Source: Haladaptatus sp. R4
GTDB lineage: Archaea > Halobacteriota > Halobacteria > Halobacteriales > Haladaptataceae
DNA: 64,000 bases
Assembly: GCF_001625445.1 (NCBI RefSeq)
Contig: NZ_LWHG01000001.1
Location: forward strand, 62,001 to 126,000
Direction: 5' to 3'
Shown piece after piece: positions 1 through 64,000 of this stretch (position 1 is its first letter; each line of letters begins with the position of its first letter). A program made the position numbers and the translations under genes. The notes under the pieces were generated by a model. It searched no databases. It was not told the origin of the DNA and was given only the letters and a program-made list of their open reading frames with translations.

Positions 1-581
1 ACCGCATTATCACCGGGCGCGCTATACCGCGTCCGATCACCGGTCTTCTCGACTAGTTCGTATCCCAGGATGTCGAGGATCTGTCCCGTTTGCCCGGGGC
101 TGAGCGACTCAAGCGTAACGCTGTGGAACCCGCGAATCGCGTGTTCCGCAGGAACCGGACCGTCTGCCCACGGTTCGATGTCGGTCGTGTCCGTCACGAG
201 TTCGAGCGGCTGACCGTCGTGATCCCGGAACGGGACGACGGTTTCGTCGAATCTAGTTCGAGTTGAGTCGACCTCGATGTCATGGGACTCTAGACGGTCT
301 ATCCAGTACTCGACCGATCCCTTGGGAATGACGAATGCAGTCGAACTCGCTTGGCCACGGCCGACGCTGCCGGGATGACCGTTCTCGAAGGGGAAGAACG
401 TTAGAATCGTTCCGGGGGTTCCCACCTCGTCCCCGTAGTAGAGGTGGTAGGTGTACTTATCGTCGAAGTTGACAGTCTTCTTGACGAGACGCAGTCCGAG
501 GACCTCGGTATAGAAGTCCACGTTCTGCTGGGGGTCGCTTGCGATGGACGTCACGTGGTGGATTCCAGTTGTGTTGACCAT
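1..581 (-). CDS. Ring-cleaving dioxygenase, glyoxalase/VOC family (partial)
   Basis: The start is the ATG at 579-581. The frame stays open for 193 codons and runs off the left edge, so the C-terminal part is missing. The N-terminus begins MVNTTGIHHVTSIASDP and continues with an NVDFYTEVLGLRLVKKTVNFDD stretch typical of the first VOC domain of haloarchaeal/MhqO-type extradiol dioxygenases; the His of IHHVT is the usual first metal ligand. About 150 residues in, GFHSVTLES marks the start of the second VOC domain. The gene lies 27 nt downstream of the DoxX gene on the same strand, so the two are probably co-transcribed. By family, it would open hydroquinone or catechol rings with a divalent metal. 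Context suggests quinone detoxification, like CatE of Bacillus; that is inference. Confidence 0.9.
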   Translation of the reverse strand, partial: MVNTTGIHHVTSIASDPQQNVDFYTEVLGLRLVKKTVNFDDKYTYHLYYGDEVGTPGTILTFFPFENGHPGSVGRGQASSTAFVIPKGSVEYWIDRLESHDIEVDSTRTRFDETVVPFRDHDGQPLELVTDTTDIEPWADGPVPAEHAIRGFHSVTLESLSPGQTGQILDILGYELVEKTGDRTRYSAPGDNA

Positions 582-608
582 GTTGGTTAGAGAGGTGCCC
601 GCGTGTGT

Positions 609-1022
609 TTACAGGCCGATACCGAGGCCGACTGCCCAACTCTGGGTAGCCAGCGCGCCGATGGCGAGCGCACCGCCTGCCATGACGACGTTCTTCAGGA
701 AGGACGTCATCTCGTCCTGCTGCTGGTCCTCGTCAACGGCCCAGAAGTCGTGCATCATGAGCGCGGAGACGATGAGGAAGCCAGCGACTGCGAGCGCGCT
801 CACTAATGGGAACACACCTACGATGATGCCGAGTCCACCCAGAACGAGCACTGCCCCTGACGCCACAACCGACAGTTTCGGCGCTGGGAGGCCCTTGAAC
901 TCGGCGTAGCCGGTCATCTGATCGAGTTGAAGGAAGTGGTTCAATCCCATGAACGCGATCACTCCACCGAAGAGGAGGCGTGCGACCGAGAGCAGGACGC
1001 TTTCGATTCCGGTAGCCACCAT
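609..1022 (-). CDS. DoxX family membrane protein
   Basis: This 137-residue protein has four hydrophobic segments (roughly residues 7-28, 48-68, 73-93 and 110-132). It has the DoxX-type start RLLFGGVIAFMGLNHF and a glycine-rich second helix. DoxX proteins are small four-helix membrane proteins linked to thiol/quinone redox chemistry. In Bacillus, CatD (DoxX) is paired with the dioxygenase CatE, and here the gene directly precedes such a dioxygenase. The ATG at 1020-1022 faces the HxlR regulator across a 151-bp divergent spacer. The substrate or partner of this copy cannot be read from the sequence. Confidence 0.88.
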   Translation of the reverse strand: MVATGIESVLLSVARLLFGGVIAFMGLNHFLQLDQMTGYAEFKGLPAPKLSVVASGAVLVLGGLGIIVGVFPLVSALAVAGFLIVSALMMHDFWAVDEDQQQDEMTSFLKNVVMAGGALAIGALATQSWAVGLGIGL

Positions 1023-1173
1023 TACACGTGCACCTCCGTGATGAGCATGGTTCGGTCAACGACTGCGATCCGCGCATTCGATTCCGCTTGGATAGCTGAT
1101 TTCATTACGTTACCTACTTCGCTCCCGAACCCATATGTACTCTCGGCAACATAGGTGATAGTAGATAACACCG

Positions 1174-1515
1174 ATGTCATCGACAGATCCACAGACTGAG
1201 AATACGCACGAAGACGGGAACCCGAACGCGTGTTCGGTCGTCGAAGCCGTGAACGAGATCGGGTCCGAGTGGCGACTGCTCGTCCTCCACGATCTCGTCG
1301 ATGCAGACGAGAAGCGTTTCAACGAACTCAAGCGATCGACGGATGCTAGTTCTCGAACGCTCTCGCGCGTCCTCGACGATCTCGAAGAGGCAGGACTCAT
1401 CGAGCGACGCGTCGAGGACAAACCGATCGCCACCTACTACTCGCTTACCGAAAGCGGAGCGTCACTGTGTCCCGTGTTCAACGAACTCGAAACCTGGGCG
1501 GACGAGTATCTGTAG
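1174..1515 (+). CDS. HxlR (DUF24) family transcriptional regulator
   Basis: This 113-residue winged-helix protein has the HxlR signature: an N-terminal Cys20 followed by an IGSEWRLLVLHDL helix, then a RFNELKR-STDASSRTLSRVLDDLEEAGLIERR helix-turn-helix and a wing ending YYSLTESG. In the CatR/YodB branch of this family the N-terminal Cys just before the first core helix senses quinones and aldehydes; Cys20 sits at that place and is the only cysteine apart from one near the C-terminus. The gene is divergent from doxX-dioxygenase, the usual layout for an HxlR regulator and its target. Control of that operon is inferred. Confidence 0.9.
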   Translation: MSSTDPQTENTHEDGNPNACSVVEAVNEIGSEWRLLVLHDLVDADEKRFNELKRSTDASSRTLSRVLDDLEEAGLIERRVEDKPIATYYSLTESGASLCPVFNELETWADEYL

Positions 1516-1617
1516 TTCGATACGAGGTCTTCCCGCGTAATATTGTTGGAGAATCGAGTGGACACAGTCCAGAGTCGAACGCACTTCGTCGGAGTATAAG
1601 ACACCGGTGAATCGCGG

Positions 1618-2466
1618 TCAGGACATGAGGTTGAGGATGTCACGTGCTTGGTCAGGAGTCGCAACCTCCCGTCCGAGTTCGTTTGCGATACGAACGACTC
1701 GTTCGACCAGTTGCGCGTTGCTCGTCGCAAGCTCCCCCTTGCGATAGTAGACGTTGTCCTCTAGGCCGACACGGACGTGTCCACCAAGCACGAGTCCCAT
1801 CGACGTGAACGGTAGTTGATGCCGTCCAAATGCGAGCGTGTTGAAGAGTACGCCGTCCGGGAGATTGGAGATGGAGTTCAGAAGGTTACGCGGCCGAGGT
1901 CGCGTAAGTGTACCGCCGCCAAAAATGAGGGTGGCGTACACCGGGCAGGCGAGTTCGCGCCGCTCTAGTAGGCCGTGAACCTCGTTGATATGGCCGTCAT
2001 TGAACACTTCCATCTCCGGTTTGATCCCGCGGTCACGCATCTCCTCATGCAGTGCATCAACCATGCTACGCGTGTTCTCGCTGGTCAAGTGGTCGTACCG
2101 GTTGAGTGGGCCCATGTCCAATGACGCCATCTCCGGCGGCGGATCGGTGCGCAGGGGGAGGTGTCGATCTTCATCAGGCGCGCCCGTCCCTCCTGTCGAG
2201 TGCTGGATAATCAGATCATTGGCGTGACGGCGCACGGCGTCATCGATCTCCTGGAACCGTTCAGTGGCGAAGCTGCGTTCACCGTTGGGTCGGCGTGCGT
2301 GGAGGTGCACTACGGCGCCCCCGGCTTCCTCTACTGCAGCGGCAGCCCGGCCAATCTCTTCGGGAGTTTCTGGGAGATTCGGATTCGCTTCCTTTCCGTG
2401 GACGCCGCCCGTCAGTGCCGCCGTGATAATCAGCGGATCGCCAGCGAGGTAGTCCTGGTAACTCAC
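1618..2466 (-). CDS. BKACE family beta-keto acid cleavage enzyme (DUF849)
   Basis: About 282 residues from a GTG start at 2464-2466; an in-frame upstream start at 2505 is possible but less likely. Residues LIITAALTGGVHGK, the VVHLHAR block carrying the two Zn-binding histidines, and QHSTGG are the standard BKACE landmarks (3-keto-5-aminohexanoate cleavage enzyme and relatives). The family condenses a beta-keto acid with acetyl-CoA to give acetoacetate and a CoA ester on a TIM barrel. The GTG start overlaps the stop of the small cysteine protein upstream (GTGA), so translation is coupled. The actual beta-keto acid cannot be predicted. Confidence 0.92.
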   Translation of the reverse strand: MSYQDYLAGDPLIITAALTGGVHGKEANPNLPETPEEIGRAAAAVEEAGGAVVHLHARRPNGERSFATERFQEIDDAVRRHANDLIIQHSTGGTGAPDEDRHLPLRTDPPPEMASLDMGPLNRYDHLTSENTRSMVDALHEEMRDRGIKPEMEVFNDGHINEVHGLLERRELACPVYATLIFGGGTLTRPRPRNLLNSISNLPDGVLFNTLAFGRHQLPFTSMGLVLGGHVRVGLEDNVYYRKGELATSNAQLVERVVRIANELGREVATPDQARDILNLMS

Positions 2467-2654
2467 GGCTGCGCCTCTCCAGTGTGCTCGCGGTAGATTT
2501 CGCAATGCTCCCCGTGGTTGAGGTCGTAGCGATCGTTGCAGATGTCTGCTCGCATCGCCTGAACGTACCGCTCGGCGGCAGTACAGTACGCCCGTTCGTG
2601 GTCGAATTGCTTACCGTCAGATTCGCGCCGGTACTCCAGATACGGACAGACCAT
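2463..2654 (-). CDS. Small four-cysteine protein coupled to BKACE
   Basis: A 63-residue acidic protein starting at the ATG 2652-2654 (the frame is open further upstream to 2696, but the composition there is poor). It contains Cys3, Cys24, Cys39 and Cys51, spacing that suggests a bound metal (Zn or Fe-S). Its TGA stop overlaps the GTG start of the BKACE gene by the GTGA arrangement. I do not recognise a named family. Coupling suggests a job beside the BKACE enzyme, but this is inference. Confidence 0.7.
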   Translation of the reverse strand: MVCPYLEYRRESDGKQFDHERAYCTAAERYVQAMRADICNDRYDLNHGEHCEIYREHTGEAQP

Positions 2655-2774
2655 GATTGCCCTTCTCGGAGGAGCTGAATAACAGTTAGGCGACATCCTC
2701 GTCTGGTAGTTACCCTTGTATCACTTGATCACGTGTCCGTTCGGACAATCCCCTTCTGCATTCACTTCTTAGGG

Positions 2775-3221
2775 ATGCACACGATGACGTTGACCACGCT
2801 CGGCCTTCATCACGTGACTGCGACCGCTGGCGATCCACAACGCAACGCCGAGTTTTACGTCGATACACTCGGTCTGCGGTTCGTTAAGCGAACGGTCAAC
2901 CACGACGACTCGCAAGCGTACCACTTCTACTTCGGCGACCGATGTCGAAGAACAGGAACGCTGGCGAGAGGCGTTTGTCGATCAGGGCCTGAAGGTGACC
3001 GAGATCATCGGCCGGAAGTACTTCCAGTCGATTTACTCCCGGGAACCGGGCGGCGTCCTCTTCGAGATAGCGACAACAGGGGCCGGATTCACCGTCGATG
3101 AGAGCCTCGACGAACTCGGGTCGAGCCTGACCCTTCCAGAATGGCTGAGGAGGAAAGTGAACGGATTGAGGAACAGCTCCCTGAGTTCGATCCAGAGACG
3201 GTCGGCTCCGGCGGGGACTGA
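2775..3221 (+). pseudogene. Decayed ring-cleaving dioxygenase (internal deletion plus frameshift)
   Basis: The first about 50 codons from ATG 2775 or 2784 encode a VOC-domain start very close to the dioxygenase at the left edge (LHHVTATAGDP, FYVDTLGLRFVKRTVNHDD). At about 2940 the reading jumps, in another frame, to what should be residues 200+ of the family: EEQERWREAFVDQGL, KVTEIIGRKYFQSIYSREPG, GVLFEIAT. So roughly the middle half of the gene is missing. A second frame change near 3140 is needed to read the tail EERIEEQLPEFDPETV-like end and its TGA at 3219-3221. Multiple lesions mark a real relic, unlike the single-base lesions elsewhere in the window. Confidence 0.85.
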
Positions 3222-3391
3222 CGTGGCCCGCGACGAACTCGAAATAGCGGTGGTATACTACGGGCCTCAGAATGGGCGTCGCCGGAATTTTCGTCGCGCT
3301 CCTCAATCTCCTTCTTCCCGGATAACGCATCGTAGGGAGATGCGATGGGCCTGCAGGAACCCACTCAAAAAAATCATCAATCGACAGTAAT

Positions 3392-4456
3392 CTAGCTGAA
3401 GTCACTACAGACCGGAATTCCCATCGTATCGTAGTCGCTCATCGCCGCGAGCGTCTCCGGAACTTCGTCGATAGAGATGGTTTCCGAGACGAGTTCGGTC
3501 GGGTCGAGTTTCCCGGTCTTGATCATATCCAACATCTCGGAGTACCGGGACGGTTGGAGACCGAGCGAACCGCGGAAATCGATCTCTTTCGCCACGAATT
3601 CGTCGGTCGGCAGCGCCACCTTACCGGCTTCTTCGGAAGTGGTCAGTCCAACCTGAACGTGTCGTCCGCCTTTCTTGAGCGAGTTCACCGCGTTCAGACA
3701 CGTCGTCTCGATTCCCAACGCATCGACCGAACAGTCGGCACCGCCGTTCGTGATGTCCCGAACTTCCTTTGCGGCGTCGTCGACTTCGCTCGCGTTTACG
3801 GTTTCGACCGCGCCGAGGCTCTCCGCTTTGTCGAGTTTCTCGTCGAAGAGGTCGACTCCGATGACGTTCGCACCGAGCGCGTTCGCGATGTGAACGGCCG
3901 AGAGTCCGATACCACCGAGGCCGTGAACGACGACATTCTCACCGTTGCCGACATCGCCGCGGTGTGCCATCGCATGATACGACGTCATGAACCGACAGCC
4001 GATTCCGGCGGCCGTATCGGGGTGGATGCTATCGGGCAGTGGGACGGCGTTGATGTCCGCGTGTGGAACGTGAACTTCTTCGGCGAACGCACCCGGGGCT
4101 TCGTTCATGAAGCCGAGGCCGACGTGGTTCTCACAGATGTTCTCGTGCCCGTTCCGGCACAGGTCACATTTTCCGCAGGCGAAATTGAAGGGGATCGCGA
4201 TATGGTCGCCTTCCGAGACGCTCTCGACGTCTTCGCCCACTTCGACGACGGTACCACACGGCTCGTGGCCGAGGATATGCGGCGGGTCCGGACGGTAGCC
4301 GAACCAGTCCCAATCCCCTTGCCAACAGTGCCAGTCACTTCGACAGACTCCACACCCGTTGACCTCCGCGACGATGCCGTGTGATTCGGGTTCCGGTCGT
4401 TCGACGTCCTGTACTTGCAGCGGTTCTTGGAATTCCTCGAGTACTACGGCTCGCAT
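3392..4456 (-). CDS. Zinc-dependent medium-chain alcohol dehydrogenase
   Basis: 354 residues, a normal length for the MDR superfamily. The catalytic zinc site is visible as GCGVCRSD (Cys38) and LGHE (His64-Glu65), the structural zinc lobe as CGKCDLCRNGHENIC, and the nucleotide-binding Rossmann turn as GLGGIGL followed by an acidic GVDLFD strand, favouring NAD(H). It would oxidise an alcohol to the aldehyde, or the reverse. It is divergent from an aldehyde dehydrogenase across 149 bp of AT-rich DNA, so an alcohol to aldehyde to acid pathway is the likely context. The substrate is unknown. Confidence 0.95.
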   Translation of the reverse strand: MRAVVLEEFQEPLQVQDVERPEPESHGIVAEVNGCGVCRSDWHCWQGDWDWFGYRPDPPHILGHEPCGTVVEVGEDVESVSEGDHIAIPFNFACGKCDLCRNGHENICENHVGLGFMNEAPGAFAEEVHVPHADINAVPLPDSIHPDTAAGIGCRFMTSYHAMAHRGDVGNGENVVVHGLGGIGLSAVHIANALGANVIGVDLFDEKLDKAESLGAVETVNASEVDDAAKEVRDITNGGADCSVDALGIETTCLNAVNSLKKGGRHVQVGLTTSEEAGKVALPTDEFVAKEIDFRGSLGLQPSRYSEMLDMIKTGKLDPTELVSETISIDEVPETLAAMSDYDTMGIPVCSDFS

Positions 4457-4605
4457 TGCAAGTCATTGTTTATCATTATATTATAAATATTTGGCGGTGA
4501 TTCCGATTTTTGGTGGAAATCATAATGCTAATCCTTCGTATTGGGTTTATATGTAACTACTTATGAGAAACAATTATTAAGCGCGACGAGAGAATCACTG
4601 TCGCA

Positions 4606-6129
4606 ATGTCGACGGACTCACAACCACCGACCGACACGAAAACCGAGATCAAACGGCGACACCAGGAGGCCGCCGAAGAACACATCCCGTCTCAGCCGGG
4701 TCAGCTCTATATCGGGGGCGAGTGGGTCGATAGCGAATCCGGCCAAACGTTCCAAACGCGCGACCCGACGACGGGCGACGTCCTCGCGGAAGTGCAAGCC
4801 GGTAATGCGACGGATATCGACCATGCGGTCGAAGCCGCTTGGGAAGCCTACGATACGCGTTGGTCCGACTACTCGGCGGCGGATCGACAGGGTGTTCTCA
4901 GTGAAATCGCGGACCGGGTGGAAGCCCGGAAGGAGGAGTTCGCGACGATCGAATCGCTCGACAACGGAAAACCGATTTCGGAGGCGCGAATCGACCTCGA
5001 CCTCGTCATCGACCACTTCCGTTACTTCGGGGGTGCCGCCAGGATAAACAGCGGGAAAACGATTCCCAGCGACGGCGACCATCAAATTCAGACGCTCCGG
5101 GAACCGTACGGTGTGGTCGGCCAGATTATCCCCTGGAACTTCCCGCTCCTGATGGCCGCCTGGAAACTGGCACCGGCCCTCGCCGCCGGGAACGCCGTCG
5201 TCCTGAAGCCCGCCGAGCAGACGCCGCTCTCGGTTCTAGAACTCATGCGCGAAGTCGACGACGTCCTTCCCGACGGCGTCGTCAACGTCGTTACCGGTTT
5301 CGGTTCCGAAGCGGGCGAACCGTTGTCGTGTCACGACGACATCCGAAAAGTCGCGTTCACCGGGTCGACGGAGGTCGGCCGTGGTGTGATGAAGAACGCT
5401 GCCGAGAATATCACGGACGTCACGCTGGAACTCGGCGGCAAAAGTCCCGTCGTCGTGTTCCCGGACGCGGACATCCAGAAGGCCGCCCAGGTCGCCCGAA
5501 TCGGGATGTTCCACAACACCGGCGAGTGTTGCTGTGCGGGAACGCGTATTTTCGTTCACGAGGACGTCAGCGACGAATTCCTCGACGCGTTCGTCGAAGA
5601 GGTCGAAAACCTGACCATGGGAGATCCGCTCCTCGATGAGACGACGCTCGGCCCGAAGGTAACCAGTGATCAGGCCGAACGAACGCTGGATTACATCAAA
5701 GAGGCACGCAAGACCGGCGCGGACATCGCGACGGGTGGCGATGCTCCCGACGACGAGGCACTCAGTGACGGGTGTTTCGTCTCGCCGACGGTTCTCACCG
5801 ATATCGACCACGAGAGCCGACCGGTACAGGAGGAGATTTTCGGTCCCGTCGAGACGATTTTCGAATGGTCGTCCTACGACGAGATGATCGAGTTGGCCAA
5901 CGACGTCGATTACGGACTCGCGGCGGGCGTGATCACCGATGACTTGAACCAGGCCTACAGGACTGCCGAAGACATCGAAGCCGGGAATATCTGGGTGAAC
6001 ACCTACAACGAATTCCCCGCCGGGCAACCGTTTGGAGGATACAAACAGTCCGGCATCGGCCGAGAGACTGCGTTCGAAGCGATAGAGCACTACACGCAGA
6101 CGAAGACGATCAATATCGCTCTCGATTAG
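4606..6129 (+). CDS. NAD(P)-dependent aldehyde dehydrogenase
   Basis: 507 residues with all ALDH landmarks: the PWNFPLLMAAWKLAPALAAG cofactor block, VLKPAEQTP, FTGSTEVG, the general-base Glu275 in LELGGKSP and the nucleophile Cys309 in GECCCAG. The C-terminal PFGGYKQSGIGRE is also present. It converts aldehydes to acids with NAD(P). The start codon lies about 27 nt after an ATTATTAA element (about 4573-4580), consistent with leaderless transcription. A close paralogue of identical corrected length lies at 7184-8706. Confidence 0.96.
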   Translation: MSTDSQPPTDTKTEIKRRHQEAAEEHIPSQPGQLYIGGEWVDSESGQTFQTRDPTTGDVLAEVQAGNATDIDHAVEAAWEAYDTRWSDYSAADRQGVLSEIADRVEARKEEFATIESLDNGKPISEARIDLDLVIDHFRYFGGAARINSGKTIPSDGDHQIQTLREPYGVVGQIIPWNFPLLMAAWKLAPALAAGNAVVLKPAEQTPLSVLELMREVDDVLPDGVVNVVTGFGSEAGEPLSCHDDIRKVAFTGSTEVGRGVMKNAAENITDVTLELGGKSPVVVFPDADIQKAAQVARIGMFHNTGECCCAGTRIFVHEDVSDEFLDAFVEEVENLTMGDPLLDETTLGPKVTSDQAERTLDYIKEARKTGADIATGGDAPDDEALSDGCFVSPTVLTDIDHESRPVQEEIFGPVETIFEWSSYDEMIELANDVDYGLAAGVITDDLNQAYRTAEDIEAGNIWVNTYNEFPAGQPFGGYKQSGIGRETAFEAIEHYTQTKTINIALD

Positions 6130-6328
6130 GGATCATCGACTCCCGGTCTCCCGATGGCGATCCGCTCTCAGATAGCCACCGATCTTTTTCCCGAGTCGGG
6201 AGACGATCACGCCTTACCGACCGGACGGCGACAGCGGGACAGATGGGTAAAACCCGGCAGGGAAGCCCGAACGGGCCGAAATAGTGAAAAGACATTTAAT
6301 CCGGAAACCCCATAGTCCTAATAAGACC

Positions 6329-6958
6329 ATGCCTTCTGACATTGAGGAAATCGACGATATTTCTGCTCGGGATATCGCTATTCTCAAAGCCCGTATCGAG
6401 CATCCAACCGCTTCCGTGCGTGAGCTAAAGGAACGGTTGGAGGACCAGTACGGGATCTCGCTGTCGCACAATCGTGTGAACGATATTCTTCGTGATCTAA
6501 GCGACAAGGACGTTTTTCGGCAGGTTTCCCTATTGAACGAAAGCTTTTTCGAGTACCATCTTTTTCAGATCGCGTTCCATTATCCTAACTTCGAAGACCG
6601 ATGGGAGGAGTGTTACGACGATTTGATGAACGATCCTCACGTCTTGATGTTCTTCAACGCGGACGATTATCACCACTGGCAGTTTATCGCTCGCTTCCGA
6701 AAACACGAGAAAAGCGAGACCTGGAAGCACGAGTTTTTCAAGAAGCATGGCGATCTGATCGCACAGTTCGATTCGAGTTCCCTCCCCGAGATACACAAAT
6801 TCCGCGACGATACGCAAGTACTCGAACGGATACTTCAGGAAACAGCAGAAGGTCGGAAGTTCATGGAAAACGAGGACGGGAAAACGGAGGACGGCGGGGA
6901 GGACTTCGACGACGACACGGATCGAGTCGTCGCCACTGACGGCGGTGCAGACGACTGA
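6329..6958 (+). CDS. Lrp-like winged-helix regulator between the aldehyde dehydrogenases
   Basis: 209 residues from ATG 6329. Residues 10-60 (ISARDIAILKAR to VNDILRDLSD) read as a helix-turn-helix with the sequence SHNRVNDILR as recognition helix. The rest contains a FFNADDYHHWQFIARFR strand pair reminiscent of an Lrp-type ligand-binding fold, and the last 35 residues are an acidic low-complexity tail. The gene sits between two paralogous ALDH genes, on the same strand as both, and might control them; no operator can be proven. The family assignment beyond wHTH is tentative. Confidence 0.65.
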   Translation: MPSDIEEIDDISARDIAILKARIEHPTASVRELKERLEDQYGISLSHNRVNDILRDLSDKDVFRQVSLLNESFFEYHLFQIAFHYPNFEDRWEECYDDLMNDPHVLMFFNADDYHHWQFIARFRKHEKSETWKHEFFKKHGDLIAQFDSSSLPEIHKFRDDTQVLERILQETAEGRKFMENEDGKTEDGGEDFDDDTDRVVATDGGADD

Positions 6959-6986
6959 TTCCGGGAACGGCGTTTCCGGCTGTGCT

Positions 6987-7040
6987 CTGTATTTCCGTTA
7001 TCTACTTTTTCGGTTGCACCCTGTATTTCCGTTATCTACT
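6987..7040. repeat. Two 20-bp direct repeats in the spacer before the second ALDH
   Basis: The 20-mer CTGTATTTCCGTTATCTACT occurs at 6987-7006 and again exactly at 7021-7040, start-to-start distance 34 bp (just over three helical turns). It lies 143 bp or more upstream of the ALDH start at 7184. The rest of the 225-bp spacer shows only a TATA-like AT stretch near 7135-7160. A paired operator or a simple duplication both fit. Confidence 0.8.
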
Positions 7041-7183
7041 CGTTCGTGATCGATGCGTTTGGAACGACCGGTTGGGGGACGAACGGTGTATCGAGAGATA
7101 GCGGCGTTCGCGCTTGTCGCCCCTCACATCGACAAAATAGTTATGTAGAACCGTCAAAGATATAGTTAGTAGCCCTTCGAGCA

Positions 7184-8706
7184 ATGTCAACACATTCTAA
7201 TACATCTTCAAATCGAAAGCGGGTCATCAAACAACGACATCGAGAAGTCGCAAATGACCTCCTTCCGTACTACACTGCTCGACTCTACATCGGAGGGGAC
7301 TGGGTCGACAGTACGTCCGGACAGACGCTCCAAACGCGCGATCCAACGACGGGAGACGTCCTCGCCGAAGTGCAAGCCGGGAACGAAGCCGACGTCGACG
7401 TGCGGTCGAAGCCGCCTGGGACGCGTACGACGATCATTGGTCCGCGTGTTCGCCAGCGGACCGCCAACGAACGCTGACCGAAATCGCGGATCGTATCGAG
7501 GCCCGAAAGGACGACTTTGCACGTCTCGAATCGCTCGATAACGGAAAACCGATCACGGAATCGCGCGACGATATCGAGTTGGTCGTCGATCATTTTCGAT
7601 ACTTCGCCGGTGCTGCTCGTCTCTCGGAAGGAAAAACGATTCCGACGGACGGTAGCAACCACGTTCAGACGATCAAAGAGCCCTACGGGGTAGTCGGACA
7701 AATCACACCGTGGAATTTCCCGCTGCTGATGGCCGCGTGGAAGTTAGCTCCGGCCCTCGCCGCCGGGAATACGGTGGTGTTAAAACCGGCTGAGCAGACC
7801 CCGTTGACGATAATCGAGTTCCTCCGGGAAACGGAGGGAGTCCTGCCGCCGGGTGTCGTCAACCTCGTTACTGGGTACGGTGCCGAAGCAGGCGCTCCCC
7901 TCGTGAGTCACGACGACGTTCGAAAAATCGCGTTTACGGGATCGACGGAAGTCGGTCACGGGGTGATGAAGAACACCGCCAACACGATTACCGACCTCAC
8001 GTTGGAACTCGGCGGGAAGAGTCCCGTAATCGTGTTTCCGGATGCCGATATAGAAAGAGCGGTACGGATCACGACGAAGGCGCTGTTTTTCAACGCGGGA
8101 GAGTGCTGTTGTGCCGGAACCCGGTTACTGATCCACGAAGGAATCTACGACCGATTTCTTCCCGCATTCGTGGAGAACGTAGAGAATCTCACCGTCGGAG
8201 ACCCGCTTCGTGAGGAAACGGAATTGGGCCCGAAAGTGTCGCAGGCGGAGTTGGAGCGAACGATGCGATACATCGTATGTGCACGGGAGGCCGATGCGGA
8301 CGTTCTAACCGGCGGGGATGCTCCGAGCGATGACGCACTCGCTGATGGAAATTTCGTCGCACCGACCGTGATTTCGGGTCTCGATCACGAAAGCAGGGTC
8401 GCACAGGAGGAGATTTTCGGCCCTGTCGAGGCAGTGTTCCAGTGGTCTTCCTACGATACCATGATCGAATTGGCGAACGACACGCAGTTCGGTCTCGCTG
8501 CGGGAATCATCACGAGCGATCTGGATCGTGCCTATAAGACGGCACGCGATATCGAAGCGGGTAATATCTGGGTGAACACCTACAACGAATTTCAAGCCGG
8601 ACAGCCGTTCGGGGGCTACAAGCAATCTGGAACCGGTCGTGAGACTGCGTTTGAAACCCTCGATGAGTATACCCAAACCAAGAGCATCAACGTCGGGTTC
8701 GAGTGA
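7184..8706 (+). CDS. Second aldehyde dehydrogenase, interrupted by a one-base deletion
   Basis: Codons 1-72 from ATG 7184 match the first ALDH (RDPTTGDVLAEVQAGN), then the frame fails. From about 7402 the alternative frame continues AVEAAWDAYD and runs without break to 8706. One missing base at 7399-7402 explains it: the restored gene would be 1524 nt, 507 residues, exactly the length of the paralogue at 4606-6129. Catalytic LELGGKSP and GECCCAG are intact downstream. Either a recent pseudogene or, more likely given seven similar lesions in this window, an assembly error. An alternative product would start at ATG 7579 (375 residues) but would lack the N-terminus. Confidence 0.9.
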
Positions 8707-8803
8707 AAACTCTCGGTGATCAGTTCCTTTCTTTCAAGTGTGACGACGCGGGTTCGCGCAGTACGCGAACCGGTGGTGTATCGATATTACGAGGTCCTTT
8801 TGC

Positions 8804-9697
8804 TTATCGGAGGTGCCGAAGCAACTCTTCGGTTACTTCCTCGCGTTCGTGATGCACCCAATGAGACGTGTCAGGGAACACCCGTAGCCGACCGTTTTCA
8901 CAGTACTCGACACTCTTTTGAGCCATCGAAGGGAGGAGTGCGATGTCGTCTTCGCCCCAACAGATCAGCGTCGGCTGTGTAACGGTGTCGCGTGATGGGC
9001 GTTCCGAACGACGGAACCCACGGTACCAGTTTACCCGTGGAGCAACGCCGGTGTGTCGCCACGCCGCCCGGTAGTGACGGATCGTTTCTTCGTCGAACGT
9101 CCCCGGCTTCGAAGTTATCGTGAGCGAATCGACCATGTTGTCCATCTCGTTCCGACTCAGCATCCACTCGGGGAGTTTCGGTACCTGATAGAACCAAACG
9201 TACCAACTCCGGACGATCTGCTGGGGGCTAGATCGGAGGACGTTTCGATACACCGTCGGATGTGGGACGTTCATGATCCCGAGTCGATCGACGATTGACG
9301 GCTCACGGAGTGCTACGTTCCAGGCGACGAACGCGCCGAAGTCGTGTCCGACGATGTGCGCCGACTCCCGGCCCTCGCTGCGGATTAATTCGCAGACATC
9401 GGACGACAGTTCCGATTGCCGATAGGCATCGATTCCGTTCGGCGCCTCACTCAGATTGCACCCCCGCTGGTCCGGTACGACCACGCGGAAACCGGCTTCG
9501 ACGAGCGAATCGATCTGGTTGCGCCAGCCGTACCAGAAGTCGGGATGCCCGTGCAGTAGGACGACCAGCGGGGCCTCTGGGTCGCCCGCGGTCACGACGT
9601 GTAACCGGACGCCGTTGACGGTGCGATAGGTCGATTCGATATCGTGATCGGCGAGCAACGATGCATCAGTGGTCGGGTGTGTTTTCGTCTCCATCAT
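8804..9697 (-). CDS. Alpha/beta hydrolase, epoxide hydrolase-like
   Basis: 297 residues. The oxyanion motif HGHPDFWYGW, the nucleophile elbow GHDFGA (Asp as nucleophile, as in epoxide hydrolases and haloalkane dehalogenases), the acid region WGEDD and the catalytic His in TSHWVHHE are visible in order. It probably hydrolyses an epoxide to a diol, though fluoroacetate or haloalkane dehalogenase activity cannot be excluded from sequence. It converges with the second ALDH gene, 97 bp apart. A homologue with the same plan is at 40891-41772. Confidence 0.9.
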   Translation of the reverse strand: MMETKTHPTTDASLLADHDIESTYRTVNGVRLHVVTAGDPEAPLVVLLHGHPDFWYGWRNQIDSLVEAGFRVVVPDQRGCNLSEAPNGIDAYRQSELSSDVCELIRSEGRESAHIVGHDFGAFVAWNVALREPSIVDRLGIMNVPHPTVYRNVLRSSPQQIVRSWYVWFYQVPKLPEWMLSRNEMDNMVDSLTITSKPGTFDEETIRHYRAAWRHTGVAPRVNWYRGFRRSERPSRDTVTQPTLICWGEDDIALLPSMAQKSVEYCENGRLRVFPDTSHWVHHEREEVTEELLRHLR

Positions 9698-9924
9698 CAG
9701 TTTTGGCTCGAATTACAACCGGGTTCAGTAGTTGAGGGCAGTTCCGAGGATTCAACCGGGGATACGTGAGAACAAACTCCGTGACCGAATATCGCTGCTG
9801 CCGCAGTCGGAGGGCTGTTTATAAACCTCGCCAGTGAGCTTCAGAGACGACCTTCGCAAAAAAGGGTCTCAAACGAAGTACCGGATGGATCCAGTACACG
9901 AGTAGAGACCCATTCGACGCAACG

Positions 9925-10581
9925 TCAGCGAACGATTTCGTTAAACACGCGCTCTTCGACTTTTCGAAGGTGTTCGCTCGCCGTCGTCGGACCGATTCCG
10001 ACAACTTCGGCGATGTCCGCAAGTGTCGCTTGGCGAGGAACGTTGTAATATCCCAGATCGACCGCTACCTCTAGCACTTCCTCCTGTCGGGGCGTGAACA
10101 TCCTGCTGAACGATGACTCGTCGGGGTGATACTCGCCCATCTCAAGGATTTCGAACGAGAGCGCATCTCCTTCGTCGACATCGTCGAACAACTGCTGAAA
10201 CGTCTCGTCGGTCCCCAAGCACGTCATCTTGAGGGCACCGGTGGCAGTGAAACGGATCGGCGTGTCGATCACCAAGTGTGAATCCCGTTGTAATTCCAGC
10301 GCCCGACGAGTCCTCTCCGTCGGTTCGAATCGACTCACGGCTACCCACCGTTCGTCCCCGGAGGTGAGATAATCGGCGACATGCGGGGAATCCTCCATAA
10401 TTTGCTTGTAGCGTTCCTGATCGCCGCTCGCCTCGGCAAACAACAGCACGGTATCGTCGGCGAGAAGTTCGACGTGATGAACGGCCCTCCGCTCGATAGA
10501 CGGTTCGTTCGTCAACTGCTTCCCAAGCGGATGGAATGCACTCCCTCCGTTTGGCTCGACCAGAACCCTAAGATAACGCAT
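9925..10581 (-). CDS. Bat-type (HTH-10) transcriptional regulator
   Basis: 218 residues from ATG 10579-10581; the longer open frame upstream has no protein-like character. The C-terminal 60 residues carry the bacterioopsin-activator HTH: FTPRQEEVLEVAVDLGYYNVPR, then LADIAEVVGIGPTTASEHLRKVE. The N-terminal region is the usual variable sensor domain. The cognate target is unknown. Neighbours are an epoxide hydrolase-like gene downstream and, divergently, a P450 gene 251 bp away, but the P450 promoter instead carries a TetR-type operator. Confidence 0.9.
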   Translation of the reverse strand: MRYLRVLVEPNGGSAFHPLGKQLTNEPSIERRAVHHVELLADDTVLLFAEASGDQERYKQIMEDSPHVADYLTSGDERWVAVSRFEPTERTRRALELQRDSHLVIDTPIRFTATGALKMTCLGTDETFQQLFDDVDEGDALSFEILEMGEYHPDESSFSRMFTPRQEEVLEVAVDLGYYNVPRQATLADIAEVVGIGPTTASEHLRKVEERVFNEIVR

Positions 10582-10802
10582 ACGATGAGTTGGCGGGCGG
10601 GAGCTTAAAATCGTGGATGATCTACATTTCGAGACCGAATCGATTAGAACGGATGTGCGTCGTTTCGGGAATTGCGCCCGTAGAACGCACGTTTCGGTCC
10701 GTCCGGATTCGTACTCGTGTCCCATCGTTCGTTAGTCCAGTCACAGCGTAGGGTCCGAGACGTACTCTCGTCGGTGGTGGACGAGTAGAAATACCGTCAA
10801 CG

Positions 10803-10826
10803 CTAAATACCAACCGAACGTTCGGT
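10803..10826 (+). promoter_or_regulatory. P450 promoter with TetR-type operator
   Basis: A TATA-like CTAAATAC (10803-10810) is followed immediately by the perfect 14-bp palindrome ACCGAACGTTCGGT (10813-10826), and the P450 ATG lies six nt further on. The same palindrome stands in front of the TetR gene and the MFS operon. Binding between TATA and start would block transcription, so repression by the TetR protein at 12120-12764 is the natural reading. Confidence 0.8.
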
Positions 10827-10832
10827 CGGTCG

Positions 10833-12077
10833 ATGAGCGAAAAATCGAACGAGGTCCAATTGGAACGACCACCGGCGACGCTCAGCACCGAGGACGCCCG
10901 ACTCGAACCGTCCGAGTGGTACCAAGAGATGCGCGACGAGACACCGGTTCGTTTCGACCCGGACCGCGGTGTGTGGGACGTGTTCAGATACGACGACGTA
11001 CGGTACGTCCTGAAGCAATACGACCTGTTTTCGTCGAACCCGATGGGGAGTCGATCCGAGGACGATGTCGAACGTGACCAGTCCACCAGTTCGCCGGAAA
11101 CCATGAGCGAATCGGAGCGTGGTGCGTTCGCCGAAATGTTGATTTCGACCGATCCGCCGAAGCACGAACGAATCCGGTCGGTCGTCAACGAACACTTTCA
11201 GGCCGACGCGATACGGTCGTATCGTCCACGAGTCGAAGCCATCGCGGACGAACTCGTCTCCGACCTCGAACTGGGGCGAATCGACCTCGTCGAATCGTTC
11301 TCCTATCCGTTCCCCGTCGATGTCATCGCGGGCGTGTTGGGCGTTCCACGCGAGGACCGGGCGACGTTCAAACAGTGGTCCGATACGATCACGGGTGCGG
11401 CGGACGCATCGATGGACGGCGGGTTGACCCGAGAGGAGGCCGTGATGCGGATGAGCGACTACTTTCAAACGCTTCTCGTGGACCGACGCGAAAATCCGCG
11501 AGACGACCTGTTGACCGTCATCGCAACCGCAGGGTCGGAGGAATCCGGGCTGAGCCACCCCGAAATGATCTCCCTGTGCATCCTCCTCCTGATCGCGGGG
11601 AACGTTACCACGACGAACCTCCTGACGAACGCCATCTGGTGTTTCCACGAACACGGCCTATTGGACGACGTTCAGAACGGGGAGATTCCACTCGATTCGG
11701 CCATCGAAGAGGTGCTTCGCTACCGCTCGCCGGTCCAACGACAAGAACGTGTCGCACTGCAGGACGTCGAACTCGGAGGGAAGACCATCGAGGAAGGCGA
11801 TTACGTCGTCGCGTGGATCGGTGCCGCGAATCGCGACGAACGGAAATTCGACTCGCCGGAGACGTTCGATCCCACCCGACGGCCGAACAGTCATCTCGCG
11901 TTCGGGCAAGGAATCCACTACTGTCTCGGTGCACCGCTCGCGCGCCTCGAAGCGGAGGTCGGGTTTAGGACTCTGTTCGACCGATTCGATATCGCTGACG
12001 TCGATACGACCGATCTCTGCCCGTTGGGGTCGGTTGAGATTTACGGTTCGAAGCGGCTTCCGGTGACGCTCGAATAG
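10833..12077 (+). CDS. Cytochrome P450
   Basis: 414 residues, typical of soluble prokaryotic P450s. Visible motifs: the I-helix AGNVTTTN (oxygen activation), the K-helix ExxR in EEVLRYRSP, and the haem-binding loop FGQGIHYCLGAPLAR with Cys364 as the thiolate ligand. It hydroxylates or otherwise oxidises an unknown substrate with electrons from ferredoxin; no ferredoxin or reductase gene is adjacent. Leaderless start just after the operator. Together with the TetR and MFS genes it suggests a ligand-induced detoxification or export unit. Confidence 0.95.
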   Translation: MSEKSNEVQLERPPATLSTEDARLEPSEWYQEMRDETPVRFDPDRGVWDVFRYDDVRYVLKQYDLFSSNPMGSRSEDDVERDQSTSSPETMSESERGAFAEMLISTDPPKHERIRSVVNEHFQADAIRSYRPRVEAIADELVSDLELGRIDLVESFSYPFPVDVIAGVLGVPREDRATFKQWSDTITGAADASMDGGLTREEAVMRMSDYFQTLLVDRRENPRDDLLTVIATAGSEESGLSHPEMISLCILLLIAGNVTTTNLLTNAIWCFHEHGLLDDVQNGEIPLDSAIEEVLRYRSPVQRQERVALQDVELGGKTIEEGDYVVAWIGAANRDERKFDSPETFDPTRRPNSHLAFGQGIHYCLGAPLARLEAEVGFRTLFDRFDIADVDTTDLCPLGSVEIYGSKRLPVTLE

Positions 12078-12119
12078 CGCCGTCCGGTCGAAGGCCAATC
12101 GCTCTTTTGTGGCCCCAAT

Positions 12120-12764
12120 TCACTCGACCAACGACTGGTCGATGAGCCGATAGGCGTCCTCGCGGACGGATTCGAGGTCCGCATCGTCCGTCGTCATCCG
12201 TCTGAAAAATCCGCCGAGCGCGAGCGTGTATACTGTCTTCGCTGTCCGCTCCGGATCCACTTCGCGGATAGTCCCCTCCTCGACCGCTTCCGCGATGTCC
12301 GAGGCGAGCTGATCCTCGAACATCTGATCGATCCGACCGATACGGTCCCGGTACTCCGTGTCGTGTACCGCTTGTGCTCGAATGTCGATGAGCGCCGTGA
12401 GCGGGTCCTCCCGCTCTGAGTCGATGCCGGGACCCTCCTCGTTATCCTCGGTGATTTTGGGTGGGAGTCGTCCGACCAACAGTCGGTCAACGAGCACGCG
12501 AATTCGATCCAGCGGATCCGTGATATCCAATCGAATCGCTCGCTCGTCGATTTGTGACAGCATCGATTCGAGAAAGGCCAGCATGAGGTCCTCCTTATTT
12601 TCGAAGTGATGATAGATCGTCGCCTTACTCACGTCGGCCTCGTCGGCGATTCGTTGTATCGAGAGACCGCTGTAACCGTCCTCTCGGAGCGCGTAATAGA
12701 CCGCTTGTAGGATACGTTCGCGCCCGTTCGTCGGCTCTTCGTCGTTCCAGAAATCGATTGCCAT
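12120..12764 (-). CDS. TetR family transcriptional repressor
   Basis: 214 residues with an N-terminal TetR HTH: RERILQAVYYALREDGYSG, then QRIADEADVSKATIYHHFENKEDLM, followed by an all-helical ligand domain. It lies between the P450 gene (convergent) and the MFS transporter (divergent). The palindrome CCGAACGTTCGG occurs upstream of itself, the P450 and the MFS unit, so it probably represses all three and releases on binding a toxic small molecule. The ligand is unknown. Confidence 0.95.
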   Translation of the reverse strand: MAIDFWNDEEPTNGRERILQAVYYALREDGYSGLSIQRIADEADVSKATIYHHFENKEDLMLAFLESMLSQIDERAIRLDITDPLDRIRVLVDRLLVGRLPPKITEDNEEGPGIDSEREDPLTALIDIRAQAVHDTEYRDRIGRIDQMFEDQLASDIAEAVEEGTIREVDPERTAKTVYTLALGGFFRRMTTDDADLESVREDAYRLIDQSLVE

Positions 12765-12772
12765 GCGTTTCT

Positions 12773-12786
12773 ACCGAACGTTCGGT
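12773..12786. promoter_or_regulatory. TetR operator upstream of tetR
   Basis: The perfect palindrome ACCGAACGTTCGGT lies nine nt before the tetR start codon, placing it over the predicted transcription start. This fits autoregulation. Identical 14-mer to those at 10813-10826 and within 12864-12879. Confidence 0.78.
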
Positions 12787-12822
12787 TGGAGTTTGTATCA
12801 GTGTATCGGTCATCGACGAGCC

Positions 12823-12838
12823 AACCGAACGTTCGTTC
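12823..12838. promoter_or_regulatory. Imperfect TetR operator in the tetR-MFS spacer
   Basis: AACCGAACGTTCG is followed by TTCGG, so the left half-site matches the consensus and the right half is off by one base. The central CGAACGTTCG (12826-12835) is still palindromic. It sits midway between the two perfect sites and may assist cooperative binding. Confidence 0.6.
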
Positions 12839-12851
12839 GGGAAAATCACAA

Positions 12852-12879
12852 CGCATAAATACTAACCGAACGTTCGGTT
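12852..12879 (+). promoter_or_regulatory. MFS-unit promoter with TetR operator
   Basis: A TATA-like GCATAAATACT (12853-12863) is followed by the perfect 16-bp palindrome AACCGAACGTTCGGTT (12864-12879), then ATG at 12885. Element order and spacing copy the P450 promoter almost base for base, so transcription should start near 12882-12885. Confidence 0.8.
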
Positions 12880-12884
12880 GGCCG

Positions 12885-12953
12885 ATGGAAACGACGAAAT
12901 CGTCCCCCTATCCGGGGACCCGTTGCGGTAACATGGGAGGAACGAAACCATGA
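12885..12953 (+). CDS. Predicted 22-codon leader ORF before the MFS gene
   Basis: ATG 12885 stands where a leaderless start is expected from the promoter. The frame encodes 22 residues (METTKSSPYP start) and ends at TGA 12951-12953, which overlaps the MFS ATG 12950-12952 as ATGA. A GGAGG ribosome-binding site (12936-12940) lies inside it, nine nt before the MFS start. It may serve as a translational coupling leader; there is no independent evidence that the peptide exists. Confidence 0.4.
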   Translation: METTKSSPYPGTRCGNMGGTKP

Positions 12954-14501
12954 GCGAACCCGAAAACGCGGCCGGGATAACGGATTGGGCTAAAAACTCG
13001 CGCTCGTCGGGTTGGCCCTCTCGATGTTGCTCGGGTCGATCGACCAAACTATCGTCGCCACCTCACTTCCGTCGATATCGACCGACCTCGGCTCGCTCGA
13101 CCAACTGTTCTGGGTCTGACCGCGTACCTCGTCACGTCAACGGCGGTCACACCCCTGTACGGAAAGCTCTCGGACATCTACGGCCGTCGTCGACTCATGC
13201 AAACGGCGATACTAATCTTCCTCGCCGGGTCCATACTGTCCGGGTTCTCACAGTCGATGCTCCAACTCGCGCTGTTCCGCGGGCTTCAGGGAGTCGGCGG
13301 TGGGGGACTCATGGCGATGGCGATAGCGGGTATCGGCGACATCTTCACCCCCCGCGAGCGCGGCAAGTACGTGAGTTACCTCCAACTCGTCAACGGTGCC
13401 GCGCTCATTGGCGGCCCATTGCTCGGCGGCTATCTCACCGACCAGTTCACGTGGCGGTGGATTTTCTACATCAACCTCCCCCTCGGAGTCCTCGCGTTGG
13501 TGTTCGTCCAACTAGCGTTCGACGTCCCCGTCCCGGACGAAAGCCATCGGATCGACTACGAGGGTGCCACACTCATCGTCATCGCCGTCTCCGCGCTCGT
13601 CGCGTTCACGTCGTGGGGCGGCGACCGGTACGCGTGGGGGTCGTGGCAAATCATCGGCCTCGTGGCCGTCACCATCGTCGGAACTGCCCTGTTCATTCTC
13701 CAAGAACGCCGCGTCGAGGAACCCCTGATTTCGCTCGAACTATTCCGTAACCGGACGGTTCTGTTGGTCTCCATCCTCGCCGTGCTCATCGGCGGGGCAC
13801 TGATGGGGGTCGTGAACTACATCCCGGTGTTCATGCGGACGGTTCTCGGCAAGGGCGGAACGAATACCGGACTTCTCCTCATGCCGCTCTTCGTCGGGTT
13901 CATCGTTAGCTCCATTATCGGCGGCCAACTGATGAGCCGAATCGGCCGGTACAAGTTCATCACCATCGGCGGGTTGGTTATCAGTTCCATCGGATGCTAC
14001 CTGCTCTCGACCATGGGCGCAGACGTTTCCTCGCTTCAGACCACGCTGTACATGTTCGTCACCGGTATGATGGGGATGACGCTGCCGACCCTTTCGACCG
14101 CAATTCAGAACGCAGTGAGCGGCGACGACATCGGCGAAGTGAGTTCGCTGTACAGCTTCGGACGGAACCTCGGCGGCGCGCTCGGCGTCTCCGCGTTCGG
14201 TATCGTCTTCGACCGCCAACTGACGAACGAACTGAAGGACGTGCTTCCGAAGGGTGTCGATGCAAGCACGGTTTCACAGAGCCCGGAAGCGATTCACCAG
14301 CTTTCGCCACAGCTTCAAGGACAGGTCATGCAGGCACTCGTGGACGCCTTTCACGTCGTCTTCCTCGTCGGCGTCGCGGTCCTCGGTGCCGGACTCGTCT
14401 TCTCGTTCGCACTGCCAAATGACGAACTGAAAGAGCAGTCCGGTGCCGAGATGCGCGCCGCAGCGGACGGCGGTGGTGTCGAGGACGCCGACGGGAAGTA
14501 G
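12950..14501 (+). CDS. MFS drug exporter, DHA2 (14-TM) family, two one-base deletions
   Basis: From ATG 12950 the frame reads MSEPENAAGITDWAK and fails in an A-run at 12992-12996. The neighbouring frame continues LALVGLALSMLLGSIDQTIVAT, reaches a stop in FWV at about 13115-13118, and a third frame resumes TAYLVTSTAVTPLYGKLSDIYGRRR and stays open to 14501. Adding one base at each point gives a 517-residue protein, normal for DHA2 exporters, with the motif A loop GKLSDIYGRRR and a motif C-like GGPLLGGYL. It likely exports the inducer of the TetR repressor. A start at 13197 would give only 434 residues lacking the first helices. Confidence 0.88.
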
Positions 14502-14533
14502 CGACAACTCCCTCCTCCCTTCGTAGTCGAATT

Positions 14534-17217
14534 TCACAACCGCTCGACGGTGCCGTTTTTCCCATCGACGCGAATCCGGTCGCCGGTGTGAATCTCCGCC
14601 GTCGCGTTCGTGACGGAGGCGACCGCCGGAATTCCGTACTCCCGAGCGACGAGCGCGCCGTGCGTCATCCGTCCGCCGACTTCCATGACGAGTCCCGCCG
14701 CGTTCAGGAAGAGCGGCGTCCAACCCGGGTCGGTGGACGGCGCGACGAGGATTTCGCCCGGTTCGAGGCTTCCCTCGGATGGGTCGCGGACGACGCGGGC
14801 CGTCCCTTCGACTACGCCCGCGGAGACGGCCGTTCCGACGAGCGTCCCCTCGGTGACATTCCGATTTCGCGCGGCCGTCGGCTGTTCGCCCTCGTTGGTC
14901 AGCAACGGCGGTGCTGTCATCGTCGTGTATCGTTCGTGGGTCCGTCGCCGCGATTCGACGTCCACGTCGAGCGGGACGCCGTCCAACATGGCGAGGAGTT
15001 CGTGGCGTCGAAGGAACCAGACGTCGTTCGGGCGTTCGAGGCTCCCGCATTCCGCCAGCGTCTCCCCCGCCTCCGAACAAATCTCGTGAACCGCGGCGAA
15101 CACGCGGGCCATCCCGTGTTTCGGGAACTCTCGGAACGGCATCGCCTTCCGGTAGCTTCGAATCAGGTGACGGACGGCGAGTTTTCGAAGTGGCCCCAGT
15201 GGTCCGTGGTTCGCTCGTGCTTCCAGTCGGCGTTGGGCGGTCGCCGCGCGACGTTGCAGTTCCGCCAGATGTTCCCGACTTCCGCGTTCCTCGCCGACGT
15301 TGTTCCGAATCGTCGAGAGGAGCACCGACGGGTCGTCGCGCCACCGCGGCCGACGCAGGTCGATTTCACCCGTTGCCCGGTGGCCGAATCGGTCGATAAA
15401 CGAATCGAACGTCTCCACGAACTCCTCGCCTCCTCGGAGGGTTTCGATTTCGTCCAGCGACGCGCCCGAATCGAGCGCCGTCTTCACCTCCGAGGCGTTC
15501 CCGGCGAGCGTCGCCAACTCCCCGAGTTCGACGTTCATTCGCGTGACGACTTCGTCCTCGAATCCCTTTCCGATGGCGTCCAGTTCGTCCGTGGCGTCGG
15601 GGAAGGTTCTCCCGAGCAACCGTCCCGCGAGGACGCCCGGAAGGGCGGCCGCCCCTTTCGGTGCGATATACCTCAGGAAGGCGACGATATCGACCTCCTC
15701 GAAGGTCGCTCGAACCCGTCCGTCCGTCGTTTGCGGCGAGCGGAGTTCGCTCGCCCGTTCCGTTCCCCACGAATCGCTCCACGTCCACAGTTCGTCGAGG
15801 TCTGGAACGCCGAACACGAGCGAGTGCACGAACTCGGACAGCGCTTGCGACACGATGGGGCGAAGCGACGGTTTCCCACGTCGAATCGCTCGGAGTATTC
15901 TCACCCATCCCGCTCCGACGCCGCGTTCCGGAATGTCGTCCTCCCGCTTCCGTAGAACCTCCCGGAGGCCGTCGGACGCCGGTTCGCTGAGGAACGACAA
16001 CGCGTCGGGTATCCGCCCGCGGAGCGGCGCGAGTCGAACGAGCGGCGTCAAATCGACGTACACCCGATTTCCGGCCTCGGCGGAGAGACCGCCCGCTTCA
16101 GGTGGTCGAAAGCGTTCGACCCCGCCGTCGATGAACGACCGCCAGAAATCGACGACGAGCGGCGGGAGCGCCTCCGGCATGGCCTGCTGGTGTCCGAAAC
16201 TCATGTAGACGTGGAGCAGGTCGTCCTCAGGTTGAGGCGAGACGAGCGGAAACAGGGACGTGATGGGACGGGACTGGAGGACGAACAACTCGCCGTCTCG
16301 GAACGCCCACTCGATGTCCTGCGGACCGCCGAACAGTTCCTCGATTTTCTCTCCCTTTTCCACGAGTCGATGAACTTGTTCCGGCGAGAGTGCGCGTCGT
16401 CCTCGGGAGTCGTCGGAAACGGTCTCCCGTTCGATGCCGCCTTCGTTTCCGGACCGCACCCGAACCGACTTCTCGCCGATGTCGTACGACAGGACGGTGC
16501 CATCGCTCCGGTCGGCGCGAATCGTGTCGGCGGACACCTCCCCGGCGACGATGGATTCGCCGAGACCGTAGTTCGCTTCGATGGAGGCGACGGTCCTGTT
16601 CTCGGTGATCGGGTCCGCAGTGAAGACGACCCCCGCCGTGTCCGCATCGACCATCGCTTGGACGACGACCGCCAGTGCGACGCCCGAACTCGGAACGTCG
16701 TTTCGAAGCCGATACGTCACCACTCTGTCGGTGTACAGGCTCGCCATGCAATCTCGAACCCTGTCGAGAACGGCCTCGGGGGAGACGTTGAGATAGGTCT
16801 CGTGCTGACCGGCGAACGACGCGGTCGGGAGGTCTTCCGCGGTCGCACTCGACCGAACGGACACGGTCTCCACGTCGAGCTTCACCAGCGAATCGTCGAG
16901 GGCTTTTCGGACGTCGGTGGGGAACTCCGCTTCTCGAATCCGTTCCCGTATCGTCGCGCTCAACTCGGCGATACGGTCCGCGTCCGTCGGGTCGAGTTCG
17001 TCCACGGCTTCGATCGCTCGGCGAGTTTCCGGGGCGGTTACGAGGGATCGATACGCGTCCGTCGTCACGCAGAATCCCGCCGGGACGTCGATTCCCGCGT
17101 CCACGAGCCGTGCGAGGTTTGCACCCTTCCCCCCCGTTACGGAGGCGTCGATTGCGTCCCGTCGTCGAACGGGAGGGTGAACACTGCGCTGTCGGAATCC
17201 GCTTGTGAGTGGTCCAT
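14534..17217 (-). CDS. Rifampicin phosphotransferase-like PEP-utilising enzyme (one-base deletion near the N-terminus)
   Basis: The order is an N-terminal ATP-grasp domain (GGKGANLARL, ASFAGQHETYLNV, GVVFTADPITEN, LQSRPIT), a central domain beginning MSFGHQQAMPEALPPLV and a C-terminal swivelling domain with the phosphohistidine in GGRMTHGALVAREYGIPAV. This ATP/central/His order and the FGHQQAMPEALPP block fit rifampicin phosphotransferase better than PEP synthase. The open frame extends to a GTG at 17278 but is oddly basic there. The ATG at 17217 in another frame gives an acidic MDHSQADSDSAVFTLPFDDG that joins the main frame at DAIDAS if one base is restored near 17158-17160; the product is then about 894 residues. 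Archaeal RNA polymerase is rifampicin resistant, so the true substrate is open. Confidence 0.85.
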
Positions 17218-17377
17218 TGGTTTTCTCGTTCGTTGGATCGACAACGGACTCCGCGTCGAATCGCGCCTCGACGGACACCGTTATCGGACATCTGAGTGAT
17301 TGTTGGCGTCATGAATTGTAAACCGTTCTCCCGTGTATAGTCGGCTAGTATATAAGTGATCGCGAATAGCGTCCCGT

Positions 17378-18046
17378 ATGAAGTACGCTCGGCTCACCGG
17401 CACACCGGACCCGGAACGAACGCCGGAAATCTTCGATTTGCTCGCACGGTCGTCGTTCGTGGACGAAGCGCGCCTGTACGACTGGAACCTCTCCAACGAC
17501 GCCGTCACCGCCCTGTTGGAAGTCGACGGTGAGCGTGAGCGATTTCGGGACGAAGCGGCCGACGTCCTCGGTATGCGGTCGGTCGATACGGCGCGGATTT
17601 CCGAGCGGAGATTTACGCTCCTCGCCGTGCTCGAACCCACCGTCGTTCCGCTGTTGCAGGGACTCGTCGGAACCATCTCGCGGGAGGGGTTGGTGGTCGC
17701 AAAGCCGCTACTCTACCGCGACGGACGGGTCCACGCTCGAATCGTAGGGAGCGCGGCCGTTCTTCAGCGTGCGGTCGACGAATTTCCGGCGGAAATCGCG
17801 CTCGAAATCAGCGCGATTGGGGAGTTCGATAGAAGCCGCGAAACGCCACTCTCCGGGCTCAGCGACCGACAACGGGAGGCGCTTCTGGCTGCGTTCGACC
17901 TCGGATACTACGAACAACCGCGGCGCGCGACACACGAGGACGTGGCCGCTCGCCTCGACTGTGCGCCGAACACGGCTTCGGAGCACCTCCAAAAAGCGGA
18001 AATAAAACTCGTTACTGCCGTTCTCCAGTCGGAGTTCGAACGCTGA
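17378..18046 (+). CDS. Bat-type (HTH-10) transcriptional regulator
   Basis: 222 residues. The C-terminal HTH reads LSDRQREALLAAFDLGYYEQPRR then HEDVAARLDCAPNTASEHLQKAE, the standard Bat-type pattern. The N-terminal 150 residues are a sensor-like domain of the same type as in the regulator at 9925-10581. It is divergent from the Rph-like gene with 160 bp between starts, so it may regulate it. A TATA-like TATATAAG element lies about 30 nt upstream (17349-17356). Confidence 0.9.
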   Translation: MKYARLTGTPDPERTPEIFDLLARSSFVDEARLYDWNLSNDAVTALLEVDGERERFRDEAADVLGMRSVDTARISERRFTLLAVLEPTVVPLLQGLVGTISREGLVVAKPLLYRDGRVHARIVGSAAVLQRAVDEFPAEIALEISAIGEFDRSRETPLSGLSDRQREALLAAFDLGYYEQPRRATHEDVAARLDCAPNTASEHLQKAEIKLVTAVLQSEFER

Positions 18047-18184
18047 GACGGTGGGAGTCCCGTCCGATTCGTGTTCGAACGGACGGCTTCTCCCAAAAAT
18101 CCCGTTTCGCCGCCGTCTACTTCGACGGAAGTGGTCGGCGGCGAGAATGCCTACCGTAGTTTGGGGATATCCGTCGTAGCGGTA

Positions 18185-18786
18185 TTATTCGAACAGTTCG
18201 ACGGCCTGCTCGTAGCGGTCGGCGGGTTCCTCCCAATCGACGACTTCGAAGAAGTTGCCGATGAAGTCGCCGCGTCCGGACCGTAGTCGTAGTAGTAGGA
18301 GTGCTCCCACACGTCGAGTGCGAGAATCGGGTGGCTACCCCAGAGTGCGCCCTGGTCGTGTTTGTCCACGACGATGTTTCGTAGTTGGTTGCTGAACGAG
18401 TCGTAAACGAGGAGGGCCCAGCCACCCGCGGCGGACGCGGCGGCCTCGAACTCGCCCTTCCACGCATCGTAGGAACCGAAGTCCTCCTCGATGCGGTCGG
18501 CGAGCGTGCCCTCGGGCGCGTCGCCACCCTCGGGACTCATCGATTGCCAGAACAGGTCGTGCAGGACGTGTCCGCTGCCGTTGTGCGTGACGTTCCGGAT
18601 GGCACCTGCGGACGACGAGAAGTCGTCGGATTCGCGGTTCTCCGCGAGCGTTTCCTCGGCGCTGTTCCAGCCGTTGACGTAGCCCTGATGATGGGTGTCG
18701 TGGTGCCACGTGAGCACCTGTTCGGAAATGTGCGGTTCGAGTGCGTCGTAGTCGTACGGGAGCGGTGGTAGTTCGTAATCGCTCAT
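18185..18786 (-). CDS. sod: Fe/Mn superoxide dismutase, C-terminus frameshifted by one missing base
   Basis: Start at ATG 18784-18786 (MSDYELPPLPYDYDALEPHI), preceded by a GGAG; a second in-frame ATG is at 18798. His residues of the metal site are in LTWHHDTHHQGYV and NGSGHVLHDLFW, and the ALDVWEHSYYYDYGPD block supplies Asp and His. After GPD the frame goes wrong. Restoring one base near 18274 gives RGDFIGNFFEVVDWEEPADRY to a TAA at 18185-18187, the normal end of this family, for about 200 residues. Dismutates superoxide in the cytoplasm. Loss of this gene in an aerobic haloarchaeon is unlikely, so an assembly error is favoured. Confidence 0.93.
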
Positions 18787-18972
18787 CTGTATCTCCATAT
18801 CCGGGTACGTACAGTGGTAGTATGAGGATTTCCTGTAACGAATTCAAGTAGGATATCTGTCGATTGTGGCGACGGCGACGATATCGAAAGTACCGTTCCG
18901 AACCGGTCCGAAATAGAACATTCCTGTTGGCTGGCCAACGGGATTATGCACATCGGTAGCATACGGCATTCG

Positions 18973-19959
18973 ATGAGTACCACAACTGTAGAGCGACGCG
19001 CTCAAGAACTCGATTCCGATGCACAGGCGCTTCTCGACACGCTGGTCGAGGAGGGTGCACCCGACTTGACTCAGCTCTCGCCCGAACAGGCCCGCGCACT
19101 GCTCGGTGGACTGTTCACCCCCGACGTCGAGCCGGAGTCGGTCGAATCGGTGGACGAACGAAAGATTCCGGCGTACGCCCGGGACATCCGCGTGCGAATC
19201 TACGACCCCGCTCCCGACGAGTCGCTTCCCGCGGCCGTCTACTTCCACGGCGGTGGCTGGGTCGCCGGTGACCTCGACACCCACGACGGCGTCGCGCGGT
19301 CGCTCGCGAACGAGGGGAACTGCGTCGTCGTCTCCGTGGACTACCGATGCGGCCCGGAACACCCTTTCCCGGGTGCCGTCGAGGACGCGTATCTCGCGAC
19401 GAAATGGACCGCCGACAACGCCGACGAAATCGGAGCGGGCGAGGGGATAGCCGTCGTCGGTGAGAGCGCGGGCGGCAACTTGGCGACCGTCGTCGCACAG
19501 ATGGCCGTCGAGAACGGAGTCGATGCGCCCGAAATCGAGCACCAGGTGTTGTTCTATCCCGTCACCGACCACTCCTTCGACACGAAATCGTACGAGGAGA
19601 ACGCCGACGGCTACTTCCTGACCGCGAGAGGGATGGTGTGGTTCTGGAACCACTACCTCCGGGACGACATCGACGGTGCGAACCCGCGTGCATCTCCACT
19701 CCGCGCCACGGAACGGGTTCTCTCGGAACTGCCACCGACGACCATATTCACCTGCGGATACGGCCCGCTCCGCGACGAGGGGTACGCCTACGCCGAGGCG
19801 CTGTCCGACGCCGGCGTCTCCGTCGATCACACCAACTACGACGGCATGATTCACGACTTCGCCAACATGCGTCGCCTCGCCGACCCGTTTCCGGGCGTCG
19901 AAGCGGCGAAGGACGTCCGTCAGCGGGCCGGGAAAGCGCTCCGCGACGCGTTCGACTGA
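18973..19959 (+). CDS. Alpha/beta hydrolase, hormone-sensitive lipase (HSL) family esterase
   Basis: Start ATG 18973 (328 residues); an upstream ATG at 18946 is in frame. It shows the HSL oxyanion motif YFHGGGWVAGD, the nucleophile elbow GESAGGN, the acid in CGYGPLRDEG and the His in MIHDFANM, in the right order. Lengths and motifs fit a cytoplasmic carboxylesterase acting on short acyl esters. It stands alone, divergent from sod. The natural substrate is unknown. Confidence 0.93.
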   Translation: MSTTTVERRAQELDSDAQALLDTLVEEGAPDLTQLSPEQARALLGGLFTPDVEPESVESVDERKIPAYARDIRVRIYDPAPDESLPAAVYFHGGGWVAGDLDTHDGVARSLANEGNCVVVSVDYRCGPEHPFPGAVEDAYLATKWTADNADEIGAGEGIAVVGESAGGNLATVVAQMAVENGVDAPEIEHQVLFYPVTDHSFDTKSYEENADGYFLTARGMVWFWNHYLRDDIDGANPRASPLRATERVLSELPPTTIFTCGYGPLRDEGYAYAEALSDAGVSVDHTNYDGMIHDFANMRRLADPFPGVEAAKDVRQRAGKALRDAFD

Positions 19960-19993
19960 GACCACGGCGACCCCCGAAACGATTCGACGCGAA

Positions 19994-20143
19994 TCAGCTG
20001 ATTTCGGGGGCCACGTGACTCATCCCGTCGAACTCCTTATGATCCTCGCAACCCACTAGTGAGACGCTATCGCGGGAGATGGGGTCCTCCTTCAACCGCC
20101 ACGAAACTGGCTGACGATCCCTGCGAAGGTCGTTCAAAATCAT
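19994..20143 (-). CDS. Possible 49-residue protein in a 307-bp spacer
   Basis: The 307-bp spacer 19960-20266 holds no other gene. On the minus strand an ATG at 20141-20143 opens 49 codons (MILNDLRRDRQ to SHVAPEIS) with a balanced composition including one Cys. There is no recognisable family and no obvious promoter, so this may be chance. Confidence 0.3.
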   Translation of the reverse strand: MILNDLRRDRQPVSWRLKEDPISRDSVSLVGCEDHKEFDGMSHVAPEIS

Positions 20144-20266
20144 GATGCCAGTTTCATACGCGGATCGTCGTCGAATCGATTGGCGAGTACCATCCCGAAC
20201 GCCACACCGCACGGAGTATCAACGACGGCGTTCGTCGGATGCGCGGTTTCACGGCGGTGAGTAGCC

Positions 20267-21697
20267 GTGGGAGAACGAGCATCGACGGTCAGCGAGCGTC
20301 AACTCCTTCGGGCGCTCACGCACGACGGATGCCCGGTTTGTGATCACCTCCGAAACCACGAGGCGGAGTTTCGATTCTGGTTCATCGCGGAGCGATACCA
20401 CCAACGAGAACTGCTCGACGCGCTCACGAACTCGCTCGGCTTCTGTGTCGATCACGGTGAATCTCTCGCCGACTCCTCACGGAGCAGGTCGCCGATGACG
20501 TCCGCTCACGAAGTCGTCAGCCGACGAACCCTCTCACGGTTCGAAGCGGGTGAAATCGACCGGACGACGTGGTCGTCACTCGCGACCTGTCCAGCATGTG
20601 CTTCGTTCGAGCGCGCCGGGGACCGGACGGTGTCGTTTCTCGCACACGGACTCGAAACCAGCGCGGCGGAGTACGGCGACCCCGGTATCGCCTGCTTTCC
20701 CCACTTTCGCTCGCTGGCAGCGACGGTCTCGCCGTCGCTCTTTCACACCCTCCTGCCCGTTCAGCGGCGACAGTTCCACGACGTTCGCGAGACGGTTCGC
20801 TCGATGCGGGAAAATCCGACGACGGCGACCGATTCCAGCCTCCCCTCCGAACTCGAAACGGCGCTCCAACTCACGGTCGGCCACGACATCCACCCGTCCG
20901 CGCTTCCGCCCCCGGACGTGGACCCGAACGGGACTCGGGACCCCGTCGGTGACTTCACAGCCTTGCTCGATTCGGGGGATGGGTGTCCGGTCTGTCTCGA
21001 AGTCAGTCGCGCGTGGCAAACCTGGCTCGCGTGGTTGCTACACGCCGATTGCGACGGCGACCAACTACACGACGTGCTCCCGACGTGTCGCGAACACGTC
21101 TGGGGATGCGTCCGGTACGGCGATACAGACCTCGCGATGGCCATCGCCGACGCCGCGTCGGACCCGGTCGCCAGCAGACTCACCCGGGCGATGCGACTCC
21201 TCGATGATGACCCCGAGTCACGGGAGGACGTATCCGCCACACTTGCTCACGTGGACTCGTTGCGACGGTTCGTCCCTCGTCTGCGCGATGATGGGACGAC
21301 GCGAGCGCGTGAAGCGATACGGCGGCCGATTCGGTGTCCGGTCTGTGACCGCATGGAGACGGCACGGGACCGTGCCGTCGAACTGCTCCTCGCGTTGCTC
21401 GAACAGCCCCGATTTCGGCGAGCCTTCGAGGACGGCTACGGACTGTGCCTGAACCACTGTAGTTACGCGCTCGCACGGAATCCGGCCCCCGAAAGTGCGG
21501 CGTTGCTCCGGTCGGACGAAGCGGCGAAAGTGGCCCGTCTCCAGTGGGAGCTTCGGGAGGCACAACGCAAGCAAGCGTGGGATGTGCGCCCGGAAAGAAA
21601 GGGTACCGAACAGCGTGCGTGGCTTCGCGCAATCGCGCGGTTTTCGGGCAGATATACGCCGTTACCCCCGGACGACGCTCCGAACGGTGAACGGTGA
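20267..21697 (+). CDS. Cysteine-rich protein with four CPxC...CxxH-type modules, function unknown
   Basis: 476 residues from a GTG start. Four similar modules follow each other: a CPxC pair at Cys22/25, Cys108/111, Cys240/243 and Cys357/360, each followed some 30-45 residues later by a partner Cys-x-x-His (FCVDHGE, ACFPHF, TCREHVWG, LCLNHCS). Each CxxC plus CxxH could hold one zinc (or Fe-S). The modules are joined by helical stretches. It resembles DUF6062-type proteins known only by sequence. No operon partner: the Mn-pyrophosphatase is 118 bp downstream and probably separate. Function cannot be assigned. Confidence 0.85.
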   Translation: MGERASTVSERQLLRALTHDGCPVCDHLRNHEAEFRFWFIAERYHQRELLDALTNSLGFCVDHGESLADSSRSRSPMTSAHEVVSRRTLSRFEAGEIDRTTWSSLATCPACASFERAGDRTVSFLAHGLETSAAEYGDPGIACFPHFRSLAATVSPSLFHTLLPVQRRQFHDVRETVRSMRENPTTATDSSLPSELETALQLTVGHDIHPSALPPPDVDPNGTRDPVGDFTALLDSGDGCPVCLEVSRAWQTWLAWLLHADCDGDQLHDVLPTCREHVWGCVRYGDTDLAMAIADAASDPVASRLTRAMRLLDDDPESREDVSATLAHVDSLRRFVPRLRDDGTTRAREAIRRPIRCPVCDRMETARDRAVELLLALLEQPRFRRAFEDGYGLCLNHCSYALARNPAPESAALLRSDEAAKVARLQWELREAQRKQAWDVRPERKGTEQRAWLRAIARFSGRYTPLPPDDAPNGER

Positions 21698-21815
21698 GTT
21701 CACTCGGGACCGCGATGCCATCATCGATAGCATGTGTGTTTATTACGTCACTTGATCCAGCGTTTGGCTCGCCAGGATAATAGCGTTCATACAACTGGGG
21801 AAACGATGTACCCAT

Positions 21816-22739
21816 ATGCCAGAATCGACCTACGTCATCGGTCACCAACAGCCAGACACCGACACGATCTGCTCTGCACTCGCCTACGCAGGGTTGAAAC
21901 AGGCACAAGGAACGGACGCGATAGCCGCACGCGCCGGTGAACTGAACCCCGAAACCCAGTTCGTCCTAGAACGCTGGGACGTCGAGAGTCCGACCCTCCT
22001 CGAAGACGCGGAGGGGGAGCAATTGATCCTCGTCGATCACAACGAGTACAGTCAGACCGTCTCCGGAGCGCGCGACGCTGAGGTCGTCGAAGTCGTGGAC
22101 CACCATCGGATCGGCGACGTGAAAACCAGCGGTCCGATCTTCTTCCGAACGGAACCGGTCGGCTCCACCGCTACCATCCTCACGGAACTGTACGACGAGG
22201 CGGACGTGGAGATCGATTCCCAGACGGCCGGTCTCCTCCTCAGCGGACTGTTGAGCGACACCGTGGTTCTTCGATCCCCGACGACGACCGAGCGGGATCG
22301 GGTCGTCGCCGACCGACTCGCGGACATCGCGGGCGTGGATTACGAGGAGTACGGAAAGGAACTGCTCCAGCGGAAGAGCCAACTCGGCGAGAAAAGCCCA
22401 CGCGAGATGGTGGTGGGCGACTTCAAGGAGTTCGAGTTCGGCTCGGAACTGGTCGGTATCGGACAGGTCGAAACGGTCGAACCGGACGTGGTGCTGGAAC
22501 AGCGCGAGGAAGTGCTCGCCGCGATGGACGACGTGACCGCGGAGCGGGAGTACACCGTGTTCCTATTGCTCGTCACGGACCTTCTGGAGGAGGACTCCAC
22601 AGCGCTGATCGCCGGAGACGATGTGGACACCGTCGAAGCGGGACTGGACGCGACGTTCTCGGACCGCGAAGCGTTCCTGCCCGGCGTGATGTCCCGCAAA
22701 AAGCAGGTCGTCCCGCCGCTCGAAGACGCGTTCAACTGA
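21816..22739 (+). CDS. ppaC: Manganese-dependent inorganic pyrophosphatase
   Basis: 307 residues, the usual family-II length. Motifs in order: GHQQPDTDTICSA (metal ligands His and Asp), LVDHNE, the DHH signature VVDHHRIGD, and the C-terminal MSRKKQVVPPLE substrate-binding block. Hydrolyses pyrophosphate to two phosphates in the cytoplasm, pulling biosynthetic reactions forward. The ATG at 21816 is preceded by AT-rich DNA and no ribosome-binding site. Confidence 0.96.
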   Translation: MPESTYVIGHQQPDTDTICSALAYAGLKQAQGTDAIAARAGELNPETQFVLERWDVESPTLLEDAEGEQLILVDHNEYSQTVSGARDAEVVEVVDHHRIGDVKTSGPIFFRTEPVGSTATILTELYDEADVEIDSQTAGLLLSGLLSDTVVLRSPTTTERDRVVADRLADIAGVDYEEYGKELLQRKSQLGEKSPREMVVGDFKEFEFGSELVGIGQVETVEPDVVLEQREEVLAAMDDVTAEREYTVFLLLVTDLLEEDSTALIAGDDVDTVEAGLDATFSDREAFLPGVMSRKKQVVPPLEDAFN

Positions 22740-22805
22740 TTCGTCGGTAGGGGGTTTCGACACCCCTCGTTCATTATTTCGTGAATCTCCGCGTTGCCAC
22801 GCCGA

Positions 22806-23315
22806 TCAGCGTTCGCTCCCGTCGAGCACGTCGCTGATACGGTCCGGTTGGAACGCCTCATCCGGCATCGCGTCGAACCACGCGGCGTCCTCGATCGTTT
22901 CCCCCTCGATCCCGAGTTCGTCGGCGACGGTTCCATCGTCGGCCGCGGTTGCGCGGTAGAACACGGTGTACTCCCCGTCGTATCGTTCCCCTTCGTGTTC
23001 GTACTCTCCCCAGAGTACCAACCACGGACGATCGAGTTCGATTTGGACGCCGGTTTCCTCTTCGACTTCCCGCACGGCGGCGTCCTCCCACTCCTCGTCG
23101 GGTTCGACCCCGCCGCCCGGGAAACCGTAGCCGTCCATCCATCCGTTGTGAACCTGGAGCAGTTCTCCGTCACCGTTCGTGACTGCAACGGCGACGCCGC
23201 CGCGGAGTCGGTTCCTCGATTCGACGATTGCCAACTCGTCGGCATCCACCGCTCGGAGTTCGGTCTCGAACCGGACTCCGTCGGCTTCGAGGAGTCGTTC
23301 GATGTATTCGTCCAT
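22806..23315 (-). CDS. NUDIX hydrolase
   Basis: 169 residues with a complete NUDIX box: GGVEPDEEWEDAAVREVEEETG, matching Gx5Ex7REUxEExGU. About 55 residues precede the fold, then RLRGGVAVAVTNGDGELL forms the first strands. The substrate (nucleoside diphosphate derivative) is not predictable. The gene converges with ppaC, 66 bp between stops. Confidence 0.92.
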   Translation of the reverse strand: MDEYIERLLEADGVRFETELRAVDADELAIVESRNRLRGGVAVAVTNGDGELLQVHNGWMDGYGFPGGGVEPDEEWEDAAVREVEEETGVQIELDRPWLVLWGEYEHEGERYDGEYTVFYRATAADDGTVADELGIEGETIEDAAWFDAMPDEAFQPDRISDVLDGSER

Positions 23316-23465
23316 GTTTCACGAGATCTGTCGGTCAGTATGAACGCTTTGTGTACGACGGTCCCGATGAGCATCGGACGAATCGTTCATTAACTCAATC
23401 ACGTTTCAGCTGATAGTTCACCGATCCATTTAACGGAACGGAGAACCAGAGTAACACGAACACAG

Positions 23466-24137
23466 ATGGTCCTCGATTCCTTCACGACCCTCGCCGTGGC
23501 GCTGGCGGTCGTCGTGGGTCTCGCGTTCACGTACTTCGGCTACTCCTTCGTGACGCAACTCACGTCGCTCGTCGGCGGCCTCGGCGGTGCCCTGTTCGGT
23601 AGTTTCGCCGCACGAACGCTCGCCCCCGGATTCGGCGTCGCTCCACACGACATGTTGCTCGTTTCGCTGGTCGGCGTCCTCATCGGCGGGTACATCGGTA
23701 GTCGTTTGGCCCGCTCCGCACAGCGGTTCGCCATCGTCGGCGTCTGCGTTATCGCCGCCGCGTCGGTCGCCTACTCGTCGTTCAACGGCAGTGGTGAACT
23801 GGGTGGTCTCTCGGTTCCGCTGCTTACCGGAGCAGTCGACCCGGTCCTCGGATCGCTGTTCGTCGCCGCCGTCGTGGGTATCCTCGTCTGGCAGTTCTAC
23901 CTCCCGTTCCTGACGGTCGTGACGAGTCTCCTCGGCGCGACAATCCTCCAGGAACTCGCTCGCCAGTGGGGCGACGTCCTGCCCGTCTTCCACGCCGACG
24001 TGTGGACGACGCTCGGGTCCAACGAAGTGCTCTGGTTGCTCCTCGTCGGGTCGGGCATCCTGATCCAGTATCGGCGCTATCGTAAGGTGGGATCCTACCG
24101 CCGTCTCCGTCGACTTTCACCCGGTCGAATCCGCTGA
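23466..24137 (+). CDS. Glycine-rich multi-pass membrane protein, function unknown
   Basis: 223 residues with about seven hydrophobic segments. The second and third contain small-residue repeats (GGLGGALFGSF, GVLIGGYIGSRLA) like TMEM198/DUF4203-type proteins. The C-terminus is a basic cytoplasmic tail (RRYRKVGSYRRLRRL). I cannot assign a function. Stand-alone gene, divergent from the NUDIX hydrolase. Confidence 0.75.
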   Translation: MVLDSFTTLAVALAVVVGLAFTYFGYSFVTQLTSLVGGLGGALFGSFAARTLAPGFGVAPHDMLLVSLVGVLIGGYIGSRLARSAQRFAIVGVCVIAAASVAYSSFNGSGELGGLSVPLLTGAVDPVLGSLFVAAVVGILVWQFYLPFLTVVTSLLGATILQELARQWGDVLPVFHADVWTTLGSNEVLWLLLVGSGILIQYRRYRKVGSYRRLRRLSPGRIR

Positions 24138-24252
24138 AGTCTGTCGATCCGGGTTTGGTTCCGGTGCCTTCTGACCAAATATTATCACATTATTTGCGGA
24201 TTTTCACCACAAAGCTTTCACCGAGGGTTGTGGAAGAGAGTATCGAACTCAC

Positions 24253-24537
24253 ATGTCCATCTGGCTGGTCTCATACAAGTTCCGAGATGGAAGTGTGGTC
24301 CGCCGTACCCTCGACGCCCAGTCGATCAACGAGGCGTACGACGTATCTGCCCTCCCAGAGACGCTCGGCGACCGAGTCCTCGATTCGATAGATATCGAGG
24401 AACGGGAGTCGTCGAACGTTCTCGGAACATCGATCCGATTCGGTAGCGAGGAAGAGTGTACGCAACCAACGCCCCAGAAGACGGTGGCCGAACCCGCCGG
24501 GCAGACACGAACAATCGCCCAGCGGGATACCTCGTGA
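24253..24537 (+). CDS. Hypothetical 94-residue protein
   Basis: Acidic, soluble, no cysteine motif beyond one Cys, with a strand-rich start (MSIWLVSYKFRDGSVVRR) and a low-complexity tail. It converges with a Bat-type regulator only 6 bp away. An AT-rich promoter region precedes it (24178-24215). Composition is haloarchaeal, so it is probably real, but I recognise no family. Confidence 0.6.
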   Translation: MSIWLVSYKFRDGSVVRRTLDAQSINEAYDVSALPETLGDRVLDSIDIEERESSNVLGTSIRFGSEEECTQPTPQKTVAEPAGQTRTIAQRDTS

Positions 24538-24543
24538 ACCCGT

Positions 24544-25179
24544 TCAATCGGCCGATTCGGCGAAGAACTCCTTGACGACCGTCTCCTCCGCACGGTGAAG
24601 CACGACGCTCGCCGTCGATTTGCTCACGTCCAGCGCGGCGGCGAGGTCGGTGAGCGAACAGTCACGTGGGGTGTCATAGTACCCCTGTTCGAGCGCTTCG
24701 GCCATGAACCGCCGTTGCCGGTCCGTCAGCAGGTCAGTCGGGTCCGTCGATTGTATGACCGAGACGACTTCGAAGGCAAAGCCGGTGGCTTCCAACTCGT
24801 CCCTGAAGTCCGACAGCCGACCCTGTGTCGTCGTCAAGTCCGTGAGTATCCACCCGTCCTGCACGAGGAGCGGGAACTGCGGTAGGTTTCCCGACGAAAA
24901 GACCGCACGGAGCGGCGGCGGGACGAACGGCAGGAGGTACTGAATCAGCGCCGTGTGCTCGTCGGCGTGGAGCACCTCGTAGGACATGGGACTTCGTTCG
25001 AAGAGGTCGACGACGGCGTCCGGGTTCGTCATCGTCGCCTCCAAAATCACGTACAACCCTTCCTCCGTCGGGTAGTTACTCAGGATTCGGAACTCGTCGT
25101 CAGGGTGGTCGGCCGTGAACCCGAACAGGTCGAACGGCCGGGTTCCGGGCGGTTTGAACTTCACGCGGGCTTTGGGCAT
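24544..25179 (-). CDS. Bat-type (HTH-10) transcriptional regulator
   Basis: 211 residues from ATG 25177-25179 (MPKARVKFKPPG). The C-terminal HTH reads LTDRQRRFMAEALEQGYYDTPRD then LTDLAAALDVSKSTASVVLHRAEE. The N-terminal region is the sensor-type domain of this family. The open frame upstream of 25179 is basic and not credible. The target is unknown; a small membrane protein is encoded just upstream on the same strand. Confidence 0.9.
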   Translation of the reverse strand: MPKARVKFKPPGTRPFDLFGFTADHPDDEFRILSNYPTEEGLYVILEATMTNPDAVVDLFERSPMSYEVLHADEHTALIQYLLPFVPPPLRAVFSSGNLPQFPLLVQDGWILTDLTTTQGRLSDFRDELEATGFAFEVVSVIQSTDPTDLLTDRQRRFMAEALEQGYYDTPRDCSLTDLAAALDVSKSTASVVLHRAEETVVKEFFAESAD

Positions 25180-25235
25180 GGTTTGGTCTCGTCTGCTGTC
25201 TACTGCTGAGTTGGTCGTCCTCACACATAGCTGAG

Positions 25236-25433
25236 TTAGTCGTCCCCGCCAGACGCGCGTTTGGCGATTGCGAAATCGAGCAGGATCTGCATGACGAAGA
25301 CTATGACGGCGATGATGACGATGTCGAGCCAACTGTACGCGGAGTTGGCGACGTAATCGTACGCGAGGATACCGACGACGACCGCCAGAACGGAGGAAAT
25401 TCGGCTCTGAAATGATTTTCCCATGATGTCCAT
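25236..25433 (-). CDS. Small two-helix membrane protein
   Basis: 65 residues from ATG 25431-25433 (or 25424). Two predicted membrane helices (residues about 14-30 and 36-56: VLAVVVGILAYDYVANSA and LDIVIIAVIVFVMQILLDF) and a short polar tail. No family assigned. The 235 bp between this start and the end of the reductase gene hold nothing I can identify. Confidence 0.6.
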   Translation of the reverse strand: MDIMGKSFQSRISSVLAVVVGILAYDYVANSAYSWLDIVIIAVIVFVMQILLDFAIAKRASGGDD

Positions 25434-25668
25434 GGCGGTGATGTTGTCTGAATTACAATAAAATCCCCTATCGAGTGCGCACCGGATGAAAGTACGACTG
25501 TCCCGACGGGGAGCGCCGAGACTTCGTCGAAACGTGGTTTCATACTCGAAGCGAGGACGAGCACTCCCATCCCATTTCACTCGAACATGTTCGTGGACGA
25601 CGAACGACTCTCCTCGAATCGCTACCGAGCGACTGGCGTTCCGAAGGAGTAGTCAATTCCGACGGAAC

Positions 25669-27042
25669 TTATTCCCCACCGAAATCCACGTCCCTGAACG
25701 CTTTCAGCACGACCTTGCTCAACGCCGGGTGGATGTGAATCGTTCCGGTCACGTCGTCCACGGTTCCCGAACCGCTCGCCAACGCGAGGAGGACTTCGTG
25801 AATCAGCGTCGAGGCGTCCGGCCCGACGATGTGACAGCCCAGAATCTCCCCGTCCGGCGCGGCGAGTACCTTGACGAAGCCGTCCCGGTCCCTGAGCGCG
25901 TTCCCCATCACCGTATCGCGGTAGGCACACCGCCCGACGGCGTACTCTTGTCCAGCCTCATCCAACTCCTCCTCCGTTTTCCCCGTACCCGCAACTTGCG
26001 GCGAGGTGAAGATGGCGTGACCGATGCCAGCGTAATCGACCGCTTCGCCTTTTCCATCGAGGGCGTTTTTGACGACGTACTTGGCCTCGTGGTCGGCGGC
26101 GTGTTTGAAGTGGTAGGGTCGGATGCAGTCTCCATGCGCCCAGACGTTTTCGGCGCTCGTCTCAAGGTACTCGTCCGTCTCGACGTAGCCGCGGTCGTCG
26201 AGGTCGATACCGGCCTTCTCGGGGGCGAGACGGTCCGTGTTCGGACGGCGGCCTGTCGCCACGAGCAACTCGTCGGCGGTGACCGCGATGGGTTCCCCGT
26301 CGTCCGACGTCGCGGTGACCGTCACCCGTCCGTCCGCCTGCGTGACCGCTGTCGCCTCGTAGCCGACGTGAACCGTGTGGCGACGGCGGGCGATTTCGGT
26401 GAACGTCTCCGCCACCTCGCGGTCTTCGGACGGAACGAGCACGTCGCTCCGACCGATGATGGTGACGGCCGTGCCGAGGGCTTCGTAGAAGTATCCGAGT
26501 TCGGCGGCGATGTAACCGCCGCCGATGACGACCAGTCGGTCGGGCCGCCTGTCGAGACGGAGTGCGTCCGTACTCGTGAGGTAATCCACGTCGTCCAGTC
26601 CGTCGATGGGTGGAATCGCGGGACGCGCTCCCACGGCGACCACGACTTTCTCCCCCCGGATTTCCTCGTCGCCGACGCGGAGGGTCCGCTCGCCGACGAA
26701 TTTGGCCTCGTCCCGATACAGCGTGATGGTCTCGCGCTCCTCGATTGCGCGTCTCAACTCGTCCGATTTTCCGTCGATCATCTCCGTCACTTCGTGGACG
26801 ATTCGTGGGAAGTCGATACGGTCGAGGTCGGCGTCGATACCGAACTCTCCGGCGTGTCTGACCGTCTCCGCCACGTCCGCGCGGTGGATAAGCGTCTTCG
26901 ACGGGTTACAGCCACGATTGACACACGTCCCGCCGAGCGGGCCGCGTTCGATCAGTGCCACGCTTTCCCCCCGGTCCGCGGCGGCGAGCGCGACTTTGTT
27001 TCCGGTTCCCCCGCCGATGACGACGATGTCGTAGTCATCCAT
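25669..27042 (-). CDS. Pyridine nucleotide-disulfide oxidoreductase (class I)
   Basis: 457 residues from ATG 27042, chosen because GAGGTGA precedes it by five nt; a GTG at 27051 is also in frame. FAD motif GGGTGNKVALAA, the redox-active disulfide GGTCVNRGCNPSK, the NAD(P) motif GGGYIAAELG, the FAD-binding GDCIRPYHF and the C-terminal HIHPALSKV with the catalytic His are present. The residue after HPALS is Lys where lipoamide dehydrogenases have Glu, so this is unlikely to be a plain E3. Candidates are a mercuric reductase-like enzyme or the haloarchaeal bis-gamma-glutamylcystine reductase; no pyruvate dehydrogenase genes are near. Confidence 0.88.
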   Translation of the reverse strand: MDDYDIVVIGGGTGNKVALAAADRGESVALIERGPLGGTCVNRGCNPSKTLIHRADVAETVRHAGEFGIDADLDRIDFPRIVHEVTEMIDGKSDELRRAIEERETITLYRDEAKFVGERTLRVGDEEIRGEKVVVAVGARPAIPPIDGLDDVDYLTSTDALRLDRRPDRLVVIGGGYIAAELGYFYEALGTAVTIIGRSDVLVPSEDREVAETFTEIARRRHTVHVGYEATAVTQADGRVTVTATSDDGEPIAVTADELLVATGRRPNTDRLAPEKAGIDLDDRGYVETDEYLETSAENVWAHGDCIRPYHFKHAADHEAKYVVKNALDGKGEAVDYAGIGHAIFTSPQVAGTGKTEEELDEAGQEYAVGRCAYRDTVMGNALRDRDGFVKVLAAPDGEILGCHIVGPDASTLIHEVLLALASGSGTVDDVTGTIHIHPALSKVVLKAFRDVDFGGE

Positions 27043-27102
27043 TTCGTTCACCTCGAACCTCTTACGGCGGGGGTAATCAAGAACTTCCGCACCGACGAAA
27101 CG

Positions 27103-27525
27103 CTACAGAATCTTGTTCCCGCCGACGGTCACTGTCACCGAATCGACCGTTTTTCCGTCGTAATCGACGGCCGAGAGGGTGGATTTTCCGACCGGGACGA
27201 ACACCGTTTTCGAGGTTTGTCCGCTCTGGACGGTACCGGTGTCGAACTCGCTCCCGCTCGAACTGATGACCGTGAGTTCCCGAACGCCGTACTCCGTCGT
27301 CGCCGCAGGGGTGAGACTCACGCTGGCGCTCACCCGACCACTGGCCCACGGTTCGCTGACCGAGACCTTCTCGAATATCTTCGATTCCTTCGACCCCGAA
27401 ACGTGTGCTTTCGGGTCGAGCGTCACGCAACCGCTCGTCCCGACGAGTCCGGCCGCGGCGACGGCACCGAGGAACGTTCGACGTGAACGCCGATTTTTCG
27501 ATTCGCCCGCGTCGTTCCCCGTCAT
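27103..27525 (-). CDS. Secreted lipoprotein, Tat signal
   Basis: 140 residues. The N-terminus has twin arginine RRSRRTFLG, a hydrophobic core AAVAAAGLVG and a lipobox TSGC, so it should be Tat-exported and lipid-anchored. The rest looks like a beta-sandwich domain (alternating hydrophobic strands, ending TVGGNKIL). Its ATG overlaps the stop of the membrane protein gene upstream (ATGA), so the two are one transcription unit. Function unknown. Confidence 0.8.
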   Translation of the reverse strand: MTGNDAGESKNRRSRRTFLGAVAAAGLVGTSGCVTLDPKAHVSGSKESKIFEKVSVSEPWASGRVSASVSLTPAATTEYGVRELTVISSSGSEFDTGTVQSGQTSKTVFVPVGKSTLSAVDYDGKTVDSVTVTVGGNKIL

Positions 27526-28550
27526 CGCTGTGAATCCCTCAAGATGAGCGGCCCGATGGCCAGCGTCCGTTTTGCGACCGTGGCGATACGGAGGATGTAG
27601 GAGACCAGCAGCATGAACGGGATGAGCGACACCGTGAACGCCCCGGCGACGACCAACAGGATATCCGAAAATCCGAGGGTCGTGCCGGTGAACGTCCCGC
27701 TCCCGACGAAGGCGAGCATCGCTCCCGCAACGAACAGCGCCGGAATCGCGGCGTACAGGATTAACTGCGAGAGGTCGATGAGCGCCCACTGGAAGTAGAG
27801 CGTCTTGATGTGTTCGCGCGCCGGGCCGAACATCGACAGCGAGGTCTTCAACTGCTCGAACTTCCGGTGTTGGTCGTCCGAGAGGTCGTCCCCGTACTCG
27901 TCGCGCATCCGCTCGACGTGGAAGATCTTCCACGAATAGTTGAAGTTGAGCGCCGCGAACAGCACGTCGAAGGTACCGAACTTCGCGCCGTCGAGTTGCT
28001 CTTTGACCGTGTCGGCGTTCCCCGTGAGGCTGTCGATGAACTCGTCGAGTTCGTCGAGCAGGTCGTTGTTCCCGTCCTCGCTGACCGCGTCCCGAAGCTC
28101 GTTCGCCCGACGTTCGGTCGTGTCCAGTATCTCCTGAAGGAACTTCGACGGGTCCGAGGGCGTCGTGTGGCCGATCATCTCGCTGACGAAGCCTCGGAAG
28201 TCCATGGCGTCGCTCATCCGTCCCCGTTGATCGCCGAGCGGTCCGTTCTCCTGCGAGATGACCAACTGGGTGATGGTGACGACGAGCGTCGTCGCGGTGA
28301 TGTTCGCGCCGAGCAGGGTCGAGAACATCGTCTCGATGGTGTCCGACGTCGCGATTGCGGATTTCAGCGGCGGATACAGAAACGTCCCGGCGAGGACGAA
28401 GGCGATAAAAAAGAGCACCGCCATCGACCCCGTGATGACGAGCCGTCGTGCTCCGAGGGCGAGCCAGAGTTTGATTCGACTCTCGCCCGCCCGCTCGCGC
28501 ATCGTGTTGGCGGTGCTGATTTCGTTGTCGGTGTCGTCTTTCTCATTCAT
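27522..28550 (-). CDS. Four-helix membrane protein of unknown function
   Basis: About 342 residues from ATG 28550; a GTG at 28565 is in frame. Two membrane helices early (residues about 32-55, 72-90, the latter into ANITATTLVVTITQLVIS) and two late (about 250-275, 290-315), separated by a long acidic region of helical, possibly coiled-coil character. It resembles DUF2254-type membrane proteins in layout. It sits between a DUF4177-like mini-gene and a Tat lipoprotein with overlapping ends on both sides. Confidence 0.75.
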   Translation of the reverse strand: MNEKDDTDNEISTANTMRERAGESRIKLWLALGARRLVITGSMAVLFFIAFVLAGTFLYPPLKSAIATSDTIETMFSTLLGANITATTLVVTITQLVISQENGPLGDQRGRMSDAMDFRGFVSEMIGHTTPSDPSKFLQEILDTTERRANELRDAVSEDGNNDLLDELDEFIDSLTGNADTVKEQLDGAKFGTFDVLFAALNFNYSWKIFHVERMRDEYGDDLSDDQHRKFEQLKTSLSMFGPAREHIKTLYFQWALIDLSQLILYAAIPALFVAGAMLAFVGSGTFTGTTLGFSDILLVVAGAFTVSLIPFMLLVSYILRIATVAKRTLAIGPLILRDSQR

Positions 28551-28758
28551 CTCCGTCGTCGTCACCCCTCCTCGCCGGTCGCTTGAAGACGAGATACTTC
28601 GTCCCCCCGCCGACGTACTCGATCGTCGTCACCAACTCCCAGCCGTCTTCACCGAGTTCGTTCAGGTCGTTGATGGGGTCGATGGATTCCTTCTTCGTAC
28701 TCCCCCTCGGCGGCCTGATGGTGTGGTACTCCCACTCCCGTTCATTTCCGTGTCGCAT
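28543..28758 (-). CDS. DUF4177-like small protein
   Basis: 71 residues. The pattern EWEYHTIRPPRG, INDLNELGEDGWELVTTIEY and KYLVFKRP is the DUF4177 layout, a small strand-helix-strand domain with a GWELV core. Function unknown. The end overlaps the start of the membrane protein gene, so it is the first gene of a three-gene unit. Confidence 0.8.
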   Translation of the reverse strand: MRHGNEREWEYHTIRPPRGSTKKESIDPINDLNELGEDGWELVTTIEYVGGGTKYLVFKRPARRGDDDGDE

Positions 28759-28792
28759 TCACTCTCTATTACCCGGTCAAGTCGAACGAGAA

Positions 28793-29716
28793 TCATTGTT
28801 GTGGCCCGGTCTCCTCGTCTCGTTTTCGGATTATTTCGACACAATTCTCGTCTTCCCCGTCTTCAGCGACCAGTTCGTACATCGAGGCCGTCGGGTCCTT
28901 GACGATGTAGCCGAGCAGGCTTCCGAACCCGTTGTGTTCGGGATGCAGACCGAGGCCGCTTCCCGCACCGACCAGTCCCGGCGGTTCCGTGTCGAGCGTC
29001 TCCCGCCACCAATCCCCATCGAAAAACAGGGTCGATATCTCCATGTGCTTCACGTCGTGTGTGAAACAGTAGCCCCCCGACACCAACAGCGGCCAGAGGT
29101 GTTCGAGGCAGGTCTCGGCCGATTCCCGCAGTCCGACGTCGAGAAAGACGAGCGCACACGGTTCCTCGAAGGAGGGCATCGAGCGGTCGAAGTAGCCGGG
29201 ATGAAACCGGCAGACGGAGATGTCCCCGTAGCGTGCGATGTTCTCCTGTACCTCCTCTATCGGCGCGCCCCACGAGTCCTCGTCGTACGTGTGGACCTGC
29301 TCGGATTTGATCAGCGTGTGCTCCCGGTCGTTTTCGTTCGGTTCCGGCATTCCCTCGAAGGAGTCGAACACCTCCAGCGGTCGGTCACAGAGTCCGGCGA
29401 CGAGCGAGAGGTTGGCCGTACTGCCACCTTTGTAACAGCCACACTCGATCAGACTCCCGTCCACGTCGGGCGGTATCGTCAGTACTTTCGTGGCGATGAC
29501 GAGATGTTCCAGAAACGTCGAACCGGTCTGTATCTCGACGTTGTTCCGCGCCATCCTCGCGGCCAAGACGACTTTGTCCAAGAATCCGACCCCGTACTCC
29601 GCTCCGGTTTCGGGTCGAAAGTACTCGGCGAGGACGACCGGCATGCTCGCCACCAGGAGGGCGAATCGGTACAGTCGAGCGACCGATCCAACCACGCTTC
29701 GAACGTTTCGTTCCAT
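28793..29716 (-). CDS. TylF/MycF-like SAM-dependent methyltransferase
   Basis: 307 residues from ATG 29714-29716; the upstream open frame to 29866 is discarded because ATG 29716 follows AT-rich DNA. A hydrophobic N-terminal segment (LYRFALLVASMPVVLAEY) may associate with the membrane. LIECGCYKGGSTANLSL is the SAM-binding motif, followed by VFDSFEGMPEPNE typical of TylF (macrocin O-methyltransferase) proteins, and FLDVGLRES and FTHDVKHME near the metal site; the second Asp usual in the DxD is Gly here. May methylate a sugar, possibly in surface glycans. It is followed by no glycosyltransferases here. Confidence 0.85.
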   Translation of the reverse strand: MERNVRSVVGSVARLYRFALLVASMPVVLAEYFRPETGAEYGVGFLDKVVLAARMARNNVEIQTGSTFLEHLVIATKVLTIPPDVDGSLIECGCYKGGSTANLSLVAGLCDRPLEVFDSFEGMPEPNENDREHTLIKSEQVHTYDEDSWGAPIEEVQENIARYGDISVCRFHPGYFDRSMPSFEEPCALVFLDVGLRESAETCLEHLWPLLVSGGYCFTHDVKHMEISTLFFDGDWWRETLDTEPPGLVGAGSGLGLHPEHNGFGSLLGYIVKDPTASMYELVAEDGEDENCVEIIRKRDEETGPQQ

Positions 29717-29780
29717 ATAACTCCCGTGTGTATCGTCTGGAAGTTTGTTATGGTCCTTCCGAGCCATCGGTAAGGGGTTC

Positions 29781-30892
29781 CTACGCGGTATCCCGCTCGG
29801 CGAACGAGATGTGCCAGTTCGACCGCAGCCCGAGACGGGTTCCCCCCACACTCCATCCGTCGTCATCGAGCGGCAGTGCGACGAGGCGGCAGTCGAAGTC
29901 GGAGAGCCACGAGAGGGGTGGTCCCGCGTCGCCGACGAACCCGAACCGAATCAGTACCTCCGGTGGAATCGTCCCGTTCGTGACCGACACGATGTCCGCG
30001 TCGCCGCAGTCGCGGACGATTCGGTCGAGTAGCGCCACGAACGCGTTGTCCCGCGAGTCGCCGCCGACCAATGGCACCACATCCGCGAGTTGAACCACTG
30101 TTACGCCGTCCGACGTCGTCCGCTTTCGAACCACGATTCCGGCGACCCGGTCGCCGGAATCGACGCGACGTACGTGGTCCGTTCCCATTCGGGGCTCGAA
30201 AATCGCCACCGGTAGAACGTCTCGTCGCGGAGGGCGTGAATCGCCTCGGGCGGGTTCGTCGCGTACAAGTCGGCGAGGACTCCGGCTTCGACCCCCGAAC
30301 GACGGGTGATGGAAAACGCCTCGGAATCTCCCACCGCGGAGCGATACAGGCCGTGAACGTCGTTCGTGAGCGGGAGAACGTAGTCGAGAACCCCCGAGCC
30401 GACCCCGTCCTCGTCGCCCAAAAATGCGGTCGGGTTCTGAATCCGGTGGTACGTCTCGCGGTCGCCGACGATTTGCCACCCGAGTTTGAGGTACCCGGGT
30501 CGGGAACGCTGATTCGGGAAGTTGAAGAAGAACGCCGGTTCGCCGTCACTGTAGTGGTCGATGGCGTGGCTGGTCATCCGCGTGAACAGCCCCTGCCGAC
30601 GGTGGTCCGGGTGGACCATCGTATCCGCCGGTTGCAGCGCGAGAACGGTCCCGAAACCGACGCGCATGCGAAACGCGAGGAACGGTCGGGCACCGACGAT
30701 TTCGCCGTCCTTCTCCACGACCAACACCGGAACGTGATCGACGTATGGATTGTCCATGTATTTCCACCGGAACCACGCCTCGGTCCGGCGCCGATGGAAG
30801 ACGGCCCGGTCGAGCGAGAGGAACCCGGACAGGTCGCTCGGCTCGTACCAACGAACGACGTACTCGTCTTCGGCTCGGTTTAGTACGGACAT
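29781..30892 (-). CDS. GNAT-family N-acetyltransferase, one-base deletion
   Basis: The N-terminal frame from ATG 30892 (MSVLNRAEDEYVVRWYEP) contains the GNAT core DTMVHPDHRRQGLFTRMT (acetyl-CoA-binding R/Q-x-x-G-x-G/A-like loop). It goes wrong near 30160, after WERTTYVAS, and ends at 30101 with nonsense. The other frame resumes at SGDRVAGIVVRKRT and runs to 29781. Restoring one base gives about 370 residues, a two-GNAT-domain layout. Substrate unknown. Upstream of the TylF-like gene on the same strand, so both may work on the same surface sugar. Confidence 0.82.
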
Positions 30893-30971
30893 CGGCTTAC
30901 GAACTGGGTTCCCTCGTTCCGTACATAGTTATGTGGAGGAAGAACGTTCGACTGGGTTCCGTTACCGTCCA

Positions 30972-31244
30972 TCACGGAAGTTGCTCGCCGATGGAACCGC
31001 TATCGAAATCGGCTCGGTTTCGAGGGGAAAATCCGTTCCTCCCGTTGCGAACCAGATCACGTTCCCGGAGGATGCGCAGGGAACTGTAGAGTTCCAAATA
31101 TCCGATCCCCAGCGCATCGTGTATCGTCTCGACAGTCGCGCGGCCGACAACGAACAGATAGAGGTACACCAGTTTCGTCCGGGGAGAGGGGAGTTCGGTG
31201 AGAGGAGGGGCTTCCAGTTCGAATACCACACCGTCTTCGATCAT
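30972..31244 (-). CDS. Small winged-helix regulator
   Basis: 90 residues from ATG 31242-31244. LPSPRTKLVYLYLFVVGRATVETIHDALGIG, YLELYSSLRILRERDLVRN is a helix-turn-helix with wing, of TrmB/MarR-like type. Found commonly as stand-alone 90-residue haloarchaeal DNA-binding proteins. Lies between GNAT and amidohydrolase on the same strand. Target unknown. Confidence 0.75.
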   Translation of the reverse strand: MIEDGVVFELEAPPLTELPSPRTKLVYLYLFVVGRATVETIHDALGIGYLELYSSLRILRERDLVRNGRNGFSPRNRADFDSGSIGEQLP

Positions 31245-31323
31245 TACGGCACGTAATGGTCGAACCGTCTTTGTTATACGTCGCCTGAAATCGGCCGCTT
31301 GCGGAGAGTATGACGCCCCCCGC

Positions 31324-32199
31324 TCAGAGGTCCAGGAACTCCTCCGCGTTCTCCCAGAGGATTTTGCGCTGGACATCGTCGGGGAAGTCCAACTCCTCGA
31401 ATTGGTCCAACCACTTCTGCGGTCGAATCATCGGGTAATCGGTCCCGAACATCACCTTGTCCTGCAACAGCGTCTTCGCGTAGTGGAGCACTTGGTCGTC
31501 GATGTACTTCGGGAGCCATCCCGACAGGTCCATGTAGACGTTACCCTTCTGCTGGCAGATGGCGAGTTGCTCTTTCTCCCACGGGAAAGCGGGGTGGGCG
31601 AGGAGGATTTGCAGGTCGGGGTGTTCCGCGGCGAGGTCGTCTATCATCATCGGGTTCCCGTACTTGATCTTGAGTCCGCGGCCACCGGGTGCACCCGCGC
31701 CGAGCGTCGAGTTGCCGCCGTGGAAGACGCAGGGCACGCCGAGGTCCTCGATGGTCGAGAACAGTTCCTCGTGTTCGGGGTCGCTCGGGTCGAAGCCCTG
31801 TGCGATCTGCTGGAACTTGAACCCGGAGAGGTCGAGGTCCTCGACGACCCGGTGGGCTTCCTCCACGCAGTCGTCTTTCAGCGGGTCAACGCTACCGAAG
31901 CCGATGAAGAAGTCGTCGTACTCGTCGCGGATTTCGGCGACGTAGTCGTTCGGCACCGGCGGGTTGCCGGTGTTCGTCTCGGCGTCCCATCCGAGCAGGA
32001 TCGTTCTCCCGATGCCCGCCTCGTGGTACTCCTCGACCAGCGAGTCGTAGGTATCCGTTTCCATCTTCGCGCCGAACTTGTTCGCCGCGTCCTCCATCAT
32101 CTTCCCGCCCGCGTCCTCCAGGAACTCCTTCGTCGGTTGGTGGGCGTGCGTGTCGATGATCCGTGGCTCGTCCTCCTCGGCGAGTACGTCGAGCGTCAT
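31324..32199 (-). CDS. Amidohydrolase family (ACMSD-like) TIM-barrel protein
   Basis: 291 residues. Metal-binding landmarks: IIDTHAHQP at the N-terminus, FKFQ in the middle barrel, VFHGGN, LLAHPAFPW and FGTDYPMI at the end. This is the amidohydrolase_2 group, which includes decarboxylases and lactonases acting on aromatic breakdown products. The exact substrate is not predictable. No operon partner is evident. Confidence 0.92.
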   Translation of the reverse strand: MTLDVLAEEDEPRIIDTHAHQPTKEFLEDAGGKMMEDAANKFGAKMETDTYDSLVEEYHEAGIGRTILLGWDAETNTGNPPVPNDYVAEIRDEYDDFFIGFGSVDPLKDDCVEEAHRVVEDLDLSGFKFQQIAQGFDPSDPEHEELFSTIEDLGVPCVFHGGNSTLGAGAPGGRGLKIKYGNPMMIDDLAAEHPDLQILLAHPAFPWEKEQLAICQQKGNVYMDLSGWLPKYIDDQVLHYAKTLLQDKVMFGTDYPMIRPQKWLDQFEELDFPDDVQRKILWENAEEFLDL

Positions 32200-32366
32200 A
32201 CCTGAGAATTCGCCGGAGAGGTGAAAAAGATGGACGACACGGAGCTAACCGTCGGATCGAACCGAAGAGCAACGGACGTAGCTATGTCACTACTGATGAT
32301 GATTGATATTTTTAGTAATAGAATCACGAACTGATTTTATGGATTATTCTTCCCTTTCTGTTGAAG

Positions 32367-34382
32367 ATGTCCGAGAATCCTGAGACACCTGACACACCCA
32401 GCGAACGAACCGCGACGTTCCGCCGTCGGACGTACCTCAAAGCCGCGACCGGGTCGCTGGCCGCGGCCGGTGCGTTCACCGGGCTAGCCACCCCGATTAC
32501 CACGCCGAACGACGCGGAGACGGATTCATTCGACCTAACCGACCAGACCGTGACCGCCGACGAGTTCCAGTACGACACCACCTACGATGTCGTGGACGAC
32601 CTCGGAATGGACCCGACGGGGGAAGAGCCGATAGACGACATTTTGGGTAACCACTTGGAGAGCAACACGAAGTTGGAGTTCCCGCAGGGAACCTTCCGCG
32701 TCACCGAGTATACGTTCGACTACGGGAACGGACTCCACGACTTCGGGATGGTCGGCGTCGAATCCGGCGCGACCATCGTCCTCGACACGTCGGACGACGT
32801 CACGTCGAGTTCCGGTGCGTCGTGGCTCTCGCTCGGCGGGAGCGGGTCGTCCAACATCCAGTACGAAGGCCTCCGCCACGAGGTCGGAAACGCGCCCGAA
32901 GCGCCGCGGATGCAGATCAACGTGGACGACGGCCTGTTGGTGCGGGACGTGCGCCATCGCGGCGTCCACGACGGCTCGAAGGGCCCGTTCATCTTCGGCA
33001 TCTTCACCGAGGACGGGTCGGGACTCATCGACGGACTCCACGCTCCCGACGGCGCACCCGACGGCAGCGGTGCGGTCGGCCTCTTCGTCCACCAGTACAC
33101 GAAAGGGAGCCTCGAATGCAGGGACTGTTGGATCGAGGGCTTCCCGAACAACGGCCTCTACGAGTCGAAAAAGAGCACCGGGACGGTGACGGTGAACGGC
33201 GGACTGTACAAGAACAACAACATCGCGAACGTCCGCCTCGCCGGGTCGGGCGGCACGGTTCGGGATTGCTGCGTCGTCGTCAACGAACCCCATTCGGACC
33301 CGGATTTCCCGACGAACATGCGCGGCATCTGGCTGTTCGCCGACGACGCGACGGTCGAGAACTGCGACGTGGTGCAGGTCGCCGACGCGGCGAGCGACGG
33401 GGGTATCGTCGTCGCCGGAAGCGGGACGACCGAGATTCGGGACACGAGGATTCGAATCCGCACGGACGACACGGCGGCGATGTACGCCGTGAAGCCGGAA
33501 TCCACGCCCGCACCGGTCGTCTGTTCCGGCGTCGAGGTGAAAGGCGACGCCGACCACACGGGAGGCGGGAATCCGGGCAGCGCCGCACTTCGTGCCTTCG
33601 GACGACCGAACTCCGTCTTCTGGTCTTGCTGTGTGAAACAGACCGGCAACGACCGGGACGGCGTTCTCCTGCAGTACTGCGACGGAAGCAGGGTGAAGGG
33701 GAGTTCGTTCGACGTGACCGGGGACGCCGTCGTCCTCGACCACTCCAACGACGTGATACGAAAGAACAACTCGGTCGGCACCACCCGGTGTGCCCACCCG
33801 TCGTGTCCGGACGACCTGAACACGGCGATCGATCGGTTCGACGACGGCACCCTCTCGGCGTATTCGTTCGACCGGGGCGAATCCGGGGCGGGCGTCGTTT
33901 CCTCGCCGACTCGAAGCAGGGGCGGCGCGCTCTCGGTCGGGGACACGGTCACGGAGATGGCGAGCACGGACGGACTTCCGGCGTATCCCGCGGCGGGCGA
34001 CACCGTCAGTTACTGGCTTCGCGGTGATGGTGGCGCAACGGACGTAAACCTCTCGTACGGCGTCCAAAACGACGAAAATCGGTATTTCGTCCGCGTGGAC
34101 ATCGCCAACGCCGACCTCATTCTCTTCCGGTACGAGAACGGGACGACGCACCGACTCGATTCGAATTCGGGGGGCTACACCCTCTCACAAAAGACGTGGT
34201 ACGAACTCGTCGTGGACTGGAGCGAGGACGGAAACCACATGGCGACGCTCCGGGACGCCGACGGTAACCGCATCGCGCACGTCGTGGGAAGCGACGCGAC
34301 GTGGTCCTCCGGCGGCATCGGCTACGACGCGTATCTCGACTGCGGGCAGCGGGTCGTCTTCGACGACGTGACGTTACGGTAA
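32367..34382 (+). CDS. Tat-exported right-handed beta-helix protein with C-terminal LamG-like domain
   Basis: 671 residues from ATG 32367. The Tat signal is RRRTYLKAATGSLAAAGAF. Residues about 60-480 form a pectate-lyase-like beta-helix: repeated short strands with Gly/Asn turns (NGLYESKKS, NNNIANVRLAG, TVRDCCVVV, RDTRIRI) and many cysteines. The last 170 residues (TAIDRFDDGTLSAYSFD to VFDDVTLR) look like a concanavalin/LamG beta-sandwich with YSWL-type carbohydrate-binding pattern. Probably a cell-surface or secreted polysaccharide-active protein; hydrolase, lyase or only binding cannot be decided. Long AT-rich promoter upstream (32283-32350). Confidence 0.85.
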   Translation: MSENPETPDTPSERTATFRRRTYLKAATGSLAAAGAFTGLATPITTPNDAETDSFDLTDQTVTADEFQYDTTYDVVDDLGMDPTGEEPIDDILGNHLESNTKLEFPQGTFRVTEYTFDYGNGLHDFGMVGVESGATIVLDTSDDVTSSSGASWLSLGGSGSSNIQYEGLRHEVGNAPEAPRMQINVDDGLLVRDVRHRGVHDGSKGPFIFGIFTEDGSGLIDGLHAPDGAPDGSGAVGLFVHQYTKGSLECRDCWIEGFPNNGLYESKKSTGTVTVNGGLYKNNNIANVRLAGSGGTVRDCCVVVNEPHSDPDFPTNMRGIWLFADDATVENCDVVQVADAASDGGIVVAGSGTTEIRDTRIRIRTDDTAAMYAVKPESTPAPVVCSGVEVKGDADHTGGGNPGSAALRAFGRPNSVFWSCCVKQTGNDRDGVLLQYCDGSRVKGSSFDVTGDAVVLDHSNDVIRKNNSVGTTRCAHPSCPDDLNTAIDRFDDGTLSAYSFDRGESGAGVVSSPTRSRGGALSVGDTVTEMASTDGLPAYPAAGDTVSYWLRGDGGATDVNLSYGVQNDENRYFVRVDIANADLILFRYENGTTHRLDSNSGGYTLSQKTWYELVVDWSEDGNHMATLRDADGNRIAHVVGSDATWSSGGIGYDAYLDCGQRVVFDDVTLR

Positions 34383-34555
34383 ACGGGGAACGACGGGCGT
34401 CCCGGCCACGAGGGCTGTTTCCGAACGAGTCGAAATTTGTTCTCACATTCTTCATAACCCACAAACCAGTTGTACACCATTTAACCATATGTCTATATTA
34501 AAATTCTTCTAGCTTAATCGAATAAGTTTTAACGGCGAAATTAATATGCCTTCTT

Positions 34556-35383
34556 ATGGTTGGAAAAGAGTCGAACGATGTCGCCGCACCATCTCGAACG
34601 CGCCGCTCGTTTTTACGCCGGACCGGTCTTGTCGTCGCAGGGACTTCCACTGCACTCGCTACTGAAAGTGCGGCTCGCGAGGCGATTCGTACGACGTATA
34701 CTATCCGCGAGGGGACGCCGGACGAAACCGATGTGTACATCACTGATACTCAAACAGAAGGACCGGTCGCCGTAGTCGTCGGTGGGATTCAAGGTAACGA
34801 ACCCGCTGGCTATCAAGCGGCGGGCGGCATCAAAACGTGGTCGATCAACCGTGGAACGCTCGTTACGATTCCACGAGCGAACCCGGTCGCCATCCAACGT
34901 GACACCTATCTCAACGACAACGGGAACTTAAACCGGAAGTTCCCACCCGGAGAAACACCGACGACGCCGCTCGCACGGGCGATTTGGGGCGTCATCGCGT
35001 CGTACGATCCCGACATCGTGATCAACCTCCACAGCTCACAGGGAATCTATCGCGAGGACGTTGGCCCAGATGGCGTCGGGCAAGCCATCTATCCGACGAC
35101 CGCTCCGGGAGCGAGCGAGGACGCGATCGCAACGGCGGAGTACATGAATCGCTATCATGTCGACGATTCGTTCCCCGACTATTATCGGTTCCAGCGCGGG
35201 AACACCATCGACGGGACGCGACCGTACCTCGTTCATAAGACCGATGCGGATCTCGGCGTGCCCGGGTTCATCGTCGAGAGCACCCGATACGAAACTTCCC
35301 TCGCAACCCGCAGGAACTGGGAGCTCAACATCGTTCACCATCTGTTGGGTCGTCACGGTATCGACCGAACCTACGAAAGCTGA
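34556..35383 (+). CDS. Tat-exported M14/aspartoacylase-like metallohydrolase
   Basis: 275 residues. The signal contains SRTRRSFLRRTGLVVAG, so export is by Tat. The fold resembles succinylglutamate desuccinylase/aspartoacylase: VVVGGIQGNEPAGYQ at the first zinc motif, NLNRKFPPG for substrate binding and VINLHSS with His159 as the last ligand. The usual HGNE is QGNE here: Gln79 replaces the first histidine ligand and Glu82 is kept. Activity may be altered or lost. Length fits a single catalytic domain. The substrate is unknown; peptidoglycan is absent in archaea, so amide or peptide hydrolysis outside the cell is possible. Confidence 0.8.
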   Translation: MVGKESNDVAAPSRTRRSFLRRTGLVVAGTSTALATESAAREAIRTTYTIREGTPDETDVYITDTQTEGPVAVVVGGIQGNEPAGYQAAGGIKTWSINRGTLVTIPRANPVAIQRDTYLNDNGNLNRKFPPGETPTTPLARAIWGVIASYDPDIVINLHSSQGIYREDVGPDGVGQAIYPTTAPGASEDAIATAEYMNRYHVDDSFPDYYRFQRGNTIDGTRPYLVHKTDADLGVPGFIVESTRYETSLATRRNWELNIVHHLLGRHGIDRTYES

Positions 35384-35404
35384 TCGACTTCTTCGCCCGC
35401 CGTT

Positions 35405-36601
35405 TCATACTCCGGCGTGCAGCAGGAAGACCGCAATCGCGCTCGTGAGAATGGAAACCGGGAGTCCGACCGACAGTAGCCGAACGATGGAGATGTCCAC
35501 GCCGCGTCGGGCGGCCTGCTGGAGGACGATGAGCGTGGCTGCGCTGGCGATAGGTGTCGCGTTTCCGGCGAGGGTGCTGACCGCCGAGAGAACTAACCAC
35601 CCCGCGTCCCCCGACACGCCCGACGAGAGCAGGACGACGGCCGGGACGTTGCTGATGAGGTTCGAGAGGACGAACGTGAGTCCGGCGAACCGCCATCCCG
35701 CGCCGAATCCGCCGACGACGCTCATGAGCGAGGTTTGCTCCAGACTCCCGACGAGGATGAAGATGCCGACGAACAGCACGATGATGCTCCAATCCATCCC
35801 GTGGAGCACGTCCTCGCCCGGAACCCGCCGGAACAACTGGAGCCACGAGATGTGGAGGATACCCATCGATGCCGCGATGATTCCGGGGTCAGCGTCGGGA
35901 AACAGGATGAGGAGTACGAACGTTGCGAGGAGGAACGCGAGGCTCGACAGCGCCCACTCCTCGTCGATATCGGGGACGGGAACCTCGGGAAGCGGAACTC
36001 CGGACGTCGTTATCGGGACGAGGACGAGCGCCGCGACGAACAGGCAGACGAACGCGACGGGTGCGAGATGGGTGACGAATTCGACCGACGTCAGACCGCT
36101 GCGGTTCAGGATGTAGGCGTTCTGCGGGTTGCCGAGCGGCGTCGCCACGCTCCCGATGTTCGCGCCGAGGACGACGGCGATGAGCGGCGGAATCGGGTCG
36201 ACGTCGGCGTTCCGGACCACCTTCACGAGAATCGGCGTCAGCAGGAGCACCGTCGCGTCGTTGAGCGCGAACGTACTGAGGACGGCCGCGAGCACGAGCG
36301 TCCCGACGGTCAACCGTCGGGCCGTCCCGGTGTAGTCCACGAGATACGACCCTGCCCACCCGTAAAAGCCGCTCAGCGAGAGCGCTTCGACGTGCGCGAG
36401 CATGCCGAACAGCAGGAGTAGGGTGCTCGTGTCCACGCTCGCCAGCGCCTCGTCGGGGGAAATGGCCCCGATGGCGAGGACGACGACTGCACCCGTCGCG
36501 CTCGTCAACGACCGGCTGAGGGGGTAGACGCGGATCTGATTGAAGAACAGCAGGCCGAACGTCACGAGGACGACGGCGATCACGAGCGCGTCGGAAGCCA
36601 T
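35405..36601 (-). CDS. SLC13/ArsB-type (ion transporter superfamily) anion permease
   Basis: 398 residues, 10 or more membrane helices. Two inverted repeats are visible, each with a conserved Asn/Pro hairpin: ALNDATVLLLTPI and GANIGSVATPLGNPQN in the first half, LSNLISNVPAVVLLSSG and AGNATPIASAATLIVLQ in the second. These match the IT superfamily (SLC13 dicarboxylate/sulfate, ArsB arsenite, YbiR). Substrate cannot be told; no arsenic genes are near. Convergent with the M14-like gene. Confidence 0.88.
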   Translation of the reverse strand: MASDALVIAVVLVTFGLLFFNQIRVYPLSRSLTSATGAVVVLAIGAISPDEALASVDTSTLLLLFGMLAHVEALSLSGFYGWAGSYLVDYTGTARRLTVGTLVLAAVLSTFALNDATVLLLTPILVKVVRNADVDPIPPLIAVVLGANIGSVATPLGNPQNAYILNRSGLTSVEFVTHLAPVAFVCLFVAALVLVPITTSGVPLPEVPVPDIDEEWALSSLAFLLATFVLLILFPDADPGIIAASMGILHISWLQLFRRVPGEDVLHGMDWSIIVLFVGIFILVGSLEQTSLMSVVGGFGAGWRFAGLTFVLSNLISNVPAVVLLSSGVSGDAGWLVLSAVSTLAGNATPIASAATLIVLQQAARRGVDISIVRLLSVGLPVSILTSAIAVFLLHAGV

Positions 36602-36712
36602 GTCCGGTTGTTCACTCGGGGAAATAAAGGATGTTCGGACAGGATGAGGGTCGCGTTTCGACCCTCGACCGAAATATACAGTGTGACTTTCGTCGATTCG
36701 TGGCGATTCGAG

Positions 36713-37174
36713 TCAGTCCCGCGTCTTGATGAGGAACTTCATGTCGCCCTCGAAGACGACGGTGTCCTCCTGGTTCGTCATCGTGGTGTCGATGGTGACG
36801 AGACCGGCGTCGTCACGGCTGGACAGTTCCTTGGTTTCGGTGACTTCCATGTCGAGCGAGATGGTGTCGTCCATCTTGACGGGGGCGGGGATGTCCATGT
36901 AGTTCATGCCGAGGAACGCGAGGACGGTGCGTTCGAGGAAGCCACAGCGGTAGACGAACCCGGTGGCCAGCGAAAACGTCATCGGGCCGTGGGCGACGCG
37001 CTCGCCGAAGTATTCGTCCTCGGCGTACTCCTTGTTGGTGTGGAGTTCCGTCCAGTCGCCCGTGAAGGCCGAGTGCTGAACGAAGTCGTACTCGGTGACG
37101 GTTCGGCCGACGCTTTCGAACGTTTGGCCCTCTTCGAAGTCCTCGAAGTGGTGCGGTTCGTAGCTGTAAGGCAT
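36713..37174 (-). CDS. MaoC-like hotdog dehydratase
   Basis: 153 residues from ATG 37172-37174. FEEGQTFESVGRTVTEYDFVQHSAFTGDWTELHTN is the MaoC hydratase-2 pattern with catalytic Asp (TGDW) and His (ELHTN), followed by VAHGPMTFSLATG. It should hydrate an enoyl-CoA. It is divergent from a PaaI-type thioesterase with 51 bp between starts and a shared AT-rich promoter. Confidence 0.92.
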   Translation of the reverse strand: MPYSYEPHHFEDFEEGQTFESVGRTVTEYDFVQHSAFTGDWTELHTNKEYAEDEYFGERVAHGPMTFSLATGFVYRCGFLERTVLAFLGMNYMDIPAPVKMDDTISLDMEVTETKELSSRDDAGLVTIDTTMTNQEDTVVFEGDMKFLIKTRD

Positions 37175-37225
37175 GTCGAAATCCACTCGGCAAGAATATA
37201 AGTAATTATTGCACTGAATCGGTGT

Positions 37226-37675
37226 ATGGCGAACGTTCCGGACGACAGGCGCGAGAGAATCGCGAGCGACCCGTTCTGTGAAACCCTCGGAATCGAACTC
37301 ACGGCGCTGGAATCGGGCCACGCCCGAACCGAACTCGAGATTCGAGACGAACTGCTCAACTTCCACGGGACGCCCCACGGCGGCCTGGTGTACTCGCTCG
37401 CGGACGCGGCGTTCGCCGCCGCGTCCAATTCCGACGGCGAGACGGCGCTCGCGTTGGAGACGAACATCTCGTACCTCGCGGCGGCGGACGTCGGTGACAC
37501 GCTCGTCGCAATCGCCGAGCGCGAGGACGAGACGCGGCGCACGGGGACGTACAGAGTCGATGTCGGTGTAGAGAAAGACGGATCGGACGGGAACGAGGGG
37601 GAGGACACGGAAACGGCGGACGACGACGGACTGGCGGAAGTCGCGATATTCCGTGGCCGAGTGTACAAACCCTGA
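37226..37675 (+). CDS. PaaI-type hotdog thioesterase
   Basis: 149 residues. DPFCETLGIELTALESGHARTELEI, then LNFHGTPHGGLVYSLADAAFAAASN with the HGG-x-x-x-x-x-D motif, identify an acyl-CoA thioesterase of the PaaI/YdiI group. A poly-acidic insert near the C-terminus is typical of halophiles. In phenylacetate degradation this enzyme removes dead-end CoA esters; a phenylacetate-CoA ligase lies 1.3 kb downstream, but no other paa genes are in the window. Confidence 0.93.
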   Translation: MANVPDDRRERIASDPFCETLGIELTALESGHARTELEIRDELLNFHGTPHGGLVYSLADAAFAAASNSDGETALALETNISYLAAADVGDTLVAIAEREDETRRTGTYRVDVGVEKDGSDGNEGEDTETADDDGLAEVAIFRGRVYKP

Positions 37676-37922
37676 TCGTTTCCCGTACCGCACCCCCCGC
37701 TAACCCGTCAGTGGATCGTGCTTATTGAAAAATTCGTTTGAATTTTCACCACTCAGCTAAGAATACAATCGAGAGTACATTTCGTTCGAAAATCGTTGGA
37801 TGTGACTCCATTCGAAACGTTCATCTGTCGAAAATGAAGATTTAATCGCCGATCTATTCTTAAATTCATAACTCACGGAGATAATAGTGTGATTTATACG
37901 GTTTCAGCAAATCGCGTGTGAT

Positions 37923-38836
37923 ATGAACACGAGTCCCATGCCGTGGGCTCCATCGTTACTGTACGCGGCGACCGGCGGGCGGCCATCGCGGCGGAACGTC
38001 GTCGTGTTGTCCGACGGAGCGGACGACGAACGGGCGATTTCGTTCGCGGCGGCGCTCGCAGACGCTCGCGGTGGGACGCTGGTCCTCGTCAACGTTGCCG
38101 TCCGGTCGTCCGGAACCCCGCTCGGCCTCGCGGAGAAAGTGCTCGACGAACGGCGCAAGGTGGCCCAAAACAGGCTTCGAACGGTGGTGGATTCGTCGTC
38201 CGAAGTACGGACCCGGGCGGCGGCCCGCGTCGGACGGACCGTTCCGGTCATCGCACGGAACGTGTGCGCGGAGTTCTCGGCCGATGTCGTCATCGTCGCC
38301 GAATCCGATTCCACGTTGCCGACCCCCTCGGCCGAAGCGTTTCGACACGCGTCGGCCGCAGCGTGGACTGCGATGTCGTCTCGGTCGGTGGGGCACACAC
38401 GTCGCGCGACGTGTCCTCTATCCTCGTTCCGGTCGCTGGGGGGCCACACTCCGGACGGGCCGTCGACGTGGCGCGTTGTTTGGCCGAAAAACACGGTGCG
38501 TGGGTCGAACTGCTCCACGTCGTTCCCGAAACTGGGGACGACGAGTTCCTCGCGGACGCGGAGGGATACGTCACTGCGGCGAACGAACGGTTGGACGAGT
38601 TCGAAGGGGTGGACGAGTGGATTTTGGAGGCCGACGACGCTGCCGAGGCAATTATCGACCAATCCCAATACTATGACGTGACCGTTCTCGGCGCGCCGCA
38701 GAAACACAGACTCCACGAGTTCGTCTTCGGTTCCACGACCGAGGACGTTCGCTCCTCGGCGTACAGCACCGTCATCAGCGTCGAACGACGGAACGGGCGC
38801 GAGTCACTGTTGAATAATTGGCTCCGGACCGAATGA
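37923..38836 (+). CDS. Universal stress protein with two USP domains, one-base deletion
   Basis: The frame from ATG 37923 (MNTSPMPWAPSLL) encodes a first USP-like half (NVVVLSDGADDERAISFAAALADARGG, TLVLVNVAVR) and becomes nonsense near 38364. The +1 frame continues VDCDVVSVGGAHT, then a typical second USP domain: ILVPVAGGPHSGRAVDVARCLAE, VELLHVVPE, VTVLGAPQKHRLHEFVFGSTTEDV. One restored base in GCAGCG-TGGAC gives a 304-residue tandem USP protein. USP proteins bind nucleotides and are induced by stress; often found beside transporters. The TATA-like TTTATAC lies about 28 nt upstream of the start in a 247-bp AT-rich spacer. Confidence 0.88.
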
Positions 38837-38886
38837 CCGGTTTCGAATAATTGATTCCGAATGACCGGTTTCGAATAATTGATTCC
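38831..38886. repeat. Tandem duplication of a 28-bp unit covering the USP stop codon
   Basis: The 28-bp unit starting GAATGACCGGTTTCG occurs twice without spacer (38831-38858 and 38859-38886), identical. The first copy contains the USP stop TGA (38834-38836). No hairpin or operator is evident; replication slippage is the simplest explanation. Confidence 0.9.
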
Positions 38887-39013
38887 GAACCGGATCGATC
38901 CACCGACTTCGGAACGAACGTCGCTGGATTCCGATTACGACGTCGTTTCGGTCTTCTCGCCCGTGGTCACGCTGTCGAACCGTTGGACGACATCGAACCG
39001 TGTCGTGGCCGCG

Positions 39014-40300
39014 TCAGCGATGGTCGAACACGCGTTTCACTTTGCCGACCTCGGTTCGTTCGAGGGTGCCGGGTTCGACCACTTCGAGTTCGTCGGGTTT
39101 CACGTCGAGAATCTCGCGCAGGCAGGAATCGATCCGGTCGCGGAGTTCCGCGGGCGAGTCCTCGAAGTTTTCGTGGTATTCGACGGAAATCTTCATCCTG
39201 TCGAGTTGGCCGTCCCGCGTCAGGTCGATGCGATAGTGTGGCGCGACGGCGTCCAGATCGATCATCACTTCCTCGATTTGGCTCGGGTAGACGTTCACGC
39301 CGCGAACGATGAGCAGGTCGTCGGCGCGGCCGGTGACGTTGCCCATGCGAACCATCGTCCGTCCGCACGCACACTTCTCGTAGTTCAACGTCGTCATGTC
39401 GCCGGTTCGGTAGCGCAATACGGGAAGGGCTTCCTTCGTTAGACTGGTGATGACGAGTTCTCCCTCCTCCCCCTCGGGAAGCGGTTCGCCCGTCTCCGGG
39501 TCGATGACTTCGGGATAGAAGTGGTCCTCCCAGATGTGCTGGCCGTCCTGTGCTTCGGCGCATTCGATGGAAACGCCCGGTCCGATGATTTCCGAGAGAC
39601 CGTACACGTCCACGGCGGTCACGCCGAGCGCCTCCTCGATTTCCTCGCGCATCGGGTCCGTGAACGGTTCCGCGCCGATGATGACGGTTTCGAGCGCGAG
39701 GTCGTGCGGGTCGATGCCGCGGTCCTCCATCGCTTCGGCGAGGTAGAGACAGTACGACGGGGTACACGAGAGCACCTCGCTTTCCAAATCCTGTAACATG
39801 TCGATCTGTCGGGCGGTGTTGCCACCACCGACTGGAATGACGCACGCGCCGAGTTCCTCGACGCCGTCGTGGAACCCGAGGCCGCCCGTGAACAGGCCGT
39901 AGCCGTAGGCGTTCTGAACGACGTGCTCCGGTTCGACGCCCGCCGCACTGAGCGACCGGGCCATCACCTCGCGCCAGATGCCGAGGTCCGAGTCCGTGTA
40001 GCCGACGATTTTCGGCTTCCCGGTGGTCCCCGACGAAGCGTGGATACGGGCCAACTCCGCGCGCGGTACCGCGAACATCCCGTCCGGGTAGTTGTCACGG
40101 AAGTCCTCCTTCGTCGTGAACGGGAGTTTCGAGACGTCCTCGACGCCTCCGATGTCGCCGGGCGAGATGTTCGCTTCGTCCAACGCATCACGATAGTGAG
40201 GGACGTTTTCGTAGGCGTGTGCGACCGTCTCCGCCAGTCGCCCGTCCTGAATCGCACGCAGCTCCGCCCGAGATGACACCTCGGTGTCACTGTATATCAT
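39014..40300 (-). CDS. paaK: Phenylacetate-CoA ligase (PaaK) family
   Basis: 428 residues, typical. The adenylate-forming P-loop reads HASSGTTGKPKIVGYT, followed by GGGLGFHDG-like and VYGLSEIIGPG motifs and the C-terminal YRTGDMTTL and VNVYPSQIEEVM blocks. The enzyme activates phenylacetate, or a related aromatic acid, to its CoA thioester. Paralogues acting on other arylacetates are common in haloarchaea. The paa ring-epoxidation genes are absent here. The first codons contain a 7-bp inverted repeat (40274-40289). Confidence 0.93.
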   Translation of the reverse strand: MIYSDTEVSSRAELRAIQDGRLAETVAHAYENVPHYRDALDEANISPGDIGGVEDVSKLPFTTKEDFRDNYPDGMFAVPRAELARIHASSGTTGKPKIVGYTDSDLGIWREVMARSLSAAGVEPEHVVQNAYGYGLFTGGLGFHDGVEELGACVIPVGGGNTARQIDMLQDLESEVLSCTPSYCLYLAEAMEDRGIDPHDLALETVIIGAEPFTDPMREEIEEALGVTAVDVYGLSEIIGPGVSIECAEAQDGQHIWEDHFYPEVIDPETGEPLPEGEEGELVITSLTKEALPVLRYRTGDMTTLNYEKCACGRTMVRMGNVTGRADDLLIVRGVNVYPSQIEEVMIDLDAVAPHYRIDLTRDGQLDRMKISVEYHENFEDSPAELRDRIDSCLREILDVKPDELEVVEPGTLERTEVGKVKRVFDHR

Positions 40301-40406
40301 GCTTGTTCATGATTGGAAGGGGCGCGGGAAAACTGTTACTCGACCGGCGTCGAAACGTGCCACTTCGGATGAAAGTTTATTTTCTTTGCCGTTGCACCCC
40401 GACGGG

Positions 40407-40829
40407 ATGGCAACAGTCTCGGAGCTCTGGGGGCGGTCGGAGGGTCGCAATCGACACTGGTGGGTCTTCGTGGGGGGGTACGCGGGAATCGTCCTCGCGC
40501 TCCTCCTCGTCGTGACGCTCGGCAGCGGTTCGACACTGGCCGACACGCTCCTTCCCGTGGCGCTCTTCTACGCACCACCGTTCGTCTCCGGTGCGAGCGC
40601 GTTCCGCGGCGGCGGCTACCTCGCCAGTCTCGCCGTCGGTCTCACTCCCGGCGTCCTGTACGCCATCGTCGTCGGGGCGCATGTGCTCGTCGGTCAACCA
40701 ACGACCGCCCGAGCACCGCTGTGGGCACTGGCTGTCGGTTTCGGAATCATTGGCATCGTCGGGTCGTTACTCGGCTACGGCATCGGAACGGGCGTATTGC
40801 GATTCGTTCGGGGACGAGAACTCCGGTGA
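40407..40829 (+). CDS. Small four-helix membrane protein
   Basis: 140 residues from ATG 40407. Four hydrophobic segments (about residues 20-42, 47-64, 68-90, 103-127), the last with GIIGIVGSLLGYGIGTG, and a short basic tail. The function is not recognisable. It is divergent from paaK with 106 bp between starts. Confidence 0.7.
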   Translation: MATVSELWGRSEGRNRHWWVFVGGYAGIVLALLLVVTLGSGSTLADTLLPVALFYAPPFVSGASAFRGGGYLASLAVGLTPGVLYAIVVGAHVLVGQPTTARAPLWALAVGFGIIGIVGSLLGYGIGTGVLRFVRGRELR

Positions 40830-40890
40830 GCACCTGAGCACCCACGTCATCGAAAACGTGTGGGAAGGGGCCGGTTGCCACTCGAACCGA

Positions 40891-41772
40891 TTACTCGGAC
40901 AGAAATTCGATCAGCGAGTCGTTCACCGCTTCGGGTCGGTCGTTTTGGACCCAGTGACTGGCGTCGGATAGGCGCTCGATTCGCAAGTCGGGAATCCAGC
41001 GATCCAGTCCCTCGGTCAACTCGTTGCCGAGCGCGAAGTCCTCCATGCCCCAAATCAGCAGGGTCGGTACCGACACGTCGAGGGAGTGGCTCGACCCGCC
41101 AACGAGGGACCGAAGTCCCGTCGGAACGGCGTCGCGGAACAGCGCGCGGTAGTAGTTGATGGACCCCGTCAGCGCGCCGGGCTGAGAAGCGGCCTCGACG
41201 TAGCGCTGGACGTCCGCCTCGCTGAACGCGTCCGAGTTCACCGGCGTGTCCCGGAAGATTCCCTCGATGGAGTCGTAGTTTCGGGCGGAGAGGTACGCCT
41301 CCGGAAGCCACGGCAACTGGAAGAAGAACATGTACCACGAACGTCGGAGCTGTGCGGGCGTCCGCAGGACTTCGCGAAACCGACCCGGATGCGGTGCGTT
41401 CAGGACGGCGAGCTTGGCGACGCGCTCGGGGTGGCGGATTCCGACCTCCCACGCGACGGCACCACCCCAGTCGTGGCCGACGACGTACGCCTCGTCCTCG
41501 CCGAAGTGGTCCATGAGGCCGACAACGTCGCCGACCAACTCCTCGACGCGATACGATTCGACGCCGTAGGGTTTCTCCGAGACGTTGTATCCCCGCATGT
41601 CGGGCGCGACGACGTGGTACCCTGCCTCGGCGAGGGCCGGAATCTGGTCGCGCCACGAGTACCAGAATTCGGGGAAGCCGTGCAGGAGGAGGACGAGTGG
41701 ACCATCACCCGCCTCGACGTAGTGGAGACGGACGCCGTTGACGATGGTCTCGTCGTGAGTCATGTCGGACAT
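40891..41772 (-). CDS. Alpha/beta hydrolase, epoxide hydrolase-like
   Basis: 293 residues (or 290 from ATG 41763). HGFPEFWYSWRDQI oxyanion loop, nucleophile elbow GHDWGGAVAW (Asp), WGMEDF acid turn and catalytic His in DASHWVQND are all at the usual places for soluble epoxide hydrolases/haloalkane dehalogenases. Similar to the enzyme at 8804-9697, but its nucleophile elbow fits the consensus better. Substrate unknown. Divergent from a ParB-fold protein with 39 bp between starts. Confidence 0.92.
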   Translation of the reverse strand: MSDMTHDETIVNGVRLHYVEAGDGPLVLLLHGFPEFWYSWRDQIPALAEAGYHVVAPDMRGYNVSEKPYGVESYRVEELVGDVVGLMDHFGEDEAYVVGHDWGGAVAWEVGIRHPERVAKLAVLNAPHPGRFREVLRTPAQLRRSWYMFFFQLPWLPEAYLSARNYDSIEGIFRDTPVNSDAFSEADVQRYVEAASQPGALTGSINYYRALFRDAVPTGLRSLVGGSSHSLDVSVPTLLIWGMEDFALGNELTEGLDRWIPDLRIERLSDASHWVQNDRPEAVNDSLIEFLSE

Positions 41773-41811
41773 ACGTCTACCGACGGTATTTTCGCCGATA
41801 AACGTTGACGT

Positions 41812-42195
41812 ATGCTCGTGACCGAACCGTTCGCCCTGCCGCTGTCCGACGTTCGACCCAGTCAGTTGTACATAAACGGGCTGAAACTATCTCTCGTGAC
41901 ACAGTGGCTCGATTTCGATGCGCCGGAGTTCGACCCGCTTCCGGTGCGAAAAATCCACGGCGAGTGGACGCTCGCGGACGGACACACCCGCGCGTTCGTC
42001 GCTCATCTCTCGGGTGCTGACGAACTTCGCGTCGTTCGGGACACGGACGACGTTTCGATGGCGATGTACGAACAGTGCGTCTCGTGGTGTGAGGACGAAG
42101 GCATCACCGAGATCGGGGACCTTACTGGACGAGTCGTCACGAACGCGACCTTCGAAACGCGATGGATCGACCGCTGTCGGTCGCTCGAACCGTAA
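41812..42195 (+). CDS. ParB-fold (ParB/sulfiredoxin-like) domain protein
   Basis: 127 residues. VRKIHGEWTLADGHTRAFVAHLSGADEL shows the DGHxRA motif of the ParB/sulfiredoxin nucleotide-binding fold, preceded by LPLSDVRPSQLYIN as the first strand. The protein is too short to include a DNA-binding ParB HTH, so a chromosome-partition role is unlikely; small proteins of this type have unknown enzymatic or regulatory roles. Converges with a NUDIX gene (17 bp between stops). Confidence 0.7.
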   Translation: MLVTEPFALPLSDVRPSQLYINGLKLSLVTQWLDFDAPEFDPLPVRKIHGEWTLADGHTRAFVAHLSGADELRVVRDTDDVSMAMYEQCVSWCEDEGITEIGDLTGRVVTNATFETRWIDRCRSLEP

Positions 42196-42212
42196 TCAAG
42201 CGCGACCCGAGC

Positions 42213-42643
42213 TCACTCCAGAATTCGCTCGATGTAGTCGTCCATGTCGCGGGCAAGCGAACACGCGCCGGGCTGAATCCAAAAGTAGCTGTAGACGACG
42301 CCGTTGTCCTCCCCGCTCCCGGTGACCTTGTGTCGCCACTCGTCGCGCGGTTCGTCGGCGACGAGGTGGAAGAAGTGCCGCCGGTAGGCTTTCGGCTTCT
42401 CGTGGTGGTTCCACACGTCCGTGGAGAGCGGACGGACGGAATCGAAGTCGGTCAAACCGCTCTCCTCTCGCACTTCGCGGACGACTGCCTCGTGGGGCGC
42501 TTCCCCGTCCTCAATTGTCCCTTTCGGGACCTGCACGCAACGTCCTCGTTGGCGTGCTCGAAGACGAGCAGTTGGCGGGTCTGCGCGGCCTTGCGCGTGA
42601 TGTACGCGTAGGCTTTTTCTTCGGTTACTGGTCGATCGATCAC
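42213..42643 (-). CDS. NUDIX hydrolase, one-base deletion
   Basis: Frame one from ATG 42643 reads MIDRPVTEEKAYAYITRKAAQ, then LLVFEHANEDV and fails near 42530. The second frame continues VQVPKGTIEDGEAPHEAVVREVREESGL, the NUDIX box, and runs to 42213. Restoring one base in GTTGC-GTGCAG gives 143 residues with the natural joint EDVAVQVPKGT. The shape (N-terminal short region, VPKGTIE, WNHHEKPKAYRRHFFHL) suggests a nucleotide-sugar or diadenosine polyphosphate-type NUDIX enzyme. Substrate unproven. Confidence 0.88.
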
Positions 42644-42720
42644 GGATACGATTACAAAACGAGGGGTAGGGGCGTAAGCGTTATTTCAATCAACTGTCTT
42701 GATCGGTGAAGCCTACTCCG

Positions 42721-43572
42721 TCACGAAAACGGACGAAACCACACCGCCGTCAGCAACAGCGCGAGGAAGACGTACGACCCGCGGATGAGCAACATCGTGG
42801 CGAGTTCCGGGCCGCTCCGGTAGGCGACGACGGCTACGGCACCGAACGCCAGGACTGCGAGAACGGAACTCGGCGGGAACACCCCCGACACCGAAAGTCC
42901 GAGGACACAGAGCAACGCGAACAGGATGAGTCCGTAGGCTGCGGTTCGAGCGCGATTCTGCCCGAGGACGACGGCCACGGTTCGTTTCGAGATGGTGCGG
43001 TCGTACTCGTAATCCTGCGCGTCGTCGATGACCTTCACGCCCGAGAGCAGAACCAGGAAGACGAGCGCGAACGCGATGGCGACGGGCGAGAGCGTCCCCG
43101 TCTGGACGTAGTAACCGCCGAGGATCGACAGCGCGATACCGAGCGGATAACCGGTCGTCGTCGTGATGGGGTTCGTATCCAGTTGCGGCGCGTGGAGGTA
43201 GCCGATGAACCACGTCGGGAGCGTGATGAGCACCGCGCCGACGCCGACGGTCACCCAGAGTCCCCCGAGGCAAACCAGAAAGAGGGTCGCGGCGGCGACG
43301 AGCAGGAGTTTACAACCCTTTGCCGTAAGCGGGTGGTCCTCGTCCTCGCCTCTGATGTAAAAATCGACGTAGCCGTCCTTGACGTGGGCCGTGTAGACGG
43401 CCGCGAAGATGGCGACCATGTGGAGTCCGCCGGTCGCGAGCGAAAATTCCCCGGCCAGCATGCTCCCGAACCACGAGGCGGCGACGGGCGGAAGCATGAA
43501 CACTGGGTGGACTTGCGAAGCGACTGCGCGTGCGGCGGGAACCACGCCGGAACCGCGGCGTGAGATGGGCAT
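42721..43572 (-). CDS. UbiA-family prenyltransferase
   Basis: 283 residues from ATG 43570-43572 (GTG 43593 also in frame). About eight to nine membrane helices. The two Asp-rich motifs are KDGYVDFYIRGEDED (first, altered from the usual NDxxD) and DDAQDYEYDR (second). The family transfers prenyl chains to aromatic or lipid acceptors, for quinones or archaeal ether lipids. Which acceptor is used here is not evident. It lies 58 bp downstream of the aminotransferase stop's strand neighbour but is an independent gene as far as can be seen. Confidence 0.9.
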   Translation of the reverse strand: MPISRRGSGVVPAARAVASQVHPVFMLPPVAASWFGSMLAGEFSLATGGLHMVAIFAAVYTAHVKDGYVDFYIRGEDEDHPLTAKGCKLLLVAAATLFLVCLGGLWVTVGVGAVLITLPTWFIGYLHAPQLDTNPITTTTGYPLGIALSILGGYYVQTGTLSPVAIAFALVFLVLLSGVKVIDDAQDYEYDRTISKRTVAVVLGQNRARTAAYGLILFALLCVLGLSVSGVFPPSSVLAVLAFGAVAVVAYRSGPELATMLLIRGSYVFLALLLTAVWFRPFS

Positions 43573-43630
43573 CGAATCGACTGACAACGCCACCGATGAT
43601 AAAGTCTCAGGCCGAACGAGGACGGAAAAT

Positions 43631-44752
43631 TCAGCGAACCGCGTCCGCCGCCTCGCCCATGATTTCCAGCGCCGCCTCGATTTCCTCGATGCTCGTCGCG
43701 TAGGAGATGCGAGCGTAGCCCGCGCCGTGCTCGCCGAACGCCTCGCCGGGGACGACGACGACGCCGCGTTCGAGGACTTCGTCCACGAAGCCGTCCGGAA
43801 CTTTCGGCATGGCGTAGAACGCGCCCTGCGGCGTCGGCGTTTCGAGTCCGATATCGTTCAAGCCGTCGAGAAGGATGTCACGCCGCTCCTCGAACGAGGC
43901 GGCCATCTCCTCGACGGTGTCCTGCGGGCCGGTCAGCGCGCCGAGCGCGGCGAACTGCGCCGGAGCGCTCGCGCAGGCCTGCACGTACTGATGAACGCGG
44001 AGCATGCGCTCGATCCTGCGCTCGCTTCCCGCGACCCAACCGAGTCGCCACCCGGTCATCGAGTACGTCTTCGAGCAGGCGTTGACGACGACGACGTTGT
44101 CAGTCTCCGCGAACTGCATCGGCGAGTGGTGTTCTCCCTCGAAGACGATGTGTTCGTACACCTCGTCGGAGATACAGAGCACGTCGTGTTCGTCCGCGAT
44201 GCGGGCAAACTCGCGCATATCCTCCTCGTCCGACACGGCACCGGTCGGGTTGCCGGGGCTGTTGACGACGAACGCGGCGGTGTCCTCGGTGATGTTCTCC
44301 TCGATGGTTGCCGGGTCGAGCGTCAAATCCTCGCGCACGGGGACGGGTTTCGGCGTCCCGCCCGCGAGGTGGGTCAGCGCGTCGTACGCGACGAACCCGG
44401 GGTCGGGGAAGATGACTTCCTCGCCCGCGCTGACGTGCGCTTCGAGGGCGATGTGGAGCGCCTCGCTGCCACCCGCCGTGGCGATGATGTTCCCCGGCGG
44501 CACGTCGATGTCGTTGTCGCGTTCGTGTTTCGCGCTGATGGCTTCCCGAAGCTGGGGAATCCCTTTGTTCGACGTGTAGGCGTCCGTCGCGCCCGATTCG
44601 ATGGCCTCCAGCGCGGCCTCCCGCGCGTGGTCCGGCGTCGGGAAGTCCGGTTGTCCGAGTCCGAGATTGATGGCGTCCTCACCTGCGGCCTCGAACACCT
44701 TCCGAATGCCGCTTATCGATACGTGTTCGACCCTGTCCGAAAAGCCGGTCAT
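43631..44752 (-). CDS. Pyridoxal-phosphate aminotransferase, class I/II
   Basis: 373 residues. Key residues: INLGLGQPDFPTP, TAGGSEALHIALEAH, VVNSPGNPTGAV (Asn), CISDEVYEHIVF (Asp), and SKTYSMTGWRLGWVAG with the Schiff-base Lys, then a C-terminal arginine in YARISYATS. It belongs to the AspC/AspB group; aspartate or aromatic amino acids are the likely substrates. Upstream of UbiA on the same strand. Confidence 0.95.
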   Translation of the reverse strand: MTGFSDRVEHVSISGIRKVFEAAGEDAINLGLGQPDFPTPDHAREAALEAIESGATDAYTSNKGIPQLREAISAKHERDNDIDVPPGNIIATAGGSEALHIALEAHVSAGEEVIFPDPGFVAYDALTHLAGGTPKPVPVREDLTLDPATIEENITEDTAAFVVNSPGNPTGAVSDEEDMREFARIADEHDVLCISDEVYEHIVFEGEHHSPMQFAETDNVVVVNACSKTYSMTGWRLGWVAGSERRIERMLRVHQYVQACASAPAQFAALGALTGPQDTVEEMAASFEERRDILLDGLNDIGLETPTPQGAFYAMPKVPDGFVDEVLERGVVVVPGEAFGEHGAGYARISYATSIEEIEAALEIMGEAADAVR

Positions 44753-44786
44753 ACACCGAAAGCGACGAAACGGAACCCGATAATTC

Positions 44787-44839
44787 TTCGCTTCGATTAC
44801 TCGACTTGTGCGCGAAGCGCTTCGAGATGGTCGTCGATA
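44787..44839. repeat. Direct repeat copy A (53 bp)
   Basis: 50 of 53 bases match 45929-45981. Copy A is a truncated duplicate of the 3' end of the 49-residue gene at 45939-46088: reading it on the minus strand gives IDDHLEALRAQVE before a TAA. The rest of that gene is absent here. Confidence 0.9.
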
Positions 44840-44929
44840 CGACTACCGGACAAGCAACATCCCTGTTTACTTGCCAGCATCTTATCGCGGATGATCTTCC
44901 ACAGCGTTGTGATCCGCGGTATCGTCGTG

Positions 44930-45712
44930 TTACGCATTGATCCAGAATACGATCGCAAACAGTACTCCCATGAGTACAATGAAGCCCCCAATGGCGAACT
45001 GGCTTATCGCGCCCTTCTTGCCTTCTTGCACCAGTTCTTTCTTCGAGCGATCCGAGAGGATGAACTCACCGGACTCAGTTGGTTCGTCTATCGCGTAGGC
45101 GTGTTCCCCCCATTCCTGTGCAACCTCGCGGACCGTTCCGACCACGTAGACCTCCTGGCCGGGTTTGATTACTCCTTCCGAGTATCGCCGACGGTCCCCA
45201 ATACTTAACGGCCCGTGGTGATGTCGCGTGCCTTCGTCAATATTCGGTTCGTTCTGGATATATCGTTGAATTCGCTCCGGCGGTTCGTCTCCGCTCCCAA
45301 CTTCTGTTTGTGTTTGCTCTATATCCAATCCACCATCGGCAGGAAGTTCCACTTGGACCTCCCCGGTTCCATCGCTCACAGTCATTGGTACACCGATTTC
45401 TTCTTCGTGGATGGTCACCCAACTTGCGCCCTCACCGTTATCTTGCCACTCCTCAACCGTAACATGGGCCGCCAATGCGTCCTCTCTCTCAAGCGGCGAT
45501 TTTAGTTGGGTTGCATTCTCGGACAGATGAGCGGTTCCCTTCACCCCAACCGTCCCGGGTTGGAGGTCACTAATGTGCATCGTCTCGATAGCAGCAATCC
45601 GGTTGCTCTGTACCTGGTCTCGACGACCGTTGTACATCATATAACAGCCGAACGCTGCAAATGGCAAGCCAAAACATGGTCCCACGAGCTTGAGTAGAAA
45701 ATTCTGAACCAT
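44930..45712 (-). CDS. GIDE/E3-ligase-like domain membrane protein
   Basis: 260 residues from ATG 45710-45712. A helix at the N-terminus (FLLKLVGPCFGLPFAAFGCYMMYNG), a soluble beta-rich region with LEREDALAAHVTVEEWQDNGEGA and WVTIHEEEIGVPMTVSDGTGEVQVELP, then a C-terminal helix (FAIGGFIVLMGVLFAIVFWI). This is the layout of the GIDE domain (PF12483) found in eukaryotic MULAN-type E3 ligases and in archaea, without a RING finger. In archaea it has no proven function. It lies within the DNA segment bracketed by the 53-bp direct repeats. Confidence 0.82.
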   Translation of the reverse strand: MVQNFLLKLVGPCFGLPFAAFGCYMMYNGRRDQVQSNRIAAIETMHISDLQPGTVGVKGTAHLSENATQLKSPLEREDALAAHVTVEEWQDNGEGASWVTIHEEEIGVPMTVSDGTGEVQVELPADGGLDIEQTQTEVGSGDEPPERIQRYIQNEPNIDEGTRHHHGPLSIGDRRRYSEGVIKPGQEVYVVGTVREVAQEWGEHAYAIDEPTESGEFILSDRSKKELVQEGKKGAISQFAIGGFIVLMGVLFAIVFWINA

Positions 45713-45928
45713 TTGTCGGCAAAAACACCCGTCCATAAATGAATGCTTGGGAACAGAGAGAAATTTAAATGATAGTCTATGGGTGGTGAAACTAGACGAC
45801 CTATAACGGTTACATATATGTCTATATGAATATCTGAAATAAAAATCGTCCGTCAAGGAATATCGAACTCCGAGTGGGTCAACGCATCGGCAACAATCGA
45901 TGCAGACTGATTTCCGGATCACTCGATT

Positions 45929-45981
45929 TTCGCTTCGATTACTCGAGTTGTGCGCGAAGTGCGTCGAGATGGTCGTCGATA
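45929..45981. repeat. Direct repeat copy B (53 bp)
   Basis: Copy B is the 3' end of the intact 49-residue gene plus about 10 bp beyond its stop. Start-to-start distance to copy A is 1142 bp. The 226-bp stretch 45713-45938 between the GIDE gene start and this small gene is AT-rich and otherwise empty. Confidence 0.9.
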
Positions 45982-46088
45982 ACCGAGAGGGCCGCGTCGG
46001 CGTCCATGTAGCCGTTGTCGTACTCGCTGTACACCTTGTCCACGTCGCGGAAGAACTGGTCCAAATCCACGTTGTCAGTATCGCTCAT
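45939..46088 (-). CDS. 49-residue acidic protein, function unknown
   Basis: ATG 46086-46088 to TAA 45939-45941: MSDTDNVDLDQFFRDVDKVYSEYDN, then GYMDADAALSVIDDHLDALRAQLE. Regular acidic helices, no Cys; a helical hairpin is likely. The coding sense is supported because the partial repeat (44787-44839) keeps the reading frame and changes residues conservatively (Asp/Glu, Leu/Val). No named family. Confidence 0.65.
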   Translation of the reverse strand: MSDTDNVDLDQFFRDVDKVYSEYDNGYMDADAALSVIDDHLDALRAQLE

Positions 46089-46193
46089 GAGTGGGGGAAA
46101 GCGGTTGGGATGGAAAAAGGCGATGGCTTCGGAGAAGTATGATGATCCTTCCTGTGAAACTGGTTACTAACCCAACAACCCCCACGACCAACC

Positions 46194-46805
46194 ATGCCAG
46201 ATCACTTTCCCACCGTTCGAGTCGCCGAGACGGAACTGAAGGTCGGACGAACGCCAGCACATCCGGAGGACGAGTTCGAGTTTCAACCGGACGACTCGCT
46301 CGCCGACGACTCGTTCGTTGCCACCGCTATCGAACCGACTCGGGAGATGACGAACGAACACCCCCCAAGCGTCGAAGTTTCCATCACGAACGTCAGGGAC
46401 ACCCCAATCGACGTGACGTTCGGTGCGACGCCGCCGCTCGACGTGTATCCGGGAAAGGATGACGCTGAGGGACTGTTGTACCTGATTCCGCTCGAATCGG
46501 ATGACGTTTCTATCACACCCGAACGGCTCGTTCCCGATTCGATGGAACACGGTATCTGGCGGGTAACGGAGTCGTTCACGATTCCGGAATCGGTAACGAT
46601 TCTCACCATCGAACCGGGGAAATCCATCACGGGCGAGTACGCGGTTCTCGGGCAACCACTGGGAAAAGAAAGGGGATCCGACGCGCCGAGTTCCGCCCGT
46701 GGTCTCGTTCCGGGAACTTACGCGTTCGTCGGCGATTACTTCGTTGACGAAACGACCCCATCGATTTGGATACAGTGGAAGTTCGAACTCGTGGTCGAAG
46801 CGTAA
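46194..46805 (+). CDS. Hypothetical beta-sandwich protein
   Basis: 203 residues, acidic, no signal peptide or membrane helix. Alternating hydrophobic strands (SVEVSITNVRDTPIDVTFGATPPLDVYPG, SITGEYAVLG, GLVPGTYAFVGDYF) suggest an Ig-like fold. The VPGTYxFVGDY ending recalls the BsuPI-type inhibitor at 60653-60985, but the match is too weak to name. It stands alone. Confidence 0.6.
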   Translation: MPDHFPTVRVAETELKVGRTPAHPEDEFEFQPDDSLADDSFVATAIEPTREMTNEHPPSVEVSITNVRDTPIDVTFGATPPLDVYPGKDDAEGLLYLIPLESDDVSITPERLVPDSMEHGIWRVTESFTIPESVTILTIEPGKSITGEYAVLGQPLGKERGSDAPSSARGLVPGTYAFVGDYFVDETTPSIWIQWKFELVVEA

Positions 46806-46856
46806 CTGCACGATTAACCGACATTCTAAATAGTCGTCTCGTCCGTTCTCGTGACG

Positions 46857-47465
46857 ATGAGCGACGAACTACACTCCTTGCTGGAATGGTTCGATTTGAA
46901 GGACGAACTCCGTACCGGGTGGGTTCTGCGGAACATCGAGGCTCCGGAGTCGGTCGCGGCACACACGTGGGGGACGGCATCGCTGTGTCTCCTCTACGCC
47001 GGACGGGCCGACGTCGACCGCGAACGAGCGGTTACGATGGCCCTCATCCACGACCTCGGGGAAGCGCGAACAGGGGATATCGCCACCCGCGCGGAAGACG
47101 GGCGGGAGACCATCTCGGCGGCGGAGAAAGAAGCCGCCGAACGGAACGCGGTAACCGACCTCGTCAGTCCCTTCGAGGACGGCGAGTTGGTGTCGCTGTG
47201 GGAGGAGTACGAGGCGCGGGAGACGCGGACCGCGCGGTTCGTCAAGGACATGGACTTGGTCGATAACTGCCTTCAGGCGCTCAAGTACGAGTCCCAGAAC
47301 CGGTACGACGACACCGAATCGAACGACCACTTCGACGAATTCGAGAACTTGGACGAGTTCTTCGCCACCGCCGCCCCGCGCTTTCAAACGCAGTTGGGGG
47401 AGGAACTGTTCGAGCGGACCAAAACGGAGTACGAGAACGAAATCGGACGTGAGTGTCAACTTTGA
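46857..47465 (+). CDS. HD-domain hydrolase (YfbR/HDDC2-like)
   Basis: 202 residues from ATG 46857. ESVAAHTWGTASLCLLYAG (first His), TMALIHDLGEARTGDI (HD pair) and FVKDMDLVDNCLQALKYE (last Asp) form the HD metal site in the order seen in YfbR/HDDC2 5'-nucleotidases that act on deoxynucleoside monophosphates. A TATA-like element (CTAAATAG, 46825-46832) lies about 27 nt upstream, so leaderless. Confidence 0.9.
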   Translation: MSDELHSLLEWFDLKDELRTGWVLRNIEAPESVAAHTWGTASLCLLYAGRADVDRERAVTMALIHDLGEARTGDIATRAEDGRETISAAEKEAAERNAVTDLVSPFEDGELVSLWEEYEARETRTARFVKDMDLVDNCLQALKYESQNRYDDTESNDHFDEFENLDEFFATAAPRFQTQLGEELFERTKTEYENEIGRECQL

Positions 47466-47589
47466 ACATCTCTTTACCACCCGTCCTCCATCGAGTTCGC
47501 TAGCACCAATCGACAGGGGCGTCGAAAACGTGCATTTTCACAACCGCCAGAAATCAGCAACCGACACAGTCACGGGGACCAGCAACACT

Positions 47590-47614
47590 CCCGGAAAATC
47601 GGATATTTTCCGGG
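47590..47614. other. Hairpin 1 in the HD/PAC2 spacer
   Basis: CCCGGAAAAT (47590-47599) and its perfect complement ATTTTCCGGG (47605-47614) form a 10-bp stem with a 5-nt loop. The spacer 47466-47840 (375 bp) lies between two convergent genes, HD hydrolase and PAC2, and holds no gene. Confidence 0.75.
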
Positions 47615-47633
47615 CCGACGACCGAACGGAGTT

Positions 47634-47660
47634 CAGACACCTCGCTCCGCGAGGTATCTG
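47634..47660. other. Hairpin 2 in the HD/PAC2 spacer
   Basis: CAGACACCTCG (47634-47644) pairs with CGAGGTATCTG (47650-47660): 11 bp with one mismatch and a 5-nt loop. Confidence 0.7.
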
Positions 47661-47763
47661 AAACGAAGTGAGGGAGGAGTGTCTTCGTGAGTAAAGCGAA
47701 CGAAGGCTCGGAAGTCGCAGCCCGCGAACGAAGTGAGCTGGAACGTCTTCCGGCGCTTTTGAT

Positions 47764-47841
47764 GAACGTTTTACAGGGAAGCCGTCAGCGGTCGCGCGCT
47801 ACGGCACGCGACCGCTGACTTCTGACCGTCGTAAAACGTTC
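47764..47841. terminator. Nested palindrome at the end of the PAC2 gene
   Basis: An outer inverted repeat GAACGTTTTAC (47764-47774) / GTAAAACGTTC (47831-47841) encloses an inner stem TCAGCGGTCGCG (47785-47796) / CGCGACCGCTGA (47807-47818), both perfect. The outer right arm touches the PAC2 stop codon. A bidirectional terminator between convergent genes or a structured RNA are both possible. AACGAAGTGAG motifs occur twice between hairpins 2 and 3. Confidence 0.65.
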
Positions 47842-48587
47842 TATTGGAACATTCTGAGCGGTTGAGCCTGCGAACTCTCCGCCTCTTCGGTCTGCTGCAT
47901 GCGCTGTGCGAACTGCTCTTTCTGCTCGCGAATCTCCTCGGCGCTCTCGACCAGTTCTTCGGTGTTCACTTCGGTACCGGCGATGGGGTCGACTCCCTTT
48001 TCGAGGAGGACGCGGGCCGCTTCGGGGTCGGGGAACTGCGGGTCGGATTCGACGATCAGGCCGATTGCGCCGAGGCCGTGTCGACTGGCGCGGTGAAGGA
48101 GCGCGCCGGTCGGGCCGCTAATGGCACCCATCTCGGTCGGGAAACCGATGTCATACTCTTCGAGCAGTTGGGCCATGTCGCCGGTCGCGGTCCCGTACAG
48201 TTCGGGCACTTTTCCGGGTTGTTTCTGCTGGGGCAGGCCGCTCAGGTAGAGCGGCGTCACGTCGTTCGATTCCATCCAACCCGTGACACAGTCCGCGAAC
48301 TCCGGGGCGGCGTCCGCCGAGATGGGAACGTCGCTTCGCAGCGCGAGCAAGTCGCGTTCCTCGTCGGCGTAGATGCGAACCGGCGGGAGGAGGTCTGGTT
48401 TTCCGTCCTCGTAGATTGCGATTTGGGGGATTCCATCGCAGTCCACCGCGGCGTAGTAGGTCATATCGAACTGTTCGATGAGATGGTCCGTGGCGATTTT
48501 GCCGACCAGTCCGAGTCCGGGGAGCCCTTCGACCAACGTCGGTTCGTCGAGTTCGATATCGTCCGCGACGACGGCGATATTCGTCAT
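47841..48587 (-). CDS. PAC2 family protein (proteasome assembly chaperone-like)
   Basis: 248 residues from ATG 48585-48587. VEGLPGLGLVGKIATDHLIEQF, then PLYLSGLPQQ and GPTGALLHRASRHGLGAIGLIVES are the PAC2 pattern; a C-terminal helix with QKEQFAQRMQQ may be a coiled coil. Archaeal members relate to proteasome assembly factors PbaA/PbaB. An upstream in-frame extension to 48716 is rejected because ATG 48587 follows an AT-poor but TATA-like TATTAAGAC spacing. Confidence 0.88.
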   Translation of the reverse strand: MTNIAVVADDIELDEPTLVEGLPGLGLVGKIATDHLIEQFDMTYYAAVDCDGIPQIAIYEDGKPDLLPPVRIYADEERDLLALRSDVPISADAAPEFADCVTGWMESNDVTPLYLSGLPQQKQPGKVPELYGTATGDMAQLLEEYDIGFPTEMGAISGPTGALLHRASRHGLGAIGLIVESDPQFPDPEAARVLLEKGVDPIAGTEVNTEELVESAEEIREQKEQFAQRMQQTEEAESSQAQPLRMFQ

Positions 48588-48706
48588 ACCCGTAAATTCG
48601 GACCGACTCGTCTTAATAACGAGGGCGAGGGAAAACGGTGAGACGGTCGGGGCGGCCACCGACGACTTCGAAACCCACAAACACCTCTCGCCCGCATAGC
48701 CGAGCA

Positions 48707-49612
48707 ATGGACGCACTGGAGCGCTACGAACCCATACTCGACGATTTCGAGGCGTTTCTCGCGGCGTGTGAGCGCCCGCTGCCCTCTGTCGTCAGGGTCA
48801 ACCGCATCAAAGCGACCCGCGAGCAGGTAACGCGGGCGTTCGACGAGGGCGGCGTCGAGTGGTCGCCGCGCGATTGGAACGAGAACGTACTGGAAATCGA
48901 GGGAAAACCCGGCAACACGTGGCCCTCGTTTCACGGCTGGACGCACGGGCAGGAGGAGGTCTCCTCGATTCCGGCATTCGTCCTCGACCCCGAACCGGGC
49001 GAGGGGGTGTTGGACGCTTGTGCTGCACCGGGGAGCAAGACGACCCAACTCGCCGCGCTGATGGACGACGAGGGGTTGGTCGTGGCGAACGACAGCAACC
49101 TCGGCCGACTGTCGGCACTCCGGTTCAACACCGAACGACTCGGCGTCACCTGCGCGGCCGTGACGAATCAGGACGCCAGGAACTTCTCGCTCAAACCGTT
49201 TGGCATCGAGACCTTCGATGCGTCGCTCGTGGACGTTCCGTGTTCCTGCGAGGGGACGATTCGGAAGAACCCGACCGCGCTGGACGACTGGGGACTCGAC
49301 CACATCGAAGGCGTCGCTGGCGTACAGAAAGGGATTCTCCGACGGGCGATACAGGCTACACGCGAGGGGGGCAAAGTGGTGTACTCCACCTGCACGTTCG
49401 CCCCGGAGGAGAACGAGGCCGTCCTCGATTACGTCCTCTCCCGCGAGGACTGCCGAATGGTCGAGTACGACATCGGCCTGCGATCCGAACCGGGACTCAC
49501 GGAGTGGAAAGATGACGAGTTCGACGACAGCATTCGGAAGGCGAAACGGTTCTACCCGCACCACAACGACACCGGCGGGTTCTTCTGTGCGAAGTTGGAG
49601 GTGGGCCGATGA
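48707..49612 (+). CDS. RsmB/NOP2-type RNA (cytosine-C5) methyltransferase
   Basis: 301 residues from ATG 48707. VLDACAAPGSKTTQLAALM is the SAM-binding motif I, VDVPCSCEGTIRKNP carries the releasing/catalytic Cys of motif IV and YSTCTFAPEENE the nucleophilic Cys of motif VI, so both cysteines of RNA m5C methyltransferases are present. Acts on tRNA or rRNA. It overlaps the next gene by ATGA. Divergent from the PAC2 gene. Confidence 0.94.
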   Translation: MDALERYEPILDDFEAFLAACERPLPSVVRVNRIKATREQVTRAFDEGGVEWSPRDWNENVLEIEGKPGNTWPSFHGWTHGQEEVSSIPAFVLDPEPGEGVLDACAAPGSKTTQLAALMDDEGLVVANDSNLGRLSALRFNTERLGVTCAAVTNQDARNFSLKPFGIETFDASLVDVPCSCEGTIRKNPTALDDWGLDHIEGVAGVQKGILRRAIQATREGGKVVYSTCTFAPEENEAVLDYVLSREDCRMVEYDIGLRSEPGLTEWKDDEFDDSIRKAKRFYPHHNDTGGFFCAKLEVGR

Positions 49613-50133
49613 GCGATACCGATGAGGAACTCGCGTCGAACGACGGCCAGCGATTCGACCGCCTGCCGGAGACGGAAGACGACCGCGAGGTGTCGGGGCG
49701 CGTGAGTAGAACCGAAGTGCTCGACTGGTGGGAAGAGCGGTTCGGCATCCCGCCGGAGACGTTCGAGCACGCCTCCTTCTGGGAGAAGGGGAAAGGAAAG
49801 ATATGGATACTCGACGGCGATCTGGAGTCGCCGGTTCACATCGAAGCGCTCGGGATGACGTTCCTCCGCACGCGACAGCGCCACTGGAAGCCGACGACGA
49901 ACGCGTCCCAGCGGTTCGGTCGGCACGCGACGAAAAACGTCATCGAACTCGACGCCGAGCAGGCCGAGCGGTTCGCCCGTGGCGAGGATCAGGAAATCGA
50001 TTGGGACGGCGATTGGGGCTATCTCATCGCCGCACACGAAATCGCGGGCGGACTCGAACCGCTCGGCGTCGGCCTGTTCCTTCACGGCGAACTCCAATCG
50101 CTCGTGCCGCAAGGGCGACAGCGGGACCTCTGA
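49609..50133 (+). CDS. PUA-like RNA-binding partner of the RNA methyltransferase
   Basis: 174 residues. In RsmF/YebU the C-terminal part after the catalytic domain is a PUA-like domain; this protein has the same features (SRTEVLDWWEERFGIPPETFEH, KGKIWILDGD, VHIEALGMTFLRTRQRHWKPTTNASQRFG, GYLIAAHEIAGGLEPLGVGLFLHGEL). It starts four bases inside the methyltransferase gene (ATGA), so the two are translationally coupled and likely form one enzyme from two chains. Confidence 0.75.
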   Translation: MSDTDEELASNDGQRFDRLPETEDDREVSGRVSRTEVLDWWEERFGIPPETFEHASFWEKGKGKIWILDGDLESPVHIEALGMTFLRTRQRHWKPTTNASQRFGRHATKNVIELDAEQAERFARGEDQEIDWDGDWGYLIAAHEIAGGLEPLGVGLFLHGELQSLVPQGRQRDL

Positions 50134-50152
50134 GGGTTTCACACCACCTATC

Positions 50153-51658
50153 TCACTCGCGGCGTCGCACGACGCCGCCGCCCAGTCCCTCCCACTCGAC
50201 GACGTAGCCGAGTTCCGAGAGGAGCGCGCTGTCGTCCTCGATGCCACGCTCGGAGAACGTCGATTTCGCGTCCGAGTAGGCCATACCGTCCTCGATTTCG
50301 TCCCCGACTTCCGTGAGGACGGCGGGTCGAATCAGCGTTCTGCCGACCTGTCGATGCCGGGGAAACGACTTGCCTTCCAGCGCGTCTTCGCTGACGCCGT
50401 GTTCCGCCGCGAGGTCTGCGATGGAAATCACGTCCGCGTCCGGCACGAGTTCGTTGGGGAGCGAATCGACGCTCGCGGCGACGAGTTCGTCCTCGTACCG
50501 CCGGAGCGCGTCACGGACGTCCTTCAATCGAATCGACCCCGAGTACGGGATCGCGCGGTGGTCCCGGGCGGAAATCTCCTCGCCGACGCCGAGGGTCTCG
50601 TCCACTGCGACGAGCAGTTGCACGTCGTCCACGGCGTCCAACTGCGAGAGCTTCTTTGCGACGTATTCGGGCGTCCAGAATCCCATGATCTCGAAGAACA
50701 CGCGGAAGTCGGCGTGCCGATAGTCGAAGGCGAAGTCCGGAATCATCACTCGGGCACCCGCCGCGAGGGGTTCCGGTTCGCGTACGAGGTCCCAGTCCAG
50801 TTCGAGCGCTTCGAATCGGGTCGCGAACTCCCGCTCGACGTCGCTATCGAACGTGACGTCGCCGATGGGTTCCGTTCCGGGTGGCCGGATAGGGTCCGCA
50901 TCGGAGAGCACGAGTTCGCGCTCGGTTCCGTAGTCGTCGATGGTCGCCACGAGTCGCCACGAATCGGCCTTGACGACGGTTCGAAGCAGGCGGGCGAACC
51001 GCGTTCCGTATCGCCGCGTCGAACGGAAGAGCGCGTCCGGGCCGGTGACGACGACTTCTCGTCCGTCGTCCGTCTTGTGAATCTCGTACATCAACCGGAG
51101 TCGTTTGACGGCCGAGACGAGCGCTCGCGGGTCCGAGGTTCGTACCCGGAGTTCCGTCGCGTCGAACAGCGCGGTTTGGGCGAGCGAGAGGTTGTACTGG
51201 GCGACGAGTTCGTCGGGGTCCCACCGGGAATCGAACGCGACGAGCGGTTGGCGCTCTTCGAGGTCGGCGTACAGCGAGGTGGCGACGTCGTCCGGAGTCG
51301 CGTCGAGACGCTCCGCGGCGCGGTCCAGCACCGTCTTTCGCTCCGCTTCGGTTGCGACACCGACCGTCTCCGCGGTTTCGAACGCGACGGTTCGAGCGCG
51401 TTCGGGCGGGACGGGGGCGCGAGGTTCGAACATCGCTTCACGTTCGAGAAGTTTGGCGAACCCGCGAACGAGTTTGAAATCCGACGCCTCGGTTTCGAGG
51501 TCCGAAAGTGAGGACTGGAGACGAGCGTGCGGTTCGCCGACGTGGCCCTGATACGTGCCGAGCACGCGTGCTGCGAGCGGTCGGTGTTCTCGGTCGGCGA
51601 ACTGCGGATGGTAGCCTCCCCCGGCGCGGGATACCCGGAGCAGGTCTTTCGTAAGCAC
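50153..51658 (-). CDS. bax1: Bax1 (DUF790) nuclease, XPB partner
   Basis: 501 residues from GTG 51656-51658: the usual family start is (M/V)LTKDLLRVSR, found at that codon; nine codons upstream extend to 51685. RVMIPDFAFDYRHADFRVFFEIMGFWTPEYVAKKL is the PD-(D/E)xK-like nuclease core of Bax1, the partner of archaeal XPB in nucleotide excision repair. The XPB helicase gene is on the same strand 1.1 kb upstream. The pair probably unwinds and incises damaged DNA. Confidence 0.88.
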   Translation of the reverse strand: MLTKDLLRVSRAGGGYHPQFADREHRPLAARVLGTYQGHVGEPHARLQSSLSDLETEASDFKLVRGFAKLLEREAMFEPRAPVPPERARTVAFETAETVGVATEAERKTVLDRAAERLDATPDDVATSLYADLEERQPLVAFDSRWDPDELVAQYNLSLAQTALFDATELRVRTSDPRALVSAVKRLRLMYEIHKTDDGREVVVTGPDALFRSTRRYGTRFARLLRTVVKADSWRLVATIDDYGTERELVLSDADPIRPPGTEPIGDVTFDSDVEREFATRFEALELDWDLVREPEPLAAGARVMIPDFAFDYRHADFRVFFEIMGFWTPEYVAKKLSQLDAVDDVQLLVAVDETLGVGEEISARDHRAIPYSGSIRLKDVRDALRRYEDELVAASVDSLPNELVPDADVISIADLAAEHGVSEDALEGKSFPRHRQVGRTLIRPAVLTEVGDEIEDGMAYSDAKSTFSERGIEDDSALLSELGYVVEWEGLGGGVVRRRE

Positions 51659-51736
51659 GGCGTGGGGTACGTAGTTCGAATACAAAAGAAGTCGGAATGA
51701 GAAGATTCATTCCAACTGCTCCAATGGGTATGGAGT

Positions 51737-52123
51737 ATGCGAAGACGGGAATCCCTCCAGAAACTCGGTCTCGTTGTCTCTCTTACCTCGATGAGCGGTT
51801 GTGCAGCCATTCTCGGTGACCGTGGAAATCGGAAGGATGACGGTGATAATAGTCGATCCGGAGACCTAGAAAGTCGCGGAATCAAACCGAAGAAGGGGGA
51901 AAACGGTCACCTCGTGGTCGTCGTTACCGTGAAAAATACCGGAAAGGAAACGGAGTCCGCGGACCTCAAGGTGACAGTAAAAACGGACGGTACCGTTCAC
52001 GAGGAAACACCGACTATAACGGTTCCCGCAGGAAAGACGAAAGAGGTCAGTGTTCCCTTCGACATGACGTACGACAGATATGAGAACGCAACGAACCGGC
52101 CGATATCCATCAATCTGAAGTAA
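51737..52123 (+). CDS. Small lipoprotein with Ig-like (CARDB/FxLYD-type) domain
   Basis: 128 residues. A signal with MRRRESLQKLG, hydrophobic LVVSLTSM and lipobox SGC; RR-containing, so possibly Tat. After a Gly/Asp-rich linker, LVVVVTVKNTGKETESADLKVTVKTDG and VPAGKTKEVSVPFDM form a CARDB/FxLYD-type beta-sandwich. Likely cell-surface; function unknown. Converges with the next gene, adjacent stops. Confidence 0.75.
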   Translation: MRRRESLQKLGLVVSLTSMSGCAAILGDRGNRKDDGDNSRSGDLESRGIKPKKGENGHLVVVVTVKNTGKETESADLKVTVKTDGTVHEETPTITVPAGKTKEVSVPFDMTYDRYENATNRPISINLK

Positions 52124-52621
52124 CTACAGCAGCCACCAGATCAGAATCGCGACCACGAGCATTTTTTTGGTGAGTATCACGCCGACGATGAACTCTTCCA
52201 TGGTTATCGACCGCATCCGAGCGAGAAATCGGCGGACAGGTACTCGAACACGCTCCGCGTTAACGGCTTCGTGAAAGGAATCGTACCCGCTTGAGGACAC
52301 GGTGTGGGCGGTCGGAACCCATTCGTCACCCGTGTATCGAACTGCCAGCGGAAGTTCTTCCAAGTAACCAACCTGCGCGAACTCGAAACCGTGTTCGGCG
52401 GTCACGGCTTCGAGGTTACGCACGTCACCGTCGTCGTCCAAATCGTAACTGATCCGTTCCGGGTCGGCCGTCCACCCGAAGTCGAGTGAAAGCCTGACGT
52501 GCGTCTCGGTCACGTGCACGCGCCGAACGGTTGCCGTCTCGGTGTTCCCGACCTGCTCTTTCCGTTTCGCAGTCAGTAGTTCGTATTCGTCGGTCGTCGA
52601 TGGGGTGGATACTTCGGTCAT
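52124..52621 (-). CDS. Hypothetical tail-anchored membrane protein
   Basis: 165 residues, soluble beta-rich and acidic for 140 residues, then one C-terminal helix (IVGVILTKKMLVVAILIWWLL). No family recognised. It sits between the lipoprotein and XPB on the opposite strand of the first. Confidence 0.6.
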   Translation of the reverse strand: MTEVSTPSTTDEYELLTAKRKEQVGNTETATVRRVHVTETHVRLSLDFGWTADPERISYDLDDDGDVRNLEAVTAEHGFEFAQVGYLEELPLAVRYTGDEWVPTAHTVSSSGYDSFHEAVNAERVRVPVRRFLARMRSITMEEFIVGVILTKKMLVVAILIWWLL

Positions 52622-52757
52622 CGTCAGTCTCAGGTTCGAAGAGTAGTCGGGGGCGACCCCTGGGAGCCATGTCAGAGGGAGAGGTCGTCCCCATCCGAGA
52701 CAAAGACGACACGAATATTGAGTACTATCAGGATACTATCAAAACTATAGATGCAAA

Positions 52758-52786
52758 AGATAGTATGAAAACATTCTATACTATCT
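52758..52786. terminator. AT-rich inverted repeat beyond the XPB gene
   Basis: AGATAGTAT (52758-52766) pairs with ATACTATCT (52778-52786), 9 bp with an 11-nt loop, 19 nt beyond the XPB stop on the minus strand. A further ACTATC direct motif occurs twice just before (52722-52740). Possible terminator or regulator site. Confidence 0.4.
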
Positions 52787-52804
52787 GAACGGATGGACGA
52801 AAAT

Positions 52805-54142
52805 CTATCGTCGACGGTTCGCGACGCGAACTTCGGCCGTCTCCTCGGTGACGACTTCGTACAGGAGCGCACGCCCTCCGTCGTCCTTTGCGCGGAGGAT
52901 TCGGCCGAGACGTTGGGTGAACTCGCGTTCGCTTCCGCTCCCGGAAAGGACGACTGCAACGTTGGCATCCGGGACGTCCACCCCTTCGTCCAACACGTTC
53001 GACGTGATGACGCGCGAGTACTCCCCCCGCCGAAAGCGGTCGAGAATTTCCCGACGTTCGGGGGCCGACGTCTGGTGGGTGATCGCCGGAATGAGAAATC
53101 GCTCCGAGAGGCGGTACACGAGGTCGTTGTGGGCGGTGAAAACGATGATCCGGTCGTCCCGGTGGTTGCCGAGGATTTCACCGAGCGTGGTGACTTTCCC
53201 CTCGCTGTTCATCATGATGTCCCGCGCGCGTTGCTTGGCGAGGAGCGCCTTGCGGGCTTTCGGGTCGCTTCCTGACCGCTTGACGAGTTCCTGATAGTCG
53301 CTCCCGCTCCGCATCTGAATGGACGAACTGGCGAGGTAGTTGGTGAAGACGCCCTGTGCCGCCTCGTATCGCTCGCGCTCCTCGGGCGTGAGTTCGACGG
53401 TCATGCGTTTCACGTCGTACGGCGCGAGGTGAGTTCCGGCGAGTTCGTCCACGTCGATGTCGAAAATTTTCTGTCCGACGAGGTCGCTCACGACCTCGTG
53501 TGCGCCGTCCGGTCGTTCGAACGTCGCGGTCAACCCCATTCTGGCGGGGGCGGCGAGCAGGCGAGCGATTTCTCGGTATCCTTCGCCGCCGAGGTGGTGC
53601 ACTTCGTCGAAGATGACGAGACCGAACCGGTCGCCGATGTCGTCGGCCCGGAGATACGCCGAGTCGTAAGTCGAAACGGTGAGTCCCTCGACGTTCTGTT
53701 CGCCGCCGCCGAGTTGGCCGATGGGAACGTCGAACTCGGTTTCGAGGATACGCCGCCACTGCGTGAGCAGGTCGATGGTCGGAACGACGACGAGCGTCGG
53801 GGTCTGACAGCGTTCGATGGCCTTCACGCCGATGACGGTTTTTCCGCTTCCCGTCGGAAGTTCGAGAACTCCGTGCCGTCCCGCGTCCTCCCACGAATCG
53901 AGTGCGTCTTTCTGATAATCACGCAGTTCGTAGGCGGAGTAGAGCGGCGGAAGTTCAGGGAGTTCGAGGACGGTCTCCGCGATGGAGAGTCCATTCTCCT
54001 CGCAGTACTTGCGGATGGCCGCGTAGCGGAAGGCGGGAGCGCGGCGCGTCTTCGAGCGCGGGTCGGGTTCGGTGTGGGGAATTTCGCGCTCGGTTTCGAC
54101 CCGAAGCGTCCCGTTCTCGAAGGAGAGGGTCACGTCTGCCAC
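52805..54142 (-). CDS. xpb: XPB/Rad25-type DNA helicase (superfamily 2)
   Basis: 445 residues from GTG 54140-54142 (MADVTLSFENG); GTG 54133 is an alternative. N-terminal damage-recognition region, Walker A LPTGSGKT, DEVHH box (VIFDEVHHLGG), GLTATFERPDG, thumb-like region, then the second RecA domain with VDVPDANVAVVLSGSGS and QRLGRILRAKDDG. Size and motif order fit archaeal XPB. It works with Bax1 (50153-51658) in repair. Confidence 0.92.
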   Translation of the reverse strand: MADVTLSFENGTLRVETEREIPHTEPDPRSKTRRAPAFRYAAIRKYCEENGLSIAETVLELPELPPLYSAYELRDYQKDALDSWEDAGRHGVLELPTGSGKTVIGVKAIERCQTPTLVVVPTIDLLTQWRRILETEFDVPIGQLGGGEQNVEGLTVSTYDSAYLRADDIGDRFGLVIFDEVHHLGGEGYREIARLLAAPARMGLTATFERPDGAHEVVSDLVGQKIFDIDVDELAGTHLAPYDVKRMTVELTPEERERYEAAQGVFTNYLASSSIQMRSGSDYQELVKRSGSDPKARKALLAKQRARDIMMNSEGKVTTLGEILGNHRDDRIIVFTAHNDLVYRLSERFLIPAITHQTSAPERREILDRFRRGEYSRVITSNVLDEGVDVPDANVAVVLSGSGSEREFTQRLGRILRAKDDGGRALLYEVVTEETAEVRVANRRR

Positions 54143-54165
54143 ACTGAACGTGGGGAGTACGGAAT

Positions 54166-54924
54166 CTAAAAGGTGCCGAGGCTGGCCTGCAGGCTTCGGT
54201 CGGTCGTGCCGACTTCGAGTTCGTAGCCGACGAGGTCGCGCATGTCCGTCGCGTAGGCCGTCCCGGCGCGTTCGAGGACGAGAACGCGGCCTTGCGTTCC
54301 GAGGACGGTACCGCTGGCGAGCGTCTCGTGGACGGGTGCGGATTCCAGTTCGAACCCATAATCGAACTCGAACGTTTCGAGCGGGTCGAACCGGGACACT
54401 GCCTCCTGCCACGCGGTTCCGTCGACGGTTCGATTGAGGGTTCGAATCTTCGCCGGGACGCGGACGCGGTCGGTGAACGTCTCGGCGATTTCAGCTTCGC
54501 GCTGGCGGGCGATTCGACCATCCTTCACGGTCGCGAGGTGGGCGGCGCGGTCCGCACCCTGTTCCCGAAGTCGCGTTTCGAGTCTCCACTCACGGGTGAC
54601 GCCGACTTTGAATATCGTGGGTGCGAACGCGGCGAGGTAGATGGCGTGGTCCTCGAAACAGTCCATCTCGTCCTTGAGACAGGTGCCGGTACAGCGAGCA
54701 CAGACCCACGTGCTTGTGTGGACGTCACAGTAGGGGGCGTCGGGGCGAGAACAGGGGATGTGCGTCGATCCGTCGAACGTTCCCGCACAGTGTCGTTCTC
54801 CGAGCGTGTATTCGAGTTCGGTCCCCCGTTCGAGCGTCTCGCGCGAAAGGGAATCGCCGTCGCTCACCAGCAGTGCTGGTGGTTCGTCACCGGATGCGCC
54901 CGTCTCGTAGCCGACGATCTGCAC
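54166..54924 (-). CDS. DUF2797 protein with zinc-ribbon and GIY-YIG-like domain
   Basis: 252 residues from GTG 54922-54924. Cys/His clusters HCAGTF, CSRPDAPYCDVH and VCARCTGTC make a zinc-binding region, followed by AIYLAAFAPTIFKVGVTREWRLETRLREQGA, which has the strand-helix shape and the Y...KVG...R...E pattern of GIY-YIG nucleases. DUF2797 has no established function; its place beside XPB and Bax1 suggests DNA metabolism. Confidence 0.85.
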   Translation of the reverse strand: MQIVGYETGASGDEPPALLVSDGDSLSRETLERGTELEYTLGERHCAGTFDGSTHIPCSRPDAPYCDVHTSTWVCARCTGTCLKDEMDCFEDHAIYLAAFAPTIFKVGVTREWRLETRLREQGADRAAHLATVKDGRIARQREAEIAETFTDRVRVPAKIRTLNRTVDGTAWQEAVSRFDPLETFEFDYGFELESAPVHETLASGTVLGTQGRVLVLERAGTAYATDMRDLVGYELEVGTTDRSLQASLGTF

Positions 54925-55055
54925 AACTGACGTTGGGTTTCACCGGATAAAAGACGTATCGTTCCGCCCGATATCTACGGGTTCTCGTTCTCATCTGTTG
55001 ATTTTTTATTATCTTAATGTGGACCACATTTATGAAAATAGTTTAATAATACCCC

Positions 55056-55298
55056 TTGCAATGGTACGTCGTGTCAGGCCACGAATCGGGTGGTTCCGAG
55101 CGGGATACCGTCGAAGCGAACATCGGGTACGACGGTGAGGGAGGCAAACGAGCGGCGTTGGACGCCGCAGTGACCGTCGTTCGGGAGTTCGAGTCGCTCG
55201 ACGTGGTGACGGTGGTGATTCCGCGCACAAAGTGGGAGGAACTGGACGGCCATCCCGAAATACGCTACGTCGAGGAAAACGCGCAATCCGGGGCGTAA
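55056..55298 (+). CDS. Free-standing subtilase propeptide (I9-type inhibitor/chaperone)
   Basis: 80 residues from a TTG at 55056; a GTG lies at 55071, and ATG 55061 is in a wrong frame. The whole protein matches the propeptides of the four proteases downstream: VEANIGYDGEGGKRAALDAA, then VVREFESLDVVTVVIPRTKWEEL, and RYVEENAQ, against VNVGYRGKAGKRAAMDAS and RYVEEDG of the protease at 59300. It has no catalytic domain and no signal peptide, so it should stay in the cytoplasm. Propeptides of this family are folding chaperones and tight inhibitors. A TATA-like TTTATGAA is 27 nt before the TTG. Confidence 0.8.
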   Translation: MQWYVVSGHESGGSERDTVEANIGYDGEGGKRAALDAAVTVVREFESLDVVTVVIPRTKWEELDGHPEIRYVEENAQSGA

Positions 55299-55406
55299 CG
55301 GTGTCTCTTCGGTGATGGTCAAACGGTCAGTGAAGCTGAAACTGTGGTTTATTTTCACAACATGGGCAAGAAATTATATTAACACATGGTTTATTGTTAC
55401 AGTTGC

Positions 55407-56564
55407 ATGGTAAGGAAAGCCAATGGCGTATCACGGCGTAAAATTCTCAAACTGACTGGCGGTTCGCTCGCGGCGGCGGGTGCGACCGGACTCGCGGCGG
55501 CGAAGCCGACGGACACGGTGGAGGTGAACGTCGGGTTCAAGAGCGCACGCGGACGGGCGATGACCCGAAGCAGTGCGGACGACGTGGTGCGGGAGTTCAA
55601 TTCAATCGACGCGATGACGATCCGTGTGCCGAAACGGGCGGCGACCGCGCTCGAAAAGAACCCTCACGTTCGATACGTCGAGGAGAACGGCACGATGCAC
55701 GCACTGGGCCAAACGCTTCCGTGGGGCGTGGACCGCGTGGACGCCGACGTCGCGCACGACGACGGTGACACCGGCGCGGGCGCTGATATCGCCATCATCG
55801 ACACGGGAATCGACTCGGATCATCCCGACCTCCAAGCCAACATCGGGTCTGGCAAGGCGTTCGTCAAGTGTCGCGGCGGAAAGAGCACGTGCCGGAACGA
55901 CTGGGACGACGACAACGAACACGGCACGCACTGTGGTGGTATCGCGGACGCCGTGGACAACAGCCAAGGCGTCGTCGGCGTCTCGACGCAGGCGACGCTC
56001 CACGCCGTCAAAGTGCTCGACAACCAGGGTAGCGGGTCGTACTCGGACATCGCGGCGGGTATCGAGTACGTCGCGGATCAGGGATGGGACGTCGGGAGCA
56101 TGAGTCTCGGCGGTTCGTCCGGTTCCTCCACGCTCCGCGATGCGTGTCAGTACGCGGTGGACAACGGTGTCTTCCTCGTCGCCGCGGCGGGCAACAGCGG
56201 TCCGTGTACCGACTGCGTCGGCTACCCCGCAGCCTATCCGGAAGTCATGGCAGTCGGTTCGACGAACTCCTCGGACGGCCTCTCGTACTTCTCCAGCACC
56301 GGATCGGAAGTCGAGATTGCCGCACCCGGCAGTAGTATCTACTCGACCGTCCCCGGCGGCTACGACACCCTCTCGGGAACGTCGATGGCGACCCCGCACG
56401 TCGCGGGGACCGCCGGTCAGTTGATGGCCGACGGGGCGTCGAACACGCAGGCGCGGGACACGATCAAACAAACCGCGGAGGACATCGGCCTTTCGAGCAA
56501 CGAGAGCGGCGCAGGACTCCTCGACACGGCGGCCGCACTCGGTCTCGACTCCAGCGACAACTAA
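55407..56564 (+). CDS. Tat-exported subtilisin-like serine protease (halolysin type) 1
   Basis: 385 residues from ATG 55407 (7 codons into the longest frame). Order: Tat signal with SRRKILKLTGG, I9-type propeptide (residues about 35-100, ending YVEENGTMHA), then the S8 catalytic domain. Asp132 (IIDTGIDSDHPDL), His175 (HGTHCGG), oxyanion Asn263 (AAAGNSGPC) and Ser326 (GTSMATPHV) are all present. Several Cys pairs (GPCTDC and others) suggest disulfides. No C-terminal extension, unlike classical halolysins. A TATA-like TATATTAA sits about 27-33 nt upstream, so it has its own promoter. Secreted protein-degrading enzyme. Confidence 0.95.
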   Translation: MVRKANGVSRRKILKLTGGSLAAAGATGLAAAKPTDTVEVNVGFKSARGRAMTRSSADDVVREFNSIDAMTIRVPKRAATALEKNPHVRYVEENGTMHALGQTLPWGVDRVDADVAHDDGDTGAGADIAIIDTGIDSDHPDLQANIGSGKAFVKCRGGKSTCRNDWDDDNEHGTHCGGIADAVDNSQGVVGVSTQATLHAVKVLDNQGSGSYSDIAAGIEYVADQGWDVGSMSLGGSSGSSTLRDACQYAVDNGVFLVAAAGNSGPCTDCVGYPAAYPEVMAVGSTNSSDGLSYFSSTGSEVEIAAPGSSIYSTVPGGYDTLSGTSMATPHVAGTAGQLMADGASNTQARDTIKQTAEDIGLSSNESGAGLLDTAAALGLDSSDN

Positions 56565-56707
56565 CCCGGTCTGTTCGGTAGCCGACCATCGCTCCCCCGA
56601 TTTATACAAAATTCATTATCCGATAGAAAGTTAATATCTCTTCAATTTTACTTATACTAAGTAAAATAGTTAATCTTTTAAACTCATGTTTCATTCTACC
56701 ATATGGT

Positions 56708-57898
56708 ATGGTAAGGAAAGCCAATGGCGTATCACGACGTAATATTCTCAAACTGACCGGTGGCTCCATCGCAGCGGCCGGTGCGACTGGCTTGGCATCG
56801 GCCGAGCCGACGGACAAGGTGGAAGTGAACGTCGGGTTCAAGAGCGCACGCGGACGGGCGATGACCCGAAGCAGTGCGGACGAAGTCGTCCGCGAGTTCA
56901 ACTCCATCGAGGCGATGACGATTCGCGTCCCGAAACGGGCGGCGACCGCGCTCGAAAAGAACCCCCACATCCGCTACGTCGAGGAGAACGGCACGATGGA
57001 AGCCCTCGCTCAGACGACGCCGTGGGGCGTGGACCGCGTGGATGCGGACGTCGCGCACGACAACGGTGACACGGGTTCCGGTGCCGACATCGCCATCGTC
57101 GACACGGGAATCGACGACGACCACCCGGACCTGCAAGCGAACATCGGCTCGGGCAAGTCGTTCGTCACCTGTGGCAGCGGCGGATACACGGGTAGCTGTA
57201 TCTTCTACGGGAACAGCAACTCCTGTAACGACTCGTGGTCCGACGACAACAACCACGGGACGCACTGTGCCGGTATCGCGAACGCCGTGGACAACAGCCA
57301 GGGCGTCGTCGGCGTCTCGACGCAGGCGACGCTCCACGCCGTCAAAGTGCTCGACTGTTCCGGAAGCGGGTCGTTTTCCGACATCGCGGCCGGTGTCGAG
57401 TACGTCGCGGATCAGGGTTGGGACGTCGCCAGCATGAGTCTCGGTGGCTCCTCCAGCTCGCAGGCGCTCAAGGACGCTATCGAGTACGCGTACGACAACG
57501 GCGTCGTGCTCGTGGCGGCGGCAGGCAACGACGGCCAGTGTACGGACTGTGTCGAGTACCCCGGTGCCTACCCCGAGACGATCACCGTCGCGTCCTCGAA
57601 CGACAGCGACGAACAGTCCTCGTTCTCCAGCCAAGGTCCGGAAGTCAACATCATCGCCCCCGGTACCGACATCTATTCGACCGTCCCCGGCGGCTACGAC
57701 ACCTACTCCGGAACGTCGATGGCGACCCCGCACGTCGCCGGTGCGGTCGGTCAGCTAATCGCGCAGGGCTACTCGGCCCGCGACGCGGAGAGCCAAATCC
57801 TGAACACGACCGAGGACCTCGGCTTGTCGAGCAACGTACAGGGAAGCGGTCTCCTCGACGTCGCCGCCGCGCTCGGACTCGACTCCAGCGACAACTGA
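56708..57898 (+). CDS. Tat-exported subtilisin-like serine protease 2
   Basis: 396 residues. Near-identical N-terminus to protease 1 (MVRKANGVSRRNILKLTGG). Triad: Asp132, His186, Ser337; oxyanion Asn274. Relative to protease 1 it has an insert with extra Cys between Asp and His (GSGGYTGSCIFYGNSNSC). Its own AT-rich promoter, with TTTTAAAC about 27-33 nt before the ATG. Same operon-independent layout as the neighbours. Confidence 0.95.
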   Translation: MVRKANGVSRRNILKLTGGSIAAAGATGLASAEPTDKVEVNVGFKSARGRAMTRSSADEVVREFNSIEAMTIRVPKRAATALEKNPHIRYVEENGTMEALAQTTPWGVDRVDADVAHDNGDTGSGADIAIVDTGIDDDHPDLQANIGSGKSFVTCGSGGYTGSCIFYGNSNSCNDSWSDDNNHGTHCAGIANAVDNSQGVVGVSTQATLHAVKVLDCSGSGSFSDIAAGVEYVADQGWDVASMSLGGSSSSQALKDAIEYAYDNGVVLVAAAGNDGQCTDCVEYPGAYPETITVASSNDSDEQSSFSSQGPEVNIIAPGTDIYSTVPGGYDTYSGTSMATPHVAGAVGQLIAQGYSARDAESQILNTTEDLGLSSNVQGSGLLDVAAALGLDSSDN

Positions 57899-58060
57899 GA
57901 CGGCGACCCGGTCGACGGTTCATCACACCAACTTTCGTTTTCAAAACCGACGAGCTACTGCACCGGACGCTTGGAACATTTACACACCAAATCAATTAGT
58001 AAATACTAGTACTAACTGCTAGAAATAAATATTATACTGGGTTGGTCTCTATTTGTTTTG

Positions 58061-59191
58061 ATGACGGACGAAACACGAGTTACGACTCGTCGGACCGTAT
58101 TGAAAGCGACCGGTGCATCGATGGTTGCCGTTGGTGCGAGCGGCGTCGCCGCCGGGACGGATGGGCTTCGGGAGGTAAACGTCGGCTTCGAGACACACTC
58201 CGGACGACGGATGGCCCGCGAAGCGGCGAACGACGTGGTACGGGAGTTCGACTCCATCGACGCGATGACGGTTCGCGTTCCGGCGAACGCGATATCGGCC
58301 CTCGAATCCGCGCCGGGCGTGGCGTACGTCGAGGAAAACGGGACGATGCGCGCGCTCCTGCAGGACCTTCCACACGGCGTGGACCGTATCGACGCCGACA
58401 TCGCCATCGAGAGCGGTTACACCGGCACGGGTGCCGAGGTTGCCGTCGTGGATACCGGCATCGACTCGAACCATCCGGACCTGCAGGCGAACCTCGGGAC
58501 TGGGAAAGCCGTCGTCGGGAGTTCGTGGAGCGACGACAACGGCCACGGGACACACGTCGCGGGAATCATCGGTGCCGCGAACGACGGTCAGGGCGTCGTC
58601 GGCGTCGCACCGGAGGCCACGCTCCACGCGGTAAAGGTGCTGGATAGCAACGGCAGTGGATCGTACTCCGACATCGCGGCGGGAATCGAGTGGGCGGCGG
58701 ACCAGGGCTACGACGTCATCAACCTGAGTCTCGGCGGCGGGTCCGGGTCCTCGACGGTCGACTCCGCGGTGCAGTACGCCTACAGCAACGGTTGCCTGCT
58801 CGTCGGTGCATCGGGCGGGTCCGGTCCGTGCACGTCCTGTGTCGGCTATCCGGCCTCGTCGTCGGAGGTCGTCGCAGTGAGCGCATCGAACACCGAAGAC
58901 GACATTGCCAGCTTTTCGAGTCGGGGCCCGGAAATCGAACTCATCGCGCCCGGTAAAAGCGTCAACTCGACGTACTGGGACGACACCTACCGAACCCTCT
59001 CGGGGACGTCGATGTCGACGGCGCACGTCTCCGGCGCGGCGGCACAGGTGATGGCCACGGGGTACACGAACACGGGCGCACGCCAACGACTCCGTGAGAC
59101 GGCGGAGGACCTCGGCCTGTCGAGCGACGAACAGGGCTACGGACTCGTGGACGTCGCGGCCGCGTTGGGACTGGATTCGAGCGAAAATTGA
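58061..59191 (+). CDS. Subtilisin-like protease 3 with the oxyanion-hole Asn replaced by Gly
   Basis: 376 residues from ATG 58061; Tat motif TTRRTVLKATG. Triad residues are kept: Asp131 (VVDTGIDSNHPDL), His165 (HGTHVAG) and Ser317 (GTSMSTAHVSG). But the oxyanion position reads ASGGSGPC with Gly253 where the other three have Asn (AAGNSGPC), and the Ser block is STAHVSG rather than ATPHVAG. Gly253 aligns exactly with Asn253 of protease 4. Activity is probably strongly reduced, or the protein has another role. TATA-like ATTATACT about 24-31 nt upstream. Confidence 0.92.
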   Translation: MTDETRVTTRRTVLKATGASMVAVGASGVAAGTDGLREVNVGFETHSGRRMAREAANDVVREFDSIDAMTVRVPANAISALESAPGVAYVEENGTMRALLQDLPHGVDRIDADIAIESGYTGTGAEVAVVDTGIDSNHPDLQANLGTGKAVVGSSWSDDNGHGTHVAGIIGAANDGQGVVGVAPEATLHAVKVLDSNGSGSYSDIAAGIEWAADQGYDVINLSLGGGSGSSTVDSAVQYAYSNGCLLVGASGGSGPCTSCVGYPASSSEVVAVSASNTEDDIASFSSRGPEIELIAPGKSVNSTYWDDTYRTLSGTSMSTAHVSGAAAQVMATGYTNTGARQRLRETAEDLGLSSDEQGYGLVDVAAALGLDSSEN

Positions 59192-59299
59192 GCGACGAAC
59201 GACGTCGAAACGGATTATTCCAGAAGAGTATATTGTTTTTCTTAATCTAGTGATCTAAGAAAAAAATTTAAGAGAGCACGCTACATGATTTCAATCGCA

Positions 59300-60412
59300 A
59301 TGCCACGCAACGAAAAGGCGGTTTCACGACGTAACGTACTCAGGGCGACCGGTGGAGCGACGGCAGGACTGGCAGTCACTGGATTCGCAAACGCGAAACC
59401 GACGGACAAGGTACGGGTCAACGTCGGATATCGTGGAAAAGCAGGAAAGCGGGCGGCGATGGACGCGTCGTCGAAAGTTCACCACGACTTCTCGTTCGAC
59501 GCGGTGACGCTCGAAGTACCGAAGAAGGCCGTCAAAGCGCTCCAACGACGGAGCGAGGTACGCTACGTCGAGGAGGACGGGACGATGCACGCACTCAGCC
59601 AGACCCTTCCGTGGGGCGTGGACCGCGTGGACGCCGATGAAGCACACAGTGCCGGATACACGGGCGCGGGCGCTGACATCGCCATCATCGACACGGGAAT
59701 CGACTCCTCGCACCCCGACCTGGACAACAACATCGGCAGCGGGACCTCGTACACCAGTTCGAGCTGGGAGGACAACAACGGCCACGGGACGCACTGTGCC
59801 GGTATCGCGGCCGCGGAGGACAACAGTCAGGGTGTCGTCGGGGTCGCACCGGAGGCCACGCTCCACGCCGTGAAGGTACTGAACAGCAACGGGCGCGGGT
59901 CGTACTCCGACATCGCAGCGGGTATCGAATACGTCGCGAATCAGGGATGGGACGTCGGGAGTCTGAGCCTCGGCGGTTCGTCCGGTTCCTCCGCGTTGCA
60001 GGACGCGGTCTCGTACGCCTACAACAACGGCGTCTTCCTCGCCACGGCGGCCGGGAACTCCGGACCGTGCACGGACTGTGTCGGCTACCCGGCGAAGTAC
60101 AGCGAATGTGTCGCCATCAGTTCGACGAACTCCTCGGACGGCCTCTCGTACTTCTCCAGCACCGGATCGGAAGTCGAGATTGCCGCACCCGGCAGCAGCA
60201 TCTACTCGACCTACTACGGAGACTCCTACGAGACGCTCTCGGGAACGTCGATGGCGACCCCGCACGTCGCCGGTGCCGCAGGCATCCTGATGGGCCAACT
60301 CGGCTACTCCAACACGGGTGCCCGAAGCCGCCTCCAGAACACCGCGGAGGACCTCGGCCTGTCCAGCAACGAGCAGGGCTACGGCCTCCTGGACGTGTAC
60401 TCGGCGGTCTAA
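59300..60412 (+). CDS. Tat-exported subtilisin-like serine protease 4
   Basis: 370 residues from ATG 59300 (ATG 59285 in frame). Tat motif SRRNVLRATGG, propeptide ending RYVEEDGTMHALS, triad Asp131, His165 and Ser317, oxyanion Asn253. Its propeptide is the closest of the four to the free-standing one (GKRAAMDAS vs GKRAALDAA). A 75-nt stretch near the C-terminal region is identical to protease 1, suggesting gene conversion. AT-rich promoter (59255-59275). Confidence 0.95.
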   Translation: MPRNEKAVSRRNVLRATGGATAGLAVTGFANAKPTDKVRVNVGYRGKAGKRAAMDASSKVHHDFSFDAVTLEVPKKAVKALQRRSEVRYVEEDGTMHALSQTLPWGVDRVDADEAHSAGYTGAGADIAIIDTGIDSSHPDLDNNIGSGTSYTSSSWEDNNGHGTHCAGIAAAEDNSQGVVGVAPEATLHAVKVLNSNGRGSYSDIAAGIEYVANQGWDVGSLSLGGSSGSSALQDAVSYAYNNGVFLATAAGNSGPCTDCVGYPAKYSECVAISSTNSSDGLSYFSSTGSEVEIAAPGSSIYSTYYGDSYETLSGTSMATPHVAGAAGILMGQLGYSNTGARSRLQNTAEDLGLSSNEQGYGLLDVYSAV

Positions 60413-60427
60413 TCCCGACGACCGCAT

Positions 60428-60527
60428 CATCACCAACACGCCGTTCTCATCACCAACACGCCGTTCTCATCACTAACACGGCCATCTCATCAGCTGACGG
60501 CCATCTCATCAGCTGACGGCCGTATCT
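60428..60527. repeat. Five degenerate tandem units after protease 4
   Basis: Units of 20, 20, 20, 19 and 19-21 bp: CATCACCAACACGCCGTTCT twice exactly (60428-60447, 60448-60467), a variant ending in GGCCATCT (60468-60487), then CATCAGCTGACGGCCATCT and a variant. The unit carries CAGCTG palindromes in its later copies. The spacer 60413-60652 (240 bp) holds nothing else except AT-rich DNA before the next gene. Confidence 0.85.
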
Positions 60528-60652
60528 CCATCAGTATCACCGGCGGCATTTTTCAGCAGGGGTCCCGAATCAGCGAGTCCGAAAGAGAAAGAGAGGGGAG
60601 AGTTGGAGCGAAGGGGACAACCTTTTCGAACTAGCGAAACGAATTGTAAATA

Positions 60653-60985
60653 ATGACGCTCGAAAGCGAAGTAACGGCGACGCCGACGGACGGAACCGTC
60701 GAGTTCGAACTGCGGGTGAAAAACACCGACACCGACCCCACGAACGTGACGTTCCGGAGCGGCCTCAAGGCCGACTTCGCCGTCCTCGACGACGGCGCGG
60801 AGATTTGGCGCGCAAGCGACGGGCAGATGTACACGCAAGCGCTCCAAAACGTGGCGTTCGACCCGGACGTCGAGAAGACCTACTCCGGCGGATGGCCCGA
60901 CGCGAAACCGGGCCAGTACACCGTCGTCGCGACGCTCGAAATCGTGGAAGAAGACGTGGAAGCGCGAACAGACTTCAAACTCTGA
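60653..60985 (+). CDS. BsuPI-type intracellular proteinase inhibitor
   Basis: 110 residues, no signal peptide. The pattern VEFELRVKNTDTDPTNVTFRSGLKADFAVLDDGAEIWRASDGQMYTQAL, then VEKTYSGGWPDAKPGQYTVVATLEI fits the BsuPI family (PF12690), whose namesake is the intracellular inhibitor of Bacillus subtilis intracellular subtilisin. It is directly downstream of four subtilase genes and on the same strand. Likely to inhibit subtilases in the cytoplasm; the target is inferred from location. Confidence 0.82.
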   Translation: MTLESEVTATPTDGTVEFELRVKNTDTDPTNVTFRSGLKADFAVLDDGAEIWRASDGQMYTQALQNVAFDPDVEKTYSGGWPDAKPGQYTVVATLEIVEEDVEARTDFKL

Positions 60986-61003
60986 TTTTCTCGGGAGTCC
61001 GAT

Positions 61004-61933
61004 CTATTTCAGTTCGTCGTACAACTGTTCTGCGGCACGTCGAACCGCCTCGTCGCTGCTCTGGGTGGGATCCCAGCCGAGCGCCGACAGTTTCTCGATG
61101 GAGAGACGCATCTTGGGTACGTCGCCCGTCCATCCGCGGTCGCCGCCGGTGTACTCGTACTCGGGGTCGAGTCCCATCACGTCGGCCACGATGTCCGCGA
61201 TGGCGTTGACCGAAGTCGTCGTCCGCGTCCCGAGGTTGTACGTGTTCAAATCGTCTTCCCCATTCTCGACGATGTGGCACATCGCGTCGATACACTCCTC
61301 GACGTGGAGGTAGGATTTTTCCTGTCGTCCGTCGCCGAGGATGGTCAGCGATTCGGGGTCTTCGAGCAGCTTTTCGATGAAATCCGGAATGACGTTGCCG
61401 CGCTGGTGCGGACCGACGATGTTGGCGAAGCGGTACATCCACACGTCGAACCCGTAGGAGTGAGCGTACGTCGAGATGATTCCCTCGTCCGCGAGTTTGC
61501 TCGCCCCGTAGATGCTGATGGGTTCCAACGGCGCGTAGTCCTCGGGCGTCGGCATCGGCGCTTCGCCGTACACCGTCGAAGAGGACGTGAACGCGAAGTT
61601 GGTCACGTCGACATCGTGCATTCGTTCGAGAATGTTGTACGTCATCTCGCTGTTCTCTTCGAACAGTTTGCGCGGCTGGGCGTAGTTCGTGTCCGTGTAC
61701 GCCGCGAAATGAAACACCATGTCGAGGTCTTCGGTGATGACCTCTGCCACGTCATTTTCTTCGGTCATATCCGCCTGCACGAACGTCACACCGTCGGGAA
61801 CGCGGTCCTGCGTTCCCTTCGAGAGGTCGTCGACGACCGTCACATCGTTCGATTTGGAGAGGCGCTTTGCGAGGTGAGAACCGACCAGACCGGCACCGCC
61901 GGTTACGAGGATCCGCTTTCCTGTAAGCTGCAT
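61004..61933 (-). CDS. NAD-dependent sugar-nucleotide epimerase/dehydratase
   Basis: 309 residues from ATG 61931-61933. Rossmann motif ILVTGGAGLVGSHLA, catalytic SSSTVYGEA and YGASK (Tyr-x-x-x-Lys), RFANIVGPHQ and YLHVEECIDAMC are those of the extended SDR family (UDP-glucose 4-epimerase/dTDP-glucose dehydratase type). Product probably feeds surface glycan assembly. Convergent with the inhibitor gene. Confidence 0.94.
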   Translation of the reverse strand: MQLTGKRILVTGGAGLVGSHLAKRLSKSNDVTVVDDLSKGTQDRVPDGVTFVQADMTEENDVAEVITEDLDMVFHFAAYTDTNYAQPRKLFEENSEMTYNILERMHDVDVTNFAFTSSSTVYGEAPMPTPEDYAPLEPISIYGASKLADEGIISTYAHSYGFDVWMYRFANIVGPHQRGNVIPDFIEKLLEDPESLTILGDGRQEKSYLHVEECIDAMCHIVENGEDDLNTYNLGTRTTTSVNAIADIVADVMGLDPEYEYTGGDRGWTGDVPKMRLSIEKLSALGWDPTQSSDEAVRRAAEQLYDELK

Positions 61934-62089
61934 GCTCGCTTGTGTGATTGTTTCCGGCAAGTGTGTTCCGGTCCGTCGTCCACCCCTCCGGAGCGAGGTT
62001 TTGAATCGAAAGCGATCTCGTGAAATATTATCTAATTTTTCACTGAACGCCAATAACGCTTATACACAAATATCGAAATGGTTTCCGGT

Positions 62090-63658
62090 ATGGCTGCTGA
62101 GACATACGGATTGATCAGTTTACTCCCGGCGTTGATCGCCATCGTGCTAACTCTCACCACGCGACAAGCGCTCCTTTCCTTGTTCGCCGGAATTTGGCTC
62201 GGTGCGACGATTCTCGTCGGATGGAATCCCATCGCCGGTGCCGCCCGAGGGTTGCAGTTCGTGGTGGCGAACGTCACCTCGACGTTCAACGTCAAACTGT
62301 TGTTGTTTACGTTCCTCATCGGCGCGATGCTGGGAATGATATTCCTTTCAGGTGGTATGAGTTCGGTGGCGGACGCTATCGTCAAACGGGTAGGGTCGAG
62401 TCGGCAAGCCCGGTTGGGGACGTCCATCCTGGGAATGCTCATCTTCTTCGACTCGTACGCCAGCACGATGATTTCCGGTTCGGTGATGCGACCCGTCACG
62501 GACCGATTCGACGTGAGTCGGGAGAAACTGGCGTACATCCTCGACTCGACCACCGCTCCGACAGCGAGCATCGCGGTGGTCTCGACGTGGCTCGGTTACG
62601 AGGTCGGACTCATCAAACAACAGTTCGACGCGTTGGGAATCGATAAGGAACCGTTCATCGTGTTCGTTCAGTCCATCCCGTTCCGCTTCTACAGCCTCTT
62701 CGCCATCGTGTTGGTGTTCATCATCGTCCTTACCGATTGGGACTTCGGCCCAATGCAGGCCGCCGAACGCCGCGCTCGGGAGAAAGGGAAAGTCCTCGGC
62801 GACGACGCTAATCCGTTGATGGAGACACAAGCGAGCGACATCGAAACGCCCGACTACGTCGATCCGCGCTGGTGGTACTTCGTGTCTCCCATCCTCGTCC
62901 TCATCTTCGTCACCGTGTTCAGCCTCTGGTTCACCGGGGGAGGAATGGACGGCGGTTCGTTCAGCAACGCGCTCGAAGACGCCGACACGGCGAGTGCAAT
63001 CCTCTGGGCGGCGTTCGCGGGGTGCGGGACGATCCTCGCCATCCTCGTCGGCCACGCCCGCATCGAACTCGACGCGGTGAGCGACTCCATTTTCGAGGGA
63101 TTCAAGATGGTGATGTTCCCCGTCGCCATCCTCTCGCTGGCGTGGAGCATCGGCTCGGTCAGCCAGAAACTGGGCGTCGGCGACTACGTCGTCAGCGTCT
63201 CGCAGGGTATCATCACGCCCGAACTGCTCCCGGCCGTCATCTTCCTGAGCGCTGCGATCATCAGCTTCTGCATCGGCACCTCGTGGGGGACGATGGCAAT
63301 CCTGTTCCCTGTCGCCGTCCCCTTGGCGCACTCGCTCGGGTCACCGCTCGTGATGGGCATCGGTGCCATCCTCACGGGGTCGCTCTTCGGTGATCACTGC
63401 TCACCCATCAGCGATACGACCGTCATGTCGAGCATGTTCGCCGCCAGCGACCACGTGGACCACGTCAACACGCAGATTCCGTACGCGATGCTCGCGGCAG
63501 TCATCGCGACTGGATCGTTCCTCGTCAGCGGCTACACCGGAATTCCGGTGAGCGCTACCCTCCTCCTCGGCGTCGCGCTGTTGATCGGTGTTACCTACTT
63601 CCTCTCCGAGTACGTCGGCGTCACCGACGAAATCGGCGTTGCACAGGCTTTCGAGTGA
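62090..63658 (+). CDS. nhaC: NhaC-type Na+/H+ antiporter
   Basis: 522 residues from ATG 62090 (ATG 62078 is in frame), chosen since a TTATAC box is about 27 nt upstream. About 12 helices with the NhaC-type signatures FFDSYASTMISGSVMRPVTD, GTSWGTMAILFPVAVPLAHSLG, and TGSLFGDHCSPISDTTVMSSMFA. Exports Na+ in exchange for protons, expected in a halophile. Confidence 0.95.
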   Translation: MAAETYGLISLLPALIAIVLTLTTRQALLSLFAGIWLGATILVGWNPIAGAARGLQFVVANVTSTFNVKLLLFTFLIGAMLGMIFLSGGMSSVADAIVKRVGSSRQARLGTSILGMLIFFDSYASTMISGSVMRPVTDRFDVSREKLAYILDSTTAPTASIAVVSTWLGYEVGLIKQQFDALGIDKEPFIVFVQSIPFRFYSLFAIVLVFIIVLTDWDFGPMQAAERRAREKGKVLGDDANPLMETQASDIETPDYVDPRWWYFVSPILVLIFVTVFSLWFTGGGMDGGSFSNALEDADTASAILWAAFAGCGTILAILVGHARIELDAVSDSIFEGFKMVMFPVAILSLAWSIGSVSQKLGVGDYVVSVSQGIITPELLPAVIFLSAAIISFCIGTSWGTMAILFPVAVPLAHSLGSPLVMGIGAILTGSLFGDHCSPISDTTVMSSMFAASDHVDHVNTQIPYAMLAAVIATGSFLVSGYTGIPVSATLLLGVALLIGVTYFLSEYVGVTDEIGVAQAFE

Positions 63659-63699
63659 AATTCGAAACCCCCTAACCGAACCGGTTCCTTTTTCCGCGC

Positions 63700-64000
63700 A
63701 TGCACGACGAACCGTCGGTCACGGTCGTTCGCCTCGGCCACCGGCCCGGACGCGACGAGCGAATGACCACCCACGTCGGACTCACGGCCCGCGCGCTCGG
63801 GGCGGACGAGGTCGTCCTCCCCGACAACGCGGGACAGTCACGGGACACCATCCGCGACATCACCGACCGCTTCGGCGGCCCCTTCGATGTCGAATGCTCG
63901 GGTAGCCAGAAGGCGCTCATCCGGAATTGGGAGGGGACGGTCGTCCACCTCACGATGTACGGCGAGCGCGTGCAGGACGTGGAGGATGAGATTCGGGACG
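63700..64000 (+). CDS. tRNA (cytidine(56)-2'-O)-methyltransferase, N-terminal part
   Basis: ATG 63700 opens a frame that runs off the right edge after about 100 codons. VVRLGHRPGRDERMTTHVGLTARALGA is the start of the archaeal Trm56 (SPOUT class) protein, methylating the ribose of C56 in the T-loop. The rest of the gene, including the SAM knot, is outside the window. Confidence 0.93.
   Translation, partial: MHDEPSVTVVRLGHRPGRDERMTTHVGLTARALGADEVVLPDNAGQSRDTIRDITDRFGGPFDVECSGSQKALIRNWEGTVVHLTMYGERVQDVEDEIRD

Follow-up and report, generated by a model that had tools for sequence, protein, structure and literature searches.

A conserved Haladaptatus locus combines Tat-exported subtilases with two signal-less candidate inhibitors

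We describe six genes that occupy positions 55071-60985 of a 64,000-nucleotide window from Haladaptatus sp. R4: a free propeptide-like gene, four subtilase (S8) genes with Tat signals and a BsuPI/IPI-family gene (Table 1). A preliminary description had placed all six open reading frames on one strand, as we find here. The order propeptide-(S8)2-5-BsuPI is kept in 9/9 species-level Haladaptatus genomes, so the neighbourhood is genus-wide and not limited to one strain. Because the order is kept throughout and the free propeptide reading frame is under purifying selection, the arrangement goes beyond chance; inherited synteny nevertheless lowers the evidential weight of gene order within the genus.

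Table 1. Features of the subtilase locus and its borders (positions in the window)
Feature	Position	Strand	Remarks
DUF2797 gene	54166..54924	-	marks the left edge of the S8 slot, divergent; conserved across haloarchaea
TATA-like box TTTAATAA before the free propeptide	55042..55049	+	recurs at equal distance in orthologues
Stand-alone subtilase propeptide-like (I9-type) protein	55071..55298	+	75 aa; GTG start; no signal peptide
S8a, Tat-exported subtilase 1	55407..56564	+	Pfam S8 E 4e-56; D/H/N/S active-site residues intact
S8b, Tat-exported subtilase 2	56708..57898	+	Pfam S8 E 1.6e-51; D/H/N/S intact
S8c, Tat-exported subtilase 3	58061..59191	+	conserved clade; N155G, P225A; triad intact
S8d, Tat-exported subtilase 4	59300..60412	+	Pfam S8 E 1.5e-55; D/H/N/S intact
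Conserved box TTTTCGAA	60623..60630	+	23-30 nt upstream of the BsuPI start
BsuPI/IPI-family protein	60653..60985	+	110 aa; no signal peptide; PF12690 E 2.1e-23
GalE-like sugar epimerase gene	61004..62053	-	convergent right boundary; 9/9 Haladaptatus and many other haloarchaeal loci

Each of the four long reading frames has a Pfam S8 catalytic domain (E 1.6e-51 to 4e-56) and an N-terminal twin-arginine signal, in agreement with the earlier report of four Tat-signal subtilases at these starts. The proteins are 370-396 aa long and finish with the S8 domain; S8a, for instance, consists of signal, propeptide and catalytic domain. Tat signal, propeptide and an S8 domain with intact triad are shared with the halolysins SptA, Nep, HlyR4 and HlyHap, the last (1,203 bp) a reported active halolysin of Haladaptatus sp. 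DYF46 (PMC12893001). SptA-type halolysins, in contrast, have a C-terminal extension that is absent here, and we therefore call the array enzymes Tat-exported subtilases. In S8c the oxyanion Asn is replaced by Gly (N155G), alongside P225A, and its clade has a dN/dS of 0.14. An A/T box lies about 25-35 nt upstream of each of the four subtilase starts, a spacing consistent with leaderless transcripts; a promoter scan of bacterial type is uninformative for archaea. Subtilase fragments also occur inside arrays of other genomes (L044:4400-4471 and L185:8720-8815), as does a split gene (L186).

The free propeptide gene is real, but its start, previously set at TTG 55056, is most probably GTG 55071, since TTTAATAA lies 22-29 nt upstream of this codon and both GTG and box recur in other Haladaptatus orthologues (in L047 the box reads TTTACTAC). 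Upstream in-frame stops in 8/9 orthologues leave no room for a signal peptide. Orthologues are present in 9/9 Haladaptatus genomes, form a single clade (support 98) and evolve under purifying selection (pN/pS 0.33, dN/dS about 0.18). Among 391 genomes of the class none was detected outside Haladaptatus at E<=1e-11, a threshold that a very diverged copy could escape.

Several lines of evidence relate this protein to subtilase propeptides. In the tree its clade is long-stemmed and derived from S8 propeptides; identity to most cis-propeptides is 36-45%, translated searches give E values of about 1e-8 to 1e-13, and a profile of free proteins plus cis-propeptides matches the subtilisin BPN' prosegment 1SPB (E 9e-7). 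The AlphaFold model (pLDDT 92-96 at residues 11-70) is an open sandwich of order b-a-b-b-a-b, for which the top PDB matches in Foldseek are subtilisin prosegments (1SPB_P: prob 1.00, TM 0.67, E 0.02). Against Pfam (PF05922 and PF22148 tried) the free protein stays below cut-off, its best match being Fervidolysin_NPro-like at 14.7 bits vs 21, and NCBIfam holds no model for it or for BsuPI. The cis-propeptides of 3/4 array subtilases likewise fall below the cut-offs of PF05922 and PF22148.

Subtilisin propeptides are classic folding chaperones, and the free protein could mainly assist folding of the subtilases, or of a single one, in trans; inhibition would then be a side effect and BsuPI an unrelated resident of the same ancestral locus. 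The cis-propeptides share a conserved M-x-A-L end, which the free protein falls one residue short of completing; its binding to subtilases may therefore be weak. Loss of this last motif residue would be expected to reduce inhibition more than folding help, and the titles of Tk-subtilisin structures with a C-terminally shortened propeptide indicate that truncated forms still bind. We nonetheless consider a primary chaperone role unlikely: the array subtilases already have a propeptide in cis, and two genomes (L042 and L046) keep the free gene without the N155G subtilase, which rules out that it is the private helper of that copy. Arrays in the sister genus are larger, with up to 10 S8 genes, and have no free propeptide; it is thus not essential to such arrays, a point that weighs against the inhibitor reading favoured below.

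The assignment of the last gene to the BsuPI type was confirmed by its PF12690 match (82.6 bits vs a cut-off of 22.9). Because the domain starts a few residues after a start codon in nearly all of 69 loci inspected, BsuPI lacks a signal peptide; the earlier statement that neither inhibitor-like gene carries one thus holds for both, also after start correction. The predicted model (pLDDT 95.4) has as its best Foldseek match Bacillus subtilis IPI (3ISY, TM 0.85), an Ig-like fold. By alignment to 3ISY and residue count, IPI residues 62-68, for which the role of inhibitory edge has been proposed (PMC3901451), are matched by the stretch M-[FY]-T-Q-A-L, which is kept and among the best conserved parts of the protein. 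Box TTTTCGAA occurs at equal position in 9/9 Haladaptatus genomes with small changes (for example TTTTCTAC in one), and is likely BsuPI's own promoter element. BsuPI is single copy in 28/28 genomes of the family; our literature search found no papers on haloarchaea with BsuPI.

Across haloarchaea, BsuPI adjoins a divergent DUF2797 gene in most genera sampled, and S8 genes fill the slot between the two in 15/18 sister-genus genomes and in 14/43 genera outside the family. Since DUF2797 flanks BsuPI in nearly all loci, this adjacency is one ancient locus, in which S8 genes have been gained, lost and expanded, and not 14 independent linkages; a binomial p of about 1e-14 to 1e-18, which treated the outside genera as independent, was discarded. 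Clustering of recurrent neighbours around BsuPI returned mostly antisense-ORF noise. A single clade of slot subtilases was not supported, as at least 5 changes are forced and slot and non-slot copies are interleaved in a tree whose non-slot sample is small and biased to close propeptides. BsuPI is far older than the free propeptide, which is a Haladaptatus-only addition. The position of BsuPI beside Tat-subtilase arrays contradicts a 2013 paper, according to which IPI genes never lie near those for subtilisins (PMC3901451).

BsuPI might be linked to subtilases by descent only: it would be an old neighbour of DUF2797 that serves protein-protein interaction in general, and the S8 expansion nearby would be incidental. 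BsuPI is kept in most genera without an adjoining S8 gene, and in 7/152 genomes without any detected S8 gene (E<=1e-15); in most S8-less genera DUF2797 lies directly beside it, as in sister-genus genomes L179 and L180, which makes the locus older or longer-lived than the array, and the interleaving of slot and non-slot subtilases points the same way. Yet S8 genes are more numerous in BsuPI-carrying genomes across the class (Fisher p 7.7e-9), this co-occurrence persists within genera (permutation p=0.0005) and it extends to genera without adjacency (p 0.016). The conservation of the putative inhibitory stretch, and the same-strand position of S8 genes 5' of BsuPI in 13/14 outside genera, also argue against mere descent, which we rate as improbable, slightly more so than a chaperone role.

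From gene order, conservation, missing signals, predicted folds, selection and separate promoter-like boxes, we infer that the locus on balance probably combines secreted subtilases with two cytoplasmic, trans-acting proteins that would bind and inhibit prematurely matured enzyme. Each subtilase, equipped with a Tat signal and a propeptide in cis, would fold in the cytoplasm and then leave the cell. Copies that self-process too early would shed signal and propeptide together, leaving active protease trapped in the cell. BsuPI, with its Ig-like fold a putative ancient and general inhibitor of the IPI type, may then block the open active-site cleft of the escaped enzyme, and the free propeptide, a domain apparently freed from a duplicated subtilase in Haladaptatus only, may block the same cleft.

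The preliminary description had the two flanking proteins hold the proteases inactive before export. The signal-less bracketing and inhibitor-like folds fit this idea, but its wording is unlikely to be right, because each protease carries a propeptide in cis and only copies deprived of it would call for a trans inhibitor. The proposed division of labour likewise changes in character: the two are not an equal pair, BsuPI being ancient and often without S8 genes nearby. As a more tentative, if reasonable, extension, the locus may form a two-layer cytoplasmic quarantine for Tat-exported proteases, in which an ancient IPI-type inhibitor of subtilase-rich genomes and a freed propeptide of one genus both act on enzyme that has matured too early. 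The need for protection appears real, since self-activation of this Tat halolysin in the cytoplasm harms the cell: as ageing cells accumulate active SptA in their cytoplasm, so a block of its export leads to cell death (PMC6085418, citing Du et al. 2015).

The Tat pathway exports folded complexes, and a signal-less partner can ride along. Both small proteins could thus leave with the proteases and inhibit them temporarily at the cell surface, but we regard this as highly improbable, as the active site of the pre-proenzyme would be filled by its own propeptide and the matured enzyme would have no signal, which leaves no evident complex that has a free site and can be exported. Least credible of all is that the free propeptide is a decaying subtilase remnant, a reading that we reject because, despite its derivation from S8 propeptides and the fragments seen in L044, L185 and L186, the gene is intact in all nine genomes, with low dN/dS, conserved start and box, and a single clade.

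Relative to known systems, cytoplasmic inhibition of escaped subtilases would be new in part. No trans inhibitor for any halolysin was found described in the literature, but stand-alone propeptides beside subtilase arrays are already known from Plasmodium, where SUB1-ProM is a potent SUB1 inhibitor (PMC6993865). SUB1-ProM and the Haladaptatus gene are both syntenic with subtilase genes. However, the former is eukaryotic, shares the parasitophorous vacuole with its target and has no BsuPI partner, whereas the latter encodes a signal-less candidate inhibitor of Tat-exported enzymes. An independent origin is likely, because the free clade sits among archaeal S8 propeptides of the same family. Fungal POIA1 and yeast YIB2 are, by description, similar free I9-fold subtilisin inhibitors, whose C-terminal residues set potency (PMC10580911 and general knowledge), but no linkage to an array of exported subtilases is known for them. 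With B. subtilis IPI (PF12690, former MEROPS I22; PMC3901451), BsuPI has family, fold, putative inhibitory edge and signal-less form in common; the bacterial target is the intracellular subtilisin Isp1, whereas haloarchaeal BsuPI adjoins Tat-subtilase arrays.

Export of subtilisins by the Tat pathway carries the risk of active protease within the cell, because the substrates are folded beforehand. The halolysin work cited here records such damage without naming a cytoplasmic antidote; this locus offers two candidate antidotes with conserved orthologues. For inhibition of Isp1 by IPI, a Ki of the order of 1e-9 M has been reported, but MEROPS withdrew the family, as it was uncertain whether its members are inhibitors or possibly competing substrates (PMC3901451). 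The genomic tie between BsuPI and subtilases, reported as absent in the 2013 structure paper, bears on this doubt over whether IPI/BsuPI proteins are true inhibitors.

The array of Tat-signal subtilases (S8) in this genome lies between a stand-alone, subtilase propeptide-like gene of I9 type (the free propeptide) and a gene of the BsuPI (IPI) family, PF12690. All nine Haladaptatus keep the order free propeptide, two to five S8 genes, BsuPI and GalE, so the neighbourhood, both small flanking genes included, is not peculiar to one strain. In the window, a 75-aa protein, four subtilases and a 110-aa BsuPI protein are encoded in that order, as the preliminary description had it, except that the free propeptide most probably starts at GTG 55071 instead of TTG 55056; a TTTAATAA box and the GTG recur in orthologues. 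The box lies 22-29 nt 5' of this GTG, the spacing of leaderless archaeal transcripts. Each array gene has its own promoter-like box, so expression of the putative inhibitors can be controlled separately from that of the proteases. A lipoprotein-like gene further left, upstream of a helicase, is also syntenic in 9/9 Haladaptatus genomes.

Features of the subtilase array and related loci (L-numbers, homologous loci in other haloarchaeal genomes)
Feature	Locus	Coordinates	Strand	Remark
Small lipoprotein-like gene	window	51737-52123		weak CARDB/Fn3-like domain
DUF2797 gene	window	54166-54924	-	divergent; left boundary of array
Array	window	55071-60985	+	free propeptide to BsuPI
Third subtilase	window	58061-59191		N155G + P225A
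Short tandem repeats	window	60425-60520		last subtilase to BsuPI interval; units like CATCACCAACACGCCGTTCT and CATCAGCTGACGGCCATCT
BsuPI gene	window	60653-60985	+
GalE-like gene	window	61004-62053	-	convergent; right boundary of array
N155G/P225A subtilases	L040, L041, L174	7127-7942, 6071-6886, 5826-6653		others elsewhere
Subtilase fragments/split genes	L044, L185, L186, L042	4400-4471, 8720-8815, 5164-5999, 6785-7120		near BsuPI

In the sister genus of the same family, arrays of 1-10 S8 genes adjoin BsuPI in 15 of 18 genomes, without the free propeptide. Outside the family, S8 and BsuPI are adjacent in 14 of 43 genera, over five families, always on the same strand and with S8 5' of BsuPI in 13 of the 14 (gaps of about 60 to 980 bp, commonly 60-130 bp); L132, in genome G255, is the sole locus with BsuPI 5', not 3', of same-strand subtilases. 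The adjacency is real, and contradicts a 2013 report that IPI genes are never near subtilisin genes (PMC3901451). Nearly all BsuPI loci are flanked by DUF2797 whether S8 is present or absent, which points to a single ancient DUF2797-BsuPI locus and rules out the 14 outside adjacencies as independent events. Subtilases from the slot between these two genes interleave with those from other positions; the slot gains, loses and multiplies subtilases, and the fragments and split genes near BsuPI are a sign of birth-and-death turnover. A divergent DUF2797 gene accompanies BsuPI, with or without intervening S8 genes, in the window and at L127-L172, a pairing conserved across most haloarchaeal genera sampled.

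Co-occurrence is a sign less bound to synteny than adjacency. S8 was found in 145/152 BsuPI genomes versus 99/140 BsuPI-less genomes (Fisher p 7.7e-9). Within genera, S8 genes are more numerous in BsuPI genomes (permutation p 0.0005), and the association extends to genera without adjacency (p 0.016). In these comparisons S8 counts have a ceiling of about 7-8 per genome, some S8-less genomes lack a genus assignment, and kinship below genus level is left in.

BsuPI is present in 152/292 class genomes sampled, as one copy in each of 28 family genomes, and its domain begins right at the start, with no signal, in nearly all of 69 loci inspected. The predicted structure superposes on B. subtilis IPI 3ISY (TM 0.85). 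Alignment with 3ISY, together with a count of residues, places a well conserved M-[FY]-T-Q-A-L stretch at IPI region 62-68, the segment suggested to insert into the cleft of subtilisin (PMC3901451).

The free propeptide shares 54-69% identity with its eight orthologues (dN/dS about 0.18), and all nine group in a single long-stemmed clade (SH-aLRT 98) that sits among same-family S8 propeptides. Upstream in-frame stops exclude a longer, signal-bearing form in 8/9 orthologues. A search of 391 class genomes at E<=1e-11 gave no orthologue outside Haladaptatus, and none adjoined BsuPI in 60 further loci examined. It falls below curated Pfam cut-offs; its structure model, confident over residues 11-70, resembles the propeptides of subtilisin BPN' and Tk-subtilisin. 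The C-terminus (ENGQTGA or similar) falls a single residue short of the M-x-A-L conserved in the propeptides within subtilases. As the tail tunes potency in Tk-subtilisin, POIA1 and YIB2 (PMC10580911), the free propeptide may, by analogy, inhibit less strongly or more reversibly than these cis-propeptides.

The third subtilase falls in a clade covering Haladaptatus and the sister genus (SH-aLRT 97; 7/9 Haladaptatus arrays, 7 sister-genus loci) and marked by Gly in place of the oxyanion-hole Asn (N155G, BPN' numbering) and Ala in place of Pro225. Both changes occur together in 14/14 Gly members, and two more, long-branched members have P225A alone. Among the other 73 subtilases, 72 have Asn and Pro; the remaining one has Pro, its Asn position being unaligned. 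The Asp-His-Ser triad is intact and selection strong (dN/dS 0.14 in Haladaptatus). Mutating N155 slows subtilisin greatly, and subtiligase carries P225A as one of its two mutations. Possible roles are a slow protease, a decoy or an acyl-transferase/transpeptidase.

Neither free propeptides nor IPI are new, and for a free propeptide next to a subtilase array SUB1-ProM offers a precedent; we found no description of an archaeal, Tat-linked, two-inhibitor arrangement in the literature searched, most subscription journals lying outside it. The Tat halolysin SptA is described as self-activating in the cytoplasm as cells age, and mutation of its Tat signal as leaving active enzyme inside the cell and leading to cell death (PMC6085418). 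The flanking genes do lack signals, as first described, but their suggested holding of export-ready precursors is disfavoured, since the active site of a proform would be occupied by its own propeptide. Trans inhibitors would then be relevant to enzyme copies stripped of that propeptide. These would also lack the Tat signal and could not leave the cell. Thus, we propose that the trans inhibitors quarantine escaped subtilase rather than store export-ready precursors.
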